Assembly: GCF_008040165.1 (NCBI RefSeq)
Contig: NZ_VRUR01000001.1
Location: 949,349-1,013,348, forward strand
Length of the DNA: 64,000 nucleotides
Reading direction: 5' to 3'
From: Flagellimonas hymeniacidonis
GTDB taxonomy: Bacteria > Bacteroidota > Bacteroidia > Flavobacteriales > Flavobacteriaceae
Shown here: one piece after another, positions 1-64,000 of the stretch
Numbering within the stretch: the first letter of the stretch is position 1
Layout: each line of letters opens with the position of its first letter
Translations under genes and position numbers: made by a program
The notes under the pieces: model-generated
What the model was told of the DNA's origin: nothing
What the model saw: the letters and a program-made list of their open reading frames with translations, nothing else
Databases searched by the model: none

Positions 1-326
1 CCAAAAGAAAAGAATTTGTTCCAAAAGCGGAACAGATTATTGATCAAGTAAAGAAAGATTTCTTGAAATGGTTAGAGACACGGAAATTTGCTCCAGTTAT
101 TAATGCGCTCAAGGAGAAGCTAAAAACCATGAAAGCTGAGGAAATTGATTTTCATTCCAAAAAAATATCCGATTTTAATCAGGACCAGGCTGAAATCATT
201 TCCGAGCGCATCATTCAAAAAATCACCAAGCAATTTGCCAATCATTTAAAAAGCGCTGAGGTAGACACTCAAGATAGCTTGGAACTTATTCAAAAAGTGT
301 TTCAGTTAGAAATCGATTCAAAATGA
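1..326 (+). CDS. hemA: Glutamyl-tRNA reductase, C-terminal part
   Basis: Only the last ~107 codons are present. The frame is open from base 3, so the start lies outside the window. The visible part is the all-helical dimerisation domain of glutamyl-tRNA reductase, which makes glutamate-1-semialdehyde in the C5 route to heme. The NADPH and catalytic cysteine regions are outside the window. The call rests on the helical, Lys/Glu-rich tail and on position directly before hemC, with an ATGA overlap at 323-326, the usual flavobacterial order. An internal TTG at 63 could be mistaken for a start, but the frame clearly continues upstream. Confidence 0.85.
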   Translation, partial: KRKEFVPKAEQIIDQVKKDFLKWLETRKFAPVINALKEKLKTMKAEEIDFHSKKISDFNQDQAEIISERIIQKITKQFANHLKSAEVDTQDSLELIQKVFQLEIDSK

Positions 327-1249
327 GCAAAATCATAAGAATCGGAACTCGGAATAGTGAATTGGCCCTGTGGCAAGCGACTACGGTGCAGCAAAAGCTG
401 GAGGCGCTTGGGCATGACACTACTTTAATTCCCATCAAGGCTACTGGAGACCAGGTTTTGGACAAACCCCTTTATGAATTGGGCATCACCGGGATTTTTA
501 CGAAAACTTTGGATGTCGCCATGCTAAAAGGGCAAATTGATATTGCAGTACATTCCATGAAAGACGTTCCAACACAATTGCCTGACGGAATTGTTCAAGT
601 GGCTGTTTTAGAACGAGCTGTCACCCATGATATTTTGGTTCACAAAGGAGCAGACTTCTTAGAAAGTGATGCATCGTCAACCATTGCTACCGGCAGTTTG
701 CGTAGAAAAGCACAATGGTTGAACAAATACCCCCATCACAAGGTCGTTGACTTAAGAGGAAATGTGAACACACGACTTTTAAAACTTATCGAAAACGATT
801 GGCAAGGTGCCATTTTTGCCAAAGCTGGATTGGAACGAATCAAATTGCTGCCAAAAGATGCCTTATCTCTAGATTGGATGATTCCTGCTCCAGCGCAAGG
901 TGCAATGCTTGTGGTTGCCATGGAAAAAGATGGTTTTTCTAAAGAAACACTTCAAAAACTGAATCACAAACCCTCGGAAATTGCAACTGGCATTGAACGT
1001 AATTTTCTGAGAACATTGGAAGGCGGTTGTACCGCTCCGATTGGTGCCTTAGCTGAAATAAAAGACCAAACAGTTTATTTTGATGGTGTGGTTTTTTCCT
1101 TGGATGGAAGTCAAAAAATAGAAGTAAAAAAGAGTATCCCTTTATCCAAAGCCCAAGGTTTTGGACAAGCATGTGCCAAGGAGGTGCTGGCAAATGGCGG
1201 TGACAAACTCATGGAAAGTATTAGAAATGAAAACAGTGCTCTCCACTAA
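323..1249 (+). CDS. hemC: Hydroxymethylbilane synthase (porphobilinogen deaminase)
   Basis: 308 residues, the normal family length. It polymerises four porphobilinogens into hydroxymethylbilane. Family motifs visible: RIGTRNSELALWQA at the N-terminus, HSMKDVPT, ATGSLRRKAQ and the cofactor loop EGGCTAPIGA, whose cysteine (residue 236) should carry the dipyrromethane cofactor. It starts inside the hemA stop (ATGA) and its last 23 bases overlap the hemD start, so the three are translationally coupled. Confidence 0.97.
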   Translation: MSKIIRIGTRNSELALWQATTVQQKLEALGHDTTLIPIKATGDQVLDKPLYELGITGIFTKTLDVAMLKGQIDIAVHSMKDVPTQLPDGIVQVAVLERAVTHDILVHKGADFLESDASSTIATGSLRRKAQWLNKYPHHKVVDLRGNVNTRLLKLIENDWQGAIFAKAGLERIKLLPKDALSLDWMIPAPAQGAMLVVAMEKDGFSKETLQKLNHKPSEIATGIERNFLRTLEGGCTAPIGALAEIKDQTVYFDGVVFSLDGSQKIEVKKSIPLSKAQGFGQACAKEVLANGGDKLMESIRNENSALH

Positions 1250-1892
1250 AATACTAACCCCTTCTCAAAAGGAATTGTTTTTAAATTCTGGAATTGGTCT
1301 TGTCCACTATGATGCTATTTCCATCGAATTCACTAAAGTTGATATTCCACAAGATTATAAAAATTATATTTTCACTAGTAAAAATTCGGTAAAAGCATTT
1401 CTTAATTACGCTCCAAATAAGAAAATAGCCAATTACAAGGCTTTTTGTGTAGGAGAAAAGACCAGTGCTCTTTTAAGAAAAAATGCCATAAAAATCGAAA
1501 AAGCTGCTGAAAATGCTTCAGATTTGGCCAATTTCATCGTAAAAAACTATAAAAATCAAGAATTTTTGTTTTTGTCGGGAAACTTAAGAAGAGATGAATT
1601 ACCTACTATTTTATTAAAAAATAACATTCGGTATAAAGAAGTAGAGGCCTACCGCACGTATTTCAATACAAGAGGATTTGATAGGACATTTGATGGCATC
1701 TTGTTTTTTAGTCCCAGCGGCATAAAGAGTTATCTAGAAGAAAATTCTATCTCAAACAGTTTTACTTTTTGTATTGGAAATACCACCGCTAACGAAGTAA
1801 AAAAACATACCAACAATATCATAATCGCCAACAAACCAACAGTAGAAAATGTGTTGGTTAAGGCAATCAATTACTTTAAAAAAAATGATTAA
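1227..1892 (+). CDS. hemD: Uroporphyrinogen-III synthase
   Basis: 221 residues from the ATG at 1227, chosen because the sequence [12 protein letters not shown] begins a normal HemD strand; the frame stays open upstream to 1161 but only inside hemC. HemD cyclises hydroxymethylbilane with D-ring inversion. The family is weakly conserved. Supporting features are [10 protein letters not shown] near residue 50, the [10 protein letters not shown] segment near 165 and the [10 protein letters not shown] segment near 185, which match the conserved S/T-S and IG-T-A positions. It overlaps hemC by 23 nt and hemE by 8 nt. Confidence 0.9.
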
Positions 1893-2910
1893 AAACGACT
1901 TGTTCCTTAGAGCATTGAAGGGTGAAACCGTGGATAGGCCTCCTGTATGGATGATGCGCCAAGCGGGGCGCTATCTTCCCGAGTTTATGGAGCTCAAAGC
2001 AAAATATGATTTCTTTACCCGTTGCCAAACCCCTGAGTTGGCTTCCGAAATCACGGTTCAGCCTATCAGACGTTATGGAATGGATGCTGCTATCCTGTTC
2101 AGTGATATTTTGGTGATTCCACAAGCTATGAACATTGAGGTACAAATGAAACCCAACTTTGGTCCATATCTGCCAAATCCTATAAGGACAGTTGAAGATT
2201 TAGACAGGGTTGTCGTTCCCAATATTGAAGAATCTTTGGGGTATGTTTTGGATGCTATAAACATGACCAAGGAAAAATTGCAAGACGAGATTCCACTTAT
2301 TGGTTTTGCCGGATCCCCCTGGACTATCCTTTGTTATTGTGTTGAAGGTCAAGGAAGCAAAAGCTTTGATAAAGCTCGTGGATTTTGTTTTACTCAGCCC
2401 GAAGCAGCACATCAACTTCTACAAAAAATAACGGACACGACTATTGCCTATTTAAAGGCCAAAGTAAAAGCGGGTGTAAATGCTGTTCAGGTTTTCGATT
2501 CATGGGGTGGAATGCTTTCACCAGTTGATTACCAAGAATTCTCATGGAAATACATTCAACAAATCGTGGATGCCCTAAAAGAAGAAGCACCGGTAATTGT
2601 TTTTGGAAAAGGGTGCTGGTTTGCCTTAAAAGAAATGTCCCAGTCAGGAGCTTCGGCCTTAGGTGTGGATTGGACTTGCTCGGCTAGAAATGCTCGATAT
2701 CTTACGGGGGGCGATATCACTTTACAAGGTAACTTTGATCCTGCACGATTGCTATCTCCGCCTGCAACAATCAAACAAATGGTTACCCAAATGATTCGTG
2801 AATTTGGAAAAGACAAATACGTAGTGAATTTAGGGCACGGTATTCTTCCGCATATTCCATTGGAAAATGCCAAAGCATTTATTGATGCTGTAAAAGAATA
2901 CTCAGAGTAA
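1885..2910 (+). CDS. hemE: Uroporphyrinogen decarboxylase
   Basis: 341 residues from the ATG at 1885. It removes four acetate carboxyls from uroporphyrinogen III to give coproporphyrinogen III. The N-terminal signature [17 protein letters not shown] is complete, with the substrate-binding arginines; [11 protein letters not shown] holds the conserved aspartate, and [20 protein letters not shown] and [10 protein letters not shown] are also family motifs. The start lies inside the end of hemD, which argues against the upstream in-frame ATG at 1849. Confidence 0.97.
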
Positions 2911-2928
2911 CTTTAGTTGGATTTAAGC

Positions 2929-3471
2929 ATGCAAATTGATTTTGAAAACTATAGCATAAGTCACATCCAAGAAAAAGACGCTTGGAGGCTTTGCGATTTT
3001 ATGGTTTCAAATTCGGAACGATTTAAAGCTTTTTTTTCTCAAACGCTACAACAAACCCTCACGCCTACTTTGGCAGAATTATTCGTTGCTAAAAAGATTA
3101 AACAATATATGGCTCAAGAGGAGTTTCTCTTTACCATAAAAGAGAATACAAATAGAACCATAATTGGATTAATCTATGTAAAAGAGCTTCACAAAGTTAC
3201 GTATCAAGGAGAATTGGCGTATTGCATAGGCTATCAATATGAAGGCAAGGGTATCATCACACGCAGTATTAAAAAATTGATTCCATGGTGTTTTGATGAA
3301 GCCGGATTACGCACATTGCAGATCATTGTTCACCATAGCAATTTGGCAAGCAAAAAGATTGCAGAGAACAACGGATTCATTTGGAAACAAACCTTGCCTA
3401 AAGAATATACTAGAAGTAATGGAGAAGTCTTGGATATGGAATTGTACGAACTTGAAAAACCTAAAAATTAA
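2929..3471 (+). CDS. GNAT N-acetyltransferase, RimJ/RimL type
   Basis: 180 residues from the ATG at 2929 (a TTG at 2917 is in frame but unlikely). It has the fold of ribosomal-protein/amino-acid acetyltransferases: a central IGLIYVKE strand, ELAYCIGYQYEGKGIITRSI with the acetyl-CoA loop (Y-x-G-K/x-G), and LQIIVHHSNLASKKIAENNGF, the classic N-x-x-S-x-x-x-x-x-x-G-F end motif. It sits between hemE and the DUF6973 gene, co-oriented, so it is probably transcribed with the heme genes. Nothing in it ties it to heme. The substrate is unknown. Confidence 0.85.
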   Translation: MQIDFENYSISHIQEKDAWRLCDFMVSNSERFKAFFSQTLQQTLTPTLAELFVAKKIKQYMAQEEFLFTIKENTNRTIIGLIYVKELHKVTYQGELAYCIGYQYEGKGIITRSIKKLIPWCFDEAGLRTLQIIVHHSNLASKKIAENNGFIWKQTLPKEYTRSNGEVLDMELYELEKPKN

Positions 3472-3482
3472 AGTCAAAAATC

Positions 3483-3977
3483 ATGAATCCGATCAAAACC
3501 TTAAGAAGGTTAGATTCAAAGCGCATTTGGATTTTGATAAAACACTGTGTTACATCACCATGGTTTATTTTGCCAACCTTGTCCGCAACAAAACGATGCA
3601 TGCGAATTTCAACACAACTTTATGGTAGATTGCATTACAAAAATGGTCCGGCAAATGCGTTTAGACACGCTTTTTGGAATTACTTGATTGCCAAAAGGTG
3701 TCTCAAATGGCAAAAAAATAACGAAGCAGTCCTCAGTTGGACTAAAAAAATTACGGATTGGCATGAAGGGGCTTTCCCAAATAGGGAATTGGCAAAAAAG
3801 ATGGACCTACATAATAATGAAGTAGGGCGATTTCTATTTCAAAATCAGCCATCACAAACTGAAAATCAAATCACAGACACTTTAAAGCAAATGGCCTTGG
3901 CTTCTGTAAAAGTTGATGCCATTTCAGATTTACAAAGTTTACAAAATAGATTGATTCATATAATTGATGAAGCATGA
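3483..3977 (+). CDS. DUF6973 family protein
   Basis: 164 residues. The core NAFRHAFWNYLIAKR (near residues 58-72) carries the histidine/aromatic pattern I associate with DUF6973, and a later ITDWHEG and DLHNNEVGR add conserved His, Glu and Asn residues. I know no proven function; the His/Glu pattern suggests a metal or hydrolase site, which is inference. The stop overlaps the hemF start (ATGA at 3974), so it is translationally coupled to coproporphyrinogen oxidase. Confidence 0.75.
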   Translation: MNPIKTLRRLDSKRIWILIKHCVTSPWFILPTLSATKRCMRISTQLYGRLHYKNGPANAFRHAFWNYLIAKRCLKWQKNNEAVLSWTKKITDWHEGAFPNRELAKKMDLHNNEVGRFLFQNQPSQTENQITDTLKQMALASVKVDAISDLQSLQNRLIHIIDEA

Positions 3978-4876
3978 AGGATAAATTTTACGCATACATT
4001 CAGCAACTCCAAGATACGATTACTTCAAAGCTCGAAGAGGTTGATGGAAAAGCAACTTTTCAAGAAGATTTATGGAAACGACCTGAAGGTGGTGGTGGCA
4101 AAACACGGGTCATTGAAAACGGGGCCGTTTTTGAAAAGGGAGGGGTAAACATCTCAGCAGTGCATGGAGAGCTTCCCAAGAGTATGCAACAATATTTTAG
4201 TGTGGAAGACTCAGATTTTTTTGCCTGTGGACTCAGTTTGGTATTACATCCAAAAAGTCCAATGGTCCCAACGGTCCATGCCAATTGGCGCTATTTTGAA
4301 ATGTACAACAAGGAAGGGGAAATTGTAGACCAGTGGTTTGGAGGAGGACAAGATCTAACTCCCTATTACTTATTTGAAGAAGATGGCGTACACTTCCATA
4401 GCATCTGTAAAAAAGCATGTGATGTCCATAACCCTCAGTTTTATAGTACCTACAAAAAAAGATGCGATGAGTATTTTTGGAATGCACACCGTAACGAAGC
4501 TCGTGGATTGGGCGGTCTGTTTTTTGATTATTGCAAAGCAAGTGATGCCATGCAAATGCAGGATTGGTATAATTTTGTAACCGGAGTCGGGAATAGCTTT
4601 TTAGAAGCGTATATACCAATTGTTTTAAAACGAAAAGAGCTCGAATACTCCCAAAAACAAAGAGATTGGCAAGAAATCAGACGTGGTAGATATGTGGAGT
4701 TTAATCTCGTTCATGATAAAGGCACCCTTTTCGGTTTGCGCACAAATGGTCGTATTGAAAGTATTTTAATGAGTCTTCCTCCACATGTGCAATGGCGATA
4801 TGACCATCATCCTGAAAAAGGAAGCGAGGAAGAAAAATTGATTCAGGTATTGCAAAACCCAAAAGATTGGGTTTAA
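3974..4876 (+). CDS. hemF: Oxygen-dependent coproporphyrinogen III oxidase
   Basis: 300 residues, full length for HemF. It oxidatively decarboxylates coproporphyrinogen III to protoporphyrinogen IX with O2. Diagnostic segments are present: GGGGKTRVIENGAVFEKGGVN, PTVHANWRYFE, WFGGGQDLTPYY, RGLGGLFFDY and RRGRYVEFNLVHDKGT. The choice of HemF rather than the radical SAM HemN fits an aerobic lifestyle. Start overlaps the preceding gene by 4 nt. Confidence 0.97.
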   Translation: MKDKFYAYIQQLQDTITSKLEEVDGKATFQEDLWKRPEGGGGKTRVIENGAVFEKGGVNISAVHGELPKSMQQYFSVEDSDFFACGLSLVLHPKSPMVPTVHANWRYFEMYNKEGEIVDQWFGGGQDLTPYYLFEEDGVHFHSICKKACDVHNPQFYSTYKKRCDEYFWNAHRNEARGLGGLFFDYCKASDAMQMQDWYNFVTGVGNSFLEAYIPIVLKRKELEYSQKQRDWQEIRRGRYVEFNLVHDKGTLFGLRTNGRIESILMSLPPHVQWRYDHHPEKGSEEEKLIQVLQNPKDWV

Positions 4877-4903
4877 TCTGTAGTTTTGCTTAAAATTGAA
4901 ACC

Positions 4904-5692
4904 ATGAAACAAAAGGTTTATCAAATTGATGCTTTTACTGACACAGTTTTTGGAGGTAATCCAGCTGCTGTCTGTATTCTTGATTCATGGTTAGATTCAA
5001 AACTGATGCAGAACATTGCTGCAGAAAACAACTTGTCTGAAACGGCATTTGTGGTTCAAAAAAACAGTGTTTTTGAATTGCGTTGGTTCACTCCAGAAAC
5101 GGAGGTTGACCTTTGCGGTCACGCAACGCTTGCAACGGCCTATGTGCTCTTTAATTATCATGGCTACAACGAAAATACCATTCAGTTTTATTCGCCGCGA
5201 AGTGGCAATCTTTTTGTAGAGAAAATGTCTAATGGATTTATGACTATGGACTTTCCTACGGATGATACCGCTTCCTTAAGAAGTGTTGCCGAAATTAATG
5301 AAGCTATTGGATTAACCCCTATAAAAACAATTAAAGGAAAGACAGATTATTTGCTTATATATAATTCCCAGCATGAAATTGAGGCCATAGCACCCAACTT
5401 TTATTTATTGGATAAGTTAGATTGTAGGGGAGTTATTGTTTCTGCTCCCGGTGATCAGGTAGATTTTGTGTCCAGAGCTTTCTTTCCGCAGTGTGGCATT
5501 CCAGAAGATCCGGTTACGGGTTCTGCGCATACCACGCTAACACCCTATTGGGCCAAAGTACTAGGTAAAACTAAAATGACCGCAAAACAACTTTCTGCTA
5601 GAGGTGGTGATCTCATCTGCGAATATTTGGGAGAACGGGTAAAAATATCAGGAAAGGCGGTGCCCTACCTTATTGGAGAAATTGAAATATAA
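4904..5692 (+). CDS. PhzF-family isomerase-like protein
   Basis: 262 residues from the ATG at 4904 (an in-frame TTG at 4886 is less likely). Motifs of the PhzF/YddE diaminopimelate-epimerase fold: DAFTDTVFGGNPAAVC at the N-terminus, NNLSETAFV with the catalytic glutamate, DLCGHATLATAYVLF, and PEDPVTGSAHTTL with the second-domain phosphate-like loop. Members isomerise small acids but most are uncharacterised. It lies 27 nt after hemF and ends 4 nt before hemB, so it travels with the heme operon without an obvious role in it. Confidence 0.88.
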   Translation: MKQKVYQIDAFTDTVFGGNPAAVCILDSWLDSKLMQNIAAENNLSETAFVVQKNSVFELRWFTPETEVDLCGHATLATAYVLFNYHGYNENTIQFYSPRSGNLFVEKMSNGFMTMDFPTDDTASLRSVAEINEAIGLTPIKTIKGKTDYLLIYNSQHEIEAIAPNFYLLDKLDCRGVIVSAPGDQVDFVSRAFFPQCGIPEDPVTGSAHTTLTPYWAKVLGKTKMTAKQLSARGGDLICEYLGERVKISGKAVPYLIGEIEI

Positions 5693-5696
5693 AACT

Positions 5697-6686
5697 ATGT
5701 ATCCACTAATACGAAATAGAAGACTTCGCGCATCAGAATCCATCAGAAGGTTGGTGCGGGAAACCACAATTACCCCAGATGATTTTTTGGTCCCACTATT
5801 TGTGGTTGAAGGGAAAGGTGTTAAAGAAGAAATTCCTTCCATGCCCAACTATTATCGTATGAGTTTAGACCATCTTGAGAAGGAAGTAAAAGAACTTTGG
5901 CAAATGGGTCTTTGCGCAGTGCTCCTATTTGTAAAAGTGCCTGATAATCTAAAAGATAATAAGGGAACGGAAGCCCTCAATCCAGATGGATTGATGCAAC
6001 GCGCTATAAAAACTGTGAAAAGTGCCTGTCCAGAAATGTTGGTTATGACTGACGTTGCCCTAGATCCTTTTTCATCCTACGGGCATGATGGTATTGTAGC
6101 TGAGGGACAAATTCTGAATGACGAAACTTCCGAAATATTGGCCGAGATGAGTGTCTCTCATGCCCAAGCAGGTGCAGATTTTGTAGCGCCCAGCGATATG
6201 ATGGACGGTAGAATCCTAACCATTCGTGAAGCCCTGGAAGATGAAGGATTCCAAAATACCGGAATCATGAGTTACTCTGCCAAATATGCAAGTGCCTTTT
6301 ACGGTCCTTTTAGAGATGCACTGGATTCTGCTCCCGTGGATATTGCAAACATTCCCAAAGACAAAAAGACCTATCAAATGGACTATGCAAATCGGTTTGA
6401 GGCCATTCGAGAAACCCAAATGGACATTGATGAAGGAGCCGATATTGTGATGGTAAAACCTGGCTTGGCGTATTTGGATATTGTCCGGGAAATTAAAAAC
6501 GAAGTGGATGTTCCCGTTGCGGTCTATCAAGTTTCAGGAGAATATGCCATGGTAAAAGCAGCGGCAGAAAAAGGATGGTTAGATCATGATGCTGTGATGA
6601 TGGAACAGTTATTGGCCATAAAAAGAGCAGGAGCCAATATTATTGCCAGTTACTTTGCCAAGGATGCTGTTACTCTTTTGGGTTAA
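5697..6686 (+). CDS. hemB: Delta-aminolevulinic acid dehydratase (porphobilinogen synthase)
   Basis: 329 residues from the ATG at 5697; the in-frame ATG at 5673 falls inside the previous gene. It condenses two 5-aminolevulinates to porphobilinogen. Schiff-base lysines are seen at about K196 (SYSAKYAS) and K254 (VMVKPGLA). The metal loop reads DVALDPFSSYGHDG: the three cysteines of zinc-dependent enzymes are replaced by Ala/Asp-type residues, as in Mg-dependent plant and Pseudomonas enzymes. It is the last gene of the heme operon here. Confidence 0.97.
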   Translation: MYPLIRNRRLRASESIRRLVRETTITPDDFLVPLFVVEGKGVKEEIPSMPNYYRMSLDHLEKEVKELWQMGLCAVLLFVKVPDNLKDNKGTEALNPDGLMQRAIKTVKSACPEMLVMTDVALDPFSSYGHDGIVAEGQILNDETSEILAEMSVSHAQAGADFVAPSDMMDGRILTIREALEDEGFQNTGIMSYSAKYASAFYGPFRDALDSAPVDIANIPKDKKTYQMDYANRFEAIRETQMDIDEGADIVMVKPGLAYLDIVREIKNEVDVPVAVYQVSGEYAMVKAAAEKGWLDHDAVMMEQLLAIKRAGANIIASYFAKDAVTLLG

Positions 6687-6707
6687 CCTATCATCAATCC
6701 AAATACT

Positions 6708-8012
6708 ATGAAAAGTCATTATATGAAGGGGGTTGTTTTAGCAATGTGCTATATGCTTCTTTTCATAAACAGCAATGCTCAAAGTAACCCTAGCAACGCT
6801 TTGGAAGTCCATCAAAACTTGGATATCGACCCTATTACCCATCAAATAGATTCTATAATGTCCCATGGCATACAGAATCATGCCTTCCCAGGAGCACAAT
6901 TGTTGGTCGCTAAAGACAATGAAATCATTTTTCATAAAGCTTATGGATTCCATACGTATGACAGCATACAAAGTGTACGTCTAAATGACATCTATGATTT
7001 GGCTTCGGTTACAAAAATCGCTGGGCCTTTGCCTGTCATCATGAAACTGGTTGATGAAAAAAAATTTGAGCTGGATGTTCCTTTTAGCACCTATTGGAAA
7101 CCTTGGAGAAAAAGGAAAGACAAGAAAGAGCTTACGTTAAGACAAATCCTAAGTCATCAGGCAGGATTGACCCCATACATTGTTTTTCTAAGCAAAGTGA
7201 TGAAAAATGGGAAACTGAAAAGAAAGTTCATAAAAACATCTTCAAGCAAAAAGTTTCAAAGACAGGGCTACCCTAACATTTTTGTGAAGAACAGTTTCCA
7301 GCGAAAAATGCATCGAATCATTAACCGGTCCAAAGTTTCAGATGATAAAACATATAAATATTCAGGACTCACATTTCTTATATTTCCAGAACTTATTTCT
7401 CAATTGACTCAAACCGACTACGCAACCTATCTCCAAAATCAATTTTACAAACCGCTAGGTGCTCAAACTTTAGGTTTTAATCCTTCCACCAAAAAATTTA
7501 CCAATGCTATAGTTCCCACAGAAAATGATACCCTATTCCGAAAGGATTTGGTAAAAGGATGGGTGCATGATGAAAATGCTTCACTTTTGGGAGGGGTTTC
7601 TGGCAATGCAGGTTTGTTCGGGACAGCTGAGGATTTAGCTAAAATTATGCAGCTCTATCAAAATTATGGCTCCTATAAAGGAAGGCAATTGCTCTCTGAG
7701 CAAACTGTGAAGGAATTTACTCGAATTCAGTTTCCAGAAAACGAAAACAGACGTGGATTAGGTTTTGATAAGCCTTTAATTGGGAACGATACATTATCAT
7801 TAAAAGATGCTTATCCTTCGCCACTAGCGAGTTCATCAAGTTTTGGGCATTCCGGATTTACGGGGACCTTTGTTTGGGCTGACCCAGAGAACCAATTGGT
7901 ATTTATTTTTCTTTCTAACCGTGTTTATCCCACCAGAACACATCGAAAACTATACGAACTAAATATAAGAACAGCACTTCAGGATGTTTTTTATAAAGCC
8001 TTCCTCAAATAA
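6708..8012 (+). CDS. Secreted serine hydrolase, beta-lactamase/class C family
   Basis: 434 residues with an N-terminal signal peptide (hydrophobic run near 9-20, ending SNAQS), so periplasmic or outside. The SxxK nucleophile motif is SVTK at S100-K103 in DLASVTKIAG; the Tyr motif is probably YSG near residue 221 and the third motif HSGFTG near 380. LRQILSHQAGL is the usual class C/EstB helix. Known relatives are esterases, D-amino-peptidases or PBP4-like enzymes; the substrate cannot be read from sequence. It follows hemB by 21 nt and may share its transcript. Confidence 0.87.
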   Translation: MKSHYMKGVVLAMCYMLLFINSNAQSNPSNALEVHQNLDIDPITHQIDSIMSHGIQNHAFPGAQLLVAKDNEIIFHKAYGFHTYDSIQSVRLNDIYDLASVTKIAGPLPVIMKLVDEKKFELDVPFSTYWKPWRKRKDKKELTLRQILSHQAGLTPYIVFLSKVMKNGKLKRKFIKTSSSKKFQRQGYPNIFVKNSFQRKMHRIINRSKVSDDKTYKYSGLTFLIFPELISQLTQTDYATYLQNQFYKPLGAQTLGFNPSTKKFTNAIVPTENDTLFRKDLVKGWVHDENASLLGGVSGNAGLFGTAEDLAKIMQLYQNYGSYKGRQLLSEQTVKEFTRIQFPENENRRGLGFDKPLIGNDTLSLKDAYPSPLASSSSFGHSGFTGTFVWADPENQLVFIFLSNRVYPTRTHRKLYELNIRTALQDVFYKAFLK

Positions 8013-8065
8013 GGCTCAAAAGAATTAATTGTTAATCATTACCTTAGTGCAACTAGATAACACGC

Positions 8066-9187
8066 ATGAGTCTTCTCTTTTTTTACGCTTTTGTATCCAT
8101 CTTCTTTTCATTTCTATGTTCCATTTTGGAAGCCGTGCTTTTAAGCATTACTCCAACTTTTGTTAATGTAAAAAAACAAGAGGGAAAGGAATATGCTGGA
8201 GAATTGGAAGCACTTAAAAAGGATGTGGATAAACCGTTGATTGCAATTTTAACCCTTAATACCATAGCTCATACCGTTGGGGCCATTTTGGTGGGTGTTC
8301 AGGCGAAAATTGCCTATACCGAGCTTTATGGGACCACCACAAGAAATTTTCTAGGGTTTGAATTTACCGAAGATCTCATGGTCGGCGTGGTTTCTACCAT
8401 AATGACGATATTGATTCTGGTAGCTTCCGAAATTATACCCAAAACCATTGGTGCGACCTATTGGAAACAGCTGGCAAACTTTACCGCCAAGGCGTTAAAA
8501 ATTATGGTGTTTCTCCTTAAATGGACAGGCCTACTGTGGATATTGCAGTTATTTACCAAACTAATTGGAAAAAAGGGACATCATGGGAGCGTGTTGAGCA
8601 GGGAAGATTTTACGGCAATGACAGAGATTGCCCATGAAGAGGGGGTTTTTCAGGAATCAGAATCTAAGGTGATAAAAAACCTATTGAAATTTGATGAAAT
8701 TCTGGCCAAAGATGTGATGACACCAAGAACCGTCATGAAAATTGCTTCAGAAGATACTACCATCCAAACCTTTTTTGAAGCCAATAGGCCGCTTCGCTTC
8801 TCCAGAATCCCATTGTACAAGGACCGTATGGATAACATTACCGGGTTTTTCCTTAAAGACGAACTCTTGGAAGCCATTATCAATAAAAAAGGTGGTGAAA
8901 ACCTTTCAACCATAAAACGGGAAATTTTAGTCACCAATAGGGCAAAGCCTATTCCAGAGCTATTTGAGAAGTTCGTAAAACAAAGAGAGCATGTATCTTT
9001 AGTTGTAGATGAATATGGATCCGTAAGTGGCTTGGTCACTATGGAAGATGTGATAGAAACATTGCTTGGATTAGAGATTATGGATGAGAGTGATAACGTA
9101 GAAGACCTTCAAGTACTTGCCAGAAAGAACTGGAAGAGCCGAGCGCAACGTTTAGGAATTATTGAAGATAAAAATGAAGTAGACTAA
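8066..9187 (+). CDS. CNNM/CorC-type membrane protein with CBS pair
   Basis: 373 residues. N-terminal DUF21 (CNNM) transmembrane domain, residues ~1-175, with three to four hydrophobic segments and SEIIPKTIGATYW, then a linker EGVFQESESKVIKNLLKFDE and two CBS domains (VMTPRTVM near 215; HVSLVVDEYGSVSGLVTMEDVIETLLG near 310-335). The family is linked to Mg/Co efflux or Na-coupled Mg transport. The CorC_HlyC C-terminal domain seems absent or very short. The stop overlaps the start of the next gene (TAATG). Confidence 0.9.
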   Translation: MSLLFFYAFVSIFFSFLCSILEAVLLSITPTFVNVKKQEGKEYAGELEALKKDVDKPLIAILTLNTIAHTVGAILVGVQAKIAYTELYGTTTRNFLGFEFTEDLMVGVVSTIMTILILVASEIIPKTIGATYWKQLANFTAKALKIMVFLLKWTGLLWILQLFTKLIGKKGHHGSVLSREDFTAMTEIAHEEGVFQESESKVIKNLLKFDEILAKDVMTPRTVMKIASEDTTIQTFFEANRPLRFSRIPLYKDRMDNITGFFLKDELLEAIINKKGGENLSTIKREILVTNRAKPIPELFEKFVKQREHVSLVVDEYGSVSGLVTMEDVIETLLGLEIMDESDNVEDLQVLARKNWKSRAQRLGIIEDKNEVD

Positions 9188-9657
9188 TGGAAGTTGCTTA
9201 TTTGCAAACACCTATAGGTTTAACGGAGTTTAAGGGTGATGAAAAAGGGCTGATTTCCATCTCCGTTTTAAATGATGAAAAACCTTCCGGTATAATTCCA
9301 GAGGTTTTAGAAGATGCTGTTTACCAATTCAAAGAATATTTTGAGGGAACCCGCGAGCATTTCGACTTAAAACTAAATCCTGAAGGCACCGATTTTCAGA
9401 AAAAAGTATGGGAAGCACTATTGAACATTCCCTATGGGAAAACAGTTTCGTATCTTGAGCTTTCCAAAAGATTGGGAGACCCCAAAGCCATCCGCGCAGT
9501 AGCCGCTGCCAATGGTAAAAACCCACTCTGGATTATAGTTCCTTGCCATCGTGTAATTGGAAGCAATGGCGACCTTGTTGGGTATGCCGGAGGATTGCAC
9601 CGCAAGAAATGGCTTTTAGAACACGAGAGTCCTGCAAAGCAGATGACGCTCTTTTAA
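9187..9657 (+). CDS. ogt: Methylated-DNA--protein-cysteine S-methyltransferase
   Basis: 156 residues. It repairs O6-alkylguanine by suicide transfer to its own cysteine. The catalytic motif is IVPCHRVIG, with Cys120, followed by GYAGGLHRKKWLLEHE, which is typical of Ogt/MGMT. The helix-turn-helix with the arginine finger is AIRAVAAANGKNP. It overlaps the CNNM gene at its start, so the two are co-transcribed. Short N-terminal domain, no Ada regulatory domain. Confidence 0.95.
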   Translation: MEVAYLQTPIGLTEFKGDEKGLISISVLNDEKPSGIIPEVLEDAVYQFKEYFEGTREHFDLKLNPEGTDFQKKVWEALLNIPYGKTVSYLELSKRLGDPKAIRAVAAANGKNPLWIIVPCHRVIGSNGDLVGYAGGLHRKKWLLEHESPAKQMTLF

Positions 9658-9666
9658 TACAGTAAT

Positions 9667-10380
9667 ATGCTTTATAAACTTAACCTAGAACATATCCTCT
9701 TTTTGGATATAGAAACCGTACCCCAAAAACCGAGTTTTTCAGAATTAGATCAAGACGTCCAAATTCTTTGGGAGCAAAAATCCCAGTATCAGCGTAAAGA
9801 TGAAATTACAGCGGAAGATTTTTATGACCGCGCAGGGATTTGGGCAGAATTTGGTAAAATTATCTGTATTTCCGTCGGTTATTTTGTTGCAAAGGGAGCC
9901 ACAAGAAACTTTAGGGTAACCTCTTTTTCAGGAGATGAAAAATCCTTATTAAAACAATTTAAACAATTGCTTCAAGAGCATTTTAACCAAGCCAAGCATC
10001 TGCTTTGTGCTCACAACGGTAAAGAGTTCGACTTTCCCTATATCGCGCGCCGAATGGTAATACATGGGATGAACCTTCCCTATAAACTAGACTTATTCGG
10101 TAAAAAACCATGGGAGGTGCCACATTTAGATACTATGGAACTTTGGAAGTTTGGGGATTACAAACATTATACCTCATTAAAACTATTGGCACATATTCTT
10201 GGGATTCCTTCGCCTAAGGAAGATATGGATGGAAGTATGGTAAAAGATGTTTTTTATAAGGAAAACGATTTGGACCGCATTGTTGACTATTGCGAATTAG
10301 ATGTAATCACCACCGCACAGGTTTTTTTACGGCTACGGAATGAGGAATTGCTATCGGAAGAAGAAATCAAAAAAGTTTGA
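9667..10380 (+). CDS. DnaQ-like (RNase H fold) 3'-5' exonuclease
   Basis: 237 residues. Predicted PolB-type 3'-5' exonuclease. Exo I is FLDIETVP (Asp14, Glu16); Exo II is in LCAHNGKEFDFPYIARR (Asn and Asp near 116-121); Exo III is in DRIVDYCELDVITTAQVFLRL with the final Asp. Stand-alone proteins of this kind act in DNA repair or RNA trimming; the precise role is unknown. It lies 9 nt after ogt, consistent with a repair operon. Convergent with the subtilase gene that follows. Confidence 0.85.
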   Translation: MLYKLNLEHILFLDIETVPQKPSFSELDQDVQILWEQKSQYQRKDEITAEDFYDRAGIWAEFGKIICISVGYFVAKGATRNFRVTSFSGDEKSLLKQFKQLLQEHFNQAKHLLCAHNGKEFDFPYIARRMVIHGMNLPYKLDLFGKKPWEVPHLDTMELWKFGDYKHYTSLKLLAHILGIPSPKEDMDGSMVKDVFYKENDLDRIVDYCELDVITTAQVFLRLRNEELLSEEEIKKV

Positions 10381-10403
10381 GTGCTAAATTGAGTTCCAAC
10401 TTT

Positions 10404-12596
10404 TTAGCTTTTATAAAATTTGGTGCTTTTCATTCCCGCATAGTCCTGCACTACCAAAACATATAAGCCAGACGCCAAACATGAAACATCTATAGGTCCT
10501 CTGGCTTGACCGCTTTTAATAATGTTTCCAGATGAAGTAACAATGGAATATACTGCATCATTGGACATCTCTGCCTCTACCGTTAGCCATTCCACAGCTG
10601 GGTTCGGATATACCATAATCTGAAAATCCTCGTCGTACCCAAAGGCTTCATATTCATAAAGGGATGTTTCCAATCCGTTAAATTCAAATTGAATTTCCTC
10701 TGAATATTCGGACTCAATATTCTCTGTACAAATGGCACGAATTCGTGCTTCATAGGAAATCCCTATTTCCAGATTAGAAAGCTCAAAGACATTTTCCCAT
10801 AACAACTGACTTGTCCAATCATCAGCGCCATATGCTCTGTACTGCACTTCAAAAAGGGTTTCTTCCGCCTCTACCCATGTAAGGGTGGTACTATTTTCTG
10901 AAGAGCTAAGTATCTCCAAACCTGATGGGGCCTCAGCCCTGCAGTTTGAAATTTGAGCTCCTGATACGATAATTGAAAAATCCTGAGCGCCCGTTTTTAA
11001 ACTTCCTTTATGTGTAACGGTTATGGTATACTCACTTCTAGCGGCATCAATTTCAATTCGTTCATAAGGGTCAACCAAATTATCCCCCTTAATCGCAGCA
11101 GAAGTAGCTTTTGCAGGATTCAATTTCCATGGAAAATAGGTTTCACCGTCTTTCGTAATTCTTATATCCAAATCATTGGTCAATGCTGGGGTGGTAGCAT
11201 TCAATTCTCCACGATTTATGTATTCTCCTTCTGGATCCGTCCATGAAATGGACGCCATTAAATCTTCAATACCGTTAGCAACAATCGTTAGGGAAAATGC
11301 TTCTCCTTCGTTTAAGGTTTCTTCTTTAACAAGGCTGTTGTATTCTATTTGCTGCAACACCTCAGCGGCAGATTTTGCATTCATTACTCCCCATCCCATT
11401 TTGTAATCTGGCCCTTGGGCATCTACATCATCTGCGGTGTGCAATGCAAGGCCCTTAAGAGTAGCTGCTTTCATATACGTTCCATAAAGCTGTTCATGAT
11501 ATTGCTGCAATAGCAATAGAGATCCCGTGACCCCTGGTGCCGCCATTGAGGTTCCTGTAGAAGAGTCATAGCTTGTATTGGTTTGGGAACTTGTGGAAAG
11601 TATGGTAGATCCATCTCCTGCTAAATCTGGTTTTACACGGCCATCATCAACTGGACCTAGACTACTATAAGCCGCAATGCGGGCTTCCTCCAATTCGCCC
11701 TTACTTCCTATTTTAGTATTGGCACCTGCAATGGTAAGTCCGTTTTTAGAAGTCGCGAAGCCCAGCAATAAATCAAATCCATCTGCATTGGTGCCATAAA
11801 TTGGCACATCATTATCAAAAGACTTTTGGGAATTTCCAGCTGCCGTCACCATTAAATAGTAGGGAGCATTATACATGATTTTATCCCAATCTTGAGATAC
11901 ACGGATGTAAGATCCAAAATACCAGTCCGGAACTCTATCAGACTTTATTCCATAAGAATGATTGCTTAAAAGCAATCCGTTTGCTGCAGCCTCTGCAACC
12001 TCAATCTTATCTCGCGTCCAATTATGGGATATGGCTTTGGCTCCATAAGCTACTCCTTTTGCATTGGGCTTTATTCCTGAAGAAATAAGATTCCCGGTCA
12101 CCAAGGTAGCATGCAATCCTACTTCCGAAGATCCATCTCCGTTTGTAGCCCTACCATCGAATTCTTGATGCGTTGTAAGGACTACACCCGCATCCCAAAC
12201 ACCTACATCAAGTCCGGTTCCATCCAATCCTAAATCCAAAAGGCCATCTGTGTAAAGCGTATGTGCCCTAGAAACCTGTCTAGATGGATCATTAAGGGTG
12301 GTATAGAAAAGAGGCGTTCCATCTGTGCCAATATCTTTAAGTTGAATTACGGTTCCATCTTGAAACTTTTCCATAGTCCTCCAACCTTTGGATTGAAACT
12401 GTTGTAGCTTGGACACTTTTGTTTTTTGTTCAGCTTCCAGTTCTGAAATTAAATCGGTTATTGCATTTTGATTGTAAGAAGAACGAATCAATTCTTTTTG
12501 ACTTTCGGATTGTCCATAAATCAAAATAGTGGCAAAAAAGAAAAAAGTAAGGGATGTAAAAGTGCCTGTTGCCCAAGTAGGTATTTTGCAATCCAT
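10404..12596 (-). CDS. Secreted subtilisin-like protease with FnIII and T9SS sorting domain
   Basis: 730 residues. A signal peptide (hydrophobic 14-28) is followed by a propeptide-like coiled segment and an S8 peptidase domain with the full triad: Asp135 in VGVWDAGV, His162 in VGLHATLVTG, oxyanion Asn255 in TAAGNS, Ser350 in GTSMAAPGV. A jelly-roll-like segment follows (~420-545), then an FnIII domain (~555-640, ending ISYEARIRAIC) and a type A T9SS tail from MVYPNPAVEW. So it is exported by Sec, crosses the outer membrane by type IX secretion and is probably anchored or released. Single-gene transcript with its own promoter. Confidence 0.93.
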   Translation of the reverse strand: MDCKIPTWATGTFTSLTFFFFATILIYGQSESQKELIRSSYNQNAITDLISELEAEQKTKVSKLQQFQSKGWRTMEKFQDGTVIQLKDIGTDGTPLFYTTLNDPSRQVSRAHTLYTDGLLDLGLDGTGLDVGVWDAGVVLTTHQEFDGRATNGDGSSEVGLHATLVTGNLISSGIKPNAKGVAYGAKAISHNWTRDKIEVAEAAANGLLLSNHSYGIKSDRVPDWYFGSYIRVSQDWDKIMYNAPYYLMVTAAGNSQKSFDNDVPIYGTNADGFDLLLGFATSKNGLTIAGANTKIGSKGELEEARIAAYSSLGPVDDGRVKPDLAGDGSTILSTSSQTNTSYDSSTGTSMAAPGVTGSLLLLQQYHEQLYGTYMKAATLKGLALHTADDVDAQGPDYKMGWGVMNAKSAAEVLQQIEYNSLVKEETLNEGEAFSLTIVANGIEDLMASISWTDPEGEYINRGELNATTPALTNDLDIRITKDGETYFPWKLNPAKATSAAIKGDNLVDPYERIEIDAARSEYTITVTHKGSLKTGAQDFSIIVSGAQISNCRAEAPSGLEILSSSENSTTLTWVEAEETLFEVQYRAYGADDWTSQLLWENVFELSNLEIGISYEARIRAICTENIESEYSEEIQFEFNGLETSLYEYEAFGYDEDFQIMVYPNPAVEWLTVEAEMSNDAVYSIVTSSGNIIKSGQARGPIDVSCLASGLYVLVVQDYAGMKSTKFYKS

Positions 12597-12624
12597 GATT
12601 ATTGGTTAAGTAAGATTTGGACTA

Positions 12625-12657
12625 CAAAACTAGAACTGATTCAATATTTGTCGACAA
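12625..12657 (-). promoter_or_regulatory. Promoter of the T9SS subtilase gene
   Basis: On the minus strand there is a perfect Bacteroidota -7 box TAGTTTTG (12625-12632 read in reverse) with a TTG -33 element at 12655-12657, 22 nt apart. The start codon is about 29 nt downstream, giving a short leader. Confidence 0.55.
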
Positions 12658-12711
12658 AAAACCCTTTTATTTCGATGAATTACACGCTCTTTGAAGATGA
12701 GCTGTTGTGAA

Positions 12712-12729
12712 ACCACAATTTTATGTGGT
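12712..12729 (-). terminator. Weak hairpin after the EEP nuclease gene
   Basis: ACCACA and TGTGGT can pair around a 6-nt loop about 25 nt beyond the stop of the minus-strand nuclease gene. The following T run is poor, so it is a weak terminator at best. Confidence 0.3.
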
Positions 12730-12754
12730 GTAGTATTTTTCTTTCTTTAATAAT

Positions 12755-13702
12755 TTAGTGATTCTCCTTTAAAATAACGTAGACCGGAAAGTGATCACTG
12801 TAACCACCAAGGTATTTTTTTCCAACAAAAGTCCTAAAAGGGTTCCCTTTGTACTTGCCCTTCCATTCTTTTAGAAATTTGGGCGCGAACACCTTCGCCT
12901 TTTTAAAGCTATGCGTATCTGGTTCATAGTTTAAAAAACTATGGGACATTAGGATTTGATCAAATAGACTCCACTCTCCTTTATAATTGGCGCTTCCAGA
13001 GTCTGGAGACAACAAACTTTGCATGGGATTAATAAATCGACCAGAATTCATAAGCGTTTGAATACTTTCTGAATTTGGGTCGTCGTTAAAATCTCCCATG
13101 ATAATACAATTAGGATTGTCCTCTTCTAGACTTTCAATTTTCTGTAATACCGTCTCTGCCGCTTTAATGCGTTTGTAGTTGGTTTCATCCGCTCCACTTC
13201 TGCGGGATGGCCAATGATTCACAAATACATGCATCTCCTCTTGGTGCAGTTGGCCGTGCACATATAAAATATCCCTGGTATAATCCCTTCCTCCATTGCC
13301 ATCCGAAATCAAAAGCGGTATCGTTTCGGAATTCAAGACTTTAAAATGTTCGTTATGATATATAAGCGCTGTATCAATTCCGCGTTCGTCTGGCGAATTA
13401 AAATGCACATACGCATAATCTTCCCCTTCTAAGGACTTGGATTCTAATAGCGTATTAAGTGCTTTCTTATTTTCAATTTCTGCCAATCCCACCAAGATTG
13501 GGCGTAGTGTGCTATCATCTTGCCCAATAAGCGATATGGTCCGCGCCAGTTTTTTAGCCTTCTTACGAAACTTGGATTCGGTCCACTCCTTTCTTCCATC
13601 TGGAGTAAAATCGTCATCCAAGGTGTGCGGATCATTTTGGGTATCGAAAAAGTTTTCAAGATTATAAAAGGCAACGGTAAACTGATTTTCCAAACTTTTC
13701 AC
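12755..13702 (-). CDS. Endonuclease/exonuclease/phosphatase (EEP) family protein
   Basis: 315 residues if it starts at the GTG at 13702; the frame is open to a TTG at 13798, but the extra 32 codons lack family features and would overlap the hflX promoter. EEP motifs: FYNLENFFDT near the start, LVGLAEIENKKAL with the metal-binding Glu, VNHWPSRRSG, IIMGDFNDDPNSES, and the C-terminal YSDHFPVYV with the catalytic Asp-His. Flavobacterial members are annotated as nucleases or phosphodiesterases; the target is not known. No signal peptide follows the GTG start, so probably cytoplasmic. Confidence 0.85.
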   Translation of the reverse strand: MKSLENQFTVAFYNLENFFDTQNDPHTLDDDFTPDGRKEWTESKFRKKAKKLARTISLIGQDDSTLRPILVGLAEIENKKALNTLLESKSLEGEDYAYVHFNSPDERGIDTALIYHNEHFKVLNSETIPLLISDGNGGRDYTRDILYVHGQLHQEEMHVFVNHWPSRRSGADETNYKRIKAAETVLQKIESLEEDNPNCIIMGDFNDDPNSESIQTLMNSGRFINPMQSLLSPDSGSANYKGEWSLFDQILMSHSFLNYEPDTHSFKKAKVFAPKFLKEWKGKYKGNPFRTFVGKKYLGGYSDHFPVYVILKENH

Positions 13703-13775
13703 GATAACTGCGTTTTCTTTCAAATTAAAATTCAAAAACCCAAAGTACAAAAAACAGCTTCCAAAACATTGATTA

Positions 13776-13783
13776 GATTTGCA
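13776..13783 (+). promoter_or_regulatory. Promoter -7 box of hflX
   Basis: TAGATTTG matches TAnnTTTG exactly and lies 14 nt before the hflX ATG. No clear TTG at the expected -33 distance. Confidence 0.5.
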
Positions 13784-13797
13784 CTTTAATAGATTCA

Positions 13798-15009
13798 ATG
13801 CTAGAAAAGAAGACTACAGAATATGAAAGGGCAGTTCTTATTGGGGTAATCAATAAGGATCAGAATGAGGCCAAGGTCACTGAATATTTGGATGAATTGG
13901 AATTTTTGACCTTTACTGCAGGTGGTGAGGTCACCCAAAGGTTTACACAACGTATGGAGGTTCCCAACCCCAAAACCTTGATTGGTAGCGGAAAAATGGA
14001 AGAGGTGGAACAGTATGTAAAGGAAAATGATATTGGTTCTGTTATTTTTGATGATGAGCTTTCCCCTGCACAACAACGAAATATTGAAAAGCAGCTTCGC
14101 TGTAAAATCATAGATCGTACAAGCCTTATTTTGGACATTTTTGCCCAAAGGGCGCAAACCAGTTACGCTAGAACTCAGGTAGAGCTTGCTCAGTACGAAT
14201 ACTTGTTACCAAGACTGACCGGATTATGGACACACTTGGAGCGACAAAAAGGGGGTATTGGTATGCGTGGTCCTGGAGAAACCGAAATTGAAACGGATAG
14301 ACGTATTGTGCGTGACCGCATCACACTTTTAAAAAAGAAGCTCACCAAAATAGATCGGCAAATGGAGACCCAACGGGGTAATCGCGGCGCTTTAGTTAGA
14401 GTAGCTCTAGTTGGATATACCAATGTGGGCAAGTCTACTTTAATGAACGTGGTTAGTAAAAGTGAGGTTTTTGCCGAAAACAAATTGTTCGCCACCTTAG
14501 ACACCACGGTTAGGAAAGTGGTCATAGGCAATCTTCCTTTTTTATTAAGTGATACAGTAGGTTTTATTAGAAAACTCCCTACTCAATTAGTGGAAAGTTT
14601 TAAAAGCACTCTGGACGAAGTTCGGGAAGCGGACCTTTTATTGCATGTGGTGGATATTTCGCATCCCCAGTTTGAAGAACATATAGCTTCTGTAAATAAA
14701 ATATTGGATGAGATAAAAAGTGCCGATAAAAAAACCATCATGGTCTTTAACAAAATAGACCAATATAAACCAGAAACTATTGATGAAGATGATTTGGTTA
14801 CTGAACGTACCGCTGCGCATTTTACCATTGAAGATTGGAAAAAAACATGGTTTAGTAAAATAGGGGATAGAGCACTTTTTATATCTGCTTTGAACAAAGA
14901 AAATCTAGATGAGTTTAGAAAACGGGTATACGATGAAGTGCGAGACATTCATGTAACCCGTTTCCCTTACAACAACTTTTTGTATCCCGAGCATTTGGAT
15001 TTTCAATAG
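13798..15009 (+). CDS. hflX: Ribosome-associated GTPase HflX
   Basis: 403 residues. N-terminal HflX domain with the GSGKMEEVEQYV segment, a coiled linker containing RGPGETEIETDRR, then the G domain: G1 GYTNVGKST near 205-213, G2 around TLDTTVRKV, G3 DTVGFIRKLP, G4 NKID, G5 SALN. HflX splits stalled or stressed 70S ribosomes. It has its own -7 promoter box in the divergent gap to the EEP nuclease. It ends 5 nt before the end of the convergent lipoprotein gene. Confidence 0.96.
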   Translation: MLEKKTTEYERAVLIGVINKDQNEAKVTEYLDELEFLTFTAGGEVTQRFTQRMEVPNPKTLIGSGKMEEVEQYVKENDIGSVIFDDELSPAQQRNIEKQLRCKIIDRTSLILDIFAQRAQTSYARTQVELAQYEYLLPRLTGLWTHLERQKGGIGMRGPGETEIETDRRIVRDRITLLKKKLTKIDRQMETQRGNRGALVRVALVGYTNVGKSTLMNVVSKSEVFAENKLFATLDTTVRKVVIGNLPFLLSDTVGFIRKLPTQLVESFKSTLDEVREADLLLHVVDISHPQFEEHIASVNKILDEIKSADKKTIMVFNKIDQYKPETIDEDDLVTERTAAHFTIEDWKKTWFSKIGDRALFISALNKENLDEFRKRVYDEVRDIHVTRFPYNNFLYPEHLDFQ

Positions 15010-15014
15010 TTCAT

Positions 15015-15542
15015 TTATTGTTTTACCGCCCTAAATGTTCCTTGAACGCTAACCACTGGTTCACTCCCTGTATTGCCGGTGACCAATTCTCTCAAAGATA
15101 TGCTAAAGGTTCCGCTGACCACCGAGCCATTTACGGAGCTTATGGTCACCGAACCTCCATTGCTGGCATTAGAACTAAAGCTCCTTCTGTCATTGGCCAA
15201 TGTGCTTCCGACCCCTAAATCGGCAAAAGAATCTCCTGCTGTAATAGGTATTGGCGGTTCACTAACTGAAACAAAAACTGGATTTATTTCATAGCTATTT
15301 GGGTTTAGTGGATCTATCAATATTCGAATCACAAGTTCGTCAGTCCCAGAGGTAAGTCGTACAAAAAACTCTCCATTTGTGGTTCCAAAATTGGTGTCGT
15401 TCCCTTTGACTTCTTTAGATAAGGCTCCTGAAATCACATATTCAAAATTTCCCTCTTGCAATTCTTCTTCATTGTCAGTTGAGTCGCTTGAACATGAAAA
15501 AAGCAGTACGAAGATACAGATACCTTTAATTAAGTTTTTCAT
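15015..15542 (-). CDS. Small lipoprotein, DUF6252-like
   Basis: 175 residues from the ATG at 15542 (a longer in-frame start at 15557 would put five residues before the signal). Lipobox VLLFSCSSD with Cys near 17, followed by an acidic linker, so probably on the outer membrane, possibly exposed. The rest is beta-rich, ending with VSGTFSISLRELV and VQGTFRAVK. The plan (acidic linker, G-T-F repeats, final G-x-F-x-V-K strand) resembles the lipoprotein at 36151-36681. No function can be assigned. Confidence 0.75.
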   Translation of the reverse strand: MKNLIKGICIFVLLFSCSSDSTDNEEELQEGNFEYVISGALSKEVKGNDTNFGTTNGEFFVRLTSGTDELVIRILIDPLNPNSYEINPVFVSVSEPPIPITAGDSFADLGVGSTLANDRRSFSSNASNGGSVTISSVNGSVVSGTFSISLRELVTGNTGSEPVVSVQGTFRAVKQ

Positions 15543-15693
15543 CTCTTTTACATACATAGCCCATACTTTGAATTATAAAATCTGAGGAACATTTTATAAT
15601 CCAAAACTAGATGGTACCACTGGGGACTGCTATAAGTGAAGTTCCAAATGATAACACCTGGGTTCCTGTTAGTATAAAATAACTTTTGATGCT

Positions 15694-18636
15694 CTAATAC
15701 GCTGAGGGAGGCACTCCGAAGAGTTCCTTAAAACACTTGGCAAAATAGGAAAGGTTGTTAAAGCCAACCATATAGGCTATTTGGGTAACAGTGTCTGCTT
15801 TTTTTGAAAGGAGTTGAGCGGCTCTTTTTAATCTAAAATTACGTAGTAGTTCTCCAGGGGATTCGCCCGTAAGTGCTTTTAACTTGCGATGTAATTGTGT
15901 TTTACTTTGGGCGAGATGCTCCTGCATTTCCCTCACCCCAAAATTGGAATTTGAAAATTCTTGTTCCAAAAGTCCTAGTAGTTCCTCTAAAAATTTCTGA
16001 TCTAATGATGTTACGGCAATCTCTTTGGGATCAATGAAAACTTCTCTTTGTGAAAATCGATTTCGGAGTTTTTTACGTTGCTCAATAAGGTTTTTTACCC
16101 TCGCTAATAATTCTTTAGGCTCAAATGGTTTGGTCAGATAATCATCCGCTCCCATTTCCAATCCTTCAATCTTATTTTCAATTCCCGCCTTGGCCGTAAG
16201 CATGATCACCGGCACATGACTTGTATCTAAATTGGATTTTACTGCTTTGCATAATTCCACCCCATCCATTTCTGGCATCATCACATCCGTAATAATCAGG
16301 TCTGGCGGATTTTGCTTGGCTGCTTCTAATCCATGTTTTCCATTTTTAGCTTCTTGAACATGATATAACTCCTGAAGGTGCTCTTTGATGAAGTATGACA
16401 TATCTGGATTGTCTTCGACCAACAATAGTCTTGGTAAAATGTTATTCACTTTTCGCTCCAGTTCAAAGGGCTTTTTTACGGCATCCGCATTTGGGTTAGG
16501 TGGAAAAGTGGGTTCGCTTGCTAAAGTTCCTGTCTTTATTTTTTGAATGGGTAAGGCTACTGTGAAAATTGTTCCTTTATCAATTTCGCTAGAGGCCGTG
16601 ATGGTTCCATCCATAAGTGCCACTAACTCCTTTGATAGGGAAAGTCCTATTCCAGAGCCTTCATGTTCTCTTGTTGTTCCCTGTTGCACTTGATAAAATC
16701 TATCAAAAATAAAAGGAAGTTTTTCTTCTGGTATCCCCTTTCCGGTATCTGAAACAACGATTCGTAATTCATTATCCAAATAGCTTGCAGAAAACGAAAT
16801 TGTTTCCCCATCATCACTAAACTTAAAGGCATTGCCTAAAAGATTATATAAAATTTTCTCCAATTTGTCCCGGTCAAAAGAGGCCCAAAAAAGTTCATGT
16901 GGAATCTGCACCTTATAGTCGATTCCACGTTGTGCAGCATGAGAGCTAAAAGAAGAGGCTGCTCCTCTTAAACATTTGAACACTTCGCCTTCGGTCTGTT
17001 CTAGTTGAAGACTCCCTTTATCTATTTTGGATAGGTCCAACAGTTGATTGACCAGCTGCAATACCCTATTGGTATTTCGCCGTATCATTTTAATACTTTC
17101 TATTTTAAGCCCTTCAGCAGGGTTTTGTTCCAACTGTTCAATAGGGCCTTTGATAAGGGTCAGAGGCGTTCTAAATTCATGCGAGATATTAGCGAAAAAA
17201 TTCGATTTCAATTCATCTAATTCCCTAAGCTCCTTATTGGTTTTTTGTTTGATTCGATATTGGTTATAAAGTAACCCTGCCAACAATAACAAAATTATGG
17301 TCAAGGCAATAATGGCATTTCGCTCATTTACACGTTTGGCAAGTTGAAGGGTTTGCAGTTTTTTATCGGACTCAAGCAATGCAATTTCCTTCGTTTTCTC
17401 CTCATTCTGATATTTTGCTTCGATTTCAGCGGCCAAACCTCTTTTCTCTTTTACATAAAAACTATCCTTCACTTTAATGAACATGTTTTTATATTTCAGT
17501 GCTTCACCATAGTTTTTTTCACTTTCATAAATGGAAGCAAGTGATTCGCATGCATCCATCTCTATTAAGTTTAGCTGAATAGCTTTGCTTACATCCAATG
17601 CCCTTAATAAATTCTCCTTTGCCTCTTTATTATTGTTCAGTTTATGGTGCGCGTCTCCAATAGCCTTAAGGCAATAACCTACATTGACAGAGTCCTTAAT
17701 AGCAAGGGAAAGATCATGTGCTTTTTTGTAATCTACCAGTGCCCCCTCATAGTTTTTTTGCTCCCAATTAATGCTTCCCATCGTATATTGGGCATATGCC
17801 TGTCTCTTTATATTGCCTAATAGTTCATAACTCTTAAGTGCTTTCCTATTATATTTTAAAGCCTCCTTCAACTTACCACTGTTCTTATATACCACTGCCA
17901 GACTGTACTCCACAAAGGCCTTACCAGGTAGATAATCAACTAGATTGAAAATACTATCACTTTGCTCAAGATATACTATGGCCTTTGGGTAATCCTCAAG
18001 CCTTCTTTGAATTAATGCAATATTTCCTAAAATGATACCATAATCTTTTATATTTCCTTTTGCCTTATGCTCCTCCGCAGCTTTGGTATATAATTCCATT
18101 GCTTTAACATATTCACCTGTCTCAACATAAATATTTGCCATGTTGTTATAATAGTGGACTACATCTTCTTGGCCCTTGGATTTTTTGGCTTTTTCGAAAC
18201 TTTTCTCATGAAACTCTTTGGCCTTTTCAAAATTTCCTTTTCTCCAAAATAAGTTTCCAAGTCCTGAGAGGGATTCAAAGAGACCACTGTTGAAGTTTAT
18301 TTTTTCAGATAATCGAAGTGCTTTGTGATATTCGATGCTTGCAGAGTCATAACTTGATCTGGAACCTAAAAAATCAGCATATTTATTTAGGCTTTCAATC
18401 TGCAAACGAATATTTCCTGTTTCTTCTGAAAGCGCAATAGAACTTAAAATTGTGGCCTTTGCTTTTGTTATGGAATCGTATTTATATTCTCCAAATAGTT
18501 CTTGAAGAATCTTTACTCTGACCGTATCATGGACTGCATTGGTGTACGCTTGTTGCAGGCTATCTATTTTCGATTGCGAAAATAACAGCATGGTGCAAAA
18601 AAATAAAAGGGGGAGAGATAATCGTTTCATCTCCAA
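15694..18636 (-). CDS. Hybrid two-component regulator: TPR sensor, histidine kinase, receiver, AraC output
   Basis: 980 residues. Signal peptide (4-20), about eight TPR-type helical repeats (~40-400) in the periplasm, coiled coil, one membrane helix (~441-458), HisKA with His486 in NISHEFRTPLTLIKGPIEQL, HATPase with DTGKGIPEEKLPFIFDRFYQ and GSGIGLSLSKELV, a receiver with Asp784 in TDVMMPEMDGVEL, and a C-terminal AraC HTH ending in FNNLSYFAKCFKELFGVPPS. One polypeptide thus senses, phosphorylates and binds DNA, as in Bacteroides HTCS proteins, but the sensor is TPR rather than a Reg_prop propeller. Ligand and targets are unknown. The adjacent genes do not form a polysaccharide locus. Confidence 0.93.
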   Translation of the reverse strand: MEMKRLSLPLLFFCTMLLFSQSKIDSLQQAYTNAVHDTVRVKILQELFGEYKYDSITKAKATILSSIALSEETGNIRLQIESLNKYADFLGSRSSYDSASIEYHKALRLSEKINFNSGLFESLSGLGNLFWRKGNFEKAKEFHEKSFEKAKKSKGQEDVVHYYNNMANIYVETGEYVKAMELYTKAAEEHKAKGNIKDYGIILGNIALIQRRLEDYPKAIVYLEQSDSIFNLVDYLPGKAFVEYSLAVVYKNSGKLKEALKYNRKALKSYELLGNIKRQAYAQYTMGSINWEQKNYEGALVDYKKAHDLSLAIKDSVNVGYCLKAIGDAHHKLNNNKEAKENLLRALDVSKAIQLNLIEMDACESLASIYESEKNYGEALKYKNMFIKVKDSFYVKEKRGLAAEIEAKYQNEEKTKEIALLESDKKLQTLQLAKRVNERNAIIALTIILLLLAGLLYNQYRIKQKTNKELRELDELKSNFFANISHEFRTPLTLIKGPIEQLEQNPAEGLKIESIKMIRRNTNRVLQLVNQLLDLSKIDKGSLQLEQTEGEVFKCLRGAASSFSSHAAQRGIDYKVQIPHELFWASFDRDKLEKILYNLLGNAFKFSDDGETISFSASYLDNELRIVVSDTGKGIPEEKLPFIFDRFYQVQQGTTREHEGSGIGLSLSKELVALMDGTITASSEIDKGTIFTVALPIQKIKTGTLASEPTFPPNPNADAVKKPFELERKVNNILPRLLLVEDNPDMSYFIKEHLQELYHVQEAKNGKHGLEAAKQNPPDLIITDVMMPEMDGVELCKAVKSNLDTSHVPVIMLTAKAGIENKIEGLEMGADDYLTKPFEPKELLARVKNLIEQRKKLRNRFSQREVFIDPKEIAVTSLDQKFLEELLGLLEQEFSNSNFGVREMQEHLAQSKTQLHRKLKALTGESPGELLRNFRLKRAAQLLSKKADTVTQIAYMVGFNNLSYFAKCFKELFGVPPSAY

Positions 18637-18732
18637 AACATTAAGTTACTAAAGATACCTTTTTTACGGTAGCTTTCTACAAACTAAGTTGATGGAAAAA
18701 TTACTGGGCCACTAATACAAGAGTTTCAAATA

Positions 18733-18776
18733 ATAACAAAGATTGTTATAGTTCATAAAACCTAGTTTGTATGAAC
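18733..18776. promoter_or_regulatory. Two adjacent inverted repeats upstream of the hybrid regulator
   Basis: ATAACAA-AGA-TTGTTAT (18733-18749) is a perfect 7-bp palindrome. It is followed after one base by GTTCATAAAAC and GTTT/TATGAAC arms (18751-18776), an 11-bp stem with a one-base bulge and a CTA loop. They lie about 100 nt before the start of the TPR/kinase/AraC gene and have no T tract. They could be operator sites, perhaps autoregulatory, or a structured leader. Confidence 0.4.
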
Positions 18777-19134
18777 AAGAATCAACAGCTGTTAGATTTT
18801 AAATAAAAACTTAGCGAATTTTAGGAGGCAAGTCTACTATAAAATAGAGCTATGCTGCTAAGGCACCCTCCAATGAAACAGTTTTATGCATTTAGCACAT
18901 TAGGGCTGATAGAAAAGGGACTGTGGACAAGCTGCAGAGTTTACCGACGAAATACAAGCGTTAACATTTTCTACCACATCTTTTGAGTTGTTCACAACAA
19001 AAGTTTAAGCACAAACCACAGAAAAGTTACTTTCATACTGTTTTTAAGTGTTACTGTTACGACCTGGTCTTCCATAAGCTTAACCTACTTAGACCTTGGT
19101 TTAATTAACACCCACAAATCGAATTTAACCCCAC

Positions 19135-19165
19135 AAAAAAGCCCTCAAATTTGAGGGCTTTTTTG
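19135..19165 (-). terminator. Strong terminator after the DUF3078 gene
   Basis: AAAAAAGCCCTCAAA pairs perfectly with TTTGAGGGCTTTTTT. The palindrome has T tracts on both strands, so it can work in both directions. It lies 20 nt past the stop of the minus-strand DUF3078 gene. Confidence 0.85.
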
Positions 19166-19184
19166 TTTCATATTCTGTCTTCTA

Positions 19185-20117
19185 TTAAAAAGAATAGCTT
19201 AACCCTAGAGTCCAGTAGGTTTGCAGCTCATTATCGATAGTATCAAATGTCGCAGTTGGATCAGGAATTGGTGCATTGTTCACAATATAGTTAAGCGTTT
19301 CTTGCTTGTTGTTGCGTAGACCAAAATCAAAGCCTACACCTATTACTTTCCATAGGGTATAGGCGAAAGAATTGGTCCAGGTCCAATTGCTCAAGTCTCC
19401 GCTTTCATAGCTTTGAAACATGGATAGGTTTGTTTTAAAACTTACCGCACCAATCTGTTTGGTATAATCCGCTACGATTTTTGCGCCCAAGGACGAGTTG
19501 AAAATTGTATCCTCATCGCTGAATACAAAATTGTAGTTCAAGGGATGAATGACCACGACTAAATCTGGTATTGGAGTCCATGTAGCACCTACCCCAAGAT
19601 CTAAATAACCAGGGTCATTAAAGTTGCTCAAAATTGTAGTGCGGTATTCTCCCAAAGTGGATATAGCAAACTTATCACTCAATTTATACCCATAAAGTGA
19701 CGAGATATTGAATACATCTGTGGATTCTCGAAAACCATCGTCATCGGTTGGATCATCTTTATCATCCAGTTTTACCCAGTTTAAGTTAACATTTGCAGCA
19801 TTTCTCCAAAAGAACTTTTCTTCTTGTTGATTTGCAAACGCGTTTACGGTAAACCCTATTGTTCCTGAATTGTTGTTTGGAATACCTTGCGAAAACCAAT
19901 TGTTGAATCCTGAGAGGCTTCCACCAATCGTTCCAAAAGCGCCTATTTTCCAGCCAGGCAAAGCATCCAATTGTGACTGAAGGGCATTTACCCTTCCTTG
20001 AATGTTCGCAATGGAATCTTTTTTAGGACCAATTTGAGCTTTTAATTCTTCTTCTGTTTGTGCGTAGGTTGCAGCAAGCGCAAAAAATGCTACTGCCACA
20101 TAAAGCAGTTTTTTCAT
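19185..20117 (-). CDS. DUF3078 domain protein, probable outer-membrane protein
   Basis: 310 residues from the ATG at 20117 (upstream in-frame TTG/ATG codons lack a signal). Signal peptide MKKLLYVAVAFFALAATYAQ, then a short coiled coil (residues ~22-48: EELKAQIGPKKDSIANIQGRV region) and a beta-rich body with alternating strands ending in LQTYWTLGLSYSF. The terminal aromatic residue and strand pattern suggest an outer-membrane barrel. DUF3078 proteins are common and uncharacterised in flavobacteria. Own promoter box and terminator, hence a single-gene unit. Confidence 0.82.
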   Translation of the reverse strand: MKKLLYVAVAFFALAATYAQTEEELKAQIGPKKDSIANIQGRVNALQSQLDALPGWKIGAFGTIGGSLSGFNNWFSQGIPNNNSGTIGFTVNAFANQQEEKFFWRNAANVNLNWVKLDDKDDPTDDDGFRESTDVFNISSLYGYKLSDKFAISTLGEYRTTILSNFNDPGYLDLGVGATWTPIPDLVVVIHPLNYNFVFSDEDTIFNSSLGAKIVADYTKQIGAVSFKTNLSMFQSYESGDLSNWTWTNSFAYTLWKVIGVGFDFGLRNNKQETLNYIVNNAPIPDPTATFDTIDNELQTYWTLGLSYSF

Positions 20118-20143
20118 AGTATGGAGTTTTGTGTTTAGAACCC

Positions 20144-20151
20144 CAAAAGTA
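20144..20151 (-). promoter_or_regulatory. Promoter -7 box of the DUF3078 gene
   Basis: TACTTTTG on the minus strand matches TAnnTTTG exactly, 26 nt before the ATG. No -33 TTG found at the usual spacing. Confidence 0.45.
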
Positions 20152-20265
20152 AGAAAAGTCACATTTAAAAAAAGACATTCATCAATCCAAACAGGACTTA
20201 TACAAATTCCATTTACCTACCAAACTTTATTTCACCTTTCTTGAAAGTTGTTAAATCCACTTATC

Positions 20266-21774
20266 ATGAAAAAAATTGCAATTACGCGTTTGTCAATCTT
20301 ATTTTTCGGTTTACTCCTTCTCTCCTGTACAAAAAAAGATGATTCCCCAACAACCCCAGAAGAAGGTGGTCCGGACATCTCAAGTTTTAGCCCAACCTCT
20401 GGGCCCGTGGGTACAGAAATCTTTATAACCGGGAAAAACTTTGGAAGTACTGTAGCAGCCAATACCGTAAAAATTGGGAACACTACTGCCACAGTCGGCA
20501 GCGCTTCTACAACAGAGCTTTTTATTACCGTTCCCAACGGGGCCGCAACAGGTAAGGTAAGTGTCACCGTTGGAGGAAAAACCGATACCGGAGGTACTTT
20601 TACTGTAACTCAAGATGAAGAATCCAATAACGTAGCTCTCAACAAAACTGATATTGAACTCTTTACTTTAGATTCAGAGACTTTGTCTTTTGCTTCTGGT
20701 GTTGATGCGAATACTCATGTAGACTGGAGCTCTAACGATGAAAGTGTGGCAATAGTGGATGATAATGGGAAAATTACTGGAGTAGCAGCTGGGTCCACAA
20801 TTATCACGGCTATCGTTGGTGATAACGAAGTTGAGGCAACGGTAACCATAAAACCGAATGTTTATGTAGTTGGTTTTGAGAGTGATGGCGATACAGATGT
20901 AGTAAAGTTATGGACAAACGGCATAGCCGAAGAACTCCCGAATGCAGGAGATGCCAGTTCTGTGTTCGTAAATGGCGCAGACGTTTATGTTGCTGGACAA
21001 AGTAGTGATGACCAAGCAGCTATTTGGAAGAATGGGGCAATCTCTCAACTTACCAATGGAGCTAACTATGCAGAAGCGAGATCGGTATTTGTGGTTGGTT
21101 CTGATGTGTATGTCGCAGGAAATGATGATGATGGAGACAGTGATGTTGCTTTAGTTTGGAAGAATGGTGAACTGCTTCATGAATTGACAGATGGTACAAC
21201 TTCTGCAAGAGCATATTCCATATTTGTTGTTGGATCGGATACTTATGTCTCAGGAAATGAAAGTAATGAAGCTCTTAAAAATGTGGCCAAGATTTGGAAA
21301 AATGATGTATTACTTCATACGCTTTCAGATGAAGCTAACAATGGTGATGCAAGATCAGTGTTTGTAGATGGCTCTAATGTTTATGCCGTTGGACAGGAGG
21401 AAATTGTAAACGAGTATGCTGCTAAAATATGGAAGAATGGTGTGGCCACTAATCTAACCGATGGCACTAACTATGCCGATGCTCGGTCAGTATTTGTTGT
21501 AGATTCCGACGTATATGTGGTAGGGCTTGAAAACACAATAAATGGCGACACTCTAATAGTTTGGAAGAATGAACAAATTCTTTATACCCTAACTGATGGA
21601 TCTGCCTTAGCAGATGCCCATGGTATATTTGTTGTTGGTTCTGATGTGTATGTTGCAGGCCATGTGGATGAAGGTGATAACACAGTAGCTAAGGTATGGA
21701 AAAACGAAGAAGTTCTTTATGAACTAAACAATGGGTCTGATTTGGCCCGGGCATACTCCATATTCCTAAAGTAA
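20266..21774 (+). CDS. Lipoprotein with IPT/TIG, Big_2 and predicted seven-bladed propeller
   Basis: 502 residues from the ATG at 20266. Lipoprotein signal ending FGLLLLSCTKK. Residues ~38-115 form an IPT/TIG domain (SFSPTSGPVGTEIFITGKNFG). Residues ~125-200 look like a bacterial Ig-like Big_2 domain (VDWSSNDESVAIVDDNGKITGVAAGSTIITA). From ~203 to the end come seven repeats of ~40-45 residues with the pattern VYVxG...(I/V)WKNG...LT(D/N)G..ADARSVFV. The last copy stops at SIFLK, so the ring would close with the first VYVVG strand. Probably cell-surface binding or adhesion; no enzyme motif seen. Confidence 0.8.
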   Translation: MKKIAITRLSILFFGLLLLSCTKKDDSPTTPEEGGPDISSFSPTSGPVGTEIFITGKNFGSTVAANTVKIGNTTATVGSASTTELFITVPNGAATGKVSVTVGGKTDTGGTFTVTQDEESNNVALNKTDIELFTLDSETLSFASGVDANTHVDWSSNDESVAIVDDNGKITGVAAGSTIITAIVGDNEVEATVTIKPNVYVVGFESDGDTDVVKLWTNGIAEELPNAGDASSVFVNGADVYVAGQSSDDQAAIWKNGAISQLTNGANYAEARSVFVVGSDVYVAGNDDDGDSDVALVWKNGELLHELTDGTTSARAYSIFVVGSDTYVSGNESNEALKNVAKIWKNDVLLHTLSDEANNGDARSVFVDGSNVYAVGQEEIVNEYAAKIWKNGVATNLTDGTNYADARSVFVVDSDVYVVGLENTINGDTLIVWKNEQILYTLTDGSALADAHGIFVVGSDVYVAGHVDEGDNTVAKVWKNEEVLYELNNGSDLARAYSIFLK

Positions 21775-21799
21775 TCTCTTGTCCAAACAAGAAATAACT

Positions 21800-22303
21800 C
21801 TATTTTTTCTTGAACAACGGTACTGAAGAACAGGCTTCGCCATACATGACGCTTTTTGCAACTTGCTGAATTTTAGAAATTGCCAAGATGTAGGCATTTT
21901 CAGGTACTGGTTTATTAGAGCATCCTTTAATGATGACAGGTTTATCCCTAAATTCTGAAACATCCAAAGCTTCCAAAAGTGTTTGATACAAGGATAGTTC
22001 TAAATCTTCCAAACTACCGATTACAACTTTTTTAGAATAGGGATTCAATTTGGATGCCACTAACATATACGCCCATCCTGGAATTACAGCATCCGTGGAA
22101 CAAGTCAATGCAACATAAGCATCTTTATACATTGTCCAATCATGTTCTTCCAAATGTTTTCTGAATTCTTTCTCCCTTAAAATAATCCCTTCATAAAGCC
22201 AGTCTTTTATATCCAATATTACCCTCTCCCCTTTTGGATATAAATCCTCAAGATCAAAAGTGATTAACTTACTTTGAGCTACTCTGTTTACTATTTCAGA
22301 CAT
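21800..22303 (-). CDS. DUF2480 family protein
   Basis: 167 residues. The sequence SEIVNRVAQSKLITFDLEDLYP and the segment GCSNKPVPENAYILA match the flavobacterial DUF2480 family. No signal peptide, so cytoplasmic. Its function is not established. In this clade it usually ends the SUF operon, as here, although a repeat element with a four-helix-bundle gene now separates it from the DUF59 gene. Convergent with the propeller lipoprotein, 25 nt apart. Confidence 0.85.
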   Translation of the reverse strand: MSEIVNRVAQSKLITFDLEDLYPKGERVILDIKDWLYEGIILREKEFRKHLEEHDWTMYKDAYVALTCSTDAVIPGWAYMLVASKLNPYSKKVVIGSLEDLELSLYQTLLEALDVSEFRDKPVIIKGCSNKPVPENAYILAISKIQQVAKSVMYGEACSSVPLFKKK

Positions 22304-22310
22304 AGGTTTT

Positions 22311-22357
22311 CAGATATATCAGAAGTCAGTGTTCAGTTATCAGATTTCTGACATCTG
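22311..22357. repeat. Heptamer repeat arm, left of the four-helix-bundle gene
   Basis: Tandem degenerate 7-mers: CAGAAGT, CAGTGTT, CAGTTAT, CAGATTT, CTGACAT, CTGCGTT. The same units occur at 26198-26262. They lie in the short gap between the DUF2480 gene and the inserted gene and carry no coding sequence. Confidence 0.7.
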
Positions 22358-22375
22358 CGTTCCAATACCTTAAAG

Positions 22376-22738
22376 TTACTTTTTGTTTTCCAAATGTTTT
22401 ATTAAGCCGTGAATAGTTTTGGAAATTTCATCACAAACACCATAAGTCTTATCGAATATGTTTTTATTGATATAATTTACATCTAAAGCTAAATATAATT
22501 GGGATTTTACTTCATAACATGATGCTTTAGCAACATTTAAAAAGTAAATGAATTCTTTGTTCGTTTTTCTTCCATAACCTTCTGCAATGTTAGAAGAAAT
22601 TGAAATAGATGCTCTTCTTATCTGATCACGTAGTGCAAAATCTTTTGAAAAAACCTTCTCATCCGTAATCTGATATATTTCTTTGTTGAGCTCTCTAGCC
22701 TTTCTCCATGAAACTATTTGTTCAAACCCCTTATCCAT
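22376..22738 (-). CDS. Four-helix-bundle protein, 23S rRNA intervening-sequence type
   Basis: 120 residues. The core DFALRDQIRRASISISSNIAEGYGRKTNKEFIYFLNVAKASCYEVKSQLYLA is diagnostic of the S23/IVP four-helix-bundle family, first known from intervening sequences in 23S rRNA genes and also found free in bacterial genomes. It is a single cytoplasmic bundle; the biochemical role is unknown. Here it sits between the DUF59 and DUF2480 genes of the SUF operon, flanked on both sides by heptamer and CTGATATC-type repeats, so the gene with its flanks looks like an inserted cassette. Confidence 0.9.
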   Translation of the reverse strand: MDKGFEQIVSWRKARELNKEIYQITDEKVFSKDFALRDQIRRASISISSNIAEGYGRKTNKEFIYFLNVAKASCYEVKSQLYLALDVNYINKNIFDKTYGVCDEISKTIHGLIKHLENKK

Positions 22739-22750
22739 TTTATTTAATTT

Positions 22751-22780
22751 CTGATATCCGAGGTCTGATATCTTATTTTA
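22751..22780. repeat. Right arm of the four-helix-bundle element
   Basis: A CTGATATCCGAGGTCTGATATC block followed by TTATTTTA. It matches 26234-26263 (CTGAGACCCGATGTCTGAAATC then TTATTA) at roughly 80 percent by eye. The two CTGATATC half-units are direct repeats. It ends just before the stop of the DUF59 gene. Confidence 0.65.
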
Positions 22781-22781
22781 C

Positions 22782-23111
22782 TTAAAGCATTCCCAACTCC
22801 AATTTGGCTTCCTCGCTCATCAATTCTTGGGTCCAAGGAGGGTCAAAAGTAATTTCAACTTCAACATCTTTTAAGGCATCTAAGGATTTTACCTTTTCCT
22901 CCACTTCAACAGGTAATGTTTCCGCTACGGGACAATTGGGCGATGTCAATGTCATTAAAATTTTTACATCGTTATCCTCATTTACAAAAACATCATAAAT
23001 AAGGCCTAACTCATATATATCAACCGGAATTTCAGGATCATAAATGGTCTTAAGGACCTTTACGATTTTCTCTCCCAGTTCTTGTGTATCTATTACGACT
23101 TCTTCACTCAT
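22782..23111 (-). CDS. SUF-associated DUF59/MIP18 family Fe-S assembly factor
   Basis: 109 residues from the ATG at 23111. DUF59 motif: IYDPEIPVDIYELGLIYDV, then TLTSPNCPVAETLP with the conserved cysteine, and VEITFDPPWTQELMSEEAKLELGM. Members (SufT/PaaD/MIP18) help mature or carry Fe-S clusters. It starts 6 nt after the end of sufE, so it is part of the SUF operon. Confidence 0.92.
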   Translation of the reverse strand: MSEEVVIDTQELGEKIVKVLKTIYDPEIPVDIYELGLIYDVFVNEDNDVKILMTLTSPNCPVAETLPVEVEEKVKSLDALKDVEVEITFDPPWTQELMSEEAKLELGML

Positions 23112-23116
23112 TTCTC

Positions 23117-23539
23117 TCAATTTAATTGGGTTTGATAGGCGATGGCATACAATTTTAATTGCTTTACCATACTTACCAATCCGTTTGCCCTTGTTGGCGA
23201 AAGATGCTCCTTAAGACCTATTTCATCAATAAAATCTGTATTGGCATCAATAATATCTTGCGGTTTCTGATTGCTAAATGCCCTAATCAAAATGGCAATA
23301 ATTCCCTTGGTAATTATTGCATCGCTATCCGCTGTAAAGACCAATTTGTCATTATCCAATTCTGCATGAACCCACACTTTACTTTGACAGCCTTTGATGA
23401 TGTTATCATCTGTTTTGTATTGCCCATCAATCAGGGGAAGTGATTTGCCCAGTTCAATCATGTATTCATAACGTTGCATCCAATCATCAAACATGGAAAA
23501 CTCATCTACAATTTCTTCCTGAATACTTTCTATGGTCAT
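23117..23539 (-). CDS. sufE: Sulfur acceptor protein SufE
   Basis: 140 residues. SufE takes persulfide sulfur from SufS and stimulates the desulfurase. Motifs: DWMQRYEYMIELGKSLPLID and NIIKGCQSKVWV, whose cysteine is the acceptor; SDAIITKGIIAILIRAFSN follows. Lies between sufS (72 nt upstream) and the DUF59 gene. Confidence 0.95.
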   Translation of the reverse strand: MTIESIQEEIVDEFSMFDDWMQRYEYMIELGKSLPLIDGQYKTDDNIIKGCQSKVWVHAELDNDKLVFTADSDAIITKGIIAILIRAFSNQKPQDIIDANTDFIDEIGLKEHLSPTRANGLVSMVKQLKLYAIAYQTQLN

Positions 23540-23611
23540 GTGTCAGTTTTGTTCAAAAATACAATTAGGATGGTTGTTAATCAAACCTTTAAGATAAAGA
23601 TAACTTCTGTG

Positions 23612-24838
23612 TTACAGCAACATATTTCTGGCTCGTTTCACTCCTTCAACCAAAACATCCACTTCTTCTTTTGTATTATAAAAACTGAAGCTAGCTCTAA
23701 CGGTGCCTGGGATTTTATAAAAATCCATAATGGGCTGTGCGCAGTGATGACCAGTGCGGACCGCTATGCCTAATTTATCTAAAATAGTTCCGATATCATA
23801 CGGATGAATCCCATCAATATTAAAGGAAATAACTGAGGTTTTGTTTTTGGCGGTTCCATAGATTTTTAAACCATCAATCGCAAGCAGTTGTGCTGTGGCA
23901 TATTGAAGCAGTTCTTCTTCATACTGGGCAATCGCATCAAAACCAATACTGTTCATATAATCCAAAGCCGCGCCAAAAGCTATTCCGCCACAAATATTGG
24001 GAGTTCCTGCTTCAAACTTATGTGGCAAATCGGCATATGTGGTCTTTTCAAAAGTAACCTCGGCAATCATTTCTCCACCTCCTTGATAGGGCGGTAATTT
24101 ATTCAACCATTCCTCTTTACCATAAAGCATTCCTACTCCGGTTGGCCCACAAACCTTGTGCGCAGAAACGGTATAAAAATCCACATCCAAAGCTTGCATA
24201 TCTGCCTTTATATGAGGGGCAGCTTGTGCACCATCAACTAAAACCGCTGCTCCCACTTTGTGGGACGCTTCAATAATTTCTTTTATCGGGTTAACTGTTC
24301 CCAAAGCATTGGATACGTGGTTGCAAAACACCATCTTGGTTTTGTCCGAAAGTAAATCATGAAACGCCTCCATAACCAACTCCCCATTCTGGTTCATTGG
24401 TATTACTTTTAAAATAGCTCCGGTACGTTCGCAAAGCATTTGCCATGGCACTATATTGGAATGGTGTTCCATGGCCGAAACCAAAATCTCGTCGCCTTTT
24501 TTTACAAAAGATGTAAATCCGTTTGCTACCAAATTAATACTATGCGTAGTCCCTGAAGTTAAAATTACTTCATGAGTCTTAGCGATGTTATAGTGTTTCT
24601 GAATTTTAATTCGTGCGGCCTCATAAGCATCCGTGGCCTCTTGTGAAAGACTATGCACGCCACGATGAATGTTGGCATTGTAATTTTGGTAATAGTCAAC
24701 GATAACATCAATAACCTGCTGGGGTGTTTGTGATGTAGCGGCATTATCCAAATACACTAATGGCTTTCCATTGACTTTCCTATTTAGAATAGGGAAGTCT
24801 TTGCGTATGGTTTCAATATCTAAAGCTGTCTGTATCAT
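23612..24838 (-). CDS. sufS: Cysteine desulfurase SufS
   Basis: 408 residues, group II desulfurase. It removes sulfur from cysteine with PLP. The N-terminus has RKDFPILNRKVNGKPLVYLDNAATSQ; the PLP lysine is in YTVSAHKVCGPTGVGMLYG; the persulfide cysteine is in RTGHHCAQPIM near the C-terminus. It follows sufD and precedes sufE, its partner. Confidence 0.97.
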   Translation of the reverse strand: MIQTALDIETIRKDFPILNRKVNGKPLVYLDNAATSQTPQQVIDVIVDYYQNYNANIHRGVHSLSQEATDAYEAARIKIQKHYNIAKTHEVILTSGTTHSINLVANGFTSFVKKGDEILVSAMEHHSNIVPWQMLCERTGAILKVIPMNQNGELVMEAFHDLLSDKTKMVFCNHVSNALGTVNPIKEIIEASHKVGAAVLVDGAQAAPHIKADMQALDVDFYTVSAHKVCGPTGVGMLYGKEEWLNKLPPYQGGGEMIAEVTFEKTTYADLPHKFEAGTPNICGGIAFGAALDYMNSIGFDAIAQYEEELLQYATAQLLAIDGLKIYGTAKNKTSVISFNIDGIHPYDIGTILDKLGIAVRTGHHCAQPIMDFYKIPGTVRASFSFYNTKEEVDVLVEGVKRARNMLL

Positions 24839-24875
24839 TGCTCGGATTTCCCTTTAGTGGGAAAACAATATCTCA

Positions 24876-26192
24876 TTACAATTCAAATCCTACACGAACG
24901 CCAAGTTTGTTGGCAATGATCTTATTGATTCTAGTCTTAAGCTCAGGGATACGAACACTTTCCAAAACATTATTGGCAAAGGCATACATTAACAAAGCCG
25001 TTGCCTCTTTCTTGGGAATTCCTCTGGACTGCAGATAAAACAAGGCATCCTCATCCAACTGTCCAATAGTACATCCATGGGAACATTTTACATCATCTGC
25101 AAAAATTTCCAATTGTGGTTTTGTGTTGATCGTAGCCTTGTCGCTAATCAATATATTATTGTTCTGCTGAAAGGCATTGGTTTTTTGGGCTATCTTATCA
25201 ACAATGATTTTCCCATTGAAAACTCCCGTAGACTTCTCCCCAAAAATACCTTTGTAATCTTGATGGCTTTCACAATTAGGTTGCGCATGGTGTACCAATG
25301 TATGGTGATCTACATGTTGCTTTTCACCCAAAATGGTAACTCCTTTAAGCACAGAGTCCATATATTCTCCATTTTGATAGAAGTTCAAATTGTTCCGAGT
25401 AAGTTTCCCGCCAAACGAAAAGGTGTGCACGCGAACAACACTTTTATCCTTTTGAGAAATATAAGTATTATCGATCAGCGATGCTGTGTTCTCATCATTC
25501 TGCACTTTGTAGTAATCCACATTGGCATCCTTGGCTGCAAAAATTTCGGTCACGGAATTGGTAAGGACCTCATTCCCCGTCAAACTTTGGTGACGTTCTA
25601 TAATTTGAACCTCAGCATTTTCTTCAACAATTACCAAGTTTCGAGGCTGCAGCATTAAAGCAGCTTCATTACCCGTTGCCAAATGCACTATTTGAATAGG
25701 CTTCTTAGGTACTTTGTTCTTTGGAATATAGATATAGGCGCCCTCTTTGCTAAAGGCCGTATTCAAAGTAGTTAAAGACTCATCTTTAGAAGCCACTTTA
25801 TTAAAATACACATCTATGACCTGCTTGTATTGCGGTTTGGTCAATGCGGCACTCATCAAACATACATCTACACCATCATGGGTGGTTTCCGATAGATACG
25901 AGCTGTACACGCCATCAATAAATACAATCTTATAGGTATCTATTTCATGCAAGAAATACTTTTTAATGTCCTTGTATTCAAGTGTGTTTTCCTTTTTTGG
26001 GAAAATACTAAAGTCCACTTTTTGAATACCATTCAGGGACGTATATTTCCAAGCTTCTTCTTTTTTGGAAGGAAAGCCTTTTTCTTCAAAATTCTTGATG
26101 GCCTCTGAACGAACCTCGTGCACAGGGTGGTCCAAATCCACATTGTTCTCAAATGCTATGAAAGAAGAAAGTAATTTATCTTTTAAATCCAT
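24876..26192 (-). CDS. sufD: Fe-S scaffold subunit SufD
   Basis: 438 residues. SufD forms the SufBC2D scaffold. The helical N-terminus has KEEAWKYTSLNGI; the beta-helix core and C-terminus show VDHHTLVHHAQPNCESHQDYKG and DVKCSHGCTIGQLDEDALFYLQSRG, the usual SufD end. A 72-nt heptamer repeat element separates it from sufC upstream. Confidence 0.96.
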   Translation of the reverse strand: MDLKDKLLSSFIAFENNVDLDHPVHEVRSEAIKNFEEKGFPSKKEEAWKYTSLNGIQKVDFSIFPKKENTLEYKDIKKYFLHEIDTYKIVFIDGVYSSYLSETTHDGVDVCLMSAALTKPQYKQVIDVYFNKVASKDESLTTLNTAFSKEGAYIYIPKNKVPKKPIQIVHLATGNEAALMLQPRNLVIVEENAEVQIIERHQSLTGNEVLTNSVTEIFAAKDANVDYYKVQNDENTASLIDNTYISQKDKSVVRVHTFSFGGKLTRNNLNFYQNGEYMDSVLKGVTILGEKQHVDHHTLVHHAQPNCESHQDYKGIFGEKSTGVFNGKIIVDKIAQKTNAFQQNNNILISDKATINTKPQLEIFADDVKCSHGCTIGQLDEDALFYLQSRGIPKKEATALLMYAFANNVLESVRIPELKTRINKIIANKLGVRVGFEL

Positions 26193-26197
26193 TATAT

Positions 26198-26264
26198 CAG
26201 TGTTCAGTTGTCAGTGTTCAGTTGTCAGTTTCCTGAGACCCGATGTCTGAAATCTTATTATCTG
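26198..26264. repeat. Solo heptamer repeat element between sufC and sufD
   Basis: Ten consecutive 7-mers starting CAGTGTT, CAGTTGT, CAGTGTT, CAGTTGT, CAGTTTC, then CTGAGAC, CCGATGT, CTGAAAT, CTTATTA. It joins the left and right arms seen around the four-helix-bundle gene at 22311-22780 without any gene between them, so it looks like the empty or deleted form of the same element. It fills the whole sufC-sufD gap. Confidence 0.7.
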
Positions 26265-27017
26265 TTATACTACCGTTTCCTGCTTTATCCAGTCGTATCC
26301 TTTCTCTTCTAATTCCAAAGCCAGCTCTTTGGTGCCTGACTTCACAATTTTTCCATCATGTAAGACATGTACAAAGTCTGGTACAATATATTCCAGCAAT
26401 CTTTGATAGTGGGTAATCACGATAATAGCATTGTCTTTTCCCCTAAGCTTGTTCACTCCGTTTGCGACAATACGAAGTGCATCAATATCCAATCCTGAAT
26501 CTGTCTCATCCAAAATAGCCAACTTAGGTTCTAACATTGCCATCTGAAAAATCTCATTTCTTTTCTTCTCTCCTCCGGAAAATCCTTCATTAAGGGAGCG
26601 CGATAAAAACTTTCGGTCAATTTCCAACATTTCCGATTTCTCACGAATCAGTTTCAGCATTTGGTTTGCAGGCATATCCTCCAAGCCTCTTGCCTTTCTA
26701 GATGCGTTAATTGCCGTTTTCATGAAATTGGTCACAGAAACCCCAGGAATCTCAACTGGATATTGAAATGATAAGAAGATTCCTTTGTGTGCTCTTTCTT
26801 CCGGATCTAGTTCTTCTAAATCCTCACCATCCAAAGCAAGACTGCCCTTCTTTATTTCAAACTCTTCTTTTCCGGCAATCACAGATGCCAAGGTGCTCTT
26901 CCCTGAACCATTTGGCCCCATAATAGCATGAACTTCTCCTGCGTTCACCTCAAGGTTGATTCCGTTCAAGATTTTTTTATCTTCTATGCTTGCGTGTAAA
27001 TCCTTAATCTCTAGCAT
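26265..27017 (-). CDS. sufC: Fe-S assembly ATPase SufC
   Basis: 250 residues from the ATG at 27017 (MLEIKDLHASIEDKKIL). ABC-type ATPase: Walker A GPNGSGKST, Q-loop SFQYPVEIPG, signature FSGGEKKRNE, Walker B LAILDETDSGLD and H-loop ITHYQR. SufC drives conformational change of the SufB-SufD scaffold. Unusually it is separated from sufB by a metallo-beta-lactamase-fold gene. Confidence 0.97.
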   Translation of the reverse strand: MLEIKDLHASIEDKKILNGINLEVNAGEVHAIMGPNGSGKSTLASVIAGKEEFEIKKGSLALDGEDLEELDPEERAHKGIFLSFQYPVEIPGVSVTNFMKTAINASRKARGLEDMPANQMLKLIREKSEMLEIDRKFLSRSLNEGFSGGEKKRNEIFQMAMLEPKLAILDETDSGLDIDALRIVANGVNKLRGKDNAIIVITHYQRLLEYIVPDFVHVLHDGKIVKSGTKELALELEEKGYDWIKQETVV

Positions 27018-27034
27018 TCTCTTGTAATTCAATA

Positions 27035-27910
27035 TTATTTTAAAAAGTTGGGTGCCTTAGGCAGTTTTTCAAAATCTCCCTTGGCATGTTGTAAATACAC
27101 TTTTGCTCCCTTTTCTTCTGCAAAAGCTTCAAAAGCAGCCATACTAGCTTTGGTCTGGTCTACATCAAAATTAAAACTTGGTACTCTTTGATGTTCTCTG
27201 TTTTCATAAAAATGATACAAATCTCCAGATAGCAAAAGCGGTCCGTGTTCTGGCATGTCTAAATACAATACTTGATGCCCTGGTGTATGTCCTGGCATGG
27301 ATTTTATGACTACACTACCATCTCCAAAAACATCAAAATCGCCAGTAAACTTTTTGGTGTTTTGAAGTGCTTTTATGGCATTATAATTATCAGCATTGTT
27401 TTTTTGAGTCTCTTCGCTTGTAATAAAATCATACTCCGCTTGTTGCACCAGCCAAGTGGATCCAGCAAACACATTGGCATGCCCAGTGTGATCAAAATGT
27501 GTATGGGAAAGAGCAATGAAATCAATATCATCTACTTTCATTCCAATGCTTGCCAACTGATTGGCAACCGAATCTTTTCTTGATACTGTAAAAGCACCGT
27601 CAGGTGATGTAAAAGGCTCAGGTAGACCGACCAATCCTTCAGGTAGTCCAGCATCCCACATTAAGTTTCCTTTGGGATGGCTTATCACATAGAAAGCATC
27701 TGCAAATTCTTTGGATTGGCCAGTGTATGTTGTATCCTGCGAGAAGAGTTCCAACATATTAGCTCGTACATTACCCCCACTAAAGGTGTAAAGCTTAACT
27801 TCTGGTTTTACAGCTTCAACTATATTCTCTTCAGTCTTGTCAGCATCTTTTTTCGCCTGCTTACAAGAAAACGTGCCAATAATTAAAAGTGATACAAGTA
27901 TTTTTTTCAT
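27035..27910 (-). CDS. Metallo-beta-lactamase-fold lipoprotein (lactonase-like)
   Basis: 291 residues. Lipoprotein signal MKKILVSLLIIGTFSCKQ, so exported and lipid-anchored. Zinc motif SHTHFDHTGH near residues 135-144, further histidine in SMPGHTPGHQVLYL, Asp in SGDLYHF, and a final LQHAKGDF. The arrangement is that of the AHL-lactonase-like subgroup, but the substrate is unknown. It is inserted between sufB and sufC on the same strand, with 17-nt and 11-nt gaps. An exported enzyme in a cytosolic Fe-S operon suggests hitch-hiking rather than a shared pathway. Confidence 0.88.
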   Translation of the reverse strand: MKKILVSLLIIGTFSCKQAKKDADKTEENIVEAVKPEVKLYTFSGGNVRANMLELFSQDTTYTGQSKEFADAFYVISHPKGNLMWDAGLPEGLVGLPEPFTSPDGAFTVSRKDSVANQLASIGMKVDDIDFIALSHTHFDHTGHANVFAGSTWLVQQAEYDFITSEETQKNNADNYNAIKALQNTKKFTGDFDVFGDGSVVIKSMPGHTPGHQVLYLDMPEHGPLLLSGDLYHFYENREHQRVPSFNFDVDQTKASMAAFEAFAEEKGAKVYLQHAKGDFEKLPKAPNFLK

Positions 27911-27921
27911 GGCTTTTTTGA

Positions 27922-29367
27922 TTATCCAACGGAGCCTTCAAGGCTTATTTCCAATAATTTTTGAGCTTCCACAGCAAACTCCATGGGGAGCTTGTTCAAT
28001 ACTTCTTTGCTAAAACCATTTACAATTAAAGCAATGGCTTTTTCAGTATCGATACCACGCTGATTACAATAGAAAATTTGATCTTCACCGATCTTACTGG
28101 TGGTAGCTTCGTGTTCTATCTGAGCTGTTTTGTTTTTTGCTTCGATGTACGGGAAGGTATGCGCACCACATTCATTTCCCATCAACAATGAATCACATTG
28201 TGAAAAGTTTCGTGCGTTCTCTGCTCTTGAACCAATTTGAACCAATCCTCTATAACTATTTTGAGATTTTCCTGCAGAAATTCCTTTGGAAATGATGGTA
28301 CTCTTTGTGTTTTTACCCAAGTGAATCATCTTGGTTCCCGTATCTGCTTGCTGAAAATTATTGGTCACAGCAATTGAGTAGAACTCGCCCACAGAGTTGT
28401 TTCCTTTTAAAATACAAGAAGGGTATTTCCAAGTTACTGCTGAGCCCGTCTCTACCTGGGTCCAAGAAATCTTGGAATTTGTTTCGCACAACCCTCGTTT
28501 TGTCACAAAATTGTACACTCCTCCTTTTCCTTCTTTGTTTCCAGGAAACCAATTTTGAACGGTGGAGTATTTAATTTCAGCGTCATCTAAAGCAATAAGC
28601 TCCACAACAGCTGCATGTAATTGATTTTCATCACGTGATGGAGCAGTACAGCCTTCCAAATAACTTACATAACTACCTTCATCTGCAATCACCAAAGTCC
28701 GTTCAAACTGGCCTGTACCTCCTTCATTAATTCTAAAATATGTTGATAATTCCATTGGGCATTTTACCCCTTTTGGAATGTAACAGAAAGAACCATCTGT
28801 AAATACAGCCGAATTTAGGGCCGCATAGAAGTTATCCGTTTTTGGAACAACAGTACCCATGTATTTTTTTACCAATTCTGGGTGTTCCTGTATTGCTTCG
28901 GAAATGGGCATAAAGATGATTCCCTTTTCTGCCAATGTCTTTTTAAAAGTAGTTGCTACAGAAACTGAATCCACGACTATGTCAACAGCAACATTTTGCA
29001 ATCTCTTTTGCTCATCAACAGAAATTCCTAATTTTCGGTACATCTCCAGCAAATCCGGGTCTACATCCTCTAAGGATTTATTGGGGTCTGCTGATTTAGG
29101 GGCGGAATAGTAACTGATTGCCTGAAAGTCGGGTTTTTCATAATGGACATTTGCCCACTCTGGCTCTTCCATTTTCTCCCAAACACGAAAAGCATCCAGA
29201 CGCCACTCGGTCATCCACTCAGGTTCGTTCTTTTTCTTGGAAATTGCACGAACAATATCTTCGTTCAATCCCTTTGGAAAAGTATCCGACTCAATATCTG
29301 TATAGAAACCATATTCGTATTCTTTGGTTTCCAGTTCTTTTTTTAATTCTTCTTCTGTATATGCCAT
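27922..29367 (-). CDS. sufB: Fe-S scaffold subunit SufB
   Basis: 481 residues. Large scaffold subunit of the SUF system. Seen: [20 protein letters not shown] near the N-terminus, [59 protein letters not shown] and the C-terminal [20 protein letters not shown]. The conserved cysteines and the Glu near the end that cooperate with SufD are present. Follows the A-type carrier gene by 38 nt. Confidence 0.97.
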
Positions 29368-29405
29368 GTGTTCTCAGTTAGTGTATTGGCAATTGACAAT
29401 CGCGG

Positions 29406-29735
29406 TTATAATGAAAAACTTTCCCCGCATCCACAGGTGCGCTGGGCATTTGGATTATTGAAGACAAAGCCTTTTCCATTCAACCCACCTGAATATTCCA
29501 AGGTTGTCCCCACTAAGTATAAAAAGCTCTTTTTATCAACGATAATACGTACTGCATTATCCTCAAAAACTTTATCGGTATCTGTTGAAGATGTATCGAA
29601 TTTTAATTCATAAGATAATCCACTGCAACCTCCACTTTTTACACCCACACGTACAAAATCAGTAGTAGCATCAAAGCCTTCCTCTGACATCATCGCAACC
29701 ACTTTCTGCTTGGCTGTTTCTGAAACTTTAATCAT
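29406..29735 (-). CDS. A-type Fe-S cluster carrier (SufA/IscA/HesB family)
   Basis: 109 residues. The three cluster-binding cysteines are present: SGGCSGLSYEL and CGCGESFSL at the C-terminus. First gene of the SUF operon here, preceded by a perfect -7 box. It should deliver clusters from SufBCD to apoproteins. Whether it is orthologous to SufA or IscA cannot be told from sequence alone. Confidence 0.93.
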   Translation of the reverse strand: MIKVSETAKQKVVAMMSEEGFDATTDFVRVGVKSGGCSGLSYELKFDTSSTDTDKVFEDNAVRIIVDKKSFLYLVGTTLEYSGGLNGKGFVFNNPNAQRTCGCGESFSL

Positions 29736-29764
29736 TCTTAATTGGATTTAATCTAAATAGCTAA

Positions 29765-29772
29765 CAAATATA
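29765..29772 (-). promoter_or_regulatory. Promoter -7 box of the SUF operon
   Basis: TATATTTG on the minus strand, an exact TAnnTTTG match 29 nt before the A-type carrier start. No TTG is seen at the -33 distance, which could mean activator dependence. Confidence 0.5.
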
Positions 29773-29854
29773 GGTCATAAGTAGGATTTTATCACGTTTC
29801 CTAACATTATAATAACGAATAATCCAATAGGTGTTATCTATGGAAAAGCGGGGT

Positions 29855-31204
29855 TTATTTTATTTTAATGACCACAAGATCGGTCATCCCCTTTAATTGA
29901 AGACCAGGAAAGTCCTCACTGGCTGTCTCACCTACTATAATTAGGCTTCCATCCTCCGTCTCCAAAGCATCAAACCCGTAGTCCAAACCAGAACCTCCAA
30001 AGGTACTTTGGTAGGTGAGGTTTCCTGCGGAATCTGTTTTTATGATCCAAAGGTCGTTTTCTCCTTTATTTTCCTGAAGATCGCCGTCTACGCTTTTTGA
30101 ATTTCCTGCAATAACAAAGCCTCCATCTGCGGTTGTGCTAAGTCCCCTGGCAGCATCAAAAGCAGTGCCCCCAAATGTTTTTTCCCAAACAAGATTGCCG
30201 TTGTCATCAATCTTGATCAGCCAAACATCCGATTCGCCATTATTCCTTGAAATATCGGTATCTGTGCTAAAGGTGTTTCCTGTAATAACGTATGCATTGT
30301 CATTTGTTTTTACAATGTCATAGGATTTATCAATCCCTGTTCCACCAAAAGAACTTTCCCAAAGCAGTGTTCCAGTGCTGCTTACTTTTACCACCCAAAA
30401 ATCATAACTGCCTTTGGAATTTGACACATCAAAATCGTTGCTTTCTGATGCTCCGGCCATCAATAGTCCTCCATCATTTGCTTCCAATACCCCAAAAGAT
30501 CTGTCATTATTGGTGCCTCCAAAATATCTACGCCAAACCAGGTTGCCATCAATATCCAGTTTTGTACCCCAAAACTCTCCAACGCCATGACGCGTCAAAT
30601 AACTTCCTTTTCCTGTATTACCTTCCCCGCCCGATGAGGTAACATCCAAAAATCCTGCGAAGAACAATCCTCCATCCGAGGTTTGGGTAACGTCATAGGA
30701 ATGATCATGGCCAGAGAACCCAAAACTCTTTTCCCATAAGATATTCCCATTAGCATCTAAACGTAAAATCCAGTTATCATGAAAGCCTTCATTATTGCTG
30801 CCATCGCCATCATCACTCATGGCATAACCCACAATGGCATAACCTCCATCTGAGGTTTGCACAACGGACTGGCCTCTATCGTCCTTAGTTCCGCCATATG
30901 TCTTGTTCCACAGTAAATTGCCTTCTGTATCTAATTTTAGCAACCAATAGTCATTTACCGCAGTGGTTTTTCCAACGATATCTCCGTCAGTACTGCTACT
31001 ATATCCTAAAACGGCAAAGCCCCCATCTGAAGTTTGAATTACCGCTTGTGCAGTATCTTCTCCCGATCCGCCAAAACTCTTAACCCAATCCACTTCCCCT
31101 AAAAAAGTAACTTCTTCTATAGGATTTGTTTCGGAATTATCACTAGTGCATGACCCAAAAGCAATAAGCGCAAAAACTACCAATATCTTTTTCACAGCTT
31201 CCAT
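29855..31204 (-). CDS. Lipoprotein with seven propeller-type repeats
   Basis: 449 residues from the ATG at 31204. The frame extends 44 codons upstream, but only from 31204 does a lipoprotein signal (ILVVFALIAFGSCTSD) begin the protein. The body has seven repeats of ~55 residues with the pattern WxKSFGGsGxDxxxxVxQTsDGGxxxxGxSxSxDGD...DxWxLKxDxxGNLxW. Seven copies suggest a closed seven-bladed beta-propeller on the cell surface. No catalytic motif. It starts one base after the stop of the upstream choice-of-anchor B gene, so the two are one transcript. Confidence 0.82.
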   Translation of the reverse strand: MEAVKKILVVFALIAFGSCTSDNSETNPIEEVTFLGEVDWVKSFGGSGEDTAQAVIQTSDGGFAVLGYSSSTDGDIVGKTTAVNDYWLLKLDTEGNLLWNKTYGGTKDDRGQSVVQTSDGGYAIVGYAMSDDGDGSNNEGFHDNWILRLDANGNILWEKSFGFSGHDHSYDVTQTSDGGLFFAGFLDVTSSGGEGNTGKGSYLTRHGVGEFWGTKLDIDGNLVWRRYFGGTNNDRSFGVLEANDGGLLMAGASESNDFDVSNSKGSYDFWVVKVSSTGTLLWESSFGGTGIDKSYDIVKTNDNAYVITGNTFSTDTDISRNNGESDVWLIKIDDNGNLVWEKTFGGTAFDAARGLSTTADGGFVIAGNSKSVDGDLQENKGENDLWIIKTDSAGNLTYQSTFGGSGLDYGFDALETEDGSLIIVGETASEDFPGLQLKGMTDLVVIKIK

Positions 31205-31205
31205 T

Positions 31206-32462
31206 TTAATTGGATTTTTCAAGCACAAATAATCCCGAATTAATATCATTAACAAGAATCTTTCCACTTGCAAAAAAGGGATAAACACTCCAGACCCCAT
31301 CAAATCTAGCGGTATCATTTGAAGGATACGTATCAAAAAAAGCTATTTCTGTAATGTTTTCATTTTCAATATCGGAGATATCCAAAACACGCATTCCTGC
31401 TGTGTAATTCGCCAAGAAAAATTCATCTCCCAACACATATCCATTATGATCTATGGCGCCGGTTGGGCCAAGATAGGTGGTATGTAAGGTTGGGTTATCC
31501 AAATCCGTTAAATCAAAAACAAGGGTTCTGGAATTGAAACCAAAATCTGTTTCGTCCAGCTCATCACCCAAAATGAAGTAGCGTTGATCTTCTGTAAACC
31601 ATCCTTGATGTGTATAGCCAATATTACTGTAGACCAATGTTCCAATCTCAACCGGATTGGCCTTATCCGTAATATCTGCTATTGCGATTTGGTTCTCATT
31701 AGCTCCAATAAATATTTCCCGTCCAGTATAATCAGTATCAGGTCCATTGTATGTTATTACCTGTGCGTCATGGGTGTAGCCATTTGTTCCATAGCCTCCA
31801 ATACCATTGGGACTTGTTGGGTTTTGAATGTCTATAAAATGAACCCCTCCGTTAAAAGCATCATTACGGGCTGTTCCTACCGGATAGGCAAACCCCATTT
31901 CTTCATTGATCACAATGTTATGTGCATTTCCTATTTCCGTATATCTAGCATCTGCAGTAAACTGTTGCGGTGGGTTTTCAACATTCCGTAATTTAGTCAG
32001 ATCAAAAACCTGCATACCATGATTGGCTGCCTCGGCTACAATAAAAGCGTGGTTTCCAAATACCTTGACATCTCTCCAAGTGCTTGATGACGTAGCGGTT
32101 AAAAGTTTTCCAAGATAAACAGGGTTTTGGGTATCTGTAATATCGACAAAGGCAGTTCCATTGTCCAATCCAATGATAGCATACTCTTTGTTATTGGAGG
32201 TGTCTGTCCAACCCCAAATGTCATTCCCAGAAGATGCCGCAAATGCGCTTAGGTCCATTTGAAATAACAAATCGTACCCATTACAGGAGTAAATCGAAGC
32301 GGTGCCTCCTTGACATGGAGTGGCGCTTGTAGCTACCAGACCAGTACCTAGATTGGTACCATTCATATTATCACCATCCGAACCGGAGCCACTTCCATCA
32401 TCACTTGAACATCCGAAAAGTACGAGCACCGCAAGAAGCGCCAATAAAGTAGGTCTCAACAT
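31206..32462 (-). CDS. Choice-of-anchor B family lipoprotein (LVIVD-type propeller)
   Basis: 418 residues. Lipobox LAVLVLFGCSSDD then a Gly/Ser/Asp linker of ~25 residues, typical of surface-exposed lipoproteins in this phylum. The body has LVIVD-like repeats: NGTAFVDITDTQNPVYLGKL, HGMQVFDLTKLRNV, NQIAIADITDKANPVEIG, RTLVFDLTDLDNPTLH and GMRVLDISDIENENITE. These form a propeller. Role unknown. Divergent from thiL. Confidence 0.85.
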   Translation of the reverse strand: MLRPTLLALLAVLVLFGCSSDDGSGSGSDGDNMNGTNLGTGLVATSATPCQGGTASIYSCNGYDLLFQMDLSAFAASSGNDIWGWTDTSNNKEYAIIGLDNGTAFVDITDTQNPVYLGKLLTATSSSTWRDVKVFGNHAFIVAEAANHGMQVFDLTKLRNVENPPQQFTADARYTEIGNAHNIVINEEMGFAYPVGTARNDAFNGGVHFIDIQNPTSPNGIGGYGTNGYTHDAQVITYNGPDTDYTGREIFIGANENQIAIADITDKANPVEIGTLVYSNIGYTHQGWFTEDQRYFILGDELDETDFGFNSRTLVFDLTDLDNPTLHTTYLGPTGAIDHNGYVLGDEFFLANYTAGMRVLDISDIENENITEIAFFDTYPSNDTARFDGVWSVYPFFASGKILVNDINSGLFVLEKSN

Positions 32463-32514
32463 TCTATAGCAATTTTAAGTTTCTACTAAAGATACAATTT
32501 ATAATTATCCTGTT

Positions 32515-32522
32515 TATTTTTG
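32515..32522 (+). promoter_or_regulatory. Promoter -7 box of thiL
   Basis: TATTTTTG fits TAnnTTTG exactly but ends only 4 nt before the thiL ATG at 32527. Transcription from it would give an almost leaderless mRNA. Confidence 0.45.
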
Positions 32523-32526
32523 CCGA

Positions 32527-33573
32527 ATGATAGAAGATAAGAATCAGCAGCGAACAGCGTTGGAGAATTTAGGAGAATTTGGACTGATAAAACATTTGAC
32601 CAAAAATTTTGGGCTGAACCAGAGTTCCTCCATTGTAGGAATTGGTGACGACGCCGCTGTTTTGGATTTTAAAGACAAGAAAACAATTGTCACTACAGAC
32701 ATGCTTGTGGAAGGGGTTCATTTCGACCTCAGCTATATGCCATTAAAACATTTGGGCTATAAAGCAGTGATCGTAAATCTATCCGATATCTATGCCATGA
32801 ACGCAATGGCGACTCAAATTACAGTTTCCATTGCAGTCTCCAACAGATTTCCCATAGAGGCACTTGAAGAGTTTTATGAGGGTGTGGCTATGGCTTGTCA
32901 AATGTACAAGGTGGATTTAGTTGGTGGCGACACTACCTCATCTACAAAAGGCATGCTCATTAGCATTACGGCTTTAGGAATTGCTGAAGAAAATGAAATT
33001 GTATATCGAAAAGGCACAAAGCCAAACGACTTGTTGGTGGTTACGGGTGACTTGGGTGGCGCGTATCTTGGGCTTCAAGTTTTGGAGCGAGAAAAGGAAG
33101 TCTTTAAAGTGAATCCCAACAATCAGCCCGACCTTGAGCCTTATTCTTACGTTGTGGAGCGTCAATTAAAGCCTGAAGCTAGAATGGATATTGTTGAACT
33201 TTTAGAAAAACTTGAGGTAAAACCAACTGCAATGATTGACATAAGTGATGGGCTTTCTTCTGAAATTTTACACCTGTGTGAACAAAGCGGAGTGGGCTGT
33301 AATCTTTTTGAAGATAAAATTCCTTTGGACCCTACGGTCATTTCCGCAGCAGAAGAATTTAAAATGGATTCTACTATGATTGCCCTGAGCGGCGGTGAGG
33401 ATTATGAATTGTTGTTGACTATTGACCAGTCCGATTTTCCAAAAATAAAGGGCAATCCCAACTTAACTGTTATTGGGCATATGGCAATGAAAGAAGAAGG
33501 GGCACATTTAATTACTAGGGGAGATACCAAAATTCCATTATCAGCACAGGGATGGAATTCATTTTCTTCATAA
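32527..33573 (+). CDS. thiL: Thiamine-monophosphate kinase
   Basis: 348 residues. Phosphorylates thiamine phosphate to the diphosphate, the last step of cofactor synthesis. PurM/AIRS-fold motifs: FGLIKHL, GIGDDAAVLDFKDKKTIVTTDMLVEGVHF (Asp pairs binding Mg-ATP), LVGGDTTSS, VTGDLGGAYLGLQVL, MIDISDGLSSEI and SGGEDYELLLTI. Single gene. Confidence 0.96.
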   Translation: MIEDKNQQRTALENLGEFGLIKHLTKNFGLNQSSSIVGIGDDAAVLDFKDKKTIVTTDMLVEGVHFDLSYMPLKHLGYKAVIVNLSDIYAMNAMATQITVSIAVSNRFPIEALEEFYEGVAMACQMYKVDLVGGDTTSSTKGMLISITALGIAEENEIVYRKGTKPNDLLVVTGDLGGAYLGLQVLEREKEVFKVNPNNQPDLEPYSYVVERQLKPEARMDIVELLEKLEVKPTAMIDISDGLSSEILHLCEQSGVGCNLFEDKIPLDPTVISAAEEFKMDSTMIALSGGEDYELLLTIDQSDFPKIKGNPNLTVIGHMAMKEEGAHLITRGDTKIPLSAQGWNSFSS

Positions 33574-33699
33574 AAAAATCCCGAAAACCAAGAGCATTTC
33601 TTGCTATACGGTCATGGGGCACAGGACTGAATAGACAAAGCGCTTTCTTAATTTCCGGGAATAAACCTTGAAATTATCCTTTAGAAAGTAAAACTCAAA

Positions 33700-33954
33700 T
33701 TATGCTACTTGAGGAACCTGTCTATTATGTCTTTTACGGTACATGTCTTCCAAAGTACTATTGATGTCCTGCATTTGTGGGGTCAACGCAGATAGTTTAC
33801 CGCTTACATCTGTGGTAACTTCTTTTTGACAATGTAAACACTTGTACTCTTTAATGTGTTGTGTAACTCTTTTGGACACTACGTAGTGATGCCCGAATAA
33901 GTTACAGAAGAAAGAAGAGAATTTGTTGCCATGTTGGGTAGTAGATGTTTTCAT
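33700..33954 (-). CDS. Small zinc-ribbon-like protein
   Basis: 84 residues. FFCNLFGHHYVVSKRVTQHIKEYKCLHCQKEV has a Cys-x4-His-His start and a CxxC pair, enough for one zinc site; the pattern recalls small DUF1660-type zinc proteins. The rest is a helical tail ending MYRKRHNRQVPQVA. No membrane segment. The open frame, zinc motif and normal codon use support a real gene; function unknown. Confidence 0.65.
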   Translation of the reverse strand: MKTSTTQHGNKFSSFFCNLFGHHYVVSKRVTQHIKEYKCLHCQKEVTTDVSGKLSALTPQMQDINSTLEDMYRKRHNRQVPQVA

Positions 33955-34230
33955 AAGTTAGGTTTTGTTTGGGAAGCGTATTAGTACGATTTGGGGATCG
34001 AAAAAACGCAAAAACTATTTACTGTAATTTTATTTTATATGATATTGAATTTTAATTAATCATTTATATAAGCAACGCCTGTTAATAACTTTTTATTTTG
34101 TCAACTTATTTGTAAAGGTCTTTTTTCGATGAAATGCACTCTTATCGATAAAAAGTTATTTTCAACCGTTAAACTACATTGTCTAAATATAGTATTTTGA
34201 TTTATTTTAACAAAAAATTATTAACAATAC

Positions 34231-35508
34231 ATGAGCAAGAAAACCATCGCCATTACAGCATTTGCACTTTTCTCTCTTTTCTTTGGAGCAGGAAACCTAA
34301 TACTTCCACCTCAATTAGGGTTTAAGTCTGGAAATTTATGGTGGCTGGTCGCCATTGGTTTTTGTATTTCTGCAGTTTTAATTCCCATTTTGGGCATTCT
34401 GGCGCATGCCAAGCTGCAAGGCACGATGTTCGATTTTGCCAAGAAAGTATCCCCTACTTTCAGTTTAGTGTATTGTTATCTTGTATATGCCATTTCCATT
34501 TCATTGCCTTCACCGAGAACCGCTTCGGTTACACATGAAATGGCCATTCAACCTTTATGGGATTCCTCTTCATTGATTACCAGTATTATTTATTTTGCCC
34601 TGGTTTACATTTTTGTGGTGAACCGCTCAAAGATTTTAGATGTGGTAGGCAAGTTTCTCACCCCTGGCATATTACTAATTCTACTCCTTATTATAGGAAC
34701 CGCCATCTTTACTTTGGATTTTGACTTTGGAATAACAGCATTTAAAAGTCCATTTACCCACGGAATTTTAGAAGGGTATCAAACCTTTGATGCCATAGGT
34801 GCCGTTGTGGTAGGTGGGGTGATTATTATTTCCATCAATCTTAAAGATAGTGCCGCTTCTTATGAAGTTAAAAAAAGCTTGATCCGAAAAGCGGGTTGGT
34901 TGGCAGGACTTGGTCTTTTTTTAATCTACACTGGACTTATTATCACCGGGGCATTGTTTCATGATGCTTTTGATCCCGAAATCTCGAGAACTGCCCTTTT
35001 AAGCGGTATTAGCTTAAAAACATTGGGTAGCACTGCAAATCTGATGCTGAGTATTTTGGTGAGTCTTGCTTGTTTTACCACTGCGGTCGGTATTGTAACG
35101 GGAACGGCCGACTTTATAAAAGGCCGATTTAACGATTCTAGACAGGCCTATGTTATCACCGCCATTATTGGCTGTATTCTTGGAGTATTGATGGGGCAAT
35201 TTAATGTAGGGTACATTATTGCAGTGGCTTTGCCTGCATTGATGTTTATCTATCCTATTACTATTGTCCTGATTCTATTAAATGTGGTCCCTGATAAATT
35301 TGCTTCGCCCAAAGTCTTTAGGTGGGTGGTTGCGACTACGGTGCTGTTTAGCATCCCTGACTTTTTAGGAAGCATTGGTTTTGGAGATGCTATAACTTCT
35401 TTTACCCAATGGATTCCCTTAGGGGAAAATCATATGGGATGGGTGTTACCTGCTTTGGTGGTTTTTGTTTTGGCCAATTTTATGGGCAAAAATCAGGATA
35501 GGCTTTAA
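34231..35508 (+). CDS. brnQ: Branched-chain amino acid:cation symporter BrnQ
   Basis: 425 residues, about twelve membrane helices. It imports Leu/Ile/Val with Na+ or H+. Family features: FALFSLFFGAGNLILPPQLG at the N-terminus, SLPSPRTASVTHEMA, FDAIGAVVVGGVIIISINL and a C-terminal FTQWIPLGENHMGWVLPALV. The last ~70 bases of this gene occur again, diverged, at 36854 and 38273. The ~276 nt before it are AT-rich with no gene. Confidence 0.94.
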   Translation: MSKKTIAITAFALFSLFFGAGNLILPPQLGFKSGNLWWLVAIGFCISAVLIPILGILAHAKLQGTMFDFAKKVSPTFSLVYCYLVYAISISLPSPRTASVTHEMAIQPLWDSSSLITSIIYFALVYIFVVNRSKILDVVGKFLTPGILLILLLIIGTAIFTLDFDFGITAFKSPFTHGILEGYQTFDAIGAVVVGGVIIISINLKDSAASYEVKKSLIRKAGWLAGLGLFLIYTGLIITGALFHDAFDPEISRTALLSGISLKTLGSTANLMLSILVSLACFTTAVGIVTGTADFIKGRFNDSRQAYVITAIIGCILGVLMGQFNVGYIIAVALPALMFIYPITIVLILLNVVPDKFASPKVFRWVVATTVLFSIPDFLGSIGFGDAITSFTQWIPLGENHMGWVLPALVVFVLANFMGKNQDRL

Positions 35509-35526
35509 GGGCAACTTGACTTTCAA

Positions 35527-35594
35527 GATATCGTCAGATTCAATTGACGATATCATCCGTTACGTAAAGTTCTATGGTTATTGTTAAGAATCAA
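35527..35594. repeat. 68-nt element with hairpin, copy 1
   Basis: Begins with a perfect 10-bp hairpin (GATATCGTCA / TGACGATATC, loop GATTCAAT), then ~10 nt, GTAAAGTT and an AATCAA end. Its partner is 42849-42917. It lies 18 nt after the brnQ stop and lacks a T tract, so it is a poor intrinsic terminator. Confidence 0.65.
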
Positions 35595-35714
35595 ATAAAG
35601 ATTAATGGCTTGAACTTGTAAAAAGACAAAACTCCATTTACTTTTCACAAAGAACTCCCATTTAGCTAATAGCAAGGAAAAATCCAATTACTATCTATCG
35701 CATTTTAAAATTAC

Positions 35715-36065
35715 CTAGTTGATTTTTCCAAAAGGGAATATATTAATATTCTGGTCTTTTGAATATTTTGAACCCATACCAATAAAATATACATAACAAC
35801 AACCAGGACAAAACATTAAAAAAAAAGCACCAGCATCTTCATTAATCCAATAAGTCAAAATTATCCCACATATCAAAAATAAAACCCCAAAGAAAATATG
35901 AAACTTTCGGAAAAAAGAAATATACTTTTTAATATCTACCTTGTGCTTATCGATTTCACTTAACGTGTTGTACCCCGATAGCAGATGCTCCGCATTATCC
36001 CAGGTTATCACATATCCAATTACAACAAAAAATAAACTCATTCCAATTATTAATTCGTAAATCAT
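35715..36065 (-). CDS. DUF3784 small membrane protein
   Basis: 116 residues. Three hydrophobic segments (4-22, 56-76, 79-100) with the intervening GYNTLSEIDKHKVDIKKY, the motif of DUF3784 proteins. Inner-membrane protein of unknown role, common in Firmicutes and Bacteroidota. It is the first gene of the accessory region next to brnQ and has no co-oriented neighbour closer than 85 nt. Confidence 0.75.
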   Translation of the reverse strand: MIYELIIGMSLFFVVIGYVITWDNAEHLLSGYNTLSEIDKHKVDIKKYISFFRKFHIFFGVLFLICGIILTYWINEDAGAFFLMFCPGCCYVYFIGMGSKYSKDQNINIFPFGKIN

Positions 36066-36150
36066 TTTTCAAACTTTAGTTATTACAGCCTGTAAATGAA
36101 TTTTTGGGTTTGTGCTATTAACCCTATACTAAAATAGATTTAGCAATAGC

Positions 36151-36681
36151 TCAATAAATATTTTCCAGACTGGAATCGGCTCTTTTTACCTTAAATTTTC
36201 CATTGCTGATGATTACGCTATCTGGGACAGCAGAACCATTGAATATACTGCCATATAAAACACCACTAAAAGTTCCCGTTACCAAGCCACCTTCATCCTT
36301 GCTAAATTCCCCCACGGTAATTGAAAAACTTGAATTCGCCTCCAATTCGGTATAGTGATAAGAATTATCCCCTTCGTCCCTATACTCAATATCGTAATTA
36401 CTTGCTAAAACGGACTGTGTATCATCAATGTCATCTTGGGTAAATGTCCCATTTGTATTGTTCAAAAACATAATGGTTATGGACTCATCTGACCCTTCTG
36501 TTGTTCCCGTTACAACCAGCTCATCAAAAATATTCAGCCCTGCATTAGGATTTGAATAGAAAACATTTCTTCCGTTTACAGCAAAAGATAGTTCCTCAAT
36601 AATTTGTTCTTCATCTACACTACAAGAAGTTAGGTTAACAATACTCACCAAACATAATACGGCTAGAATATTTTTTCTCAT
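36151..36681 (-). CDS. Small lipoprotein, DUF6252-like
   Basis: 176 residues. Lipobox VSIVNLTSCSVDEE with an acidic linker. The domain FAVNGRNVFYSNPNAG followed by beta strands, TITVGEF-like and VTGTFSGVLYG segments and a final NGKFKVKR resembles DUF6252. It has the same overall plan as the lipoprotein at 15015-15542. Envelope-located; role unknown. Confidence 0.75.
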   Translation of the reverse strand: MRKNILAVLCLVSIVNLTSCSVDEEQIIEELSFAVNGRNVFYSNPNAGLNIFDELVVTGTTEGSDESITIMFLNNTNGTFTQDDIDDTQSVLASNYDIEYRDEGDNSYHYTELEANSSFSITVGEFSKDEGGLVTGTFSGVLYGSIFNGSAVPDSVIISNGKFKVKRADSSLENIY

Positions 36682-36853
36682 GATATTTAATAGTTAAGAC
36701 AGTTTGGTTCTATGATTTCCAATATTATTAAGCGAAGTTCCGGGAATTCCGTTCTAAAATTCCTGCTCGATTGATGGTTTGGCAGTATGGAGTGATTTAT
36801 GCCTATTTATAGTTGACATATGGTGAAGAAAAGAGTTACAATTTCAATATAAT

Positions 36854-36930
36854 TTCCCTTAAGGGAAAATCATATGGGATGGGTGTTGCCTGACTTAGCG
36901 GTTTTTGTCGGGGCCAATCTCCTAAAGGTA
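36854..36930 (+). pseudogene. brnQ 3'-end remnant, copy 2
   Basis: The bases 36854-36919 match brnQ 35414-35479 at about 85 percent by eye and keep its reading frame (HMGWVLPDLAVFVGANL versus HMGWVLPALVVFVLANF). Nothing upstream resembles the rest of brnQ. An 81-codon frame from 36874 runs through it but has no start signal or further similarity, so it is a remnant and not a gene. Confidence 0.7.
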
Positions 36931-36971
36931 AAACAGAGTAAGGACTTTGGGAATGGAACTTATCGTTATGG

Positions 36972-37400
36972 CTATAGTGCGTTGCTCGGCCCTATGATAG
37001 GGAAAGTGCGCGAAATAAGTTCAGCCGCCATGACGTTTCCGATAGTAAAGATCAGAAACAATGAACTTATAGTCAGTGCTAGCCACATTTTTATTTCTAA
37101 GAAGCCAAAATCTATATAGATTTTATCCCCATTGTCATAATGTAATTTGGTTTTTTTTATGACAAAGTGTTTTCTTAAGTTATCTAAGCTCTTATCTGTT
37201 ACTAATGAATATATTTTTTTACCAAATAGTAAAAACTCAAATACTACTTTGTTAATCGAGTTGTTGTCTTGATTAATTTTTTCATTTAATTCACCAACAG
37301 TTGAGTTATGAAAGTCAGATTTTTTATCATTGAAAGAGATAATTTTTAGCTCACCTAAATTTAGTTCTATCTGTTTTAGAATTGGATTTGAGTTTAACAA
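36972..37400 (-). CDS. Hypothetical membrane-anchored protein, possibly frameshifted 3' part
   Basis: 142 codons, but the only start is a TTG at 37400 and no ATG occurs until residue ~105. The first ~100 residues are soluble, Lys/Asn-rich (KIISFNDKKSDFHNSTVGEL), followed by one membrane helix (MWLALTISSLFLIFTIGNVM). The frame overlaps the end of the next upstream gene by 50 nt. It may be a separate coupled gene or the second half of one broken by a frameshift. Confidence 0.45.
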   Translation of the reverse strand: MLNSNPILKQIELNLGELKIISFNDKKSDFHNSTVGELNEKINQDNNSINKVVFEFLLFGKKIYSLVTDKSLDNLRKHFVIKKTKLHYDNGDKIYIDFGFLEIKMWLALTISSLFLIFTIGNVMAAELISRTFPIIGPSNAL

Positions 37401-37653
37401 ATTCTGCGGCCTGTTTTTCTTCCCCTTTTTTTTGGTTTTTATCCAGTTTTCTGTTAGGCCAACAGAAATAAATAAAAAATGGGATTAGGATTATTACTCC
37501 AACTATTGCCATAGGGAAATTTGGTTCAGCAGTAGCTGTATAAAATCTTCCCACATGGCCTAAACCTATAAGAATAAGTGCAAACCCTATGAGTATAGTC
37601 CATAATATAAAAGTATCAAGTATTCTATTAAAAATTCTTTTTATTTTATCCAT
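37351..37653 (-). CDS. Hypothetical small membrane protein
   Basis: 100 residues from the ATG at 37653. Two membrane helices (14-34 and 48-66, FPMAIVGVIILIPFFIYFCW) and a basic tail KLDKNQKKGEEKQAAEF. Its end overlaps the frame at 36972-37400; a -1 or +1 shift near 37370 would join the two into a ~240-residue protein with three membrane helices. No family recognised. Confidence 0.5.
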   Translation of the reverse strand: MDKIKRIFNRILDTFILWTILIGFALILIGLGHVGRFYTATAEPNFPMAIVGVIILIPFFIYFCWPNRKLDKNQKKGEEKQAAEFVKLKSNSKTDRTKFR

Positions 37654-37805
37654 ACACAACTTTGTTGATTTATCAGGTTTAATTCCTCAGCCTTCTGACC
37701 AAAACTGGTTAAGCGATAAGAAACATCCATAGTATTGACCTTGACTTGATCCAAAGTAAAGGTCACCCCCGACATATCCACCACTTTATTGTGACACTGC
37801 CCAAC
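37641..37805 (-). pseudogene. Orphan coding fragment (C-terminal tail)
   Basis: Between the two flanking genes, a minus-strand frame reads NKVVDMSGVTFTLDQV, then KVNTMDVSYRLTSFGQKAEEL, ending at a TAA at 37641. It is closed on its 5' side by a TAG and has no start at its left end, so it resembles the tail of a lost gene. Family not recognised; it could be chance. Confidence 0.3.
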
Positions 37806-38151
37806 CTAGGTTATAAGAGAATTCACTTATTAAGGAAGAAAATGTTATAACATTTTCTTCCCGGGTAAATTTTCCGCTGTCATAATACCCATATGCCTGA
37901 CCTATGTATTCGAATTTATAGATCGAATGGGCATAGAGTATACTATTAGAATATGTTGAACCCATTATATTGTTGGTATATTGACCCAGCATAGACTTAT
38001 CGACCTGCTGAATATTTTGCGAGGAAGTATTCTTTGTATACTTTTCTGCCAATTTCAGCTTTAGTTGTAGGTGTTCATCAAAATTTTGTGAGTTACAATC
38101 CATAATACTCATTAAGATAAAAAGGCCTATTGCAATTTCTTTAATGGCCAT
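37786..38151 (-). CDS. Small exported protein, unknown
   Basis: 121 residues. A hydrophobic start (IAIGLFILMSIMDCNSQ) with a Cys at the expected lipobox place suggests a lipoprotein, though MDC is an imperfect box. The rest is mixed helix/strand with YSNSILYAHSIYKFEYIG. No family recognised. It sits inside the accessory region. Confidence 0.55.
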   Translation of the reverse strand: MAIKEIAIGLFILMSIMDCNSQNFDEHLQLKLKLAEKYTKNTSSQNIQQVDKSMLGQYTNNIMGSTYSNSILYAHSIYKFEYIGQAYGYYDSGKFTREENVITFSSLISEFSYNLGWAVSQ

Positions 38152-38272
38152 TATTCTGTCTATTAGCCATATCGGATGATCAATGAAGGTCGAGGATTTT
38201 ACGCCAAGACTTTTAGCGAATTTGACAGACCTACCCTATAAATGGATAAATCTCTCTTTATAATTGATGGGG

Positions 38273-38325
38273 CCCCTTAAGGGAAAATCATATGGGGGGG
38301 TATTGCCTGCTTTTTGGGTTTTAAT
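38273..38325 (+). pseudogene. brnQ 3'-end remnant, copy 3
   Basis: CCCCTTAAGGG then AAAATCATATGGG followed by a shortened TATTGCCTGCTTTTTGGG match brnQ 35415-35470 with small deletions that break the frame. Closest to copy 2 in the CCTTAAGGG part. It runs into the end of the convergent serine hydrolase gene. Confidence 0.6.
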
Positions 38326-40039
38326 TTTGCATTGCCGGAAGTATATATTCTCTCAAAATTTCTCTGGATTGATTTCCCTTTCTATTTCGGAAATTTCCAG
38401 AGGTTATCACAACCACCGATTCCAGCTCAGGAATTATAAAAATAAATTGCCCTCCTGCACCTCTTGCTTCAATAGATTTAATGGCTCTTCCCTTTATAAC
38501 ATAAGTGTCATGCCACCATAGGTATCCGTACTCATTTTTATCTCTTACATCTTGTAATCGTGCATGTTTTTTGAACGATTCTTCTACCCATTTTTCTGAA
38601 ATAACTTGTTTTCCTTTCCAGTTGCCCTTGTCAAGATACAGCTGCCCAAACTTGAGCAAATCTCTGGGTGTTAGCAGCATACCTCCTCCAAAATAGGGTA
38701 TTGTTTCTGTATCATCTGTTTGATTGATATAATTTGTAATCCCTAAGGGTGCAAAAAGCTTTTCATCCATATAAATTTCAAGTGGTATGTTCAACCGTTC
38801 GTTTAAACATACCCCCAATAAAAAAGGATTTGCGGAGCCATAATCAGCGTAGGTGCCCGGCTCTTTTACCATAGGGGCTTCCAAAACTGTAGTTAGCCAA
38901 CTTTTAGAATTGTTTGGATCTTGATAATAGTTCTCGGATGCTAGATCATTCACATCCAATCCGGAGCTCATGGTCAATAAATCTTTAATGCTGATTTTGG
39001 ATTTCAATGAGTCCTTTGTGTACTGATATGCTTCAGGAATAAAGTCATATAACTTTTGGTCAACACTTTCTATGATGTTATCATCCATAGCAATACCTAT
39101 CATGGCAGATGAAATACTCTTTGAAGCCGAACGTAAATCATGAGGGATATTGGCATTAAAGCCATCGAAATAATTTTCAAACACCAGTTTGTTTTCCTTC
39201 GCGATTAGCACACTATGCGTGTTCACCAATTTTTTGGAATGAATATCATCGATTAACCCAACCAACTCAGTTTTACTGATACCATGGTCATTGATGTTAG
39301 CTGTAGTCCAACCATCATTTAATTGCTCCGGTGTATTGGCGTTTTGGGATTGTTTCAGTGAATCTGTCTTGTATTCCCAACCATCTTTAGAATACGTTAG
39401 GCTTGTCTTTGTTATTAAAGCATTGGTTAATAAAATCTCAAGCTCGATTTTACTTCCCAATAACTTCGCGCGAAAATTCAATCCCGAATTTTGGTCTCGA
39501 AATAGCAGTACGTTTCCTTCCTTTTTAAAAGCGCTCGTCCAAATCCCCCTAGATCTTTGGTCTCCCAAAAAGGGATAGGCGACTAGTTTATCATCTTCTG
39601 TGTTTTCTACATAAAGATTAATATCATTGGACTGCAACCCATTATCTAATAGAAATGGGTTCCAAGCTCCCACGAACTTGGTATCGTCCATCTTTTGTAA
39701 ACTAACATGGTAAAAAAACCTTCCGGATTTAATAAACCCCACAAGTATTTGTCCGTTCCAATCATAATTCAAATTAAAAAATAGCTGTTGATCTATATTA
39801 AATACAATATCATCTTTGCTGGTTGACACTATATTTTCATTGATGAGAATTTCATCGTTTGATATGGTCAAGTGGTAGTTGTTACTTTCTAATTTTGTTA
39901 ATGATACCTGAAAATTGAAACTACTTTTATTTGGCAAAAAGCCTATCCACTCTCCATGATAGTTTTGCTTGTTGTTCTGTGCACAACTTATTAATGTGGA
40001 AATGGATAGAACTACTAAAATCGATACTCTTTTTAACAT
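38321..40039 (-). CDS. Exported serine hydrolase, beta-lactamase family
   Basis: 572 residues. Signal with a lipobox-like end (ISTLISCAQ). Residues ~25-225 form a beta-rich N-terminal domain of its own (HGEWIGFLPNKSSFNFQVSL). The beta-lactamase/transpeptidase-like domain has SxxK as SASKSIS, LLTMSSGLDVNDL, the Tyr motif YADYGSANPF, YGYLWWHD and a third motif ARGAGGQFIF. Relatives are esterases or peptidases. It lies downstream of an AraC-family gene on the same strand (69-nt gap), which may control it. Confidence 0.87.
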   Translation of the reverse strand: MLKRVSILVVLSISTLISCAQNNKQNYHGEWIGFLPNKSSFNFQVSLTKLESNNYHLTISNDEILINENIVSTSKDDIVFNIDQQLFFNLNYDWNGQILVGFIKSGRFFYHVSLQKMDDTKFVGAWNPFLLDNGLQSNDINLYVENTEDDKLVAYPFLGDQRSRGIWTSAFKKEGNVLLFRDQNSGLNFRAKLLGSKIELEILLTNALITKTSLTYSKDGWEYKTDSLKQSQNANTPEQLNDGWTTANINDHGISKTELVGLIDDIHSKKLVNTHSVLIAKENKLVFENYFDGFNANIPHDLRSASKSISSAMIGIAMDDNIIESVDQKLYDFIPEAYQYTKDSLKSKISIKDLLTMSSGLDVNDLASENYYQDPNNSKSWLTTVLEAPMVKEPGTYADYGSANPFLLGVCLNERLNIPLEIYMDEKLFAPLGITNYINQTDDTETIPYFGGGMLLTPRDLLKFGQLYLDKGNWKGKQVISEKWVEESFKKHARLQDVRDKNEYGYLWWHDTYVIKGRAIKSIEARGAGGQFIFIIPELESVVVITSGNFRNRKGNQSREILREYILPAMQN

Positions 40040-40108
40040 GTGTTAAGTTTTTATAAAGAGCTAAAGTAGGTTTCAGGAATTTTTAAAAATTGTATGAGCT
40101 TAACATGA

Positions 40109-40918
40109 TCAAAAATTCTTCAATGATTTTCGATATGCACTGGGGGTCATGTTAAAATAAGATTTGAATACACGATTAAAATGGCTTTGATCCGAAAAAC
40201 CCACTTGATATGTAATTTCCGTTAATGATTTGGAAGCATCCCATAAAAGTGGAATGGCCTTTTTAATTTTATGTTGTCTTATATATTCCCCAAGGCTTAT
40301 GGAAAGATATTTTGATGCAACTCTTGAGATATGTACAGGATGTACTTTTAGCTCATTGGATAAATATTCCAGGCTTAGCACAGCAGTATCATAGTGTAGT
40401 AATTCTTTTAATCCGTCTACCCAAGCAGGATTGTTTTGTGTATTAGTTTTATTTAGGTTACTTAAAGTTTCACAGATTTGCAGTAATAAAACCTCAACGG
40501 ACACTTCACTGTAATTATCAGAAAGTAAAAATTCACGATATAATTTTGCAAACAGAAAGTGTAGTCTTGGGTTTTCAATAAGTTGGCTACCTTCTAACAA
40601 GCTCAAAGGGATTTTATTTTTTTTCAGCCAATTTTTCTCAAATTCTAGATGGAATCCACTAGCATTATCAGAATGTTTGGACCCATAATGTGGCTCTTGC
40701 CAATTATTAAACATTAAGCTACCAGAAGGACACAATGTTTTTAACCTTGTATTGCAATCCTTCATATTGCCACTTAATACGTACATAAAATAGGGGTTTT
40801 CATGGTAATGCCAATCTGTTTTAATTCCCGTATAAGTATACTGCGACAATAAAACCCCATTGAAGGAAGCTTCTGAATTTTGATTTCCAAAATATTGCCC
40901 TTTGGTTAGTATTTTCAT
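40109..40918 (-). CDS. AraC-family transcriptional regulator
   Basis: 269 residues. N-terminal cupin-like sensor (TDWHYHENPYFMYVLSGNMKDC) and C-terminal double HTH, with VHPVHISRVASKYLSISLGEYIRQHKI and ITYQVGFSDQSHFNRVFKSYFNMTPSAYR. The small-molecule effector is unknown. It is placed just upstream of, and co-oriented with, the serine hydrolase, its likely target. Confidence 0.9.
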   Translation of the reverse strand: MKILTKGQYFGNQNSEASFNGVLLSQYTYTGIKTDWHYHENPYFMYVLSGNMKDCNTRLKTLCPSGSLMFNNWQEPHYGSKHSDNASGFHLEFEKNWLKKNKIPLSLLEGSQLIENPRLHFLFAKLYREFLLSDNYSEVSVEVLLLQICETLSNLNKTNTQNNPAWVDGLKELLHYDTAVLSLEYLSNELKVHPVHISRVASKYLSISLGEYIRQHKIKKAIPLLWDASKSLTEITYQVGFSDQSHFNRVFKSYFNMTPSAYRKSLKNF

Positions 40919-41001
40919 TTTATTGGGTGCGCATAACGTTAAGCTAAAAATGGCTTTAATGATTTTCTAGTGACCGATACTAAAATAATTTCAGGGCACT
41001 C

Positions 41002-41035
41002 AAGTGAAGTTAGCCTAATTTAAGTTTAGAATCAA
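41002..41035. repeat. 34-nt direct repeat, copy A
   Basis: AAGTGAAGTTAGCCTAATTT followed by AAGTTTAGAATCAA. 31 of 34 bases match 42884-42917. The two copies enclose the genes at 41150-41809 and 41976-42818. Only the 3' half of the 69-nt element is conserved here; the hairpin half is different. Confidence 0.7.
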
Positions 41036-41106
41036 GAGAGCGTTAATCAATTGCTCTTGTACATAAATAAATCAATGTTATGATTTGTTTGATGGAAGTT
41101 TTAAAT

Positions 41107-41126
41107 AAAATGGTCATTACCATTTT
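41107..41126 (-). terminator. Hairpin after the 219-residue membrane protein gene
   Basis: AAAATGGT and ACCATTTT pair perfectly over 8 bp with a CATT loop, about 25 nt past the stop at 41150. On the minus strand the stem ends in TTTTATTT, a modest T tract. Confidence 0.5.
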
Positions 41127-41149
41127 GTTAGTTCTTACTTTCAAGCAGC

Positions 41150-41809
41150 CTACTTGGTAATTTTATACCTAAACTCAAGCTTAATGGTATCTTGAGTGTC
41201 CCCCTTTATTCCATGGAGCACTCCCCAGTTTGTAAATGGGATTGTCTTAGGTTCATATGGAATATCCAAATACTGCTCCGGGGTTTCATATCCATTAAAC
41301 CTGATGTAAAACTTTCTTTTATCCTCATAAAAAATAGCATTCCTATTTTCGTAGATGTAAAAATCATCTTCTACTTTTTCGTTCCTCATTTTACTATGTG
41401 ATCCTCCTTTGGAACTTCTGAATGAAAAAGTTGCGTCTTTTAAACTTTCTTTGGTTCTAATTTCAAATGTAAGCCTATGCACTTGTTTTTCTATGCTTGC
41501 TTGTCTGGGAGTTCCTATTTCAAAAAATGTGATAAGAAATAGTAGTACTGGTAATGTTATTGGGACGAAGAAAAGAAACTTAACCCAAGTGGCGGTAATC
41601 CCTTTGAAAAAGAAGGCATTTATAATCGTAAAAATTACCGCGATCAAAAATAATATTCCAAGCCCATAAAAAAAGGTAAGCCCCGCAGCCATTCCATTTC
41701 CCGCAGCATCACTCCCTGTAAATTGTTGGTTTGAGTAACTTACATACATCAGCACCAATATGGCAATATAAATTATTACAGAAGTAATGATAACTTTATT
41801 TGATGCCAT
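41150..41809 (-). CDS. Hypothetical membrane protein
   Basis: 219 residues. Three membrane helices (7-25, 43-66, 77-97: VKFLFFVPITLPVLLFLITFF), then a C-terminal soluble domain of ~115 residues with beta character (FEIRTKESLKDATFSFRSSKGG, FYIRFNGYETPEQYLDIPYEP). No family recognised. It sits between two 34-nt direct repeats. Confidence 0.65.
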   Translation of the reverse strand: MASNKVIITSVIIYIAILVLMYVSYSNQQFTGSDAAGNGMAAGLTFFYGLGILFLIAVIFTIINAFFFKGITATWVKFLFFVPITLPVLLFLITFFEIGTPRQASIEKQVHRLTFEIRTKESLKDATFSFRSSKGGSHSKMRNEKVEDDFYIYENRNAIFYEDKRKFYIRFNGYETPEQYLDIPYEPKTIPFTNWGVLHGIKGDTQDTIKLEFRYKITK

Positions 41810-41825
41810 ATTGTTTTAAAGCTAA

Positions 41826-41971
41826 AAAATTAGGGCACTTATCGTGTTTGTATATGGTTTGTTGCGTGTTTTAAGCACTTAATTTAGCAAATACAAACCG
41901 AATAGAAAATCCGCAAGGATTTTCGTAATTAGGCTAGAACTAGCAATAAATTATATACGGTGTTGGCACTA
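41826..41971. other. Structured intergenic repeat-like element
   Basis: Nested inverted repeats: outer GTATAT (41850-41855) with ATATAC (41953-41958); a perfect hairpin GAAAATCC-GCAA-GGATTTTC (41905-41924) with a GNRA-type loop; a GCTAG-AA-CTAGC palindrome (41933-41944); and an end GTTGGCACTA (41962-41971) repeated inverted at 42833-42842. It fills the gap between two accessory genes. From memory it resembles intergenic repeats scattered in flavobacterial genomes, which I cannot verify here. Confidence 0.6.
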
Positions 41972-41975
41972 GTTT

Positions 41976-42818
41976 TTATTCACACAATTTTTTAAGTTTT
42001 TCAAAATCTTCGTCAGCTTCAAAATGCTCATTCTTTTCAAGGTCTAATTTGAGTGCTTTCTTAAAATCTTTGCAGGCATTTTTTTCCTCGCCGAGTTCCA
42101 AATAAATACCTGCTCTGTTGAATAGTCCAATGTCATAATTCTTTTTTAGTTTTAAAGCTTCATTTATTTTTTCAAGAGCTTCTTTAGGTTTTTCAGTTTC
42201 TCTGTAAAGACTAGCCCAGTTATTATAAAGAATATGAAGGTTTGGTTGATTTGGAAATTCGTTTACTATCTTTTGATAATCAGCTAAGGCTTCATCAAAT
42301 AATTTTAATTTCTTTTTTATGTTAATCAGATTTGCCAATGATTTAAAATCCTTTGGTGTTATTTCTAATTGAGATTCTAAATCTGTTTTTGCTTTCTCAT
42401 AGTTCTCCAATCTTATATTGGCATAAGCTCTGTCAAAGTATATATCAGAGAATGATGGTTTTTTCTCAATAATAGTTGAATAGTCAGAAATTGCCATTTC
42501 AAAGTTGCTATTGTCCATATAAGTGTTAGCTCTTGCGTAAAGAACACTTAAGTTATCAGGATTTAATTCTAAAGATTTGGAATAATCAGATAAAGCTAAC
42601 TCATATTCTTTTCTCATTCGGTATACATTTCCTCTATTAGAATATGGTCCTGGTGAATCTGGATAAAGTTTTATTGCTTTTTCAAAAATTGAGAATGCTT
42701 TATCTATTTTACCTTTTTTCGCAAATTCAATTCCTTTAGAGTTCAGTTCCTGTGCAGTTTGAGATATTAAATTTTGAGTCGTTATTAATAGGATTGCTAT
42801 TGCTAAAATTTTATTCAT
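41976..42818 (-). CDS. Exported TPR-repeat protein
   Basis: 280 residues from the ATG at 42818 (four codons upstream begin with TTG). Signal peptide MNKILAIAILLITTQNLISQ. Seven TPR-like repeats follow (AIKLYPDSPGPYSNRGNVY, SLELNPDNLSVLYARANTY, ALKLKKNYDIGLFNRAGIYLE). Periplasmic scaffold for protein contacts; partner unknown. The gene is enclosed by a 10-bp inverted repeat (41962-41971 and 42833-42842). Confidence 0.8.
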   Translation of the reverse strand: MNKILAIAILLITTQNLISQTAQELNSKGIEFAKKGKIDKAFSIFEKAIKLYPDSPGPYSNRGNVYRMRKEYELALSDYSKSLELNPDNLSVLYARANTYMDNSNFEMAISDYSTIIEKKPSFSDIYFDRAYANIRLENYEKAKTDLESQLEITPKDFKSLANLINIKKKLKLFDEALADYQKIVNEFPNQPNLHILYNNWASLYRETEKPKEALEKINEALKLKKNYDIGLFNRAGIYLELGEEKNACKDFKKALKLDLEKNEHFEADEDFEKLKKLCE

Positions 42819-42832
42819 ATCGTTTTTCAAAT

Positions 42833-42842
42833 TAGTGCCAAC
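42833..42842. repeat. Inverted copy of the GTTGGCACTA end
   Basis: TAGTGCCAAC here is the exact reverse complement of 41962-41971. The pair brackets the TPR gene. Confidence 0.5.
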
Positions 42843-42848
42843 TAAAAA

Positions 42849-42917
42849 GATATGGTCCGTTTCAATGGACTATATCGACTGATAAGTGAAGTTAGCGGAA
42901 TTTAAGTTTAAAATCAA
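42849..42917. repeat. 69-nt element with hairpin, copy 2
   Basis: Starts with the hairpin GATATGGTCC / GGACTATATC around GTTTCAAT and ends in the 34-nt part AAGTGAAGTT...AATCAA. It matches 35527-35594 in length, loop and stem, with stem differences that keep pairing. It lies just upstream of the TPR gene. Confidence 0.65.
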
Positions 42918-42970
42918 CCTAGGATTGATGGATATACCATTTGAAAGGACAAGGCTTTACTTCCAATTCA

Positions 42971-43144
42971 TTAAGACCCTCTCTTCCTTTTGTTATAATA
43001 ATAAATGGCATACGCAATCCCTAGTAATACAACAAAAGGTAAATAGCTACCAATGACCACACCTATTTCATAGGCACTGTCTGGAGCCTCTTCCATCTTC
43101 TTTTCAATGTCTGGTTGTTGTGCTAAAAAGGTTATCAGTTTCAC
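42971..43144 (-). CDS. Small single-pass membrane protein
   Basis: 57 codons from a GTG at 43144, too short for usual gene calls. It reads (M)KLITFLAQQPDIEKKMEEAP, DSAYEIGVVIGSYLPFVVLL, GIAYAIYYYNKRKRGS: an amphipathic N-terminus, one helix of ~22 residues (about 29-50) and a basic cytosolic end, a clean topology. It sits 77 nt upstream of the end of the Xaa-Pro aminopeptidase gene on the same strand. Function unknown. Confidence 0.65.
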   Translation of the reverse strand: MKLITFLAQQPDIEKKMEEAPDSAYEIGVVIGSYLPFVVLLGIAYAIYYYNKRKRGS

Positions 43145-43220
43145 GCTTCAATTAGGATTTTTGATGATATATGACACATCCTTCCACAGTGCTTGAGGCT
43201 ACGGGAAAAGACTGGTCAGG

Positions 43221-44513
43221 CTATGCCTGCATCAACTCCTCAATCTCATTTGCTTCAATAGGAATATTTTTCATCAAGTTAACGGGCTCTCCTGTTTCTT
43301 GAATCACCACATCATCCTCTAAACGAATGCCCATTCCTTCAGCAGGGATATAAATTCCTGGCTCCACGGTAAAGACCATATTGGCTTTCATAGGTGTTTT
43401 CAGTTCGCCATAATCATGGGTGTCCAAACCTATGTGATGACTGGTGCCATGCATAAAGTATTTTTTATAGGCAGGCCAGGTTGCATCCTCGTTTTGTACA
43501 TCGGCCTTGTCCAACAATCCAAGCCCCAGCAACTCAGAAGTCATGATTTTTCCAACTTCTTTATGGTATTCTGCCCAAATAGTTCCTGGCACCAACATTT
43601 TGGTTGCTTCTTTTTTTACCCTAAGCACAGCATCATACACCGCCCTTTGTCGTGCGGTAAACTTTCCGTTAGCAGGTATAGTTCTGGTCATATCGCTGGC
43701 GTAGTTCGCGTACTCAGCAGCCAAATCCATTAGAATTAAATCCCCATCCCTTAGCTGTTGATTGTTCTCTATATAATGTAGCACATTCGCATTATTCCCC
43801 GAAGCAATAATTGGGGTATAGGCAAATCCTTTAGAGCGATTTCTAATAAATTCATGCAAGAACTCTGCTTCCAAATCATATTCCCAAACTCCAGGTTTAG
43901 TGAATTCCAAAATTCTTCGAAACCCTTTTTCGGTAATATCACAAGCCTGTTGCATCAAAGCAATTTCCTCGGGTTCTTTTACCCCCCGTATTTGTTGTAA
44001 AATGGGATTGCTTTTTGCCCATTGGTGCGCTGGAAAATCATTTTTGCATTTGGCAATAAAACGGTCTTCGCGCGTTTGGGTTTCCACAGATTGCCTGTAG
44101 TGCTCGTTGGTATTAAAATAGACCGTATCCGCTTCGGTCATGATATCAAAAAAAATCTTGTCAAAATCAGTAAGCCAATAAATAGTTTCAATTCCAGATA
44201 CCTCGGTAGCTTTTTCCTTGGTCAGTTTGGCTCCTTCCCAAACCGCAATATGTTCATTGGTTTCCCTAACAAACATAATTTCCCTGTGTTTTTTATCCAT
44301 CGCATCTGGAAACAAAACCAAAATGGTTTCTTCTTGATCTGCGCCACTTAGATAAAAAATATCTCGATGCTGTTCAAACGGCATGGTGCTGTCGGCACTA
44401 ATGGGATAAATATCATTGGAATTGAATACCGCAATACTTTTTGGCTTCATGAGGGCCATAAATTTTTTGCGATTTTTGATAAAGAGCTGATTACTGATCT
44501 GATGGTATTTCAT
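43221..44513 (-). CDS. pepP: Xaa-Pro aminopeptidase (PepP, M24B)
   Basis: 430 residues from the ATG at 44513 (MKYHQISNQLFIKNRKKF); the frame continues seven codons upstream to a TTG. It removes the N-terminal residue before proline. Metal ligands of the pita-bread fold: DLAAEYANYASDMTRTIP with the two Asp, HGTSHHIGLDTHDYG with His, TVEPGIYIP with Glu and IRLEDDVVI with the last Glu. Cytoplasmic, no signal peptide. Confidence 0.93.
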   Translation of the reverse strand: MKYHQISNQLFIKNRKKFMALMKPKSIAVFNSNDIYPISADSTMPFEQHRDIFYLSGADQEETILVLFPDAMDKKHREIMFVRETNEHIAVWEGAKLTKEKATEVSGIETIYWLTDFDKIFFDIMTEADTVYFNTNEHYRQSVETQTREDRFIAKCKNDFPAHQWAKSNPILQQIRGVKEPEEIALMQQACDITEKGFRRILEFTKPGVWEYDLEAEFLHEFIRNRSKGFAYTPIIASGNNANVLHYIENNQQLRDGDLILMDLAAEYANYASDMTRTIPANGKFTARQRAVYDAVLRVKKEATKMLVPGTIWAEYHKEVGKIMTSELLGLGLLDKADVQNEDATWPAYKKYFMHGTSHHIGLDTHDYGELKTPMKANMVFTVEPGIYIPAEGMGIRLEDDVVIQETGEPVNLMKNIPIEANEIEELMQA

Positions 44514-44564
44514 GGAACCCAATTGTTTGCCCAAATGTAGAAATTTGGAAGTGGGGTTACAAAC

Positions 44565-44592
44565 AAAAAAGGAGCCAAGCTGGCTCCTTTTT
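44565..44592 (-). terminator. Strong terminator after the Gly-rich 93-residue gene
   Basis: GGAGCCA-AGC-TGGCTCC, a perfect 7-bp stem with A and T tracts on both sides, 18 nt past the stop of the minus-strand gene at 44610. Confidence 0.85.
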
Positions 44593-44609
44593 CACTTCTT
44601 GTTTTCCGT

Positions 44610-44891
44610 TTACTTGGACATACTGCTTTTTATGGCACCTACAATGGCCATAATTACACCACCGCCAACGCCACCGCCAGCAACACTTCCAAGGATTCCG
44701 GATATATCCATTCCTCCATCGGTGCCTAGACCTAGCATTCCCAACAAGTAACCGCCCAATCCTCCACCGAGGATTCCAGAAATGGAATTCCCCAGCGTTC
44801 CAAGATTCAGTTTAGGCAATAATTTTGCAGCAAGATTTCCGCCTGCAGCACCAGAAATTAGTTGAATAATCAACGGTAAGTACTCTTCCAT
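44610..44891 (-). CDS. Small Gly-rich membrane protein
   Basis: 93 residues, about a third glycine, with repeated GxxxG and GGGLGGYLLGMLGLG segments and few charges: IIQLISGAAGGNLAAKLLP, ISGILGGGLGGYLLG, SGILGSVAGGGVGGGVIMAIV. It should form tightly packed helix hairpins in the membrane, like small glycine-zipper proteins. It has its own strong terminator, which supports a real gene. Function unknown. Confidence 0.7.
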   Translation of the reverse strand: MEEYLPLIIQLISGAAGGNLAAKLLPKLNLGTLGNSISGILGGGLGGYLLGMLGLGTDGGMDISGILGSVAGGGVGGGVIMAIVGAIKSSMSK

Positions 44892-45011
44892 ATTTATAGT
44901 TTAAATGGTTAATCTTCAAAAAATAAGCATTTTTTTGTCAATATGACAAAATAATTGTCTATAAAATTTGATTTTGTTAATATAATCAAGGTGAAGTTGC
45001 AGTATCAGCAG

Positions 45012-45043
45012 TTTGCCCCAATAGTTTCTAATTCATACCTTGA
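45012..45043 (+). promoter_or_regulatory. Promoter of the Asp-box propeller gene
   Basis: TTTG at 45012-45015, 20 nt, then TACCTTGA at 45036-45043 (one T short of TAnnTTTG). The start codon lies 25 nt downstream. Confidence 0.4.
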
Positions 45044-45068
45044 TCAAAAGAATTAAAAAAGTCTCTTA

Positions 45069-47912
45069 ATGAATAAAATTCTACTTCCTTGCTTGGTTTT
45101 AGTATTCCAATTCAGCCTAGCACAACAATCCCCTACTTCAAAAGATCAAGTGCTTCATAGTCTTACGCAAAAAGCTCAAATGGCAGAGGCCTCATTGGTT
45201 AAAAACATCCCTTTAAAAAACATTGGCCCTTCTGTAATGAGTGGCCGTGTTGTGGATTTGGATGTAAACCCAAACAACCCAACTGAGTTTTATGTGGCCT
45301 ATGCCTCTGGCGGTTTATGGCATACCACTACAAATGGAATCTCATTTACTCCAGTACTTGACAACTCAGACACACAAAATGTGGGAGACATTGCTGTGGA
45401 CTGGTCAAATGGCACCCTTTGGGTGGGCACTGGCGAAAATAACGCTTCAAGGTCTTCATATGCTGGAATCGGAATTCTAAAATCCGCGGATAAAGGAAAG
45501 ACATGGCAAAATATGGGCTTGCATGATTCACATCATATTGGTCGTATTTTAATCAATCCCAATAACCCTAACGAAGTGGTCGTGGGAGCAACGGGTCACC
45601 TGTATTCTTCCAACGAAGAAAGAGGGGTCTTTAAAACTACAGATGGCGGAAAATCTTGGCAAAAAACCTTGTTCGTAAATGACGCGACTGGAATTATTGA
45701 TATAGCAAGTGCTCCGAACAATTTCAATATTCAGTATGCCGCAGCTTGGGCAAAAGACCGCAAAGCTTGGGATTTTAAAGGTAATGGCACTTCTTCAGGA
45801 ATCTATAAAAGTATTGATGGCGGAAGCAGTTGGTCTTTGGTGACAACACCCAATAGCGGATTCCCTACTGGCGAAGGTGTTGGGCGTATTGGATTGGCCG
45901 TTTTTGATGATAATACAGTTTATGCTGTTCATGACAGCCAATTTAGACGAGATAAAAAGGCTGATGAAAAAAAAGAGGGGCTTAGTAAGAATGATTTTAA
46001 AGCAATGAGCAAAGATTCATTTTTGGCACTAGAAGATAAAAAGCTGAACGACTATTTAAAGACCAATGGGTTTCAAGAAAAGTATAGGGCTGCGAATGTA
46101 AAACAAATGGTACGTAGTGGTACTGTGCAACCTGTAGATTTAGCCAAGTACTTAGAGAATGCCAATTCATTATTATTTGATACCCCTGTAATCGGTGCCG
46201 AGGTCTACCGGAGTGATGATGCCGGTGCAACCTGGAAAAAAATGAACGGCAAACATTTAGATGATTTATTCTATAGCTACGGATATTACTTTGCGCAAAT
46301 AAGGGTTGACCCCAGCAATAAGAATCGAATTTATTTGGCCGGAGTACCGTTGATCAAATCTGAGGATGGTGGAAACACCTTCACTTCCATCAATAAAGAA
46401 AACGTACATGCCGATCATCATGCACTTTGGGTAAATCCAAAACGATCTGGGCACCTCATCAACGGAAATGATGGTGGTTTAAATATTACCTATGACGATG
46501 GCGAAAACTGGATGAAGAACAATTCTCCAACCGTTGCCCAATTTTATGCAATCAATGTGGACAATGAAAAGCCTTATAATGTATATGGTGGTCTGCAAGA
46601 TAATGGGGTTTGGAAAGGAGCCCATAATAACAAACAAGATAGCCATTGGCATCAATCTGGAAAAAATCCGTGGGAGATGATCATGGGTGGGGATGGTATG
46701 CAAGTACAAATAGACAATCGGAATTCCAATATTGTCTATACCGGCTATCAGTTTGGCAACTACTTCCGATTGGATTTGGCCACTGGAAAACAAAAATACA
46801 TTCAACCCAAACATGAACTTGGGGAATCTCCGTATCGCTTTAATTGGCAAACACCGATTCTATTATCATCACACAATCAGGACATTCTTTATTTGGGAGG
46901 CAACAAACTGCACCGTTCTTTAAATCAAGGTGATCATTGGGAGGTCATCTCCGGAGATTTGACCCAAGGAGGTAAAAAAGGAAATGTAGCTTACGGAACC
47001 ATAACCACAATTTCAGAATCACCATTTAAATTTGGATTAATTTATACCGGAAGCGATGATGGTTTAGTACAGGTTTCCAAAAATGGCGGAGGTAATTGGG
47101 AAAATATATCGTCTTCGTTTCCTAAGAATTTATGGGTGAGTGAAGTTGCTGCTTCCAAGCATAAAAAAGAACGCGTGTACGCCACACTAAACGGATATCG
47201 CTGGGACGACTTTACCCCCTACGTTTATGTAAGTGACGACTATGGGAAAAATTGGAAAAATATTTCTGGTAATATTCCGGTCTCGCCTGTAAATGCATTG
47301 GTGGAAGATCCTGAAAATGAAAACCTTTTGTTTGTAGGAACAGATAATGGCCTTTATGCCAGCTTTAATCGCGGGGATTCTTGGGAATTGTTTCAAAATG
47401 GAATGCCCAATGTAGCCGTTCACGATCTTGTTATTCAGAGAGAAGCAAAACATTTGCTCATTGGCACCCACGGGCGTAGTATCTACAAGGCAGATATTGG
47501 GGCATTGCAGCAAATAAATACGGATGTGCTCTCCAAAGATTTAGTGATTTTTAACGTTGAAAACATAAAACATTCCGAAGGTTGGGGTAATTCCTGGAGC
47601 TCATGGACAAAACCTGAAACCCCAGGATTGGATGTGAATTTTTACAGCGCCACCCCTGGCACATGTAGTGCAAAAATACTTACCTCAAATGGTACAGTAG
47701 TAAGTGCTACTTCTATAGAAGCAAGCAAAGGATTGAATGTCCTTTCTTATGATCTTGCCTTCTCCAAAAAAGGAAAAAGCAATTTTCTAAAGAAAAACAA
47801 AATGAAGTTGACAGAGGCAAAAAATGGAAAAACCTATCTTCCAAAAGGAAACTACACTGTTGAAATTTCTGGGAATGGGCAGGTGGAAAAAATTGAATTT
47901 AAGATTGAGTAA
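45069..47912 (+). CDS. Large exported BNR/Asp-box (sortilin-like) propeller protein
   Basis: 947 residues. Signal peptide ILLPCLVLVFQFSLAQQ. About ten Asp-box turns spread over the length, e.g. KSADKGKTWQNM, KTTDGGKSWQKT, KSIDGGSSWSLV, RSDDAGATWKKM, VSKNGGGNWENI, VSDDYGKNWKNI and ASFNRGDSWELF, indicating one or two large propellers as in VPS10/xyloglucanase-like proteins. The end (~830-947) is a beta domain without a T9SS tail. Called sialidase-like in many annotations, but no sialidase arginine triad is visible. Likely periplasmic binding. The next gene starts at the base after its stop. Confidence 0.88.
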   Translation: MNKILLPCLVLVFQFSLAQQSPTSKDQVLHSLTQKAQMAEASLVKNIPLKNIGPSVMSGRVVDLDVNPNNPTEFYVAYASGGLWHTTTNGISFTPVLDNSDTQNVGDIAVDWSNGTLWVGTGENNASRSSYAGIGILKSADKGKTWQNMGLHDSHHIGRILINPNNPNEVVVGATGHLYSSNEERGVFKTTDGGKSWQKTLFVNDATGIIDIASAPNNFNIQYAAAWAKDRKAWDFKGNGTSSGIYKSIDGGSSWSLVTTPNSGFPTGEGVGRIGLAVFDDNTVYAVHDSQFRRDKKADEKKEGLSKNDFKAMSKDSFLALEDKKLNDYLKTNGFQEKYRAANVKQMVRSGTVQPVDLAKYLENANSLLFDTPVIGAEVYRSDDAGATWKKMNGKHLDDLFYSYGYYFAQIRVDPSNKNRIYLAGVPLIKSEDGGNTFTSINKENVHADHHALWVNPKRSGHLINGNDGGLNITYDDGENWMKNNSPTVAQFYAINVDNEKPYNVYGGLQDNGVWKGAHNNKQDSHWHQSGKNPWEMIMGGDGMQVQIDNRNSNIVYTGYQFGNYFRLDLATGKQKYIQPKHELGESPYRFNWQTPILLSSHNQDILYLGGNKLHRSLNQGDHWEVISGDLTQGGKKGNVAYGTITTISESPFKFGLIYTGSDDGLVQVSKNGGGNWENISSSFPKNLWVSEVAASKHKKERVYATLNGYRWDDFTPYVYVSDDYGKNWKNISGNIPVSPVNALVEDPENENLLFVGTDNGLYASFNRGDSWELFQNGMPNVAVHDLVIQREAKHLLIGTHGRSIYKADIGALQQINTDVLSKDLVIFNVENIKHSEGWGNSWSSWTKPETPGLDVNFYSATPGTCSAKILTSNGTVVSATSIEASKGLNVLSYDLAFSKKGKSNFLKKNKMKLTEAKNGKTYLPKGNYTVEISGNGQVEKIEFKIE

Positions 47913-48302
47913 ATGCAATTATCATTAAGTATTCCTGCGCTACTGTTCCCGGCTATCTCTTTAACCATGCTGGCCTATAATGCCCGGTATTTGGCCATTG
48001 CCGCTCTAATACGCCAATTGCACAAACAGTATTTGGAAGATGCCACCCAACCTGTAAAAAGACAGATTACCCAATTACGTAAAAGGCTTGGCATCATTAA
48101 AAATATGCAAGCCATGGCCATCATTAGTTTTTTGTTGGCGGTGATCACCATGTTTTTAATCTATGTTGAACTAGTAGTTTGGGCCAATGTCTTTTTTGGG
48201 ATAAGCCTTGTAGCGCTAATCTTCTCGTTGCTTTTATCACTACTTGAGGTTCAGTTATCCACAAAGGCACTCGGTATTCAATTGAATAAAATGGAAGAGT
48301 GA
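47913..48302 (+). CDS. DUF2721 family membrane protein
   Basis: 129 residues. Three hydrophobic helices (6-30 with LSIPALLFPAISLTMLAYNARYL, 65-85, 90-110) and a charged cytosolic loop RQLHKQYLEDATQPVKRQITQLRKR, the DUF2721 signature. Start codon directly follows the stop of the propeller gene, so they are co-transcribed. Function unknown. Confidence 0.8.
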   Translation: MQLSLSIPALLFPAISLTMLAYNARYLAIAALIRQLHKQYLEDATQPVKRQITQLRKRLGIIKNMQAMAIISFLLAVITMFLIYVELVVWANVFFGISLVALIFSLLLSLLEVQLSTKALGIQLNKMEE

Positions 48303-48549
48303 ACACATCTTAAAAAAGGAAAAAAGAACCTTCAAAGTGATGGGTGGTATAAAAGTGAAATTTAGCTATGAATTCTTATATGTCATACACGGATTACATT
48401 TAAAAGATAAAAACTCTGTCATATAGATTAAATTAACATCAAAAACAGGCTATGACAGTGATTATATGCAGGATTAAAACCTAAGAATTCTTATTTTTAC
48501 TCTTCCACAGTCCTCAATGTGGGTTTATGCTGATCTATAGGACAAGATT

Positions 48550-48975
48550 ATGAAGCGTGTAAGGGAAATAGAATTTTTCAAGAACATTAGGGAAATCCGG
48601 GAATGTGAATTTGGCGTTTTTTACTTTTTTGATGGTTTGGTCATCTCCGAAATTAATGAAGGTGTAATTTTTAATTGGACCATGGCAAAAAAAGTAATCG
48701 ATATCGCTTATGAAATTCTTGGTCGTGAGAGACGAATCGCCTATATTTCCAATAGAGTCAACCAGTATTCCGTAGTTCCTGCTGATTGGATAAAGTTCTA
48801 CACAAATAGGCATGAACTTGAGTTCTATTCTGTGGTTGCCTATAACAAAATGGGGCTTTCGAGTATTATTTTGGAAAAAATGTTCTTTAGAAACAGTATC
48901 CGTCAATTTTCAGATCTAGAGACAGCAGTTAAATGGAGTTTATCTAAAATTGAAGCTGAAAAAGAACCTGCGTAG
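48550..48975 (+). CDS. Hypothetical protein, STAS/SpoIIAA-like
   Basis: 141 residues, no signal or membrane helix. Secondary structure pattern is alpha/beta with FGVFYFFDGLVISEINEGVIFNW, a helix AKKVIDIAYEILG, RRIAYISNRVNQYSV and AVKWSLSKI at the end. This recalls flavobacterial STAS/SpoIIAA-like proteins that bind membranes or small molecules, but I do not recognise a firm motif. About 250 nt upstream hold no gene. Confidence 0.6.
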   Translation: MKRVREIEFFKNIREIRECEFGVFYFFDGLVISEINEGVIFNWTMAKKVIDIAYEILGRERRIAYISNRVNQYSVVPADWIKFYTNRHELEFYSVVAYNKMGLSSIILEKMFFRNSIRQFSDLETAVKWSLSKIEAEKEPA

Positions 48976-48979
48976 TACC

Positions 48980-49939
48980 CTATCTTCCTAAATGGAACAG
49001 GGCGTCTCCCTGATTTACCACTGCTTGGTGGTTTATGCAAAACACATGTCCACTAAAAGGGGCTTTTATTTTTTTTATTTTTTTGGCATCTGTATCTGTA
49101 ATCAGTCCCAGTATTTGATTTTTTATAACCTGATTGCCATTTTTTACTTCAGGAATAAACATCCCTGCTTTTGATGCACGGATCCATTTGGTATATTCCA
49201 AATGGATAGATGATTTGGATTTATTCATTATTTTCTTAGGCAACATTCCTAGTTCACAGAGCACATTTTGCACTCCCTGAATCCCATTTTCAATAGCTAG
49301 TTCATCAAAACGCATGCTCTCTCCTGCTTCATAAACCACCGTGGGTATTCCCATTTTAAGTGTTGTTTTTCTAAACGATCCGGCAATCAGTCTAGAGGGA
49401 AAATAAAAAGGCGCATTAAAAGCTTCTGCCAACTTTTTACTTTTAATATCATCTGCAGAGTATCTAACCTGGGGATAATTATGGCGTTGGCCACCACCAG
49501 TATGTAAATCGATGCCAAAATCCACCTGAGGTAAAATTTCCGATGTATATGCATGTGCAATCCTACTGGCAAGCGAACCTATTCGGCTCCCAGGAAAGCT
49601 TCGGTTAACATCCTTGCCATCAGGTACATCTCTTGAAAAATGAATAAACCCAAAAATATTTAAAATCGGTACCGCTATTACTGCTCCCTTTTTAATGGCA
49701 AAACCACTTTCTTGTAACATACGTCTTAAGGTTTCCACGCCGTTAATTTCATCACCATGCAAACCAGCTTGCACCAAAACCGTTGGCCCTGGCTTTTTCC
49801 CATTAAATACGTGTACTGGAATATCTATTAAAGTGCCCGTTGGTAGTCTAGCAATATTAATATGGACGAGTTTGTTTTGGCCCGGCATAATCGTATCATT
49901 ATTAATGGTAATGGTTTTATTTTCTTCGTCTACCCCCAT
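48980..49939 (-). CDS. Succinylglutamate desuccinylase/aspartoacylase-like (M14) deacylase
   Basis: 319 residues. Zinc motif in QAGLHGDEINGVETLRRML (His/Glu), NRSFPGS, IDLHTGGGQRHNYPQVRY with the third ligand His, and VVYEAGES with the catalytic Glu. The last ~70 residues (SKAGMFIPEVKNGNQVI, IKAPFSGHVFCINHQAVVNQGD) look like a small lipoyl/barrel domain. The substrate cannot be read. It follows rimK on the same strand and overlaps it by 23 nt, a pairing known in other marine bacteria. Confidence 0.87.
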   Translation of the reverse strand: MGVDEENKTITINNDTIMPGQNKLVHINIARLPTGTLIDIPVHVFNGKKPGPTVLVQAGLHGDEINGVETLRRMLQESGFAIKKGAVIAVPILNIFGFIHFSRDVPDGKDVNRSFPGSRIGSLASRIAHAYTSEILPQVDFGIDLHTGGGQRHNYPQVRYSADDIKSKKLAEAFNAPFYFPSRLIAGSFRKTTLKMGIPTVVYEAGESMRFDELAIENGIQGVQNVLCELGMLPKKIMNKSKSSIHLEYTKWIRASKAGMFIPEVKNGNQVIKNQILGLITDTDAKKIKKIKAPFSGHVFCINHQAVVNQGDALFHLGR

Positions 49940-50807
49940 TTCGTTCTACAAATTGAATAATATGCTTGGCAACGTTTACACCTGTTGCTCCCTCAATACC
50001 CTGAAGCCCCGGAGATGCATTTACTTCTATTAAAACCGGACCTTTTTTAGAGCGCATAAGATCCACGCCTGCGACCCCTAAACCCAAATGTTTTGTGGCA
50101 TTTAAAGCAATAAATTGCTCTTTCGCTGTAGGCTTTATCGCTTGGGTCTCAGCACCGCGGTGTACATTAGATCTAAAATCGTCCAAATCACTGATGCGTT
50201 TCATGCTAGCAACAACTTTGTTGCCGACTACTATAATCCGAATGTCCTCTCCATTGGCCTCCTCTATGTATTTTTGAAGCAGTATACTGGTATCCATTTT
50301 ATAAAAGGTGTCTATTATAGACTTGGCCGATTTCTTGCTTTCTGCCAAAATAACCCCACTTCCATGGGTGCCCTCCTGTAATTTGATGATTACTGGCGGT
50401 CCTCCCAATAGTTCAATTTGCTCACCAATATTATTGGGATTTATGGAAAAAAGAGTCTCTGGAATGGGAATCCCCTTCCTAGCCATGATCTGAAGGGTAC
50501 GAACTTTATTTCTAGCTCTTGTAATCCCCAATGAACGGGCAGTACTAAAAATGTTATTCATCTCAAACTGCTTTACAATAGCCGCTCCGTGTCTGGTTAC
50601 TTTGGCCCCTATTCTTGGAATGATTGCATCAAATTCATCAGTCACGTTTTCATCGTCCAAATAAATTTGGGGTTTTCCATCTCCCAATTTTACGGAGCAT
50701 TTTGTGTGGTCAATCAGCTCAACATAATGTCCTGCTTTTTGCGCTTCTTCTACTATTCTTTTGGTAGAATGCACGTTAAGGCTAACAGATAAGATGGCAA
50801 TGTCCAC
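49917..50807 (-). CDS. rimK: RimK-type ATP-grasp glutamate ligase
   Basis: 296 residues, the usual RimK length. It adds glutamates to the C-terminus of ribosomal protein S6 or a similar acceptor. Motifs: PRIGAKVTRHGAAIVKQFE, GGPPVIIKLQEGTHGSGVILAE (ATP-grasp), LQKYIEEANGEDIRIIVVG and LIEVNASPGLQGIEGATG with Mg ligands. First gene of the two-gene unit with the deacylase. The acceptor in this organism is not shown by sequence. Confidence 0.9.
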   Translation of the reverse strand: MDIAILSVSLNVHSTKRIVEEAQKAGHYVELIDHTKCSVKLGDGKPQIYLDDENVTDEFDAIIPRIGAKVTRHGAAIVKQFEMNNIFSTARSLGITRARNKVRTLQIMARKGIPIPETLFSINPNNIGEQIELLGGPPVIIKLQEGTHGSGVILAESKKSAKSIIDTFYKMDTSILLQKYIEEANGEDIRIIVVGNKVVASMKRISDLDDFRSNVHRGAETQAIKPTAKEQFIALNATKHLGLGVAGVDLMRSKKGPVLIEVNASPGLQGIEGATGVNVAKHIIQFVERNGGRRRK

Positions 50808-50963
50808 AATTTTGGTTTAGTTGGTTTTTAAAACTCAGTTTCAATATCGGTTAAAAAAATAAGCCTTCGCACTTATTATAAAATTATTTAAAGACCATTC
50901 ATACACTTTTCTATACCACCCAAAAGATAAATCTTTCTCGGGCGCTTTTGAAAATTAATTTTA

Positions 50964-52676
50964 ATGTTCAACCTATGCTTACTGTTGCAAATGAACTGGA
51001 ATCCTCTCAATCTTACTGTTTTAATATGCTCACTCCCGATAATTTTTCTTTGCCTATTTAAAATTCTGGCTCACAAAAACAGCAAAGTTTCCCTGTACAT
51101 GTATTGGCTCATTCTACTCTCCAATCTTGTAATCGTTCAGGTTATTTTAATTGATATTGGAATTACGAAAGCGTATCCACTGCTCTTGCTTTTTTATATG
51201 CCTTATCAGTTTTTATGTCCTGTACTATTTACTGCATTCGCCTATGCCTACATAGAGCGTACCGAAGTATTCAAAAAATATCGAGGATATTTTTTAATTC
51301 CTTTCATCATCTTTTTTGCCCTCTACGCCTTTTTAAAGGTGAATGTAGTATTGGAGTACTCACTTCTTTCAATGAAAACCGCTGCCAAAATTGGAGCAGA
51401 ATGGGATGAGAACAGTGCCGTTGTACTTTCTTTATTGGCAGCTCTTTGGAACTATAACCTTATAAAAAACTACGAAAAAAGTATTGGAAGCCTACCCTAC
51501 CAAGTAGTTGTAAAAAAGACAAAGTGGTTAAAAAAGATGTATCTCTCTATGGTTTTTTTATCCATCCTATGGGTATTGGTCATTCTAGGTATTAAAGCAA
51601 TAGATTCTTGGTCTGGCCATGCGCCTTATTATCCGTTGTGGTTGCTTTTTATTGGATTCTATTACTGTTTTTACTTTTTGGGTGTCACACATTTAAAGGA
51701 GGTTGACAACAGAAAGTTGATTCAGAAAAATAAGCTTAAGTTCATGAATGAAAATTTTCAAATCTCTGCTTTGCGAAATATTTTTAGCAGCAATGAGCTT
51801 CTTTCTATTCATGAAAGTCAACATCATGTTACAGAAATCCTAAGCTATTTTGCCACATCGTTGTTCGATAAAAAAAATCAAGATGGGGTTATTTGGGACA
51901 TCACCAAAAATTGCATTGCACAACTGGGGCTGGAAGACTGTGTAATCTACATCTGGAATGATACCAAAAATGTGCTGCAGCAAAAGGCTGCCTATGGAAG
52001 CAAGGACAATGGGGACAAAAAAGTCTTGAGCCCAATTGAAATTCCTTTGGGAAAAGGGATTGTGGGTATAGTTGCACAAACTAGAAAATGGGAGCTGGTC
52101 AATAATTTAGAAAATGATCGGCGTTATATCATAGATGATGATAAAAGAAATTCTGAGTTGACCGTACCTATTGTATTTGAGGATCAACTTATAGGTGTGC
52201 TAGATTCTGAGAATTCCAACAAAGACTTTTTTAATGAAAAACATGTTTTGCTCTTTCAATTAATTGCAAAGCTTACCGCAACAAAGTTGGCTCAACTGAA
52301 CAAACAGTCACTTTTTGAACTCACAGATGACAACGCTTACTACAAAGAACTCCTAAAATGGTTTGAAAAAGAAAAACCTTATCTAAACCCTTATTTAAAT
52401 CTTCTAATTGTTAGTGAGTATTTAAATATTAGTGGCGGCTACTTATCACAAATCATCAATAAAATAAGTGGTTCAAATTTCTCGGATTTTATCAATGTTT
52501 ACCGTTTAAATGAGGCAAAAGAAATGCTTACTGGTCCTAGTTTTTCCAATTACACCATTTTAGCCATAGGCCTGGAGGCAGGTTTCAATTCCAAATCTGC
52601 ATTCTACACCGCATTTAAAAAATATACAGGAATAACACCCTCCGAGTACAGAAACATGCATCTTGTTTTGTCCTGA
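50964..52676 (+). CDS. Membrane-bound AraC regulator with GAF domain
   Basis: 570 residues (an in-frame ATG at 50991 is an alternative start). Seven membrane helices in residues ~10-250 (e.g. IIFLCLFKILAHK, PLLLLFYMPYQFLCPVLFTAFAYA, LWLLFIGFYYCFYFLGV), a GAF domain at ~300-450 (VIWDITKNCIAQLGLEDCVIYIW, GKGIVGIVAQTRKWELVNN) and a C-terminal AraC HTH (YLNISGGYLSQIINKISGSNFSDFINVYRL; FNSKSAFYTAFKKYTGITPSEYR). It should sense at the membrane and bind DNA near it. Divergent from rimK; the collagen-like lipoprotein gene follows. Confidence 0.9.
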   Translation: MFNLCLLLQMNWNPLNLTVLICSLPIIFLCLFKILAHKNSKVSLYMYWLILLSNLVIVQVILIDIGITKAYPLLLLFYMPYQFLCPVLFTAFAYAYIERTEVFKKYRGYFLIPFIIFFALYAFLKVNVVLEYSLLSMKTAAKIGAEWDENSAVVLSLLAALWNYNLIKNYEKSIGSLPYQVVVKKTKWLKKMYLSMVFLSILWVLVILGIKAIDSWSGHAPYYPLWLLFIGFYYCFYFLGVTHLKEVDNRKLIQKNKLKFMNENFQISALRNIFSSNELLSIHESQHHVTEILSYFATSLFDKKNQDGVIWDITKNCIAQLGLEDCVIYIWNDTKNVLQQKAAYGSKDNGDKKVLSPIEIPLGKGIVGIVAQTRKWELVNNLENDRRYIIDDDKRNSELTVPIVFEDQLIGVLDSENSNKDFFNEKHVLLFQLIAKLTATKLAQLNKQSLFELTDDNAYYKELLKWFEKEKPYLNPYLNLLIVSEYLNISGGYLSQIINKISGSNFSDFINVYRLNEAKEMLTGPSFSNYTILAIGLEAGFNSKSAFYTAFKKYTGITPSEYRNMHLVLS

Positions 52677-52723
52677 TTCTTTAAAATTGAAAGAAACTGG
52701 ACTTCTAAAATTTACATCGGGCC

Positions 52724-52731
52724 TAGGTTTG
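52724..52731 (+). promoter_or_regulatory. Promoter -7 box of the collagen-like lipoprotein gene
   Basis: TAGGTTTG, an exact TAnnTTTG match, 26 nt before the ATG. No -33 TTG at the standard distance, so activation, perhaps by the adjacent AraC/GAF protein, is possible. Confidence 0.5.
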
Positions 52732-52757
52732 CTAACAAATTTAAACCTCATAAAGTT

Positions 52758-53399
52758 ATGCAGACAAGAACAAAATTCTTTCATTTATTTTTTAGTATGC
52801 TCTTTGGGTCATTGCTATTTATATCCTGTTCAGCAGAAGATGGCGCTACCGGTCCTGCTGGGCCTGCCGGGCCTCAAGGAGAACAAGGACCAGCGGGAGC
52901 TGATGGAGCTGACGGTGAAAATGGTGCTGACGGTGCCAACGGAGAACAGGGCGAGCAAGGCGAGCCAGGAACTGCCAATGTAATTTTTTCAGATTGGATA
53001 GATTCAGAATTTCCTGCCAATATTGTCGCTGTAGGTGCGGGCTTTGATATTGATGTAGAGGAACTAACTCAAGAAAACATTGATGGAGCAGCAATTTTAG
53101 TATATGGTAGGAATACTAATGTTATTGGCACACCAGACGTATTCCCTTTGCCTTTTATTACCAATTCAAACCAATACAACTATAGAATAGAAGATGTTGG
53201 TGTTTTGCGTATTACCATTGCATCTACTGAAGGATTATCTATTGGTATACCATTTTTTGAAGACTATAGATTTATTATTATCCCTGGCGAAAATCCAGCC
53301 AATGGCCCCGGAGGTGGTATTAGCATCAAAGGAAGTACAATAGATTACACTAAAATGTCTTATCAAGAAGTAATACAGTATTTTAATATTCAAGAATAA
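52758..53399 (+). CDS. Collagen-like repeat lipoprotein
   Basis: 213 residues. Lipoprotein signal LFGSLLFISCSAEDG. Residues ~29-73 are a Gly-x-y collagen-like stretch (GATGPAGPAGPQGEQGPAG then GADGADGENGADG and EQGEQGEPG) without interruption, so it can form a triple helix. The remaining ~135 residues are a globular beta domain (ILVYGRNTNVIG, FEDYRFIIIPGENP). Such proteins are surface-exposed and trimeric. Own promoter and terminator. Confidence 0.85.
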   Translation: MQTRTKFFHLFFSMLFGSLLFISCSAEDGATGPAGPAGPQGEQGPAGADGADGENGADGANGEQGEQGEPGTANVIFSDWIDSEFPANIVAVGAGFDIDVEELTQENIDGAAILVYGRNTNVIGTPDVFPLPFITNSNQYNYRIEDVGVLRITIASTEGLSIGIPFFEDYRFIIIPGENPANGPGGGISIKGSTIDYTKMSYQEVIQYFNIQE

Positions 53400-53449
53400 A
53401 CTGAAAGTTCCAGAAGAAAAGTAAAAATCCCTCATCGAAACCTAAAGCT

Positions 53450-53476
53450 AAAAGCCCCTATCTTGGGGCTTTTTTT
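53450..53476 (+). terminator. Terminator after the collagen-like gene
   Basis: AAAAGCCCC pairs with GGGGCTTTT around TATCTT, followed by a run of T. Confidence 0.85.
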
Positions 53477-53582
53477 GTTTAGATATTATGTTTCATTTAC
53501 CCAATAATGGTGTCAACATATTCAACAAAATCCATTTCATCTTATATTGATTCTAAATAGCACCCTTTAAAATATTCAAAGC

Positions 53583-53613
53583 TTGTTAATAACTCTCCTG
53601 TGCCGTAAATTTG
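53583..53613 (+). promoter_or_regulatory. Promoter of sdhCAB
   Basis: TTG at 53583-53585, 20 nt spacer, then TAAATTTG at 53606-53613: an exact match to the Bacteroidota -33/-7 consensus and spacing. The sdhC ATG lies 18 nt downstream, giving a leader of ~12 nt. Confidence 0.8.
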
Positions 53614-53631
53614 TAGGTAAAACCAGCACTA

Positions 53632-54300
53632 ATGAGTGGATTGATAAAATCTTCGATAGCCCGTAAAGTAGTGATGGCACTTTCGGGTCTTTTTTTGGTT
53701 GTTTTTCTAACACAACACTTTGTCATCAATATCACCTCGGTCATAGATCCTGAAACTTTTAACTCTTGGTCCCATTTTATGGGATATAACCCATTGGTTC
53801 AATTCATTTTGCAACCCATACTTATTGCAGGGGTAATTATCCATTTCGTTATGGGCTTCATTTTGGAGATTCAAAACAAAAAGGCCAGAGGAATCAGTTA
53901 TGTAAAATATAAAGGAAGTGCTAATGCACCATGGGTCTCAAGAAACATGATTTATTCAGGATTAGTAATCCTTGCATTTTTAGGCCTGCATTTTTATGAT
54001 TTTTGGGTTCATGAAATGACCTATAAGTATGTTGAGTTTTTACCAGAAGACCCTTCTCGCTACCATGAAGAAACTGTAGAAAAGTTTGCTCCATTCTGGA
54101 GAACCATCATCTATATGATTTCTTTTGTTCTGCTTAGCTTGCATTTATGGCATGGCTTTTCATCCTCCTTTCAAAGCATGGGTGTAAATAATAAATATTC
54201 TGCAGGCATAAAGATATTTACTAAATTATTTTCTGTGGTCATTCCACTGGGCTATGCATTCATTGCTCTATATCACCACCTTAACCCAATAACACATTAA
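53632..54300 (+). CDS. sdhC: Succinate dehydrogenase cytochrome b subunit
   Basis: 222 residues. Five membrane helices (e.g. [69 protein letters not shown]) and several histidines for two hemes b, the B-type arrangement with one cytochrome subunit and no sdhD. It anchors SdhAB in the inner membrane and passes electrons to menaquinone. First gene of sdhCAB, 2 nt before sdhA. Confidence 0.95.
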
Positions 54301-54302
54301 TT

Positions 54303-56306
54303 ATGGGAGTATTGGATTCTAAAATTCCATCTGGGCCTTTGGCCGATAAATGGACCAAACATAAAAATGAAATTGACCTTGTTAACCCTGCAAACAAACG
54401 TAATATTGATATTATCATTGTTGGAACAGGTCTGGCAGGAGGTTCTGCGGCAGCCACTTTAGCAGAGTTGGGTTATAATGTAAAAACCTTTTGTTATCAA
54501 GATTCACCAAGAAGAGCGCATTCCATTGCAGCACAAGGTGGGGTTAATGCAGCTAAAAATTATCAAGGTGATGGAGATAGTGTCTACCGTTTGTTTTATG
54601 ATACCGTAAAGGGAGGGGATTATCGTTCCCGTGAGTCCAATGTGTATCGTTTGGCTGAGGTTTCTTCCAATATTATTGACCAATGTGTTGCACAAGGGGT
54701 TCCTTTTGCCCGCGAATATGGCGGTCTTTTGGACAACCGTTCTTTTGGGGGCGTTTTGGTCTCAAGAACTTTTTATGCCAAAGGCCAGACAGGACAACAA
54801 TTGCTTTTGGGTGCCTACGGCGCTATGAACAGACAAATTCAAAGAGGTAAAATAAAATCCTATACACGTCATGAGATGTTGGATTTAGTTTTGGTTGATG
54901 GGAAAGCACGAGGAATCATTGCAAGAAACTTGGTCACAGGAGAAATTGAAAGACATTCGGCTCATGCCGTGGTTTTAGCAACAGGGGGTTACGGAAATCT
55001 ATTCTTCCTCTCTACCTATGCTATGGGTGCCAATGTAATGGCAGCTTGGCGGGCACACCGAAGAGGTGCTTTCTTTGCCAATCCATGTTTTACCCAAATT
55101 CACCCAACATGCATTCCAGTTTCAGGAGATCATCAATCCAAACTAACATTAATGTCAGAATCTCTGAGAAATGATGGTCGTATCTGGGTGCCTAAAAGAA
55201 AAGAAGATGCTATAGCGATTAGGGAAGGTAAATTAAAACCTATTCAATTAAGCGAAGAAGAACGAGATTATTATCTGGAAAGACGTTATCCTGCTTTTGG
55301 AAATTTAGTACCAAGAGATGTCGCATCAAGAGCAGCAAAAGAGCGATGTGATGCTGGCTTTGGTGTAAACAAAACCGGAGAGGCTGTTTTCCTTGATTTT
55401 GCTTCGGCAATTATGCGTTATGGAAAAGAGAAAGCTTTGACTTCGGGGATGAAAGACCCAGATAACAATACGATTCGAGAGTTAGGGGAGAAAATCGTTG
55501 AAGCAAAGTATGGTAACCTTTTTCAGATGTATGAGAAAATAGTGGATGCTAACCCGTACAAAACCCCTATGATGATTTATCCAGCGGTACACTATACCAT
55601 GGGTGGGCTTTGGGTAGACTATAACCTTCAAACTACAATTCCGGGTTGCTATGCTGCCGGTGAGGCCAATTTTAGTGATCATGGCGCCAACCGTTTAGGT
55701 GCTTCTGCTTTAATGCAGGGCTTGGCAGATGGTTACTTTGTGTTGCCATATACCATTGGAGATTATTTATCCGATGATATTAGAACAGGAGCCATCCCTA
55801 CAGATTCTCCAGAGTTTGACGCTGCTGAAAAAGATGTAAGGGATCGTATGGAAAAGCTTATGTCTGGCACGGGAATCCATTCTGTGGATTATTACCACAA
55901 GAAATTGGGGAAAATCATGTGGAATAAATGCGGAATGTCCCGTAATGAAAAAGATTTGAAAGAAGCAATAAAAGAGATTGCCGAGTTACGAAAAGACTTC
56001 TGGGAAAATGTAAAAATTCCGGGGAGTCCAGATAGCAAAAATCAAGAACTTGAAAAAGCTGGAAGGGTTGCTGACTTCTTGGAGCTAGGAGAACTTTTTG
56101 CAAAAGATGCTTTGGAACGTAAGGAATCTTGTGGCGGACACTTTAGGGAAGAATATCAAACGCCAGAAGGAGAAGCATTGCGGGATGACGAAAACTTCAA
56201 ATTTGTTTCTGCTTGGGAATACAAAGGAGAGCCAAGCGCAGCAAAACTCCACAAAGAAGATTTGGTTTATGAAAACATCAAACTAAAAACACGTTCTTAC
56301 AAATAA
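54303..56306 (+). CDS. sdhA: Succinate dehydrogenase flavoprotein subunit
   Basis: 667 residues. FAD-binding domain [24 protein letters not shown]-linking histidine in [15 protein letters not shown] region, active-site [11 protein letters not shown] and RGEG-type CFTQIHPT, and [19 protein letters not shown] near 415. Long form typical of Bacteroidota and epsilonproteobacterial B-type enzymes. It oxidises succinate in the TCA cycle and could run in reverse. Confidence 0.97.
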
Positions 56307-56311
56307 AAGCT

Positions 56312-57058
56312 ATGAAATTATACTTAAAGATTTGGAGACAAAAAGATGCTTCTGCTAAGGGTCAAATGGTGGATTATACCTTGGACGGTGTGGAAAGTGA
56401 TATGTCTTTTTTAGAAATGCTGGACATTTTAAATGAAGAGTTGATTTCCAAAGGAGAAGAACCCATTGAATTTGATCATGATTGCCGCGAAGGTATTTGC
56501 GGTACGTGTTCATTGCAAATAAACGGCAGACCTCATGGTCCAGATACCATGATTACGGTATGCCAATTACATATGCGCAGCTTTAATGATGGTGATGAAA
56601 TTGTAATTGAACCATGGAGGGCAAAGGCATTTCCCGTTATCAAAGACCTTATTGTTGACCGCACTGCTTTTGATAGAATTCAACAAGCGGGAGGTTATAT
56701 TTCGGTAAATACTTCTGGAAGACCGGTGGATGCCAACGCAATCCCCATTGAAAAACATATAGCGGATACAGCAATGGATGCCGCAACTTGTATTGGTTGT
56801 GGAGCTTGCGTAGCCGCTTGTAAAAATGCAAGTGCCATGTTGTTCACCTCTGCAAAAGTTTCTCAGTTTGCATTATTACCACAAGGTCAGGTTGAAGCCG
56901 CTGATCGTGTTCAAAACATGGTAAGGCAAATGGATTTAGAAGGTTTTGGAAACTGTACCAATACTGGAGCTTGTGAAATTGAATGTCCTAAAGGGATTTC
57001 ATTGGAGAATATTGCCCGCATGAACCGTGAATACTTTTCAGCGAGTTTAAAAGGCTGA
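56312..57058 (+). CDS. sdhB: Succinate dehydrogenase iron-sulfur subunit
   Basis: 248 residues. Cluster ligands: [13 protein letters not shown] with a later Cys in VCQLH (2Fe-2S), [15 protein letters not shown] and [14 protein letters not shown] (4Fe-4S and 3Fe-4S). It carries electrons from SdhA to SdhC. Follows sdhA by 5 nt; a strong terminator lies 22 nt after its stop. Confidence 0.97.
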
Positions 57059-57080
57059 TAGTTACGGCACATAAAATAGT

Positions 57081-57114
57081 AAAACCCAAACTCCTTAAGG
57101 AGTTTGGGTTTTTT
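57081..57114 (+). terminator. Terminator after sdhB
   Basis: Perfect palindrome AAAACCCAAACTCC-TTAA-GGAGTTTGGGTTTT ending in T6; strong in both directions. Confidence 0.9.
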
Positions 57115-57127
57115 AGTATCTTAACCT

Positions 57128-57607
57128 ATGCCCAAAAAGTATTCAGAAGAGCGCATCAAGGTACCTCGGTTTAATGAGGAGTCTGGATTTTATACCACTC
57201 CGAAGCGCTCCAAAATTATGGGCAAGATTCGGGGGAAAAATACCAAGCCAGAATTGGCTTTTAGAAAAGCATTGTGGGCCGCCGGGTATCGGTATCGAGT
57301 CGATTATAAAAAATTGATTGGCAAGCCAGATATCGTGTTGAACAAATACAAGACGGTCATTTTTATAGATGGGGAGTTTTGGCACGGACACAATTGGGAG
57401 ACCCGTAAACAAAAAATAAAGACCAACCGAGAATTTTGGATTCCCAAAATTGAACGGAACATACAACGGGATGCTGAAGTAAATGCTGCTTTGGAAAATC
57501 TAGGCTATACTATTTTTCGGTTTTGGGAAACTGATGTTAAAAAGAATCTTGATGCATGTCTTAAAACAGTAATTGCATCGCTACAAAACATGCATTCAAA
57601 TGATTGA
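57128..57607 (+). CDS. Vsr-type DNA mismatch endonuclease (orphan)
   Basis: 159 residues. Family motifs: KRSKIMGKIRGKNTKPELAFRKAL, GYRYRVDYKKLIGKPDIVL with the catalytic Asp, VIFIDGEFWHGHNW with the conserved His-Gly-His, and a C-terminal EALENLGY-like helix (NAALENLGYTIFRFWETDV). Vsr nicks next to T:G mismatches that arise from deamination of 5-methylcytosine. No cytosine methyltransferase gene is in the window. The last 8 nt overlap the aminotransferase gene. Confidence 0.88.
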   Translation: MPKKYSEERIKVPRFNEESGFYTTPKRSKIMGKIRGKNTKPELAFRKALWAAGYRYRVDYKKLIGKPDIVLNKYKTVIFIDGEFWHGHNWETRKQKIKTNREFWIPKIERNIQRDAEVNAALENLGYTIFRFWETDVKKNLDACLKTVIASLQNMHSND

Positions 57608-58745
57608 AATACATTCAAAACTACCTAATGTAGGCACCACCATATTTACCGTTATTGGGAAGTTGGCCAATGAATATGACGCAGTAAACCTATCCCAAGG
57701 GTTTCCAAATTTTGATACAGACCCAAAACTTTTGCAATTGGTGACCGATGCTTTAAAAGAAGGATATAACCAATATGCCCCAATGCAAGGTTCCTTTTCT
57801 TTACGTAAGATTATTTCTGAAAAAATAGCCACTTTATATGGGAACACATATCATCCTGAAAGTGAAATAACGATTACTGCTGGGGCAACCCAAGCTATTT
57901 TTACTGCTATATCTACATTTATAAGACCGGGTGATGAGGTAGTTGTGATAAAACCTTCTTTTGATTGTTACGAGCCTGCCATTGAACTTTTTGGTGGGAA
58001 AACAGTTCCAGTTGAATTAGAAGGGCTTGATTACAGCATCAACTGGAACAAGTTTAAATCTGCCATCACTCCCAATACCAAAATGGTCATTACCAATACT
58101 CCGCATAACCCCACAGGTACCATTTGGTCTGAAAATGATATGGTTCAGCTTCAAGAAATTCTTAAGGGAACCAATATTATTTTATTGAGTGATGAAGTAT
58201 ATGAGCATATCATATTTGATGGCAAAAAGCACGAGAGTGCCGCTAAATATCCCGAACTGGCCAGTCGGAGTATTATTTGTTCTTCCTTTGGAAAAACATT
58301 TCATGTTACCGGATGGAAGGTTGGTTATTGCGTTGCTCCAAATGCCTTAATGGGTGAATTTCGAAAAGTGCATCAGTTTAATGTATTTTCTGCCAACCAT
58401 CCAACCCAGGAAGCTTTGGCTAACTATTTAAAAAACCCAGAGCATTATCTTAATCTTGCGCAGTTTTATCAAGAGAAAAGAGATTACTTTTTAGATGCTA
58501 TCCGCAGTTCACGTTTTAAAATGATTCCCTCTTCTGGAACCTACTTTCAGGTTTTGGATTATTCTAATATCAGCAATGAAAGTGACACCGAATTTGTTGA
58601 GAGATTAATTAAAGAGTATAAGTTGGCCAGTATTCCCATGTCTGCATTTAGTTTAGATGGCTTTACTAACCGTCAAATTCGTTTTTGTTTTGCAAAGACC
58701 AATGAGGTACTTGATCAGGCTGCGGAGATTTTGAATCGCATATAA
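57600..58745 (+). CDS. Class I aminotransferase (methionine/kynurenine type)
   Basis: 381 residues from the ATG at 57600 (MIEIHSKLPNVGTTIF); the longer frame from 57573 lies inside the Vsr gene. PLP lysine in SSFGKTFHVTGWKVGY; ITNTPHNPTGTIWS and LLSDEVYEHIIFDG carry the PLP-binding Asn and Asp/Tyr; RFCFAKTNE holds the substrate-binding Arg. Members act in methionine salvage or on kynurenine. The preferred substrate is not certain. Confidence 0.92.
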   Translation: MIEIHSKLPNVGTTIFTVIGKLANEYDAVNLSQGFPNFDTDPKLLQLVTDALKEGYNQYAPMQGSFSLRKIISEKIATLYGNTYHPESEITITAGATQAIFTAISTFIRPGDEVVVIKPSFDCYEPAIELFGGKTVPVELEGLDYSINWNKFKSAITPNTKMVITNTPHNPTGTIWSENDMVQLQEILKGTNIILLSDEVYEHIIFDGKKHESAAKYPELASRSIICSSFGKTFHVTGWKVGYCVAPNALMGEFRKVHQFNVFSANHPTQEALANYLKNPEHYLNLAQFYQEKRDYFLDAIRSSRFKMIPSSGTYFQVLDYSNISNESDTEFVERLIKEYKLASIPMSAFSLDGFTNRQIRFCFAKTNEVLDQAAEILNRI

Positions 58746-58757
58746 TCCAGGTGTTCT

Positions 58758-59465
58758 TCACAATTGTTTTTTGATTACTTTAAAAATCTGGAGCACATCT
58801 TCCAAAGGAAGCTCAAAATCTTGGTATTCTGGTGACTTGTTTAGGTTTTGACAAAGGAGGATATTCTTTTTGGCATTTATGCTTGTAATCTGCTTACAGA
58901 TAATCCGGTCACGGCAAACAAGCACATAGGCACTTTTCCTATCTAAAGCATCCTGGTTTTTAAATGCTTCTTTATCGCATTGAAGCCCCAAAACAATTGC
59001 CTTGTTAGGTATGGATGCAATGGAAGTATCGTTCATGGAATCTCCTGCTATTTCAAAAGCTATTTGGGCTTCGTCCTCCAAGTTGTCCACCACAAAACCT
59101 ACCTGAAACATTTTTCGTTCTGATTCTTTCGCTAGAACCCTTTCAATGTAATCCTTTTGGTGCTCCATTAAAACAAGTGGGGCCATTACCAGATACTTTC
59201 CGTGTTCAAAAGGGTAAAAAACACTGCCATGTTTAGTGAACGGCTTGCTTTTACCATAGGGCTCTCCCATTTCGTTTAGCTCGTGCAGGTATAGTTCGGC
59301 TATGCTAAGATCAAAAAGGTCGGCTATTTTGGTCAAATTCTTAATAGGGATGTTGGCATCTTTCCTTTCGTAAAGCTGTATGGTACGTAGGCTAACGCCA
59401 ATTTCTTTGGCCAAATCGGATTGGCTTAAGTTTTTTTTACGCCTTAATTGTTTAATAATGTACAT
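58758..59465 (-). CDS. LexA/CI-like repressor with HTH and S24 domain
   Basis: 235 residues from the ATG at 59465 (MYIIKQLRRKKNLSQSDLAK); earlier starts add an unrelated N-terminus. XRE HTH at residues ~3-58 (NLSQSDLAKEIGVSLRTIQLYER), a linker, then a C-terminal S24-like domain with serine in AGDSMNDTS and a lysine candidate in IICKQI. This is the plan of phage CI and LexA repressors that cleave themselves after DNA damage, but cleavage is unproven here. Divergent from a small HTH gene across palindromic operators. Confidence 0.87.
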   Translation of the reverse strand: MYIIKQLRRKKNLSQSDLAKEIGVSLRTIQLYERKDANIPIKNLTKIADLFDLSIAELYLHELNEMGEPYGKSKPFTKHGSVFYPFEHGKYLVMAPLVLMEHQKDYIERVLAKESERKMFQVGFVVDNLEDEAQIAFEIAGDSMNDTSIASIPNKAIVLGLQCDKEAFKNQDALDRKSAYVLVCRDRIICKQITSINAKKNILLCQNLNKSPEYQDFELPLEDVLQIFKVIKKQL

Positions 59466-59470
59466 ATTAT

Positions 59471-59570
59471 TACTATATTGTGTAGTATTATTACGCATAT
59501 AGAGGTTTGCGTAAAAAATAACCCCATTTCTGTAATTCAATTACAATCAAATATAAAGATTTGAATTACA
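59471..59570. promoter_or_regulatory. Operator region between the two divergent regulators
   Basis: Several inverted repeats: TACTA/TAGTA (59471-59487); TTACGCA/TGCGTAA with a 10-nt spacer (59491-59514); TGTAATT-C-AATTACA (59531-59545); and a wider pair TGTAATTCAA (59531-59540) with TTGAATTACA (59561-59570). Four palindromes in 100 nt suit a repressor/anti-repressor switch. Confidence 0.6.
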
Positions 59571-59598
59571 TCATGATCTATAAATCAAAAACATAGTT

Positions 59599-59919
59599 AT
59601 GGGTACACTTAAACATTTTGACCTCACTATCAACAGCGAGAACGTCTTTAACAAAGATGAATACGGCAAACCAATAAGCGAAGACCTTTCCGTTATCCTT
59701 AGAAGAAATACCTCAAAAACGGAGTATGCAGATATTGCAATGAGAACCAATGTTAGTTTTTCCACCATTCGGGATGTGGTTTATAGGACCAATAGCCTTA
59801 CCAAAGCAAATGCAGAGGCCATTTCTCTGCTGATTCATGCTGCTTTTGAAAATGCTATTGCATATAAATTACAAGCAGAGGGCGATAGCTTGTTTTTGGA
59901 CGACCTCTTAAAGGTCTAA
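59599..59919 (+). CDS. Small HTH protein, Cro-like candidate
   Basis: 106 residues, no signal or membrane segment. The central EYADIAMRTNVSFSTIRDVVYR has the shape of a helix-turn-helix. It starts 133 nt from the divergent S24 repressor gene and shares its operator region, the layout of phage-type or SOS switches. No family firmly recognised; it could instead be a target gene of the repressor. Its end overlaps the convergent GNAT gene by 12 nt. Confidence 0.6.
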   Translation: MGTLKHFDLTINSENVFNKDEYGKPISEDLSVILRRNTSKTEYADIAMRTNVSFSTIRDVVYRTNSLTKANAEAISLLIHAAFENAIAYKLQAEGDSLFLDDLLKV

Positions 59920-60423
59920 TCGCATCAGCCAATCCGTTTGCCTGTCTTTTCCGATATAGTAAGGGTGCGTATCGAACTTTTTAAAGCCGAATCTTTGGTA
60001 AAACCGAATGGCTGCAGTATTCTCTTCCCACACCCCAAGCCATACATACTGCTTACCTTCCTTTTTGGCTAGTTCCAATACGTTTTGCAGCATGGCCGCA
60101 CCAATTTTTCTGCCTTGATGTGACTCAACTACATAAATGCGTTCCAGTTCAAAGGAATCGAAATCTTTAACATCTGTTTGGACCTCTCCTTCATTTACTT
60201 TGAAATATCCCACCAATTCTTCTTTCTCCTTTACAAAATAGAACTTTGACTTTTCATTTTCCAACTCGGAAAGGAGTTTATCCCTATCGAAGGCAAAATC
60301 TATATAGTTTTGAAAATCTGTAGGATCATTTGCTTCTTTAAATGCAGCTTCAAAAGTTTCTCGTGAGATGGCTATTAATTGCTCCAAATCTGAACTTGTA
60401 CAACGATGAAATGTCAAATGCAT
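59908..60423 (-). CDS. GNAT N-acetyltransferase
   Basis: 171 residues. Acetyl-CoA fold: VGYFKVNEGEV, LERIYVVESHQGRKIGAAMLQNVLELAKKEG (Q-G-x-K-I-G-A loop) and the end motif NTAAIRFYQRFGFKKFDTHPYYIG. Related to the spermidine/PaiA and streptothricin-like groups; substrate unknown. Single gene, convergent with the small HTH gene. Confidence 0.9.
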   Translation of the reverse strand: MHLTFHRCTSSDLEQLIAISRETFEAAFKEANDPTDFQNYIDFAFDRDKLLSELENEKSKFYFVKEKEELVGYFKVNEGEVQTDVKDFDSFELERIYVVESHQGRKIGAAMLQNVLELAKKEGKQYVWLGVWEENTAAIRFYQRFGFKKFDTHPYYIGKDRQTDWLMRLDL

Positions 60424-60452
60424 TACAGTTTTTTAATCCTTAAAAATACTGC

Positions 60453-60484
60453 AAAAAAAAAGAGTCAAACAAAATGTTGACTCT
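60453..60484 (-). terminator. Terminator at the end of the CoA-transferase transcript
   Basis: AGAGTCAA pairs with TTGACTCT over 8 bp; read on the minus strand it is followed by a run of nine T (60452-60460). It marks the end of a minus-strand transcript running through 60510-62103. Confidence 0.75.
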
Positions 60485-60509
60485 CAAATTTTTCCTGATT
60501 TAATGGATA

Positions 60510-60617
60510 CTAAAGCATAAAAAGCTTCTTAATCAAAAGCATAAATCCAGTAAAGAAATCGTTTCTGTAAACTTGAAGATTTTCGTCCATAGACGCTTGG
60601 TTGAATTTGGGTGCCAT
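60510..60617 (-). CDS. Possible 35-residue small protein
   Basis: ATG at 60617 to TAG at 60510: MAPKFNQASMDENLQVYRND then FFTGFMLLIKKLFML. The C-terminal half is an amphipathic or membrane-binding helix. It lies between the CoA-transferase gene and a good terminator on the same strand. Short length makes it uncertain. Confidence 0.4.
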   Translation of the reverse strand: MAPKFNQASMDENLQVYRNDFFTGFMLLIKKLFML

Positions 60618-60745
60618 GTTGTTGTTGTTTAAGGTGTTAATTTGGGAAAAATATTCAATAAAACCAAAAATACGGAAACCTAATTCCCAATTAAAAAGTT
60701 TGTTGTGTAACGCTAATTTATTGTGGTGAACAAACTGATTGGTAT

Positions 60746-61399
60746 TTAAGATGCCATCTCAGGCACTTCTCCTTCCACAACCAATTTCCCTTCTGTTGCA
60801 GCCACAATAGTCTCTACAGAAACTCCTGGGGCTCTTTCCAGCAGTTTAAACCCATCTGAGGTAACTTCCATGACAGCAAGATTGGTCACTATTTTCTTCA
60901 CACAGCCAACACCTGTAAGTGGCAAAGAGCATTTTTTTAACAGTTTGGACTGCCCCGCCTTATTGGTATGCATCATGGCAACAATAATATTTTCTGCAGA
61001 AGCCACTAAGTCCATAGCTCCTCCCATTCCTTTTACCATTTTTCCAGGAATTTTCCAATTGGCGATGTCTCCGTTTTCTGCAACTTCCATTGCCCCTAAA
61101 ATGGTAAGATCTACGTGCTTTCCGCGAATCATTCCAAAACTCATAGCGGAATCAAAAAAAGAGGCGCCGGGAAGCGTAGTAATAGTCTGTTTTCCTGCAT
61201 TTATGATATCTGCATCTTCTTCTCCCTCAAAGGGAAAGGGGCCCATGCCAAGCACGCCATTTTCGCTCTGAAATTCTACACTTATATCTTCTCTAACAAA
61301 GTTGGCCACCAAAGTAGGAATACCAATTCCTAAATTCACGTAATAGCCATCTTTAACTTCTTTTGCAATTCGTTTTGCGATTCCGTTTTTATCCAACAT
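60746..61399 (-). CDS. 3-oxoacid CoA-transferase subunit B
   Basis: 217 residues. YVNLGIGIPTLVANFV at the start, VEFQSENGVLGMGPFP with the catalytic Glu that forms the CoA thioester, and MGGAMDLV with SKLLKKCSLPLTGVGCVKKIVTNLAVMEV. With subunit A it moves CoA from succinyl-CoA to acetoacetate or a related acid (ScoB/AtoA). It starts 2 nt after subunit A. Confidence 0.94.
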   Translation of the reverse strand: MLDKNGIAKRIAKEVKDGYYVNLGIGIPTLVANFVREDISVEFQSENGVLGMGPFPFEGEEDADIINAGKQTITTLPGASFFDSAMSFGMIRGKHVDLTILGAMEVAENGDIANWKIPGKMVKGMGGAMDLVASAENIIVAMMHTNKAGQSKLLKKCSLPLTGVGCVKKIVTNLAVMEVTSDGFKLLERAPGVSVETIVAATEGKLVVEGEVPEMAS

Positions 61400-61401
61400 A
61401 T

Positions 61402-62103
61402 CTACGCTTTTTGCCTAACGGTTCTTTGTTCTATTCTTTTTTCGTAATGAGTTCCCTGAAAAATGCGCTGTACAAATATTCCTGGTACATGAATTTCATT
61501 TGGATCTAGACTGCCTGCCGGCAATAATTCTTCTACCTCAGCCACAGTTACTGTTGCCGCACCACACATACAAGGGTTAAAATTTCGGGCTGTGCCTTTA
61601 AAAATTAGATTGCCTGCTTCATCCCCTTTCCATGCCTTCACAAATGAAAAATCGGCCTTATAAGCGGGCTCTAACACATACATTTTTCCATCAAATTCTC
61701 TAGTTTCCTTTCCCTCAGCTACCTCGGTTCCATAACCAGCAGGCGTATAAAAAGCTGGAAATCCGGCTTGGGCCGCTCTACACTTTTCGGCCAAAGTACC
61801 TTGTGGTGTTAGTTCCACTTCAAGTTCTCCACTTAACATTTGCCGTTCAAACTCATCATTTTCACCCACATAGGACGAGATCATTTTCTTTATCTGATGT
61901 TGTTGTAAAAGCAATCCCAATCCAAAGTCATCGACCCCGGCATTATTGGATATACAAGTAATGTCCTTAATCCCCAACTTTACCAATTCTGCTATTGCAT
62001 TTTCTGGAATACCGCATAACCCAAATCCCCCCAGCATAAATGTCATTCCGCTAGCTACGCCTTTTAATGCGTCCTCCACATTTGGAACTGTTTTTTTAAT
62101 CAT
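61402..62103 (-). CDS. 3-oxoacid CoA-transferase subunit A
   Basis: 233 residues. [22 protein letters not shown], the glycine-rich CoA loop, [32 protein letters not shown], and [32 protein letters not shown]. Partner of the next gene (ScoA/AtoD). First gene of the operon. Confidence 0.94.
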
Positions 62104-62145
62104 CTGCTCTCTTATTTTCTAATGGTTTGAAATTACGATATAAAT

Positions 62146-62177
62146 AAAAAAGCCCCAAGACATAAATGGCTCAGGGC
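62146..62177 (-). terminator. Terminator after the PBP1A gene
   Basis: On the minus strand GCCCTGAG pairs with CTTGGGGC (two G-U pairs) around a 10-nt loop, then T6. It lies about 30 nt past the stop at 62206. Confidence 0.65.
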
Positions 62178-62205
62178 AAAGTTTTTTACAGATTTCCAAA
62201 GAAGG

Positions 62206-64000
62206 TTAAAAGCCTACGTCTTCTAAATCATCTTCGGTATCCAAATCATCTTGCAGTTCTTTCAACACCTTAGTGCAGTCCACATTGATAGACATATTTT
62301 CCGGTTTTTCAAAAGCCTCTTGCGAAACTCCCAATTCTTCATTTTCGTAATTTTTCTTCATATAAAGGGCCCAAATAGGTAAGGCCATTGAAGCACCTTG
62401 TCCATATGCAAGACGATTAAAGTGAATCGCTCTATCATCTCCGCCTACCCATACGCCGGTTACCAAATTAGGCACCATCCCCATAAACCAACCATCACTT
62501 TGGTTTTGCGTAGTACCCGTTTTCCCTGCAATTGGATTGGTTAATTCGTATGGATATCCGGTAATAATTTCTTTATACACCGTCTGGTTTTTTGCAAAGG
62601 AATGTCTTAGTCTTCCGCCCGAACCATATTGGGTAACTCCTTCCATTAGATTTACCATGGCATAAGCCACATCTTTGCTTAGTACATCTTTGGTTTTTGG
62701 AACATATTCGTACAATACCGTCCCATTTTTATCTTCTATTCTTGTGACCATTACTGGCTTCACATAAACTCCTTGATTAGCAAAGGTTCCATATGCGCCT
62801 ACCATTTCATATACACTAAAATCATGGGTTCCTAGAGCAATAGAAGGTACTTCAGGAATCTCTCTGTCAAGCCCCATATCTGTTGCAATACTCACTACTG
62901 ATCTTGGCCCTACCTTGTCTATTAACTGTGCGGTGACCGTATTTACTGAATTGGCCAACGCATGTTTAAGGGTTAAATTTTTACCTGAGTATTTTCCATC
63001 TGAGTTTTTAGGACACCACGCCTCCATGTTTCCATGCTTTAGGGGCTCAATACAATATTGGTTGTCCGGAAGCGAATCACAGGGAGAATATCTTAGTTGG
63101 TCAATGGCCGCTGCATATACAAATGGCTTAAATGTAGATCCTGCCTGTCTTGCTCCCTGAATTACATTGTCGTATTGAAAGTGTTTATAATCCACACCTC
63201 CTACCCATGCTTTCACATGTCCGGTTTGCGGTTCCATGGACATCATGGCCGTTCTTAAAAAGGTTTTATAGTATCTGATGGAATCCCGCGGGGTCATTAT
63301 AGTATCCTTTTCAAAGGAATCGCTATTCCAATCAAAAACGGTCATTTCTGTTTTCTCTTCGAATGAGTCTTTTATTTCTTTTTCAGATTTCCCAGCTCTT
63401 GCCATGCTTCTCCATCTGTCTGAGCGCTTCATGGCACTATTCATAATGGTGTCTATAGCTCCCCTGGTCAAATCTAGAAAAGGAGCTGTACGATTTCTGT
63501 CGGGTGTATTTTGATGAAAAAATTCCGTTTGCAGGTTTTTCATATGTGCTTGAACTGCATCCTCTGCGTTCTTTTGCATTCGAGAGTCCACGGTTGTAAA
63601 CACTTTTAGTCCATCCAAATAAATATTGTATTTCTCACCATCCGGTTTAGGGTTCTCATTCACCCAATTCTTTAAAAACCGTTGCAAGTACATTCTAAAA
63701 TAAGTGGCCAACCCTTCTCTGTGAGATTCGGGATTAAAATTGATATTCATTCTCAGTGCTTGAAGGGAATCCTTTTCTTGCTCTGTGATATATTCATATT
63801 TGGCCATTTGCCCCAAAACCGTATTTCTGCGGTTCAAGACCAGTTCTTCTCTTCTAATAGGGTTGTATAGTGAAGAGTTTTTTAGCATTCCCACCAAAAC
63901 CGCAGATTCCTCTACTCTTAGCTCTGCAGGTTCCTTCCCAAAATAAATCCGAGCGGCGGATCGTATTCCATCTGCGGCATAACCAAAATCGTAGATGTTT
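62206..64000 (-). CDS. Penicillin-binding protein 1A, 5' end missing
   Basis: At least 597 residues; the frame is open to the window edge (before residue VGMLKNSS it reads YGYAADGIRSAARIYFGKE-like, i.e. DFGYAADGIRSAARIYFGK), so the start is outside. The end of the glycosyltransferase domain is followed by the transpeptidase domain: SxxK in GSTFKPFVYA, SVN in ANSVNTVTA, and KTGTT in AGKTGTTQNQSDGWFMG. Bifunctional peptidoglycan synthase, membrane-anchored. The C-terminal tail is acidic (DLDTEDDLEDVGF). Confidence 0.95.
   Translation of the reverse strand, partial: NIYDFGYAADGIRSAARIYFGKEPAELRVEESAVLVGMLKNSSLYNPIRREELVLNRRNTVLGQMAKYEYITEQEKDSLQALRMNINFNPESHREGLATYFRMYLQRFLKNWVNENPKPDGEKYNIYLDGLKVFTTVDSRMQKNAEDAVQAHMKNLQTEFFHQNTPDRNRTAPFLDLTRGAIDTIMNSAMKRSDRWRSMARAGKSEKEIKDSFEEKTEMTVFDWNSDSFEKDTIMTPRDSIRYYKTFLRTAMMSMEPQTGHVKAWVGGVDYKHFQYDNVIQGARQAGSTFKPFVYAAAIDQLRYSPCDSLPDNQYCIEPLKHGNMEAWCPKNSDGKYSGKNLTLKHALANSVNTVTAQLIDKVGPRSVVSIATDMGLDREIPEVPSIALGTHDFSVYEMVGAYGTFANQGVYVKPVMVTRIEDKNGTVLYEYVPKTKDVLSKDVAYAMVNLMEGVTQYGSGGRLRHSFAKNQTVYKEIITGYPYELTNPIAGKTGTTQNQSDGWFMGMVPNLVTGVWVGGDDRAIHFNRLAYGQGASMALPIWALYMKKNYENEELGVSQEAFEKPENMSINVDCTKVLKELQDDLDTEDDLEDVGF

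Follow-up and report, generated by a model that had tools for sequence, protein, structure and literature searches.

Intervening sequences of 23S rRNA genes can carry an IVP gene, which encodes a four-helix-bundle protein. In Coxiella, the 23S rRNA intervening sequence has heptamers (GACAGAT) before its IVP gene and inverted ends, and the 23S rRNA versions of IVP are suspected of mobility, according to the sections of the description drawn on here (PMC4990558). The protein family, PF05635, resembles the retroelement protein Avd in the portion of the report cited (PMC10053308), and a solved Xanthomonas relative is reported to be a homopentamer. In the open-licence full-text literature, no function for IVP genes was found, nor any account that connects free-standing IVP genes with heptamer ends. 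Heptamer repeats have a literature of their own. TAACTGA direct repeats are reported from Beggiatoaceae, cyanobacteria and Bacteroidetes (PMC4679880, in part), while GGGAATC and GGGGA(C/T)T heptamers of Xanthomonas and Nostoc have been read as quadruplexes or products of slippage (PMC4692102, in part).

The window analysed here is a 64,000-nucleotide stretch of the Flagellimonas hymeniacidonis genome, and it holds two intergenic features of interest, both on the minus strand. One is an IVP gene of 120 codons (22376..22738; PF05635, E 5e-36), whose solved-structure relatives are 2gsc and 2rld. Together with its flanking arms, the gene fills the DUF59-DUF2480 gap, so that the loaded element corresponds to the entire gap (22304..22781, gap coordinates, with outer ends approximate). 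The arm downstream of the gene (22310..22357, aligned core 22310-22343) consists of CTGANNN heptamers on the transcribed strand, and the lag-7 score of 22304-22357 was reached in 30 of 20,000 shuffles. The upstream arm, 5′ of the gene (22748..22777), is defined by its alignment with the second feature; taken alone, the periodicity of 22739-22781 is within chance (5,815 of 20,000 shuffles). Complementarity between the two arms of this copy is moderate, with a score of 13 that lies below the cut of 14 and compares with a mispaired mean of 9.1.

The second feature is a heptamer hairpin that occupies the whole gap (26193..26264) between sufC (26265-27032, minus strand) and sufD (24876-26192, minus strand). 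The top-scoring lag-7 array of the whole window lies inside this gap; when lags 4-15 were scanned across the window, the threshold was passed by lags 7 and 14, both at 26197, and by one lag-9 array elsewhere. The lag-7 score of the block was matched by none of 20,000 letter shuffles, and the 7-nt block that the initial annotation had placed between sufC and sufD is thus real, with units of 7 nt over 26193-26264. The predicted fold of the transcribed strand is a series of 4-bp helices with 3x3 internal loops between them (-13.4 kcal/mol, z -2.6, vs z -0.7 for the other strand). The downstream arm (26197..26228) was delimited by lag-7 scan and alignment and is again made of CTGANNN heptamers (TCAGNNN on the plus strand), and the upstream arm (26230..26259) was delimited by alignment with that of the loaded element. 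The upstream arms of the two copies align with a score of 20 over 30 nt, equalled by 0 of 204 other IVP upstream flanks, and the downstream arms also score 20, a value equalled or exceeded by 1 of 204 other IVP flanks. The arms in the IVP-containing gap are thus homologous to both halves of the hairpin, which bears out the earlier proposal that the same kind of element is present at both sites, with and without the gene. The sufC-sufD copy would then derive from the TCAG-type element at the DUF2480 site, or from one closely related to it, as a form lacking the gene.

IVP genes are present in at least 157 of 198 sampled genomes of the window's phylum. The wider survey is based on 205 loci with 225 profile hits. 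Once duplicate genes, hits close to a contig end and reading frames outside the range of 95-175 codons had been discarded, 205 unique rows were left, from which 87 representatives were picked greedily. The loci were the best-scoring among the matches listed, with 60 more places picked by hand and 80 of 482 relatives kept, so weak IVP relatives are under-sampled. Across the 87 non-redundant loci, which span several phyla, the two flanks of an IVP gene are mutually complementary by local alignment, with a mean score of 16.5 vs 9.1 for mispaired flanks and at most 10.3 for the mispaired mean in 10,000 permutations. A score of at least 16 was reached by 47 of the 87 loci vs 1.9% of mispairs, and the same complementarity test around the control genes SufD, DUF2480 and HemB gave 0 of 89. 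RNA duplex energy over fixed 100-nt flanks had separated true from mispaired flanks weakly (-30.7 vs -24.6, 34 loci; L053 and L057 were left out of the duplex-energy test because their match was not at the expected place), and DNA local alignment was used instead. The 59 representatives scoring at least 14 served for the tests of lag agreement, mismatches and duplex stability. In these clearly paired loci, lag-7 agreement within the arms is 54-56%, vs 22%-34% at other lags except 14 and 21. At the chosen cut, the arrays are direct instead of inverted in six of the 87 loci, and 22 fall below both the inverted and the direct cut.

Heptamer arrays thus flank IVP genes generally, in line with the check that the initial annotation had advised, but its suggestion of a general CAGTxxx signal was not borne out. 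CAGT/TCAG is the core of the two elements in the window, not of the family; every element has its own unit, while the mirrored seven-base layout is common to elements. Because the unit varies in this way, CAGT is not the signal. An AACCTC leader motif was likewise rejected as a general feature, being found in only 12 left and 6 right flanks of 205. Across sites, arm likeness rises with protein likeness (Mantel rho 0.075, p 0.048), at a mean percentile of 0.70, a correlation possibly inflated by genome composition. The two arms of one junction covary between distant species at fadB-fadA (p 0.00005, 15 species) and at the next junction (p 0.00005, 11 species), more weakly at nuoD (p 0.016-0.044), not significantly at rluA (0.055-0.061) and lolC (0.07), and not at hemB, trpD, metF and lpdA (0.38-0.97). 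Co-evolution of the arms was set aside as the explanation at one junction, since independent insertion accounts for the pattern equally well.

Evidence for movement comes from Nostocales plasmids. One site, A, is loaded in two Trichormus variabilis plasmids and one Scytonema plasmid and empty in six plasmids at 97.5-98% flank identity; two of the six empty records were read, and they are without the 428 bp present in the loaded record. TAAT (GTAAT at most) stands on both sides of the loaded element, giving a target duplication of 4-5 bp. The family at this site is CAGGAGT-ended, and Trichormus variabilis ATCC 29413 is a laboratory strain with site A. Plasmids of Aulosira and Nostoc carry related elements at other sites, their arms being 78-82% alike, and gene-less copies retain the same arms; one of these copies has a matching empty site at 95% identity. 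The IVP unit is therefore mobile in these plasmids, having demonstrably inserted whole at positions where close relatives have no element. A clear target duplication is confined to one site: at L399/L400 any duplication would be at most 2 bp, and at sites B, D, E and F the difference between loaded and empty forms exceeds a clean insertion. Among the 12 of 30 plasmid records read, arms score a mean of 17.8 vs 10.2 when mispaired, and 4 of 12 score 10 or less. Moved copies that keep the arrays but not the gene support the view of the arrays as the element's ends, and the search for orthologous sites lacking the element, advised in the initial annotation, came out in its favour.

In the window's genus, an IVP gene lies in the DUF59-DUF2480 gap in 20 of 69 species, and its frame is broken in three of these 20 loaded gaps (G003, G046, G068). 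Loaded copies have also lost their gene in this genus, at the hemB and DUF2480 sites, and the sufC-sufD copy may have arisen in that way rather than by arrival as an empty mobile unit. Gene-less TCAG..CTGA hairpins give 145 matches in the genus, overlapping registers counted, vs 1 for the reversed pattern, and they occur in 2 of 11 genomes with two or fewer IVP genes vs 24 of 35 with seven or more. No recent insertion was observed in the genus, and no pair of rows from different sites, among the 205, exceeds 74.8% identity over at least 200 nt. Most element copies are old: of 11 sites tested, 7 form one clade, or almost one, on the IVP protein tree. The IVP gene is under purifying selection, with dN/dS of 0.04-0.12 across the 12 most closely related species pairs, and is conserved at some sites. 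A search of phages gave no match to the one IVP protein tested (L001).

Altogether, we favour, with a probability of about 0.6, a reading in which both features of the window belong to a family of very small mobile elements of the intervening-sequence type, which sit in operon gaps and have MITE-like derivatives. Each element is bounded at both ends by short runs of 7-nt units in mirror orientation, able to pair, and the full form has a single gene, IVP, between them. Such elements would be of the same kind as the IVP-bearing intervening sequences of 23S rRNA, placed between protein genes and usually oriented along the host operon. The unit encodes no catalytic enzyme or known recombinase; the IVP protein may handle the paired ends and aid their movement, with the enzyme presumably supplied by the host. 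The seven-base phase would allow the arms to pair in several registers, so that slipped arms would still match. Intergenic gaps, like the tips of rRNA helices, may be places where the unit does little harm.

The absence of a recombinase from the unit also fits movement in trans, with IVP as cargo, by an ordinary transposase that is made elsewhere in the cell and recognises the arms, and gene-less copies do move with arms alone. We regard this as unlikely: unit sequences differ so widely between elements that a sequence-specific transposase would not read them, and the link between this gene family and mirrored arrays holds across several phyla. A microsatellite origin of the arrays, by slippage and with no connection to a gene that merely tolerates the same gaps, seems scarcely credible for the family, since members of one gene family are flanked on either side by mirrored arrays and control genes are not, and since gene and arms inserted jointly into empty site A. 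Slippage has nevertheless been suggested for bacterial heptamers (PMC4692102, in part), arms are visibly expanded in G045 and G052, and long one-sided arrays exist without a neighbouring IVP gene (C1:459193, C2:640264); for such one-sided arrays slippage is possible, whereas for loaded elements site A speaks against it.

Two other explanations place the function in RNA. RNase III could cut the paired arms in the operon transcript so that the IVP piece leaves the message, with selection keeping the arms complementary, as might be expected from the Coxiella 23S element, whose inverted ends and heptamers include an RNase III cut at the first repeat in the part of the account cited (PMC4990558). 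IVP shares the direction of its two neighbours in 63 of 85 clear loci and opposes both in 7 (orientation was called by the longest open frame, which is crude in GC-rich genomes), and the gene-less hairpin of the window folds better on the transcribed strand. The predicted pairs of this hairpin, aligned across 14 species, contain 18 G-U vs 5 A-C cells, in a structure chosen with G-U allowed, but in a second alignment of gene-less copies there are 3 G-U vs 2 A-C cells, and none of the pairs has changed on both sides (alignment A2 holds 13 of 14, without L341, and A3 14 of 16, without the diverged hairpins L247 and L248). Family-wide, G-U mismatches equal A-C mismatches (88 vs 91; isolated, 35 vs 30), duplex stability is the same for sense and antisense (p 0.93), and some loci have direct arrays. 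Selection on RNA was therefore rejected as the main reading, as its specific signature is absent family-wide; it is kept as a rival, one we hold to be doubtful. A hairpin acting in translation or attenuation as a regulatory element of the operon, with IVP as its RNA-binding regulator and spread as a secondary matter, would agree with arms directly before the next gene's start codon, with the purifying selection on IVP and its conservation at some sites, and with the translational regulation that MacGregor proposed for TAACTGA repeats (PMC4679880, in part). It is nonetheless quite improbable, since the corresponding junctions of related species have a different unit, a different palindrome or no array at all, the same kind of element adjoins unrelated genes, and one element is antisense to nrdB-nrdA.

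The small mobile element remains the preferred reading, and a broader form of it, which we put forward tentatively and at somewhat less than even odds, would make each IVP the cognate protein of its own element's ends in a multi-phylum mobile class whose ends are recognised by layout (the seven-base phase together with mirror complementarity) rather than sequence, with the scattered bacterial heptamer repeats (TAACTGA, GGGAATC and the short tandem heptamers of cyanobacteria) largely its ends and remnants, and rRNA intervening sequences its members in ribosomal genes. Heptamer ends, empty sites and gene-less derivatives give IVP genes a defined element architecture. Mobility and the role of the protein thereby become testable in culturable cyanobacteria. 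They also offer one possible origin for heptamer repeats that lack a settled explanation in the portions of the literature cited (PMC4679880, PMC4692102).

Several described systems share part of this architecture. TAACTGA repeats are likewise 7-nt units in gaps, often just 5′ of a start codon and with a TCAG/CTGA core, but the consulted part of their description presents them as direct, without a mirrored partner or IVP gene (PMC4679880); tandem TAACTGA is absent from the window's elements, with one TAACTGA in the loaded gap and none in the sufC-sufD gap. The GGGAATC and GGGGA(C/T)T repeats are also intergenic heptamers, G-rich on one strand and over-represented relative to other unit sizes, yet no gene family is tied to them in the sections cited (PMC4692102). 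The likeness to diversity-generating retroelements lies in the resemblance of PF05635 to Avd (PMC10053308, in part); unlike them, the IVP unit has no reverse transcriptase inside it, and none was found among the five neighbouring products scanned in the window. As with MITEs, gene-less copies share the ends of the gene-bearing element, both in Nostocales and in the window, and in Nostocales they occupy several sites, some known empty; here, however, the gene-bearing form encodes IVP only and no transposase, and the heptamer-array ends vary between families. The intervening sequences of 23S rRNA place an IVP gene between inverted ends with tandem heptamers upstream, in the part of the account cited (PMC4990558), and the window gene encodes an S23/IVP protein (PF05635, E 5e-36). 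Inverted ends able to form a stem occur family-wide, with the loaded copy of the window at a moderate score of 13. RNase III excision without ligation is a feature of the 23S rRNA intervening sequence; for the elements studied here, the mismatch test gives no RNA signature. The window's elements lie outside rRNA genes, in the DUF59-DUF2480 and sufC-sufD gaps, and elements of the kind studied here are found on plasmids too, with gene-less derivatives and natural empty sites.

The suf cluster is transcribed from the minus strand, and two gaps between genes in the window are each occupied in full by a minus-strand element. The DUF59-DUF2480 gap (22304-22781, 478 nt) consists of a 120-codon PF05635 four-helix-bundle (IVP) gene with a short arm on each side, and the sufC-sufD gap (26193-26264, 72 nt) of a gene-less hairpin of 7-nt units, whose transcribed strand is predicted to fold into 4-bp helices with 3x3 internal loops between them. 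In the 64-kb window no other lag-7 array is as strong as that of the sufC-sufD gap, whose score none of 20,000 shuffles reached; the run of 7-mers described in the initial annotation extends over the whole gap. The same annotation had matched the flanks of the IVP gene to the two halves of this block and proposed a single kind of element, empty at sufC-sufD and loaded at DUF59-DUF2480. The arms bear this out, as they are homologous between the two gaps both upstream (score 20 over 30 nt, equalled by 0 of 204 other IVP upstream flanks) and downstream (score 20, with 1 of 204 equal or above). The IVP gene at the DUF59-DUF2480 site is maintained by purifying selection, the twelve most closely related pairs of species giving dN/dS values of 0.04-0.12. 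Between sufB and sufC lies a 291-aa gene (27035-27910, minus strand) with an HTHFDHTGH motif, which we take to be of the metallo-beta-lactamase type.

The window's own genome carries at least seven IVP genes among the matches listed, and by eye their flanks are mirrored arrays whose unit differs at nearly every copy (TTAG/CTAA beside trpD, TCAG/CTGA in the window, CAAT/ATTG elsewhere). IVP loci were gathered among the best-scoring matches listed for the genus and the phylum, together with 80 named records, and the 87 non-redundant loci include Acidobacteria, Fibrobacter, Proteobacteria, Nitrospirae, Elusimicrobia and candidate-phyla bacteria. Complementarity between the 120-nt upstream and downstream flanks averages 16.5, against 9.1 (sd 2.4) when flanks of different loci are mispaired, and none of 10,000 permuted pairings gave more than 10.3. 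A score of at least 16 is reached by 47 of the 87 loci versus 1.9% of mispairs, and by 0 of 89 loci of the control genes SufD, DUF2480 and HemB under the identical test. In the 59 clearly paired loci (score of at least 14), base agreement within the arms is 56% (left) and 54% (right) at lag 7, 52% at lag 14, 49% and 45% at lag 21, and 22-34% at the remaining lags from 2 to 20; a flank array scoring at least 8 is found at lag 7 in 58 of the 87 loci versus 15 at lag 8. G exceeds C in the left arms of 52 of these 59 loci, and C exceeds G in 4; the G-rich upstream arm may reflect its position in the IVP leader. IVP is co-oriented with both neighbouring genes in 63 of 85 clear loci and opposite to both in 7. 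There are exceptions, since only direct arrays were seen in 6 of the 87 loci, and a further 22 fall below both the inverted and the direct cut. Arrays at both ends of such genes, expected in the initial annotation as CAGTxxx, are found in general as mirrored heptamers, but the unit itself varies from copy to copy. On a Pseudanabaena plasmid (L377), very long (GCTAAAA)n-type arrays flank IVP on both sides in the same orientation, unmirrored. Long pure (TCAGAGT)n arrays also lie directly upstream of genes at G000:C1:459193-459294 and C2:640264-640372 (L038 and L039, in the window's genome), with no evident mirrored partner and with none of the seven listed IVP genes.

Within the window's genus, the DUF59-DUF2480 junction was readable in 69 of 71 species. 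IVP is present in 20 (its frame broken in three), a gene-less TTAG/TGAG heptamer hairpin in 13 and a gap of at most 30 nt in 5, while 15 were classed as other, including two genomes (G035, G058) with hairpins of a GGGTTAA-like unit. The short gap of a further genome, G013, resembles by eye a deletion between two GATATC copies found in loaded relatives. At sufC-sufD, read in 30 species, a related gene-less hairpin occurs in 16 (two diverged), a gap of 7-16 nt in 9 and an IVP gene with unrelated arms in one only (G047, E 1e-30); at the hemB junction, several species retain right-arm remnants only. These junctions indicate that the IVP gene is sometimes lost and that a single junction has been struck by different elements. 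Of 11 sites labelled in a protein tree built from 205 IVP sequences, five each form a single clade, two nearly so and four, including fadB-fadA, do not. Gene-less TCAG..CTGA hairpins give 145 matches in the genus (overlapping registers counted) versus 1 for the reversed pattern, and their number correlates weakly with that of IVP genes (rho 0.26, p 0.027).

Another palindromic repeat, GTCATTCC...GGAATGACA, occurs at both junctions, in 16 of 69 species at DUF59-DUF2480 and 4 of 30 at sufC-sufD (repeat loci L254-L269; DUF2480 loci e.g. L276, L281-L297). A small frame starting MTTRQIDRIIEMAWEDR lies in the DUF59-DUF2480 gap of several species (L285, L289, L294-L296, L298), in some alongside IVP (L290, L295). 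Loaded gaps at this site (e.g. L353, L334, L283) show, upstream of the IVP start, a small hairpin with an AACCCC/AACCTC loop and GATATC- or GTATCG-like arms that carry paired changes between species; it is not general across the IVP family.

Recent insertions were seen in cyanobacterial plasmids; none was obtained within the window's genus. One Nostocales plasmid site (site A) is loaded in two strains of Trichormus variabilis and on one Scytonema plasmid, and it is empty on six plasmids that share these genes with 97.5-98% identity. The sequence at the upstream gene's stop codon is single in the two empty records read; in a loaded record it brackets 428 extra bases, the duplicated letters being TAAT or at most GTAAT, so that site A supplies the element-free counterpart sought in the initial annotation. 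The insert starts with CAGAATT/CAGGAGT-type heptamers and ends with their mirror image. At site A a decayed copy is present on a fourth related plasmid, and a hairpin built from this type of unit, without the gene, on a Brasilonema plasmid. Related units with arms, 78-82% identical, occupy other positions in Aulosira and Nostoc plasmids, and further plasmids carry copies of about 180-205 bp with both arms kept around a non-coding core, one of which has a matching empty site at 95% identity. Loaded and empty gaps differ by more than a clean insertion at four other sites (B, D, E and F), and at site C the gaps are unrelated between flanks that are 99.4% identical. Where IVP is antisense, in Nostoc edaphicum nrdB-nrdA, arm polarity follows IVP, G-rich upstream. 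Altogether, the loaded and empty sites and the gene-less copies show that arms and gene move as a unit, and that arms without the gene have also moved. The proposal that the repeats are the mobility or target signal gains from arms that travel with and without the gene in these plasmids, but it has to accommodate a unit sequence that is not constant. Some IVP genes of cyanobacterial plasmids belong to CRISPR operons, where their neighbours are cas6 and cas4 in L377 and L379, and cas10 and a cmr3-type gene in L381. On a related plasmid (L396), IVP is absent between cas10 and cmr3.

Pairing that mattered at the RNA level would be expected to leave more G-U than A-C mismatches. Such an excess was not found family-wide (88 G-U against 91 A-C; 35 against 30 for isolated ones), and the alignment of gene-less DUF2480 hairpins is neutral (3 against 2). 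A role of the arms in RNA processing is nonetheless a live alternative, to which the sufC-sufD alignment leans with 18 G-U against 5 A-C cells at predicted pairs, in a structure predicted with G-U allowed. Since the excess does not extend to the family, we favour paired ends that act at the DNA level in movement. In such DNA-level movement, IVP would handle the paired ends and the host would supply the chemistry, while the seven-base phase may give the arms several pairing registers, in which case slippage would leave the match intact.

It is established that 23S rRNA intervening sequences can carry IVP genes, and IVP reading frames have been reported for candidate-phyla bacteria in insertions of both 16S and 23S rRNA (PMC11270868); PF05635 is similar to Avd of diversity-generating retroelements (PMC10053308). 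Gene-less heptamer repeats have been described with the units TAACTGA (PMC4679880) and GGGAATC (PMC4692102). In the portions available to us of the literature on IVP genes and heptamer repeats, no tie between heptamer ends and free-standing IVP genes was found; what is new here is this link, together with the empty sites and the derivatives that lack the gene. Because it lies outside rRNA, the present element is not filed in the rRNA intervening-sequence class, yet it works like a mobile intervening sequence. Its strongest tie to a known kind is the matching anatomy of the Coxiella 23S element, which is reported to have inverted ends, tandem GACAGAT heptamers ahead of its gene and cleavage by RNase III at the first repeat (PMC4990558).
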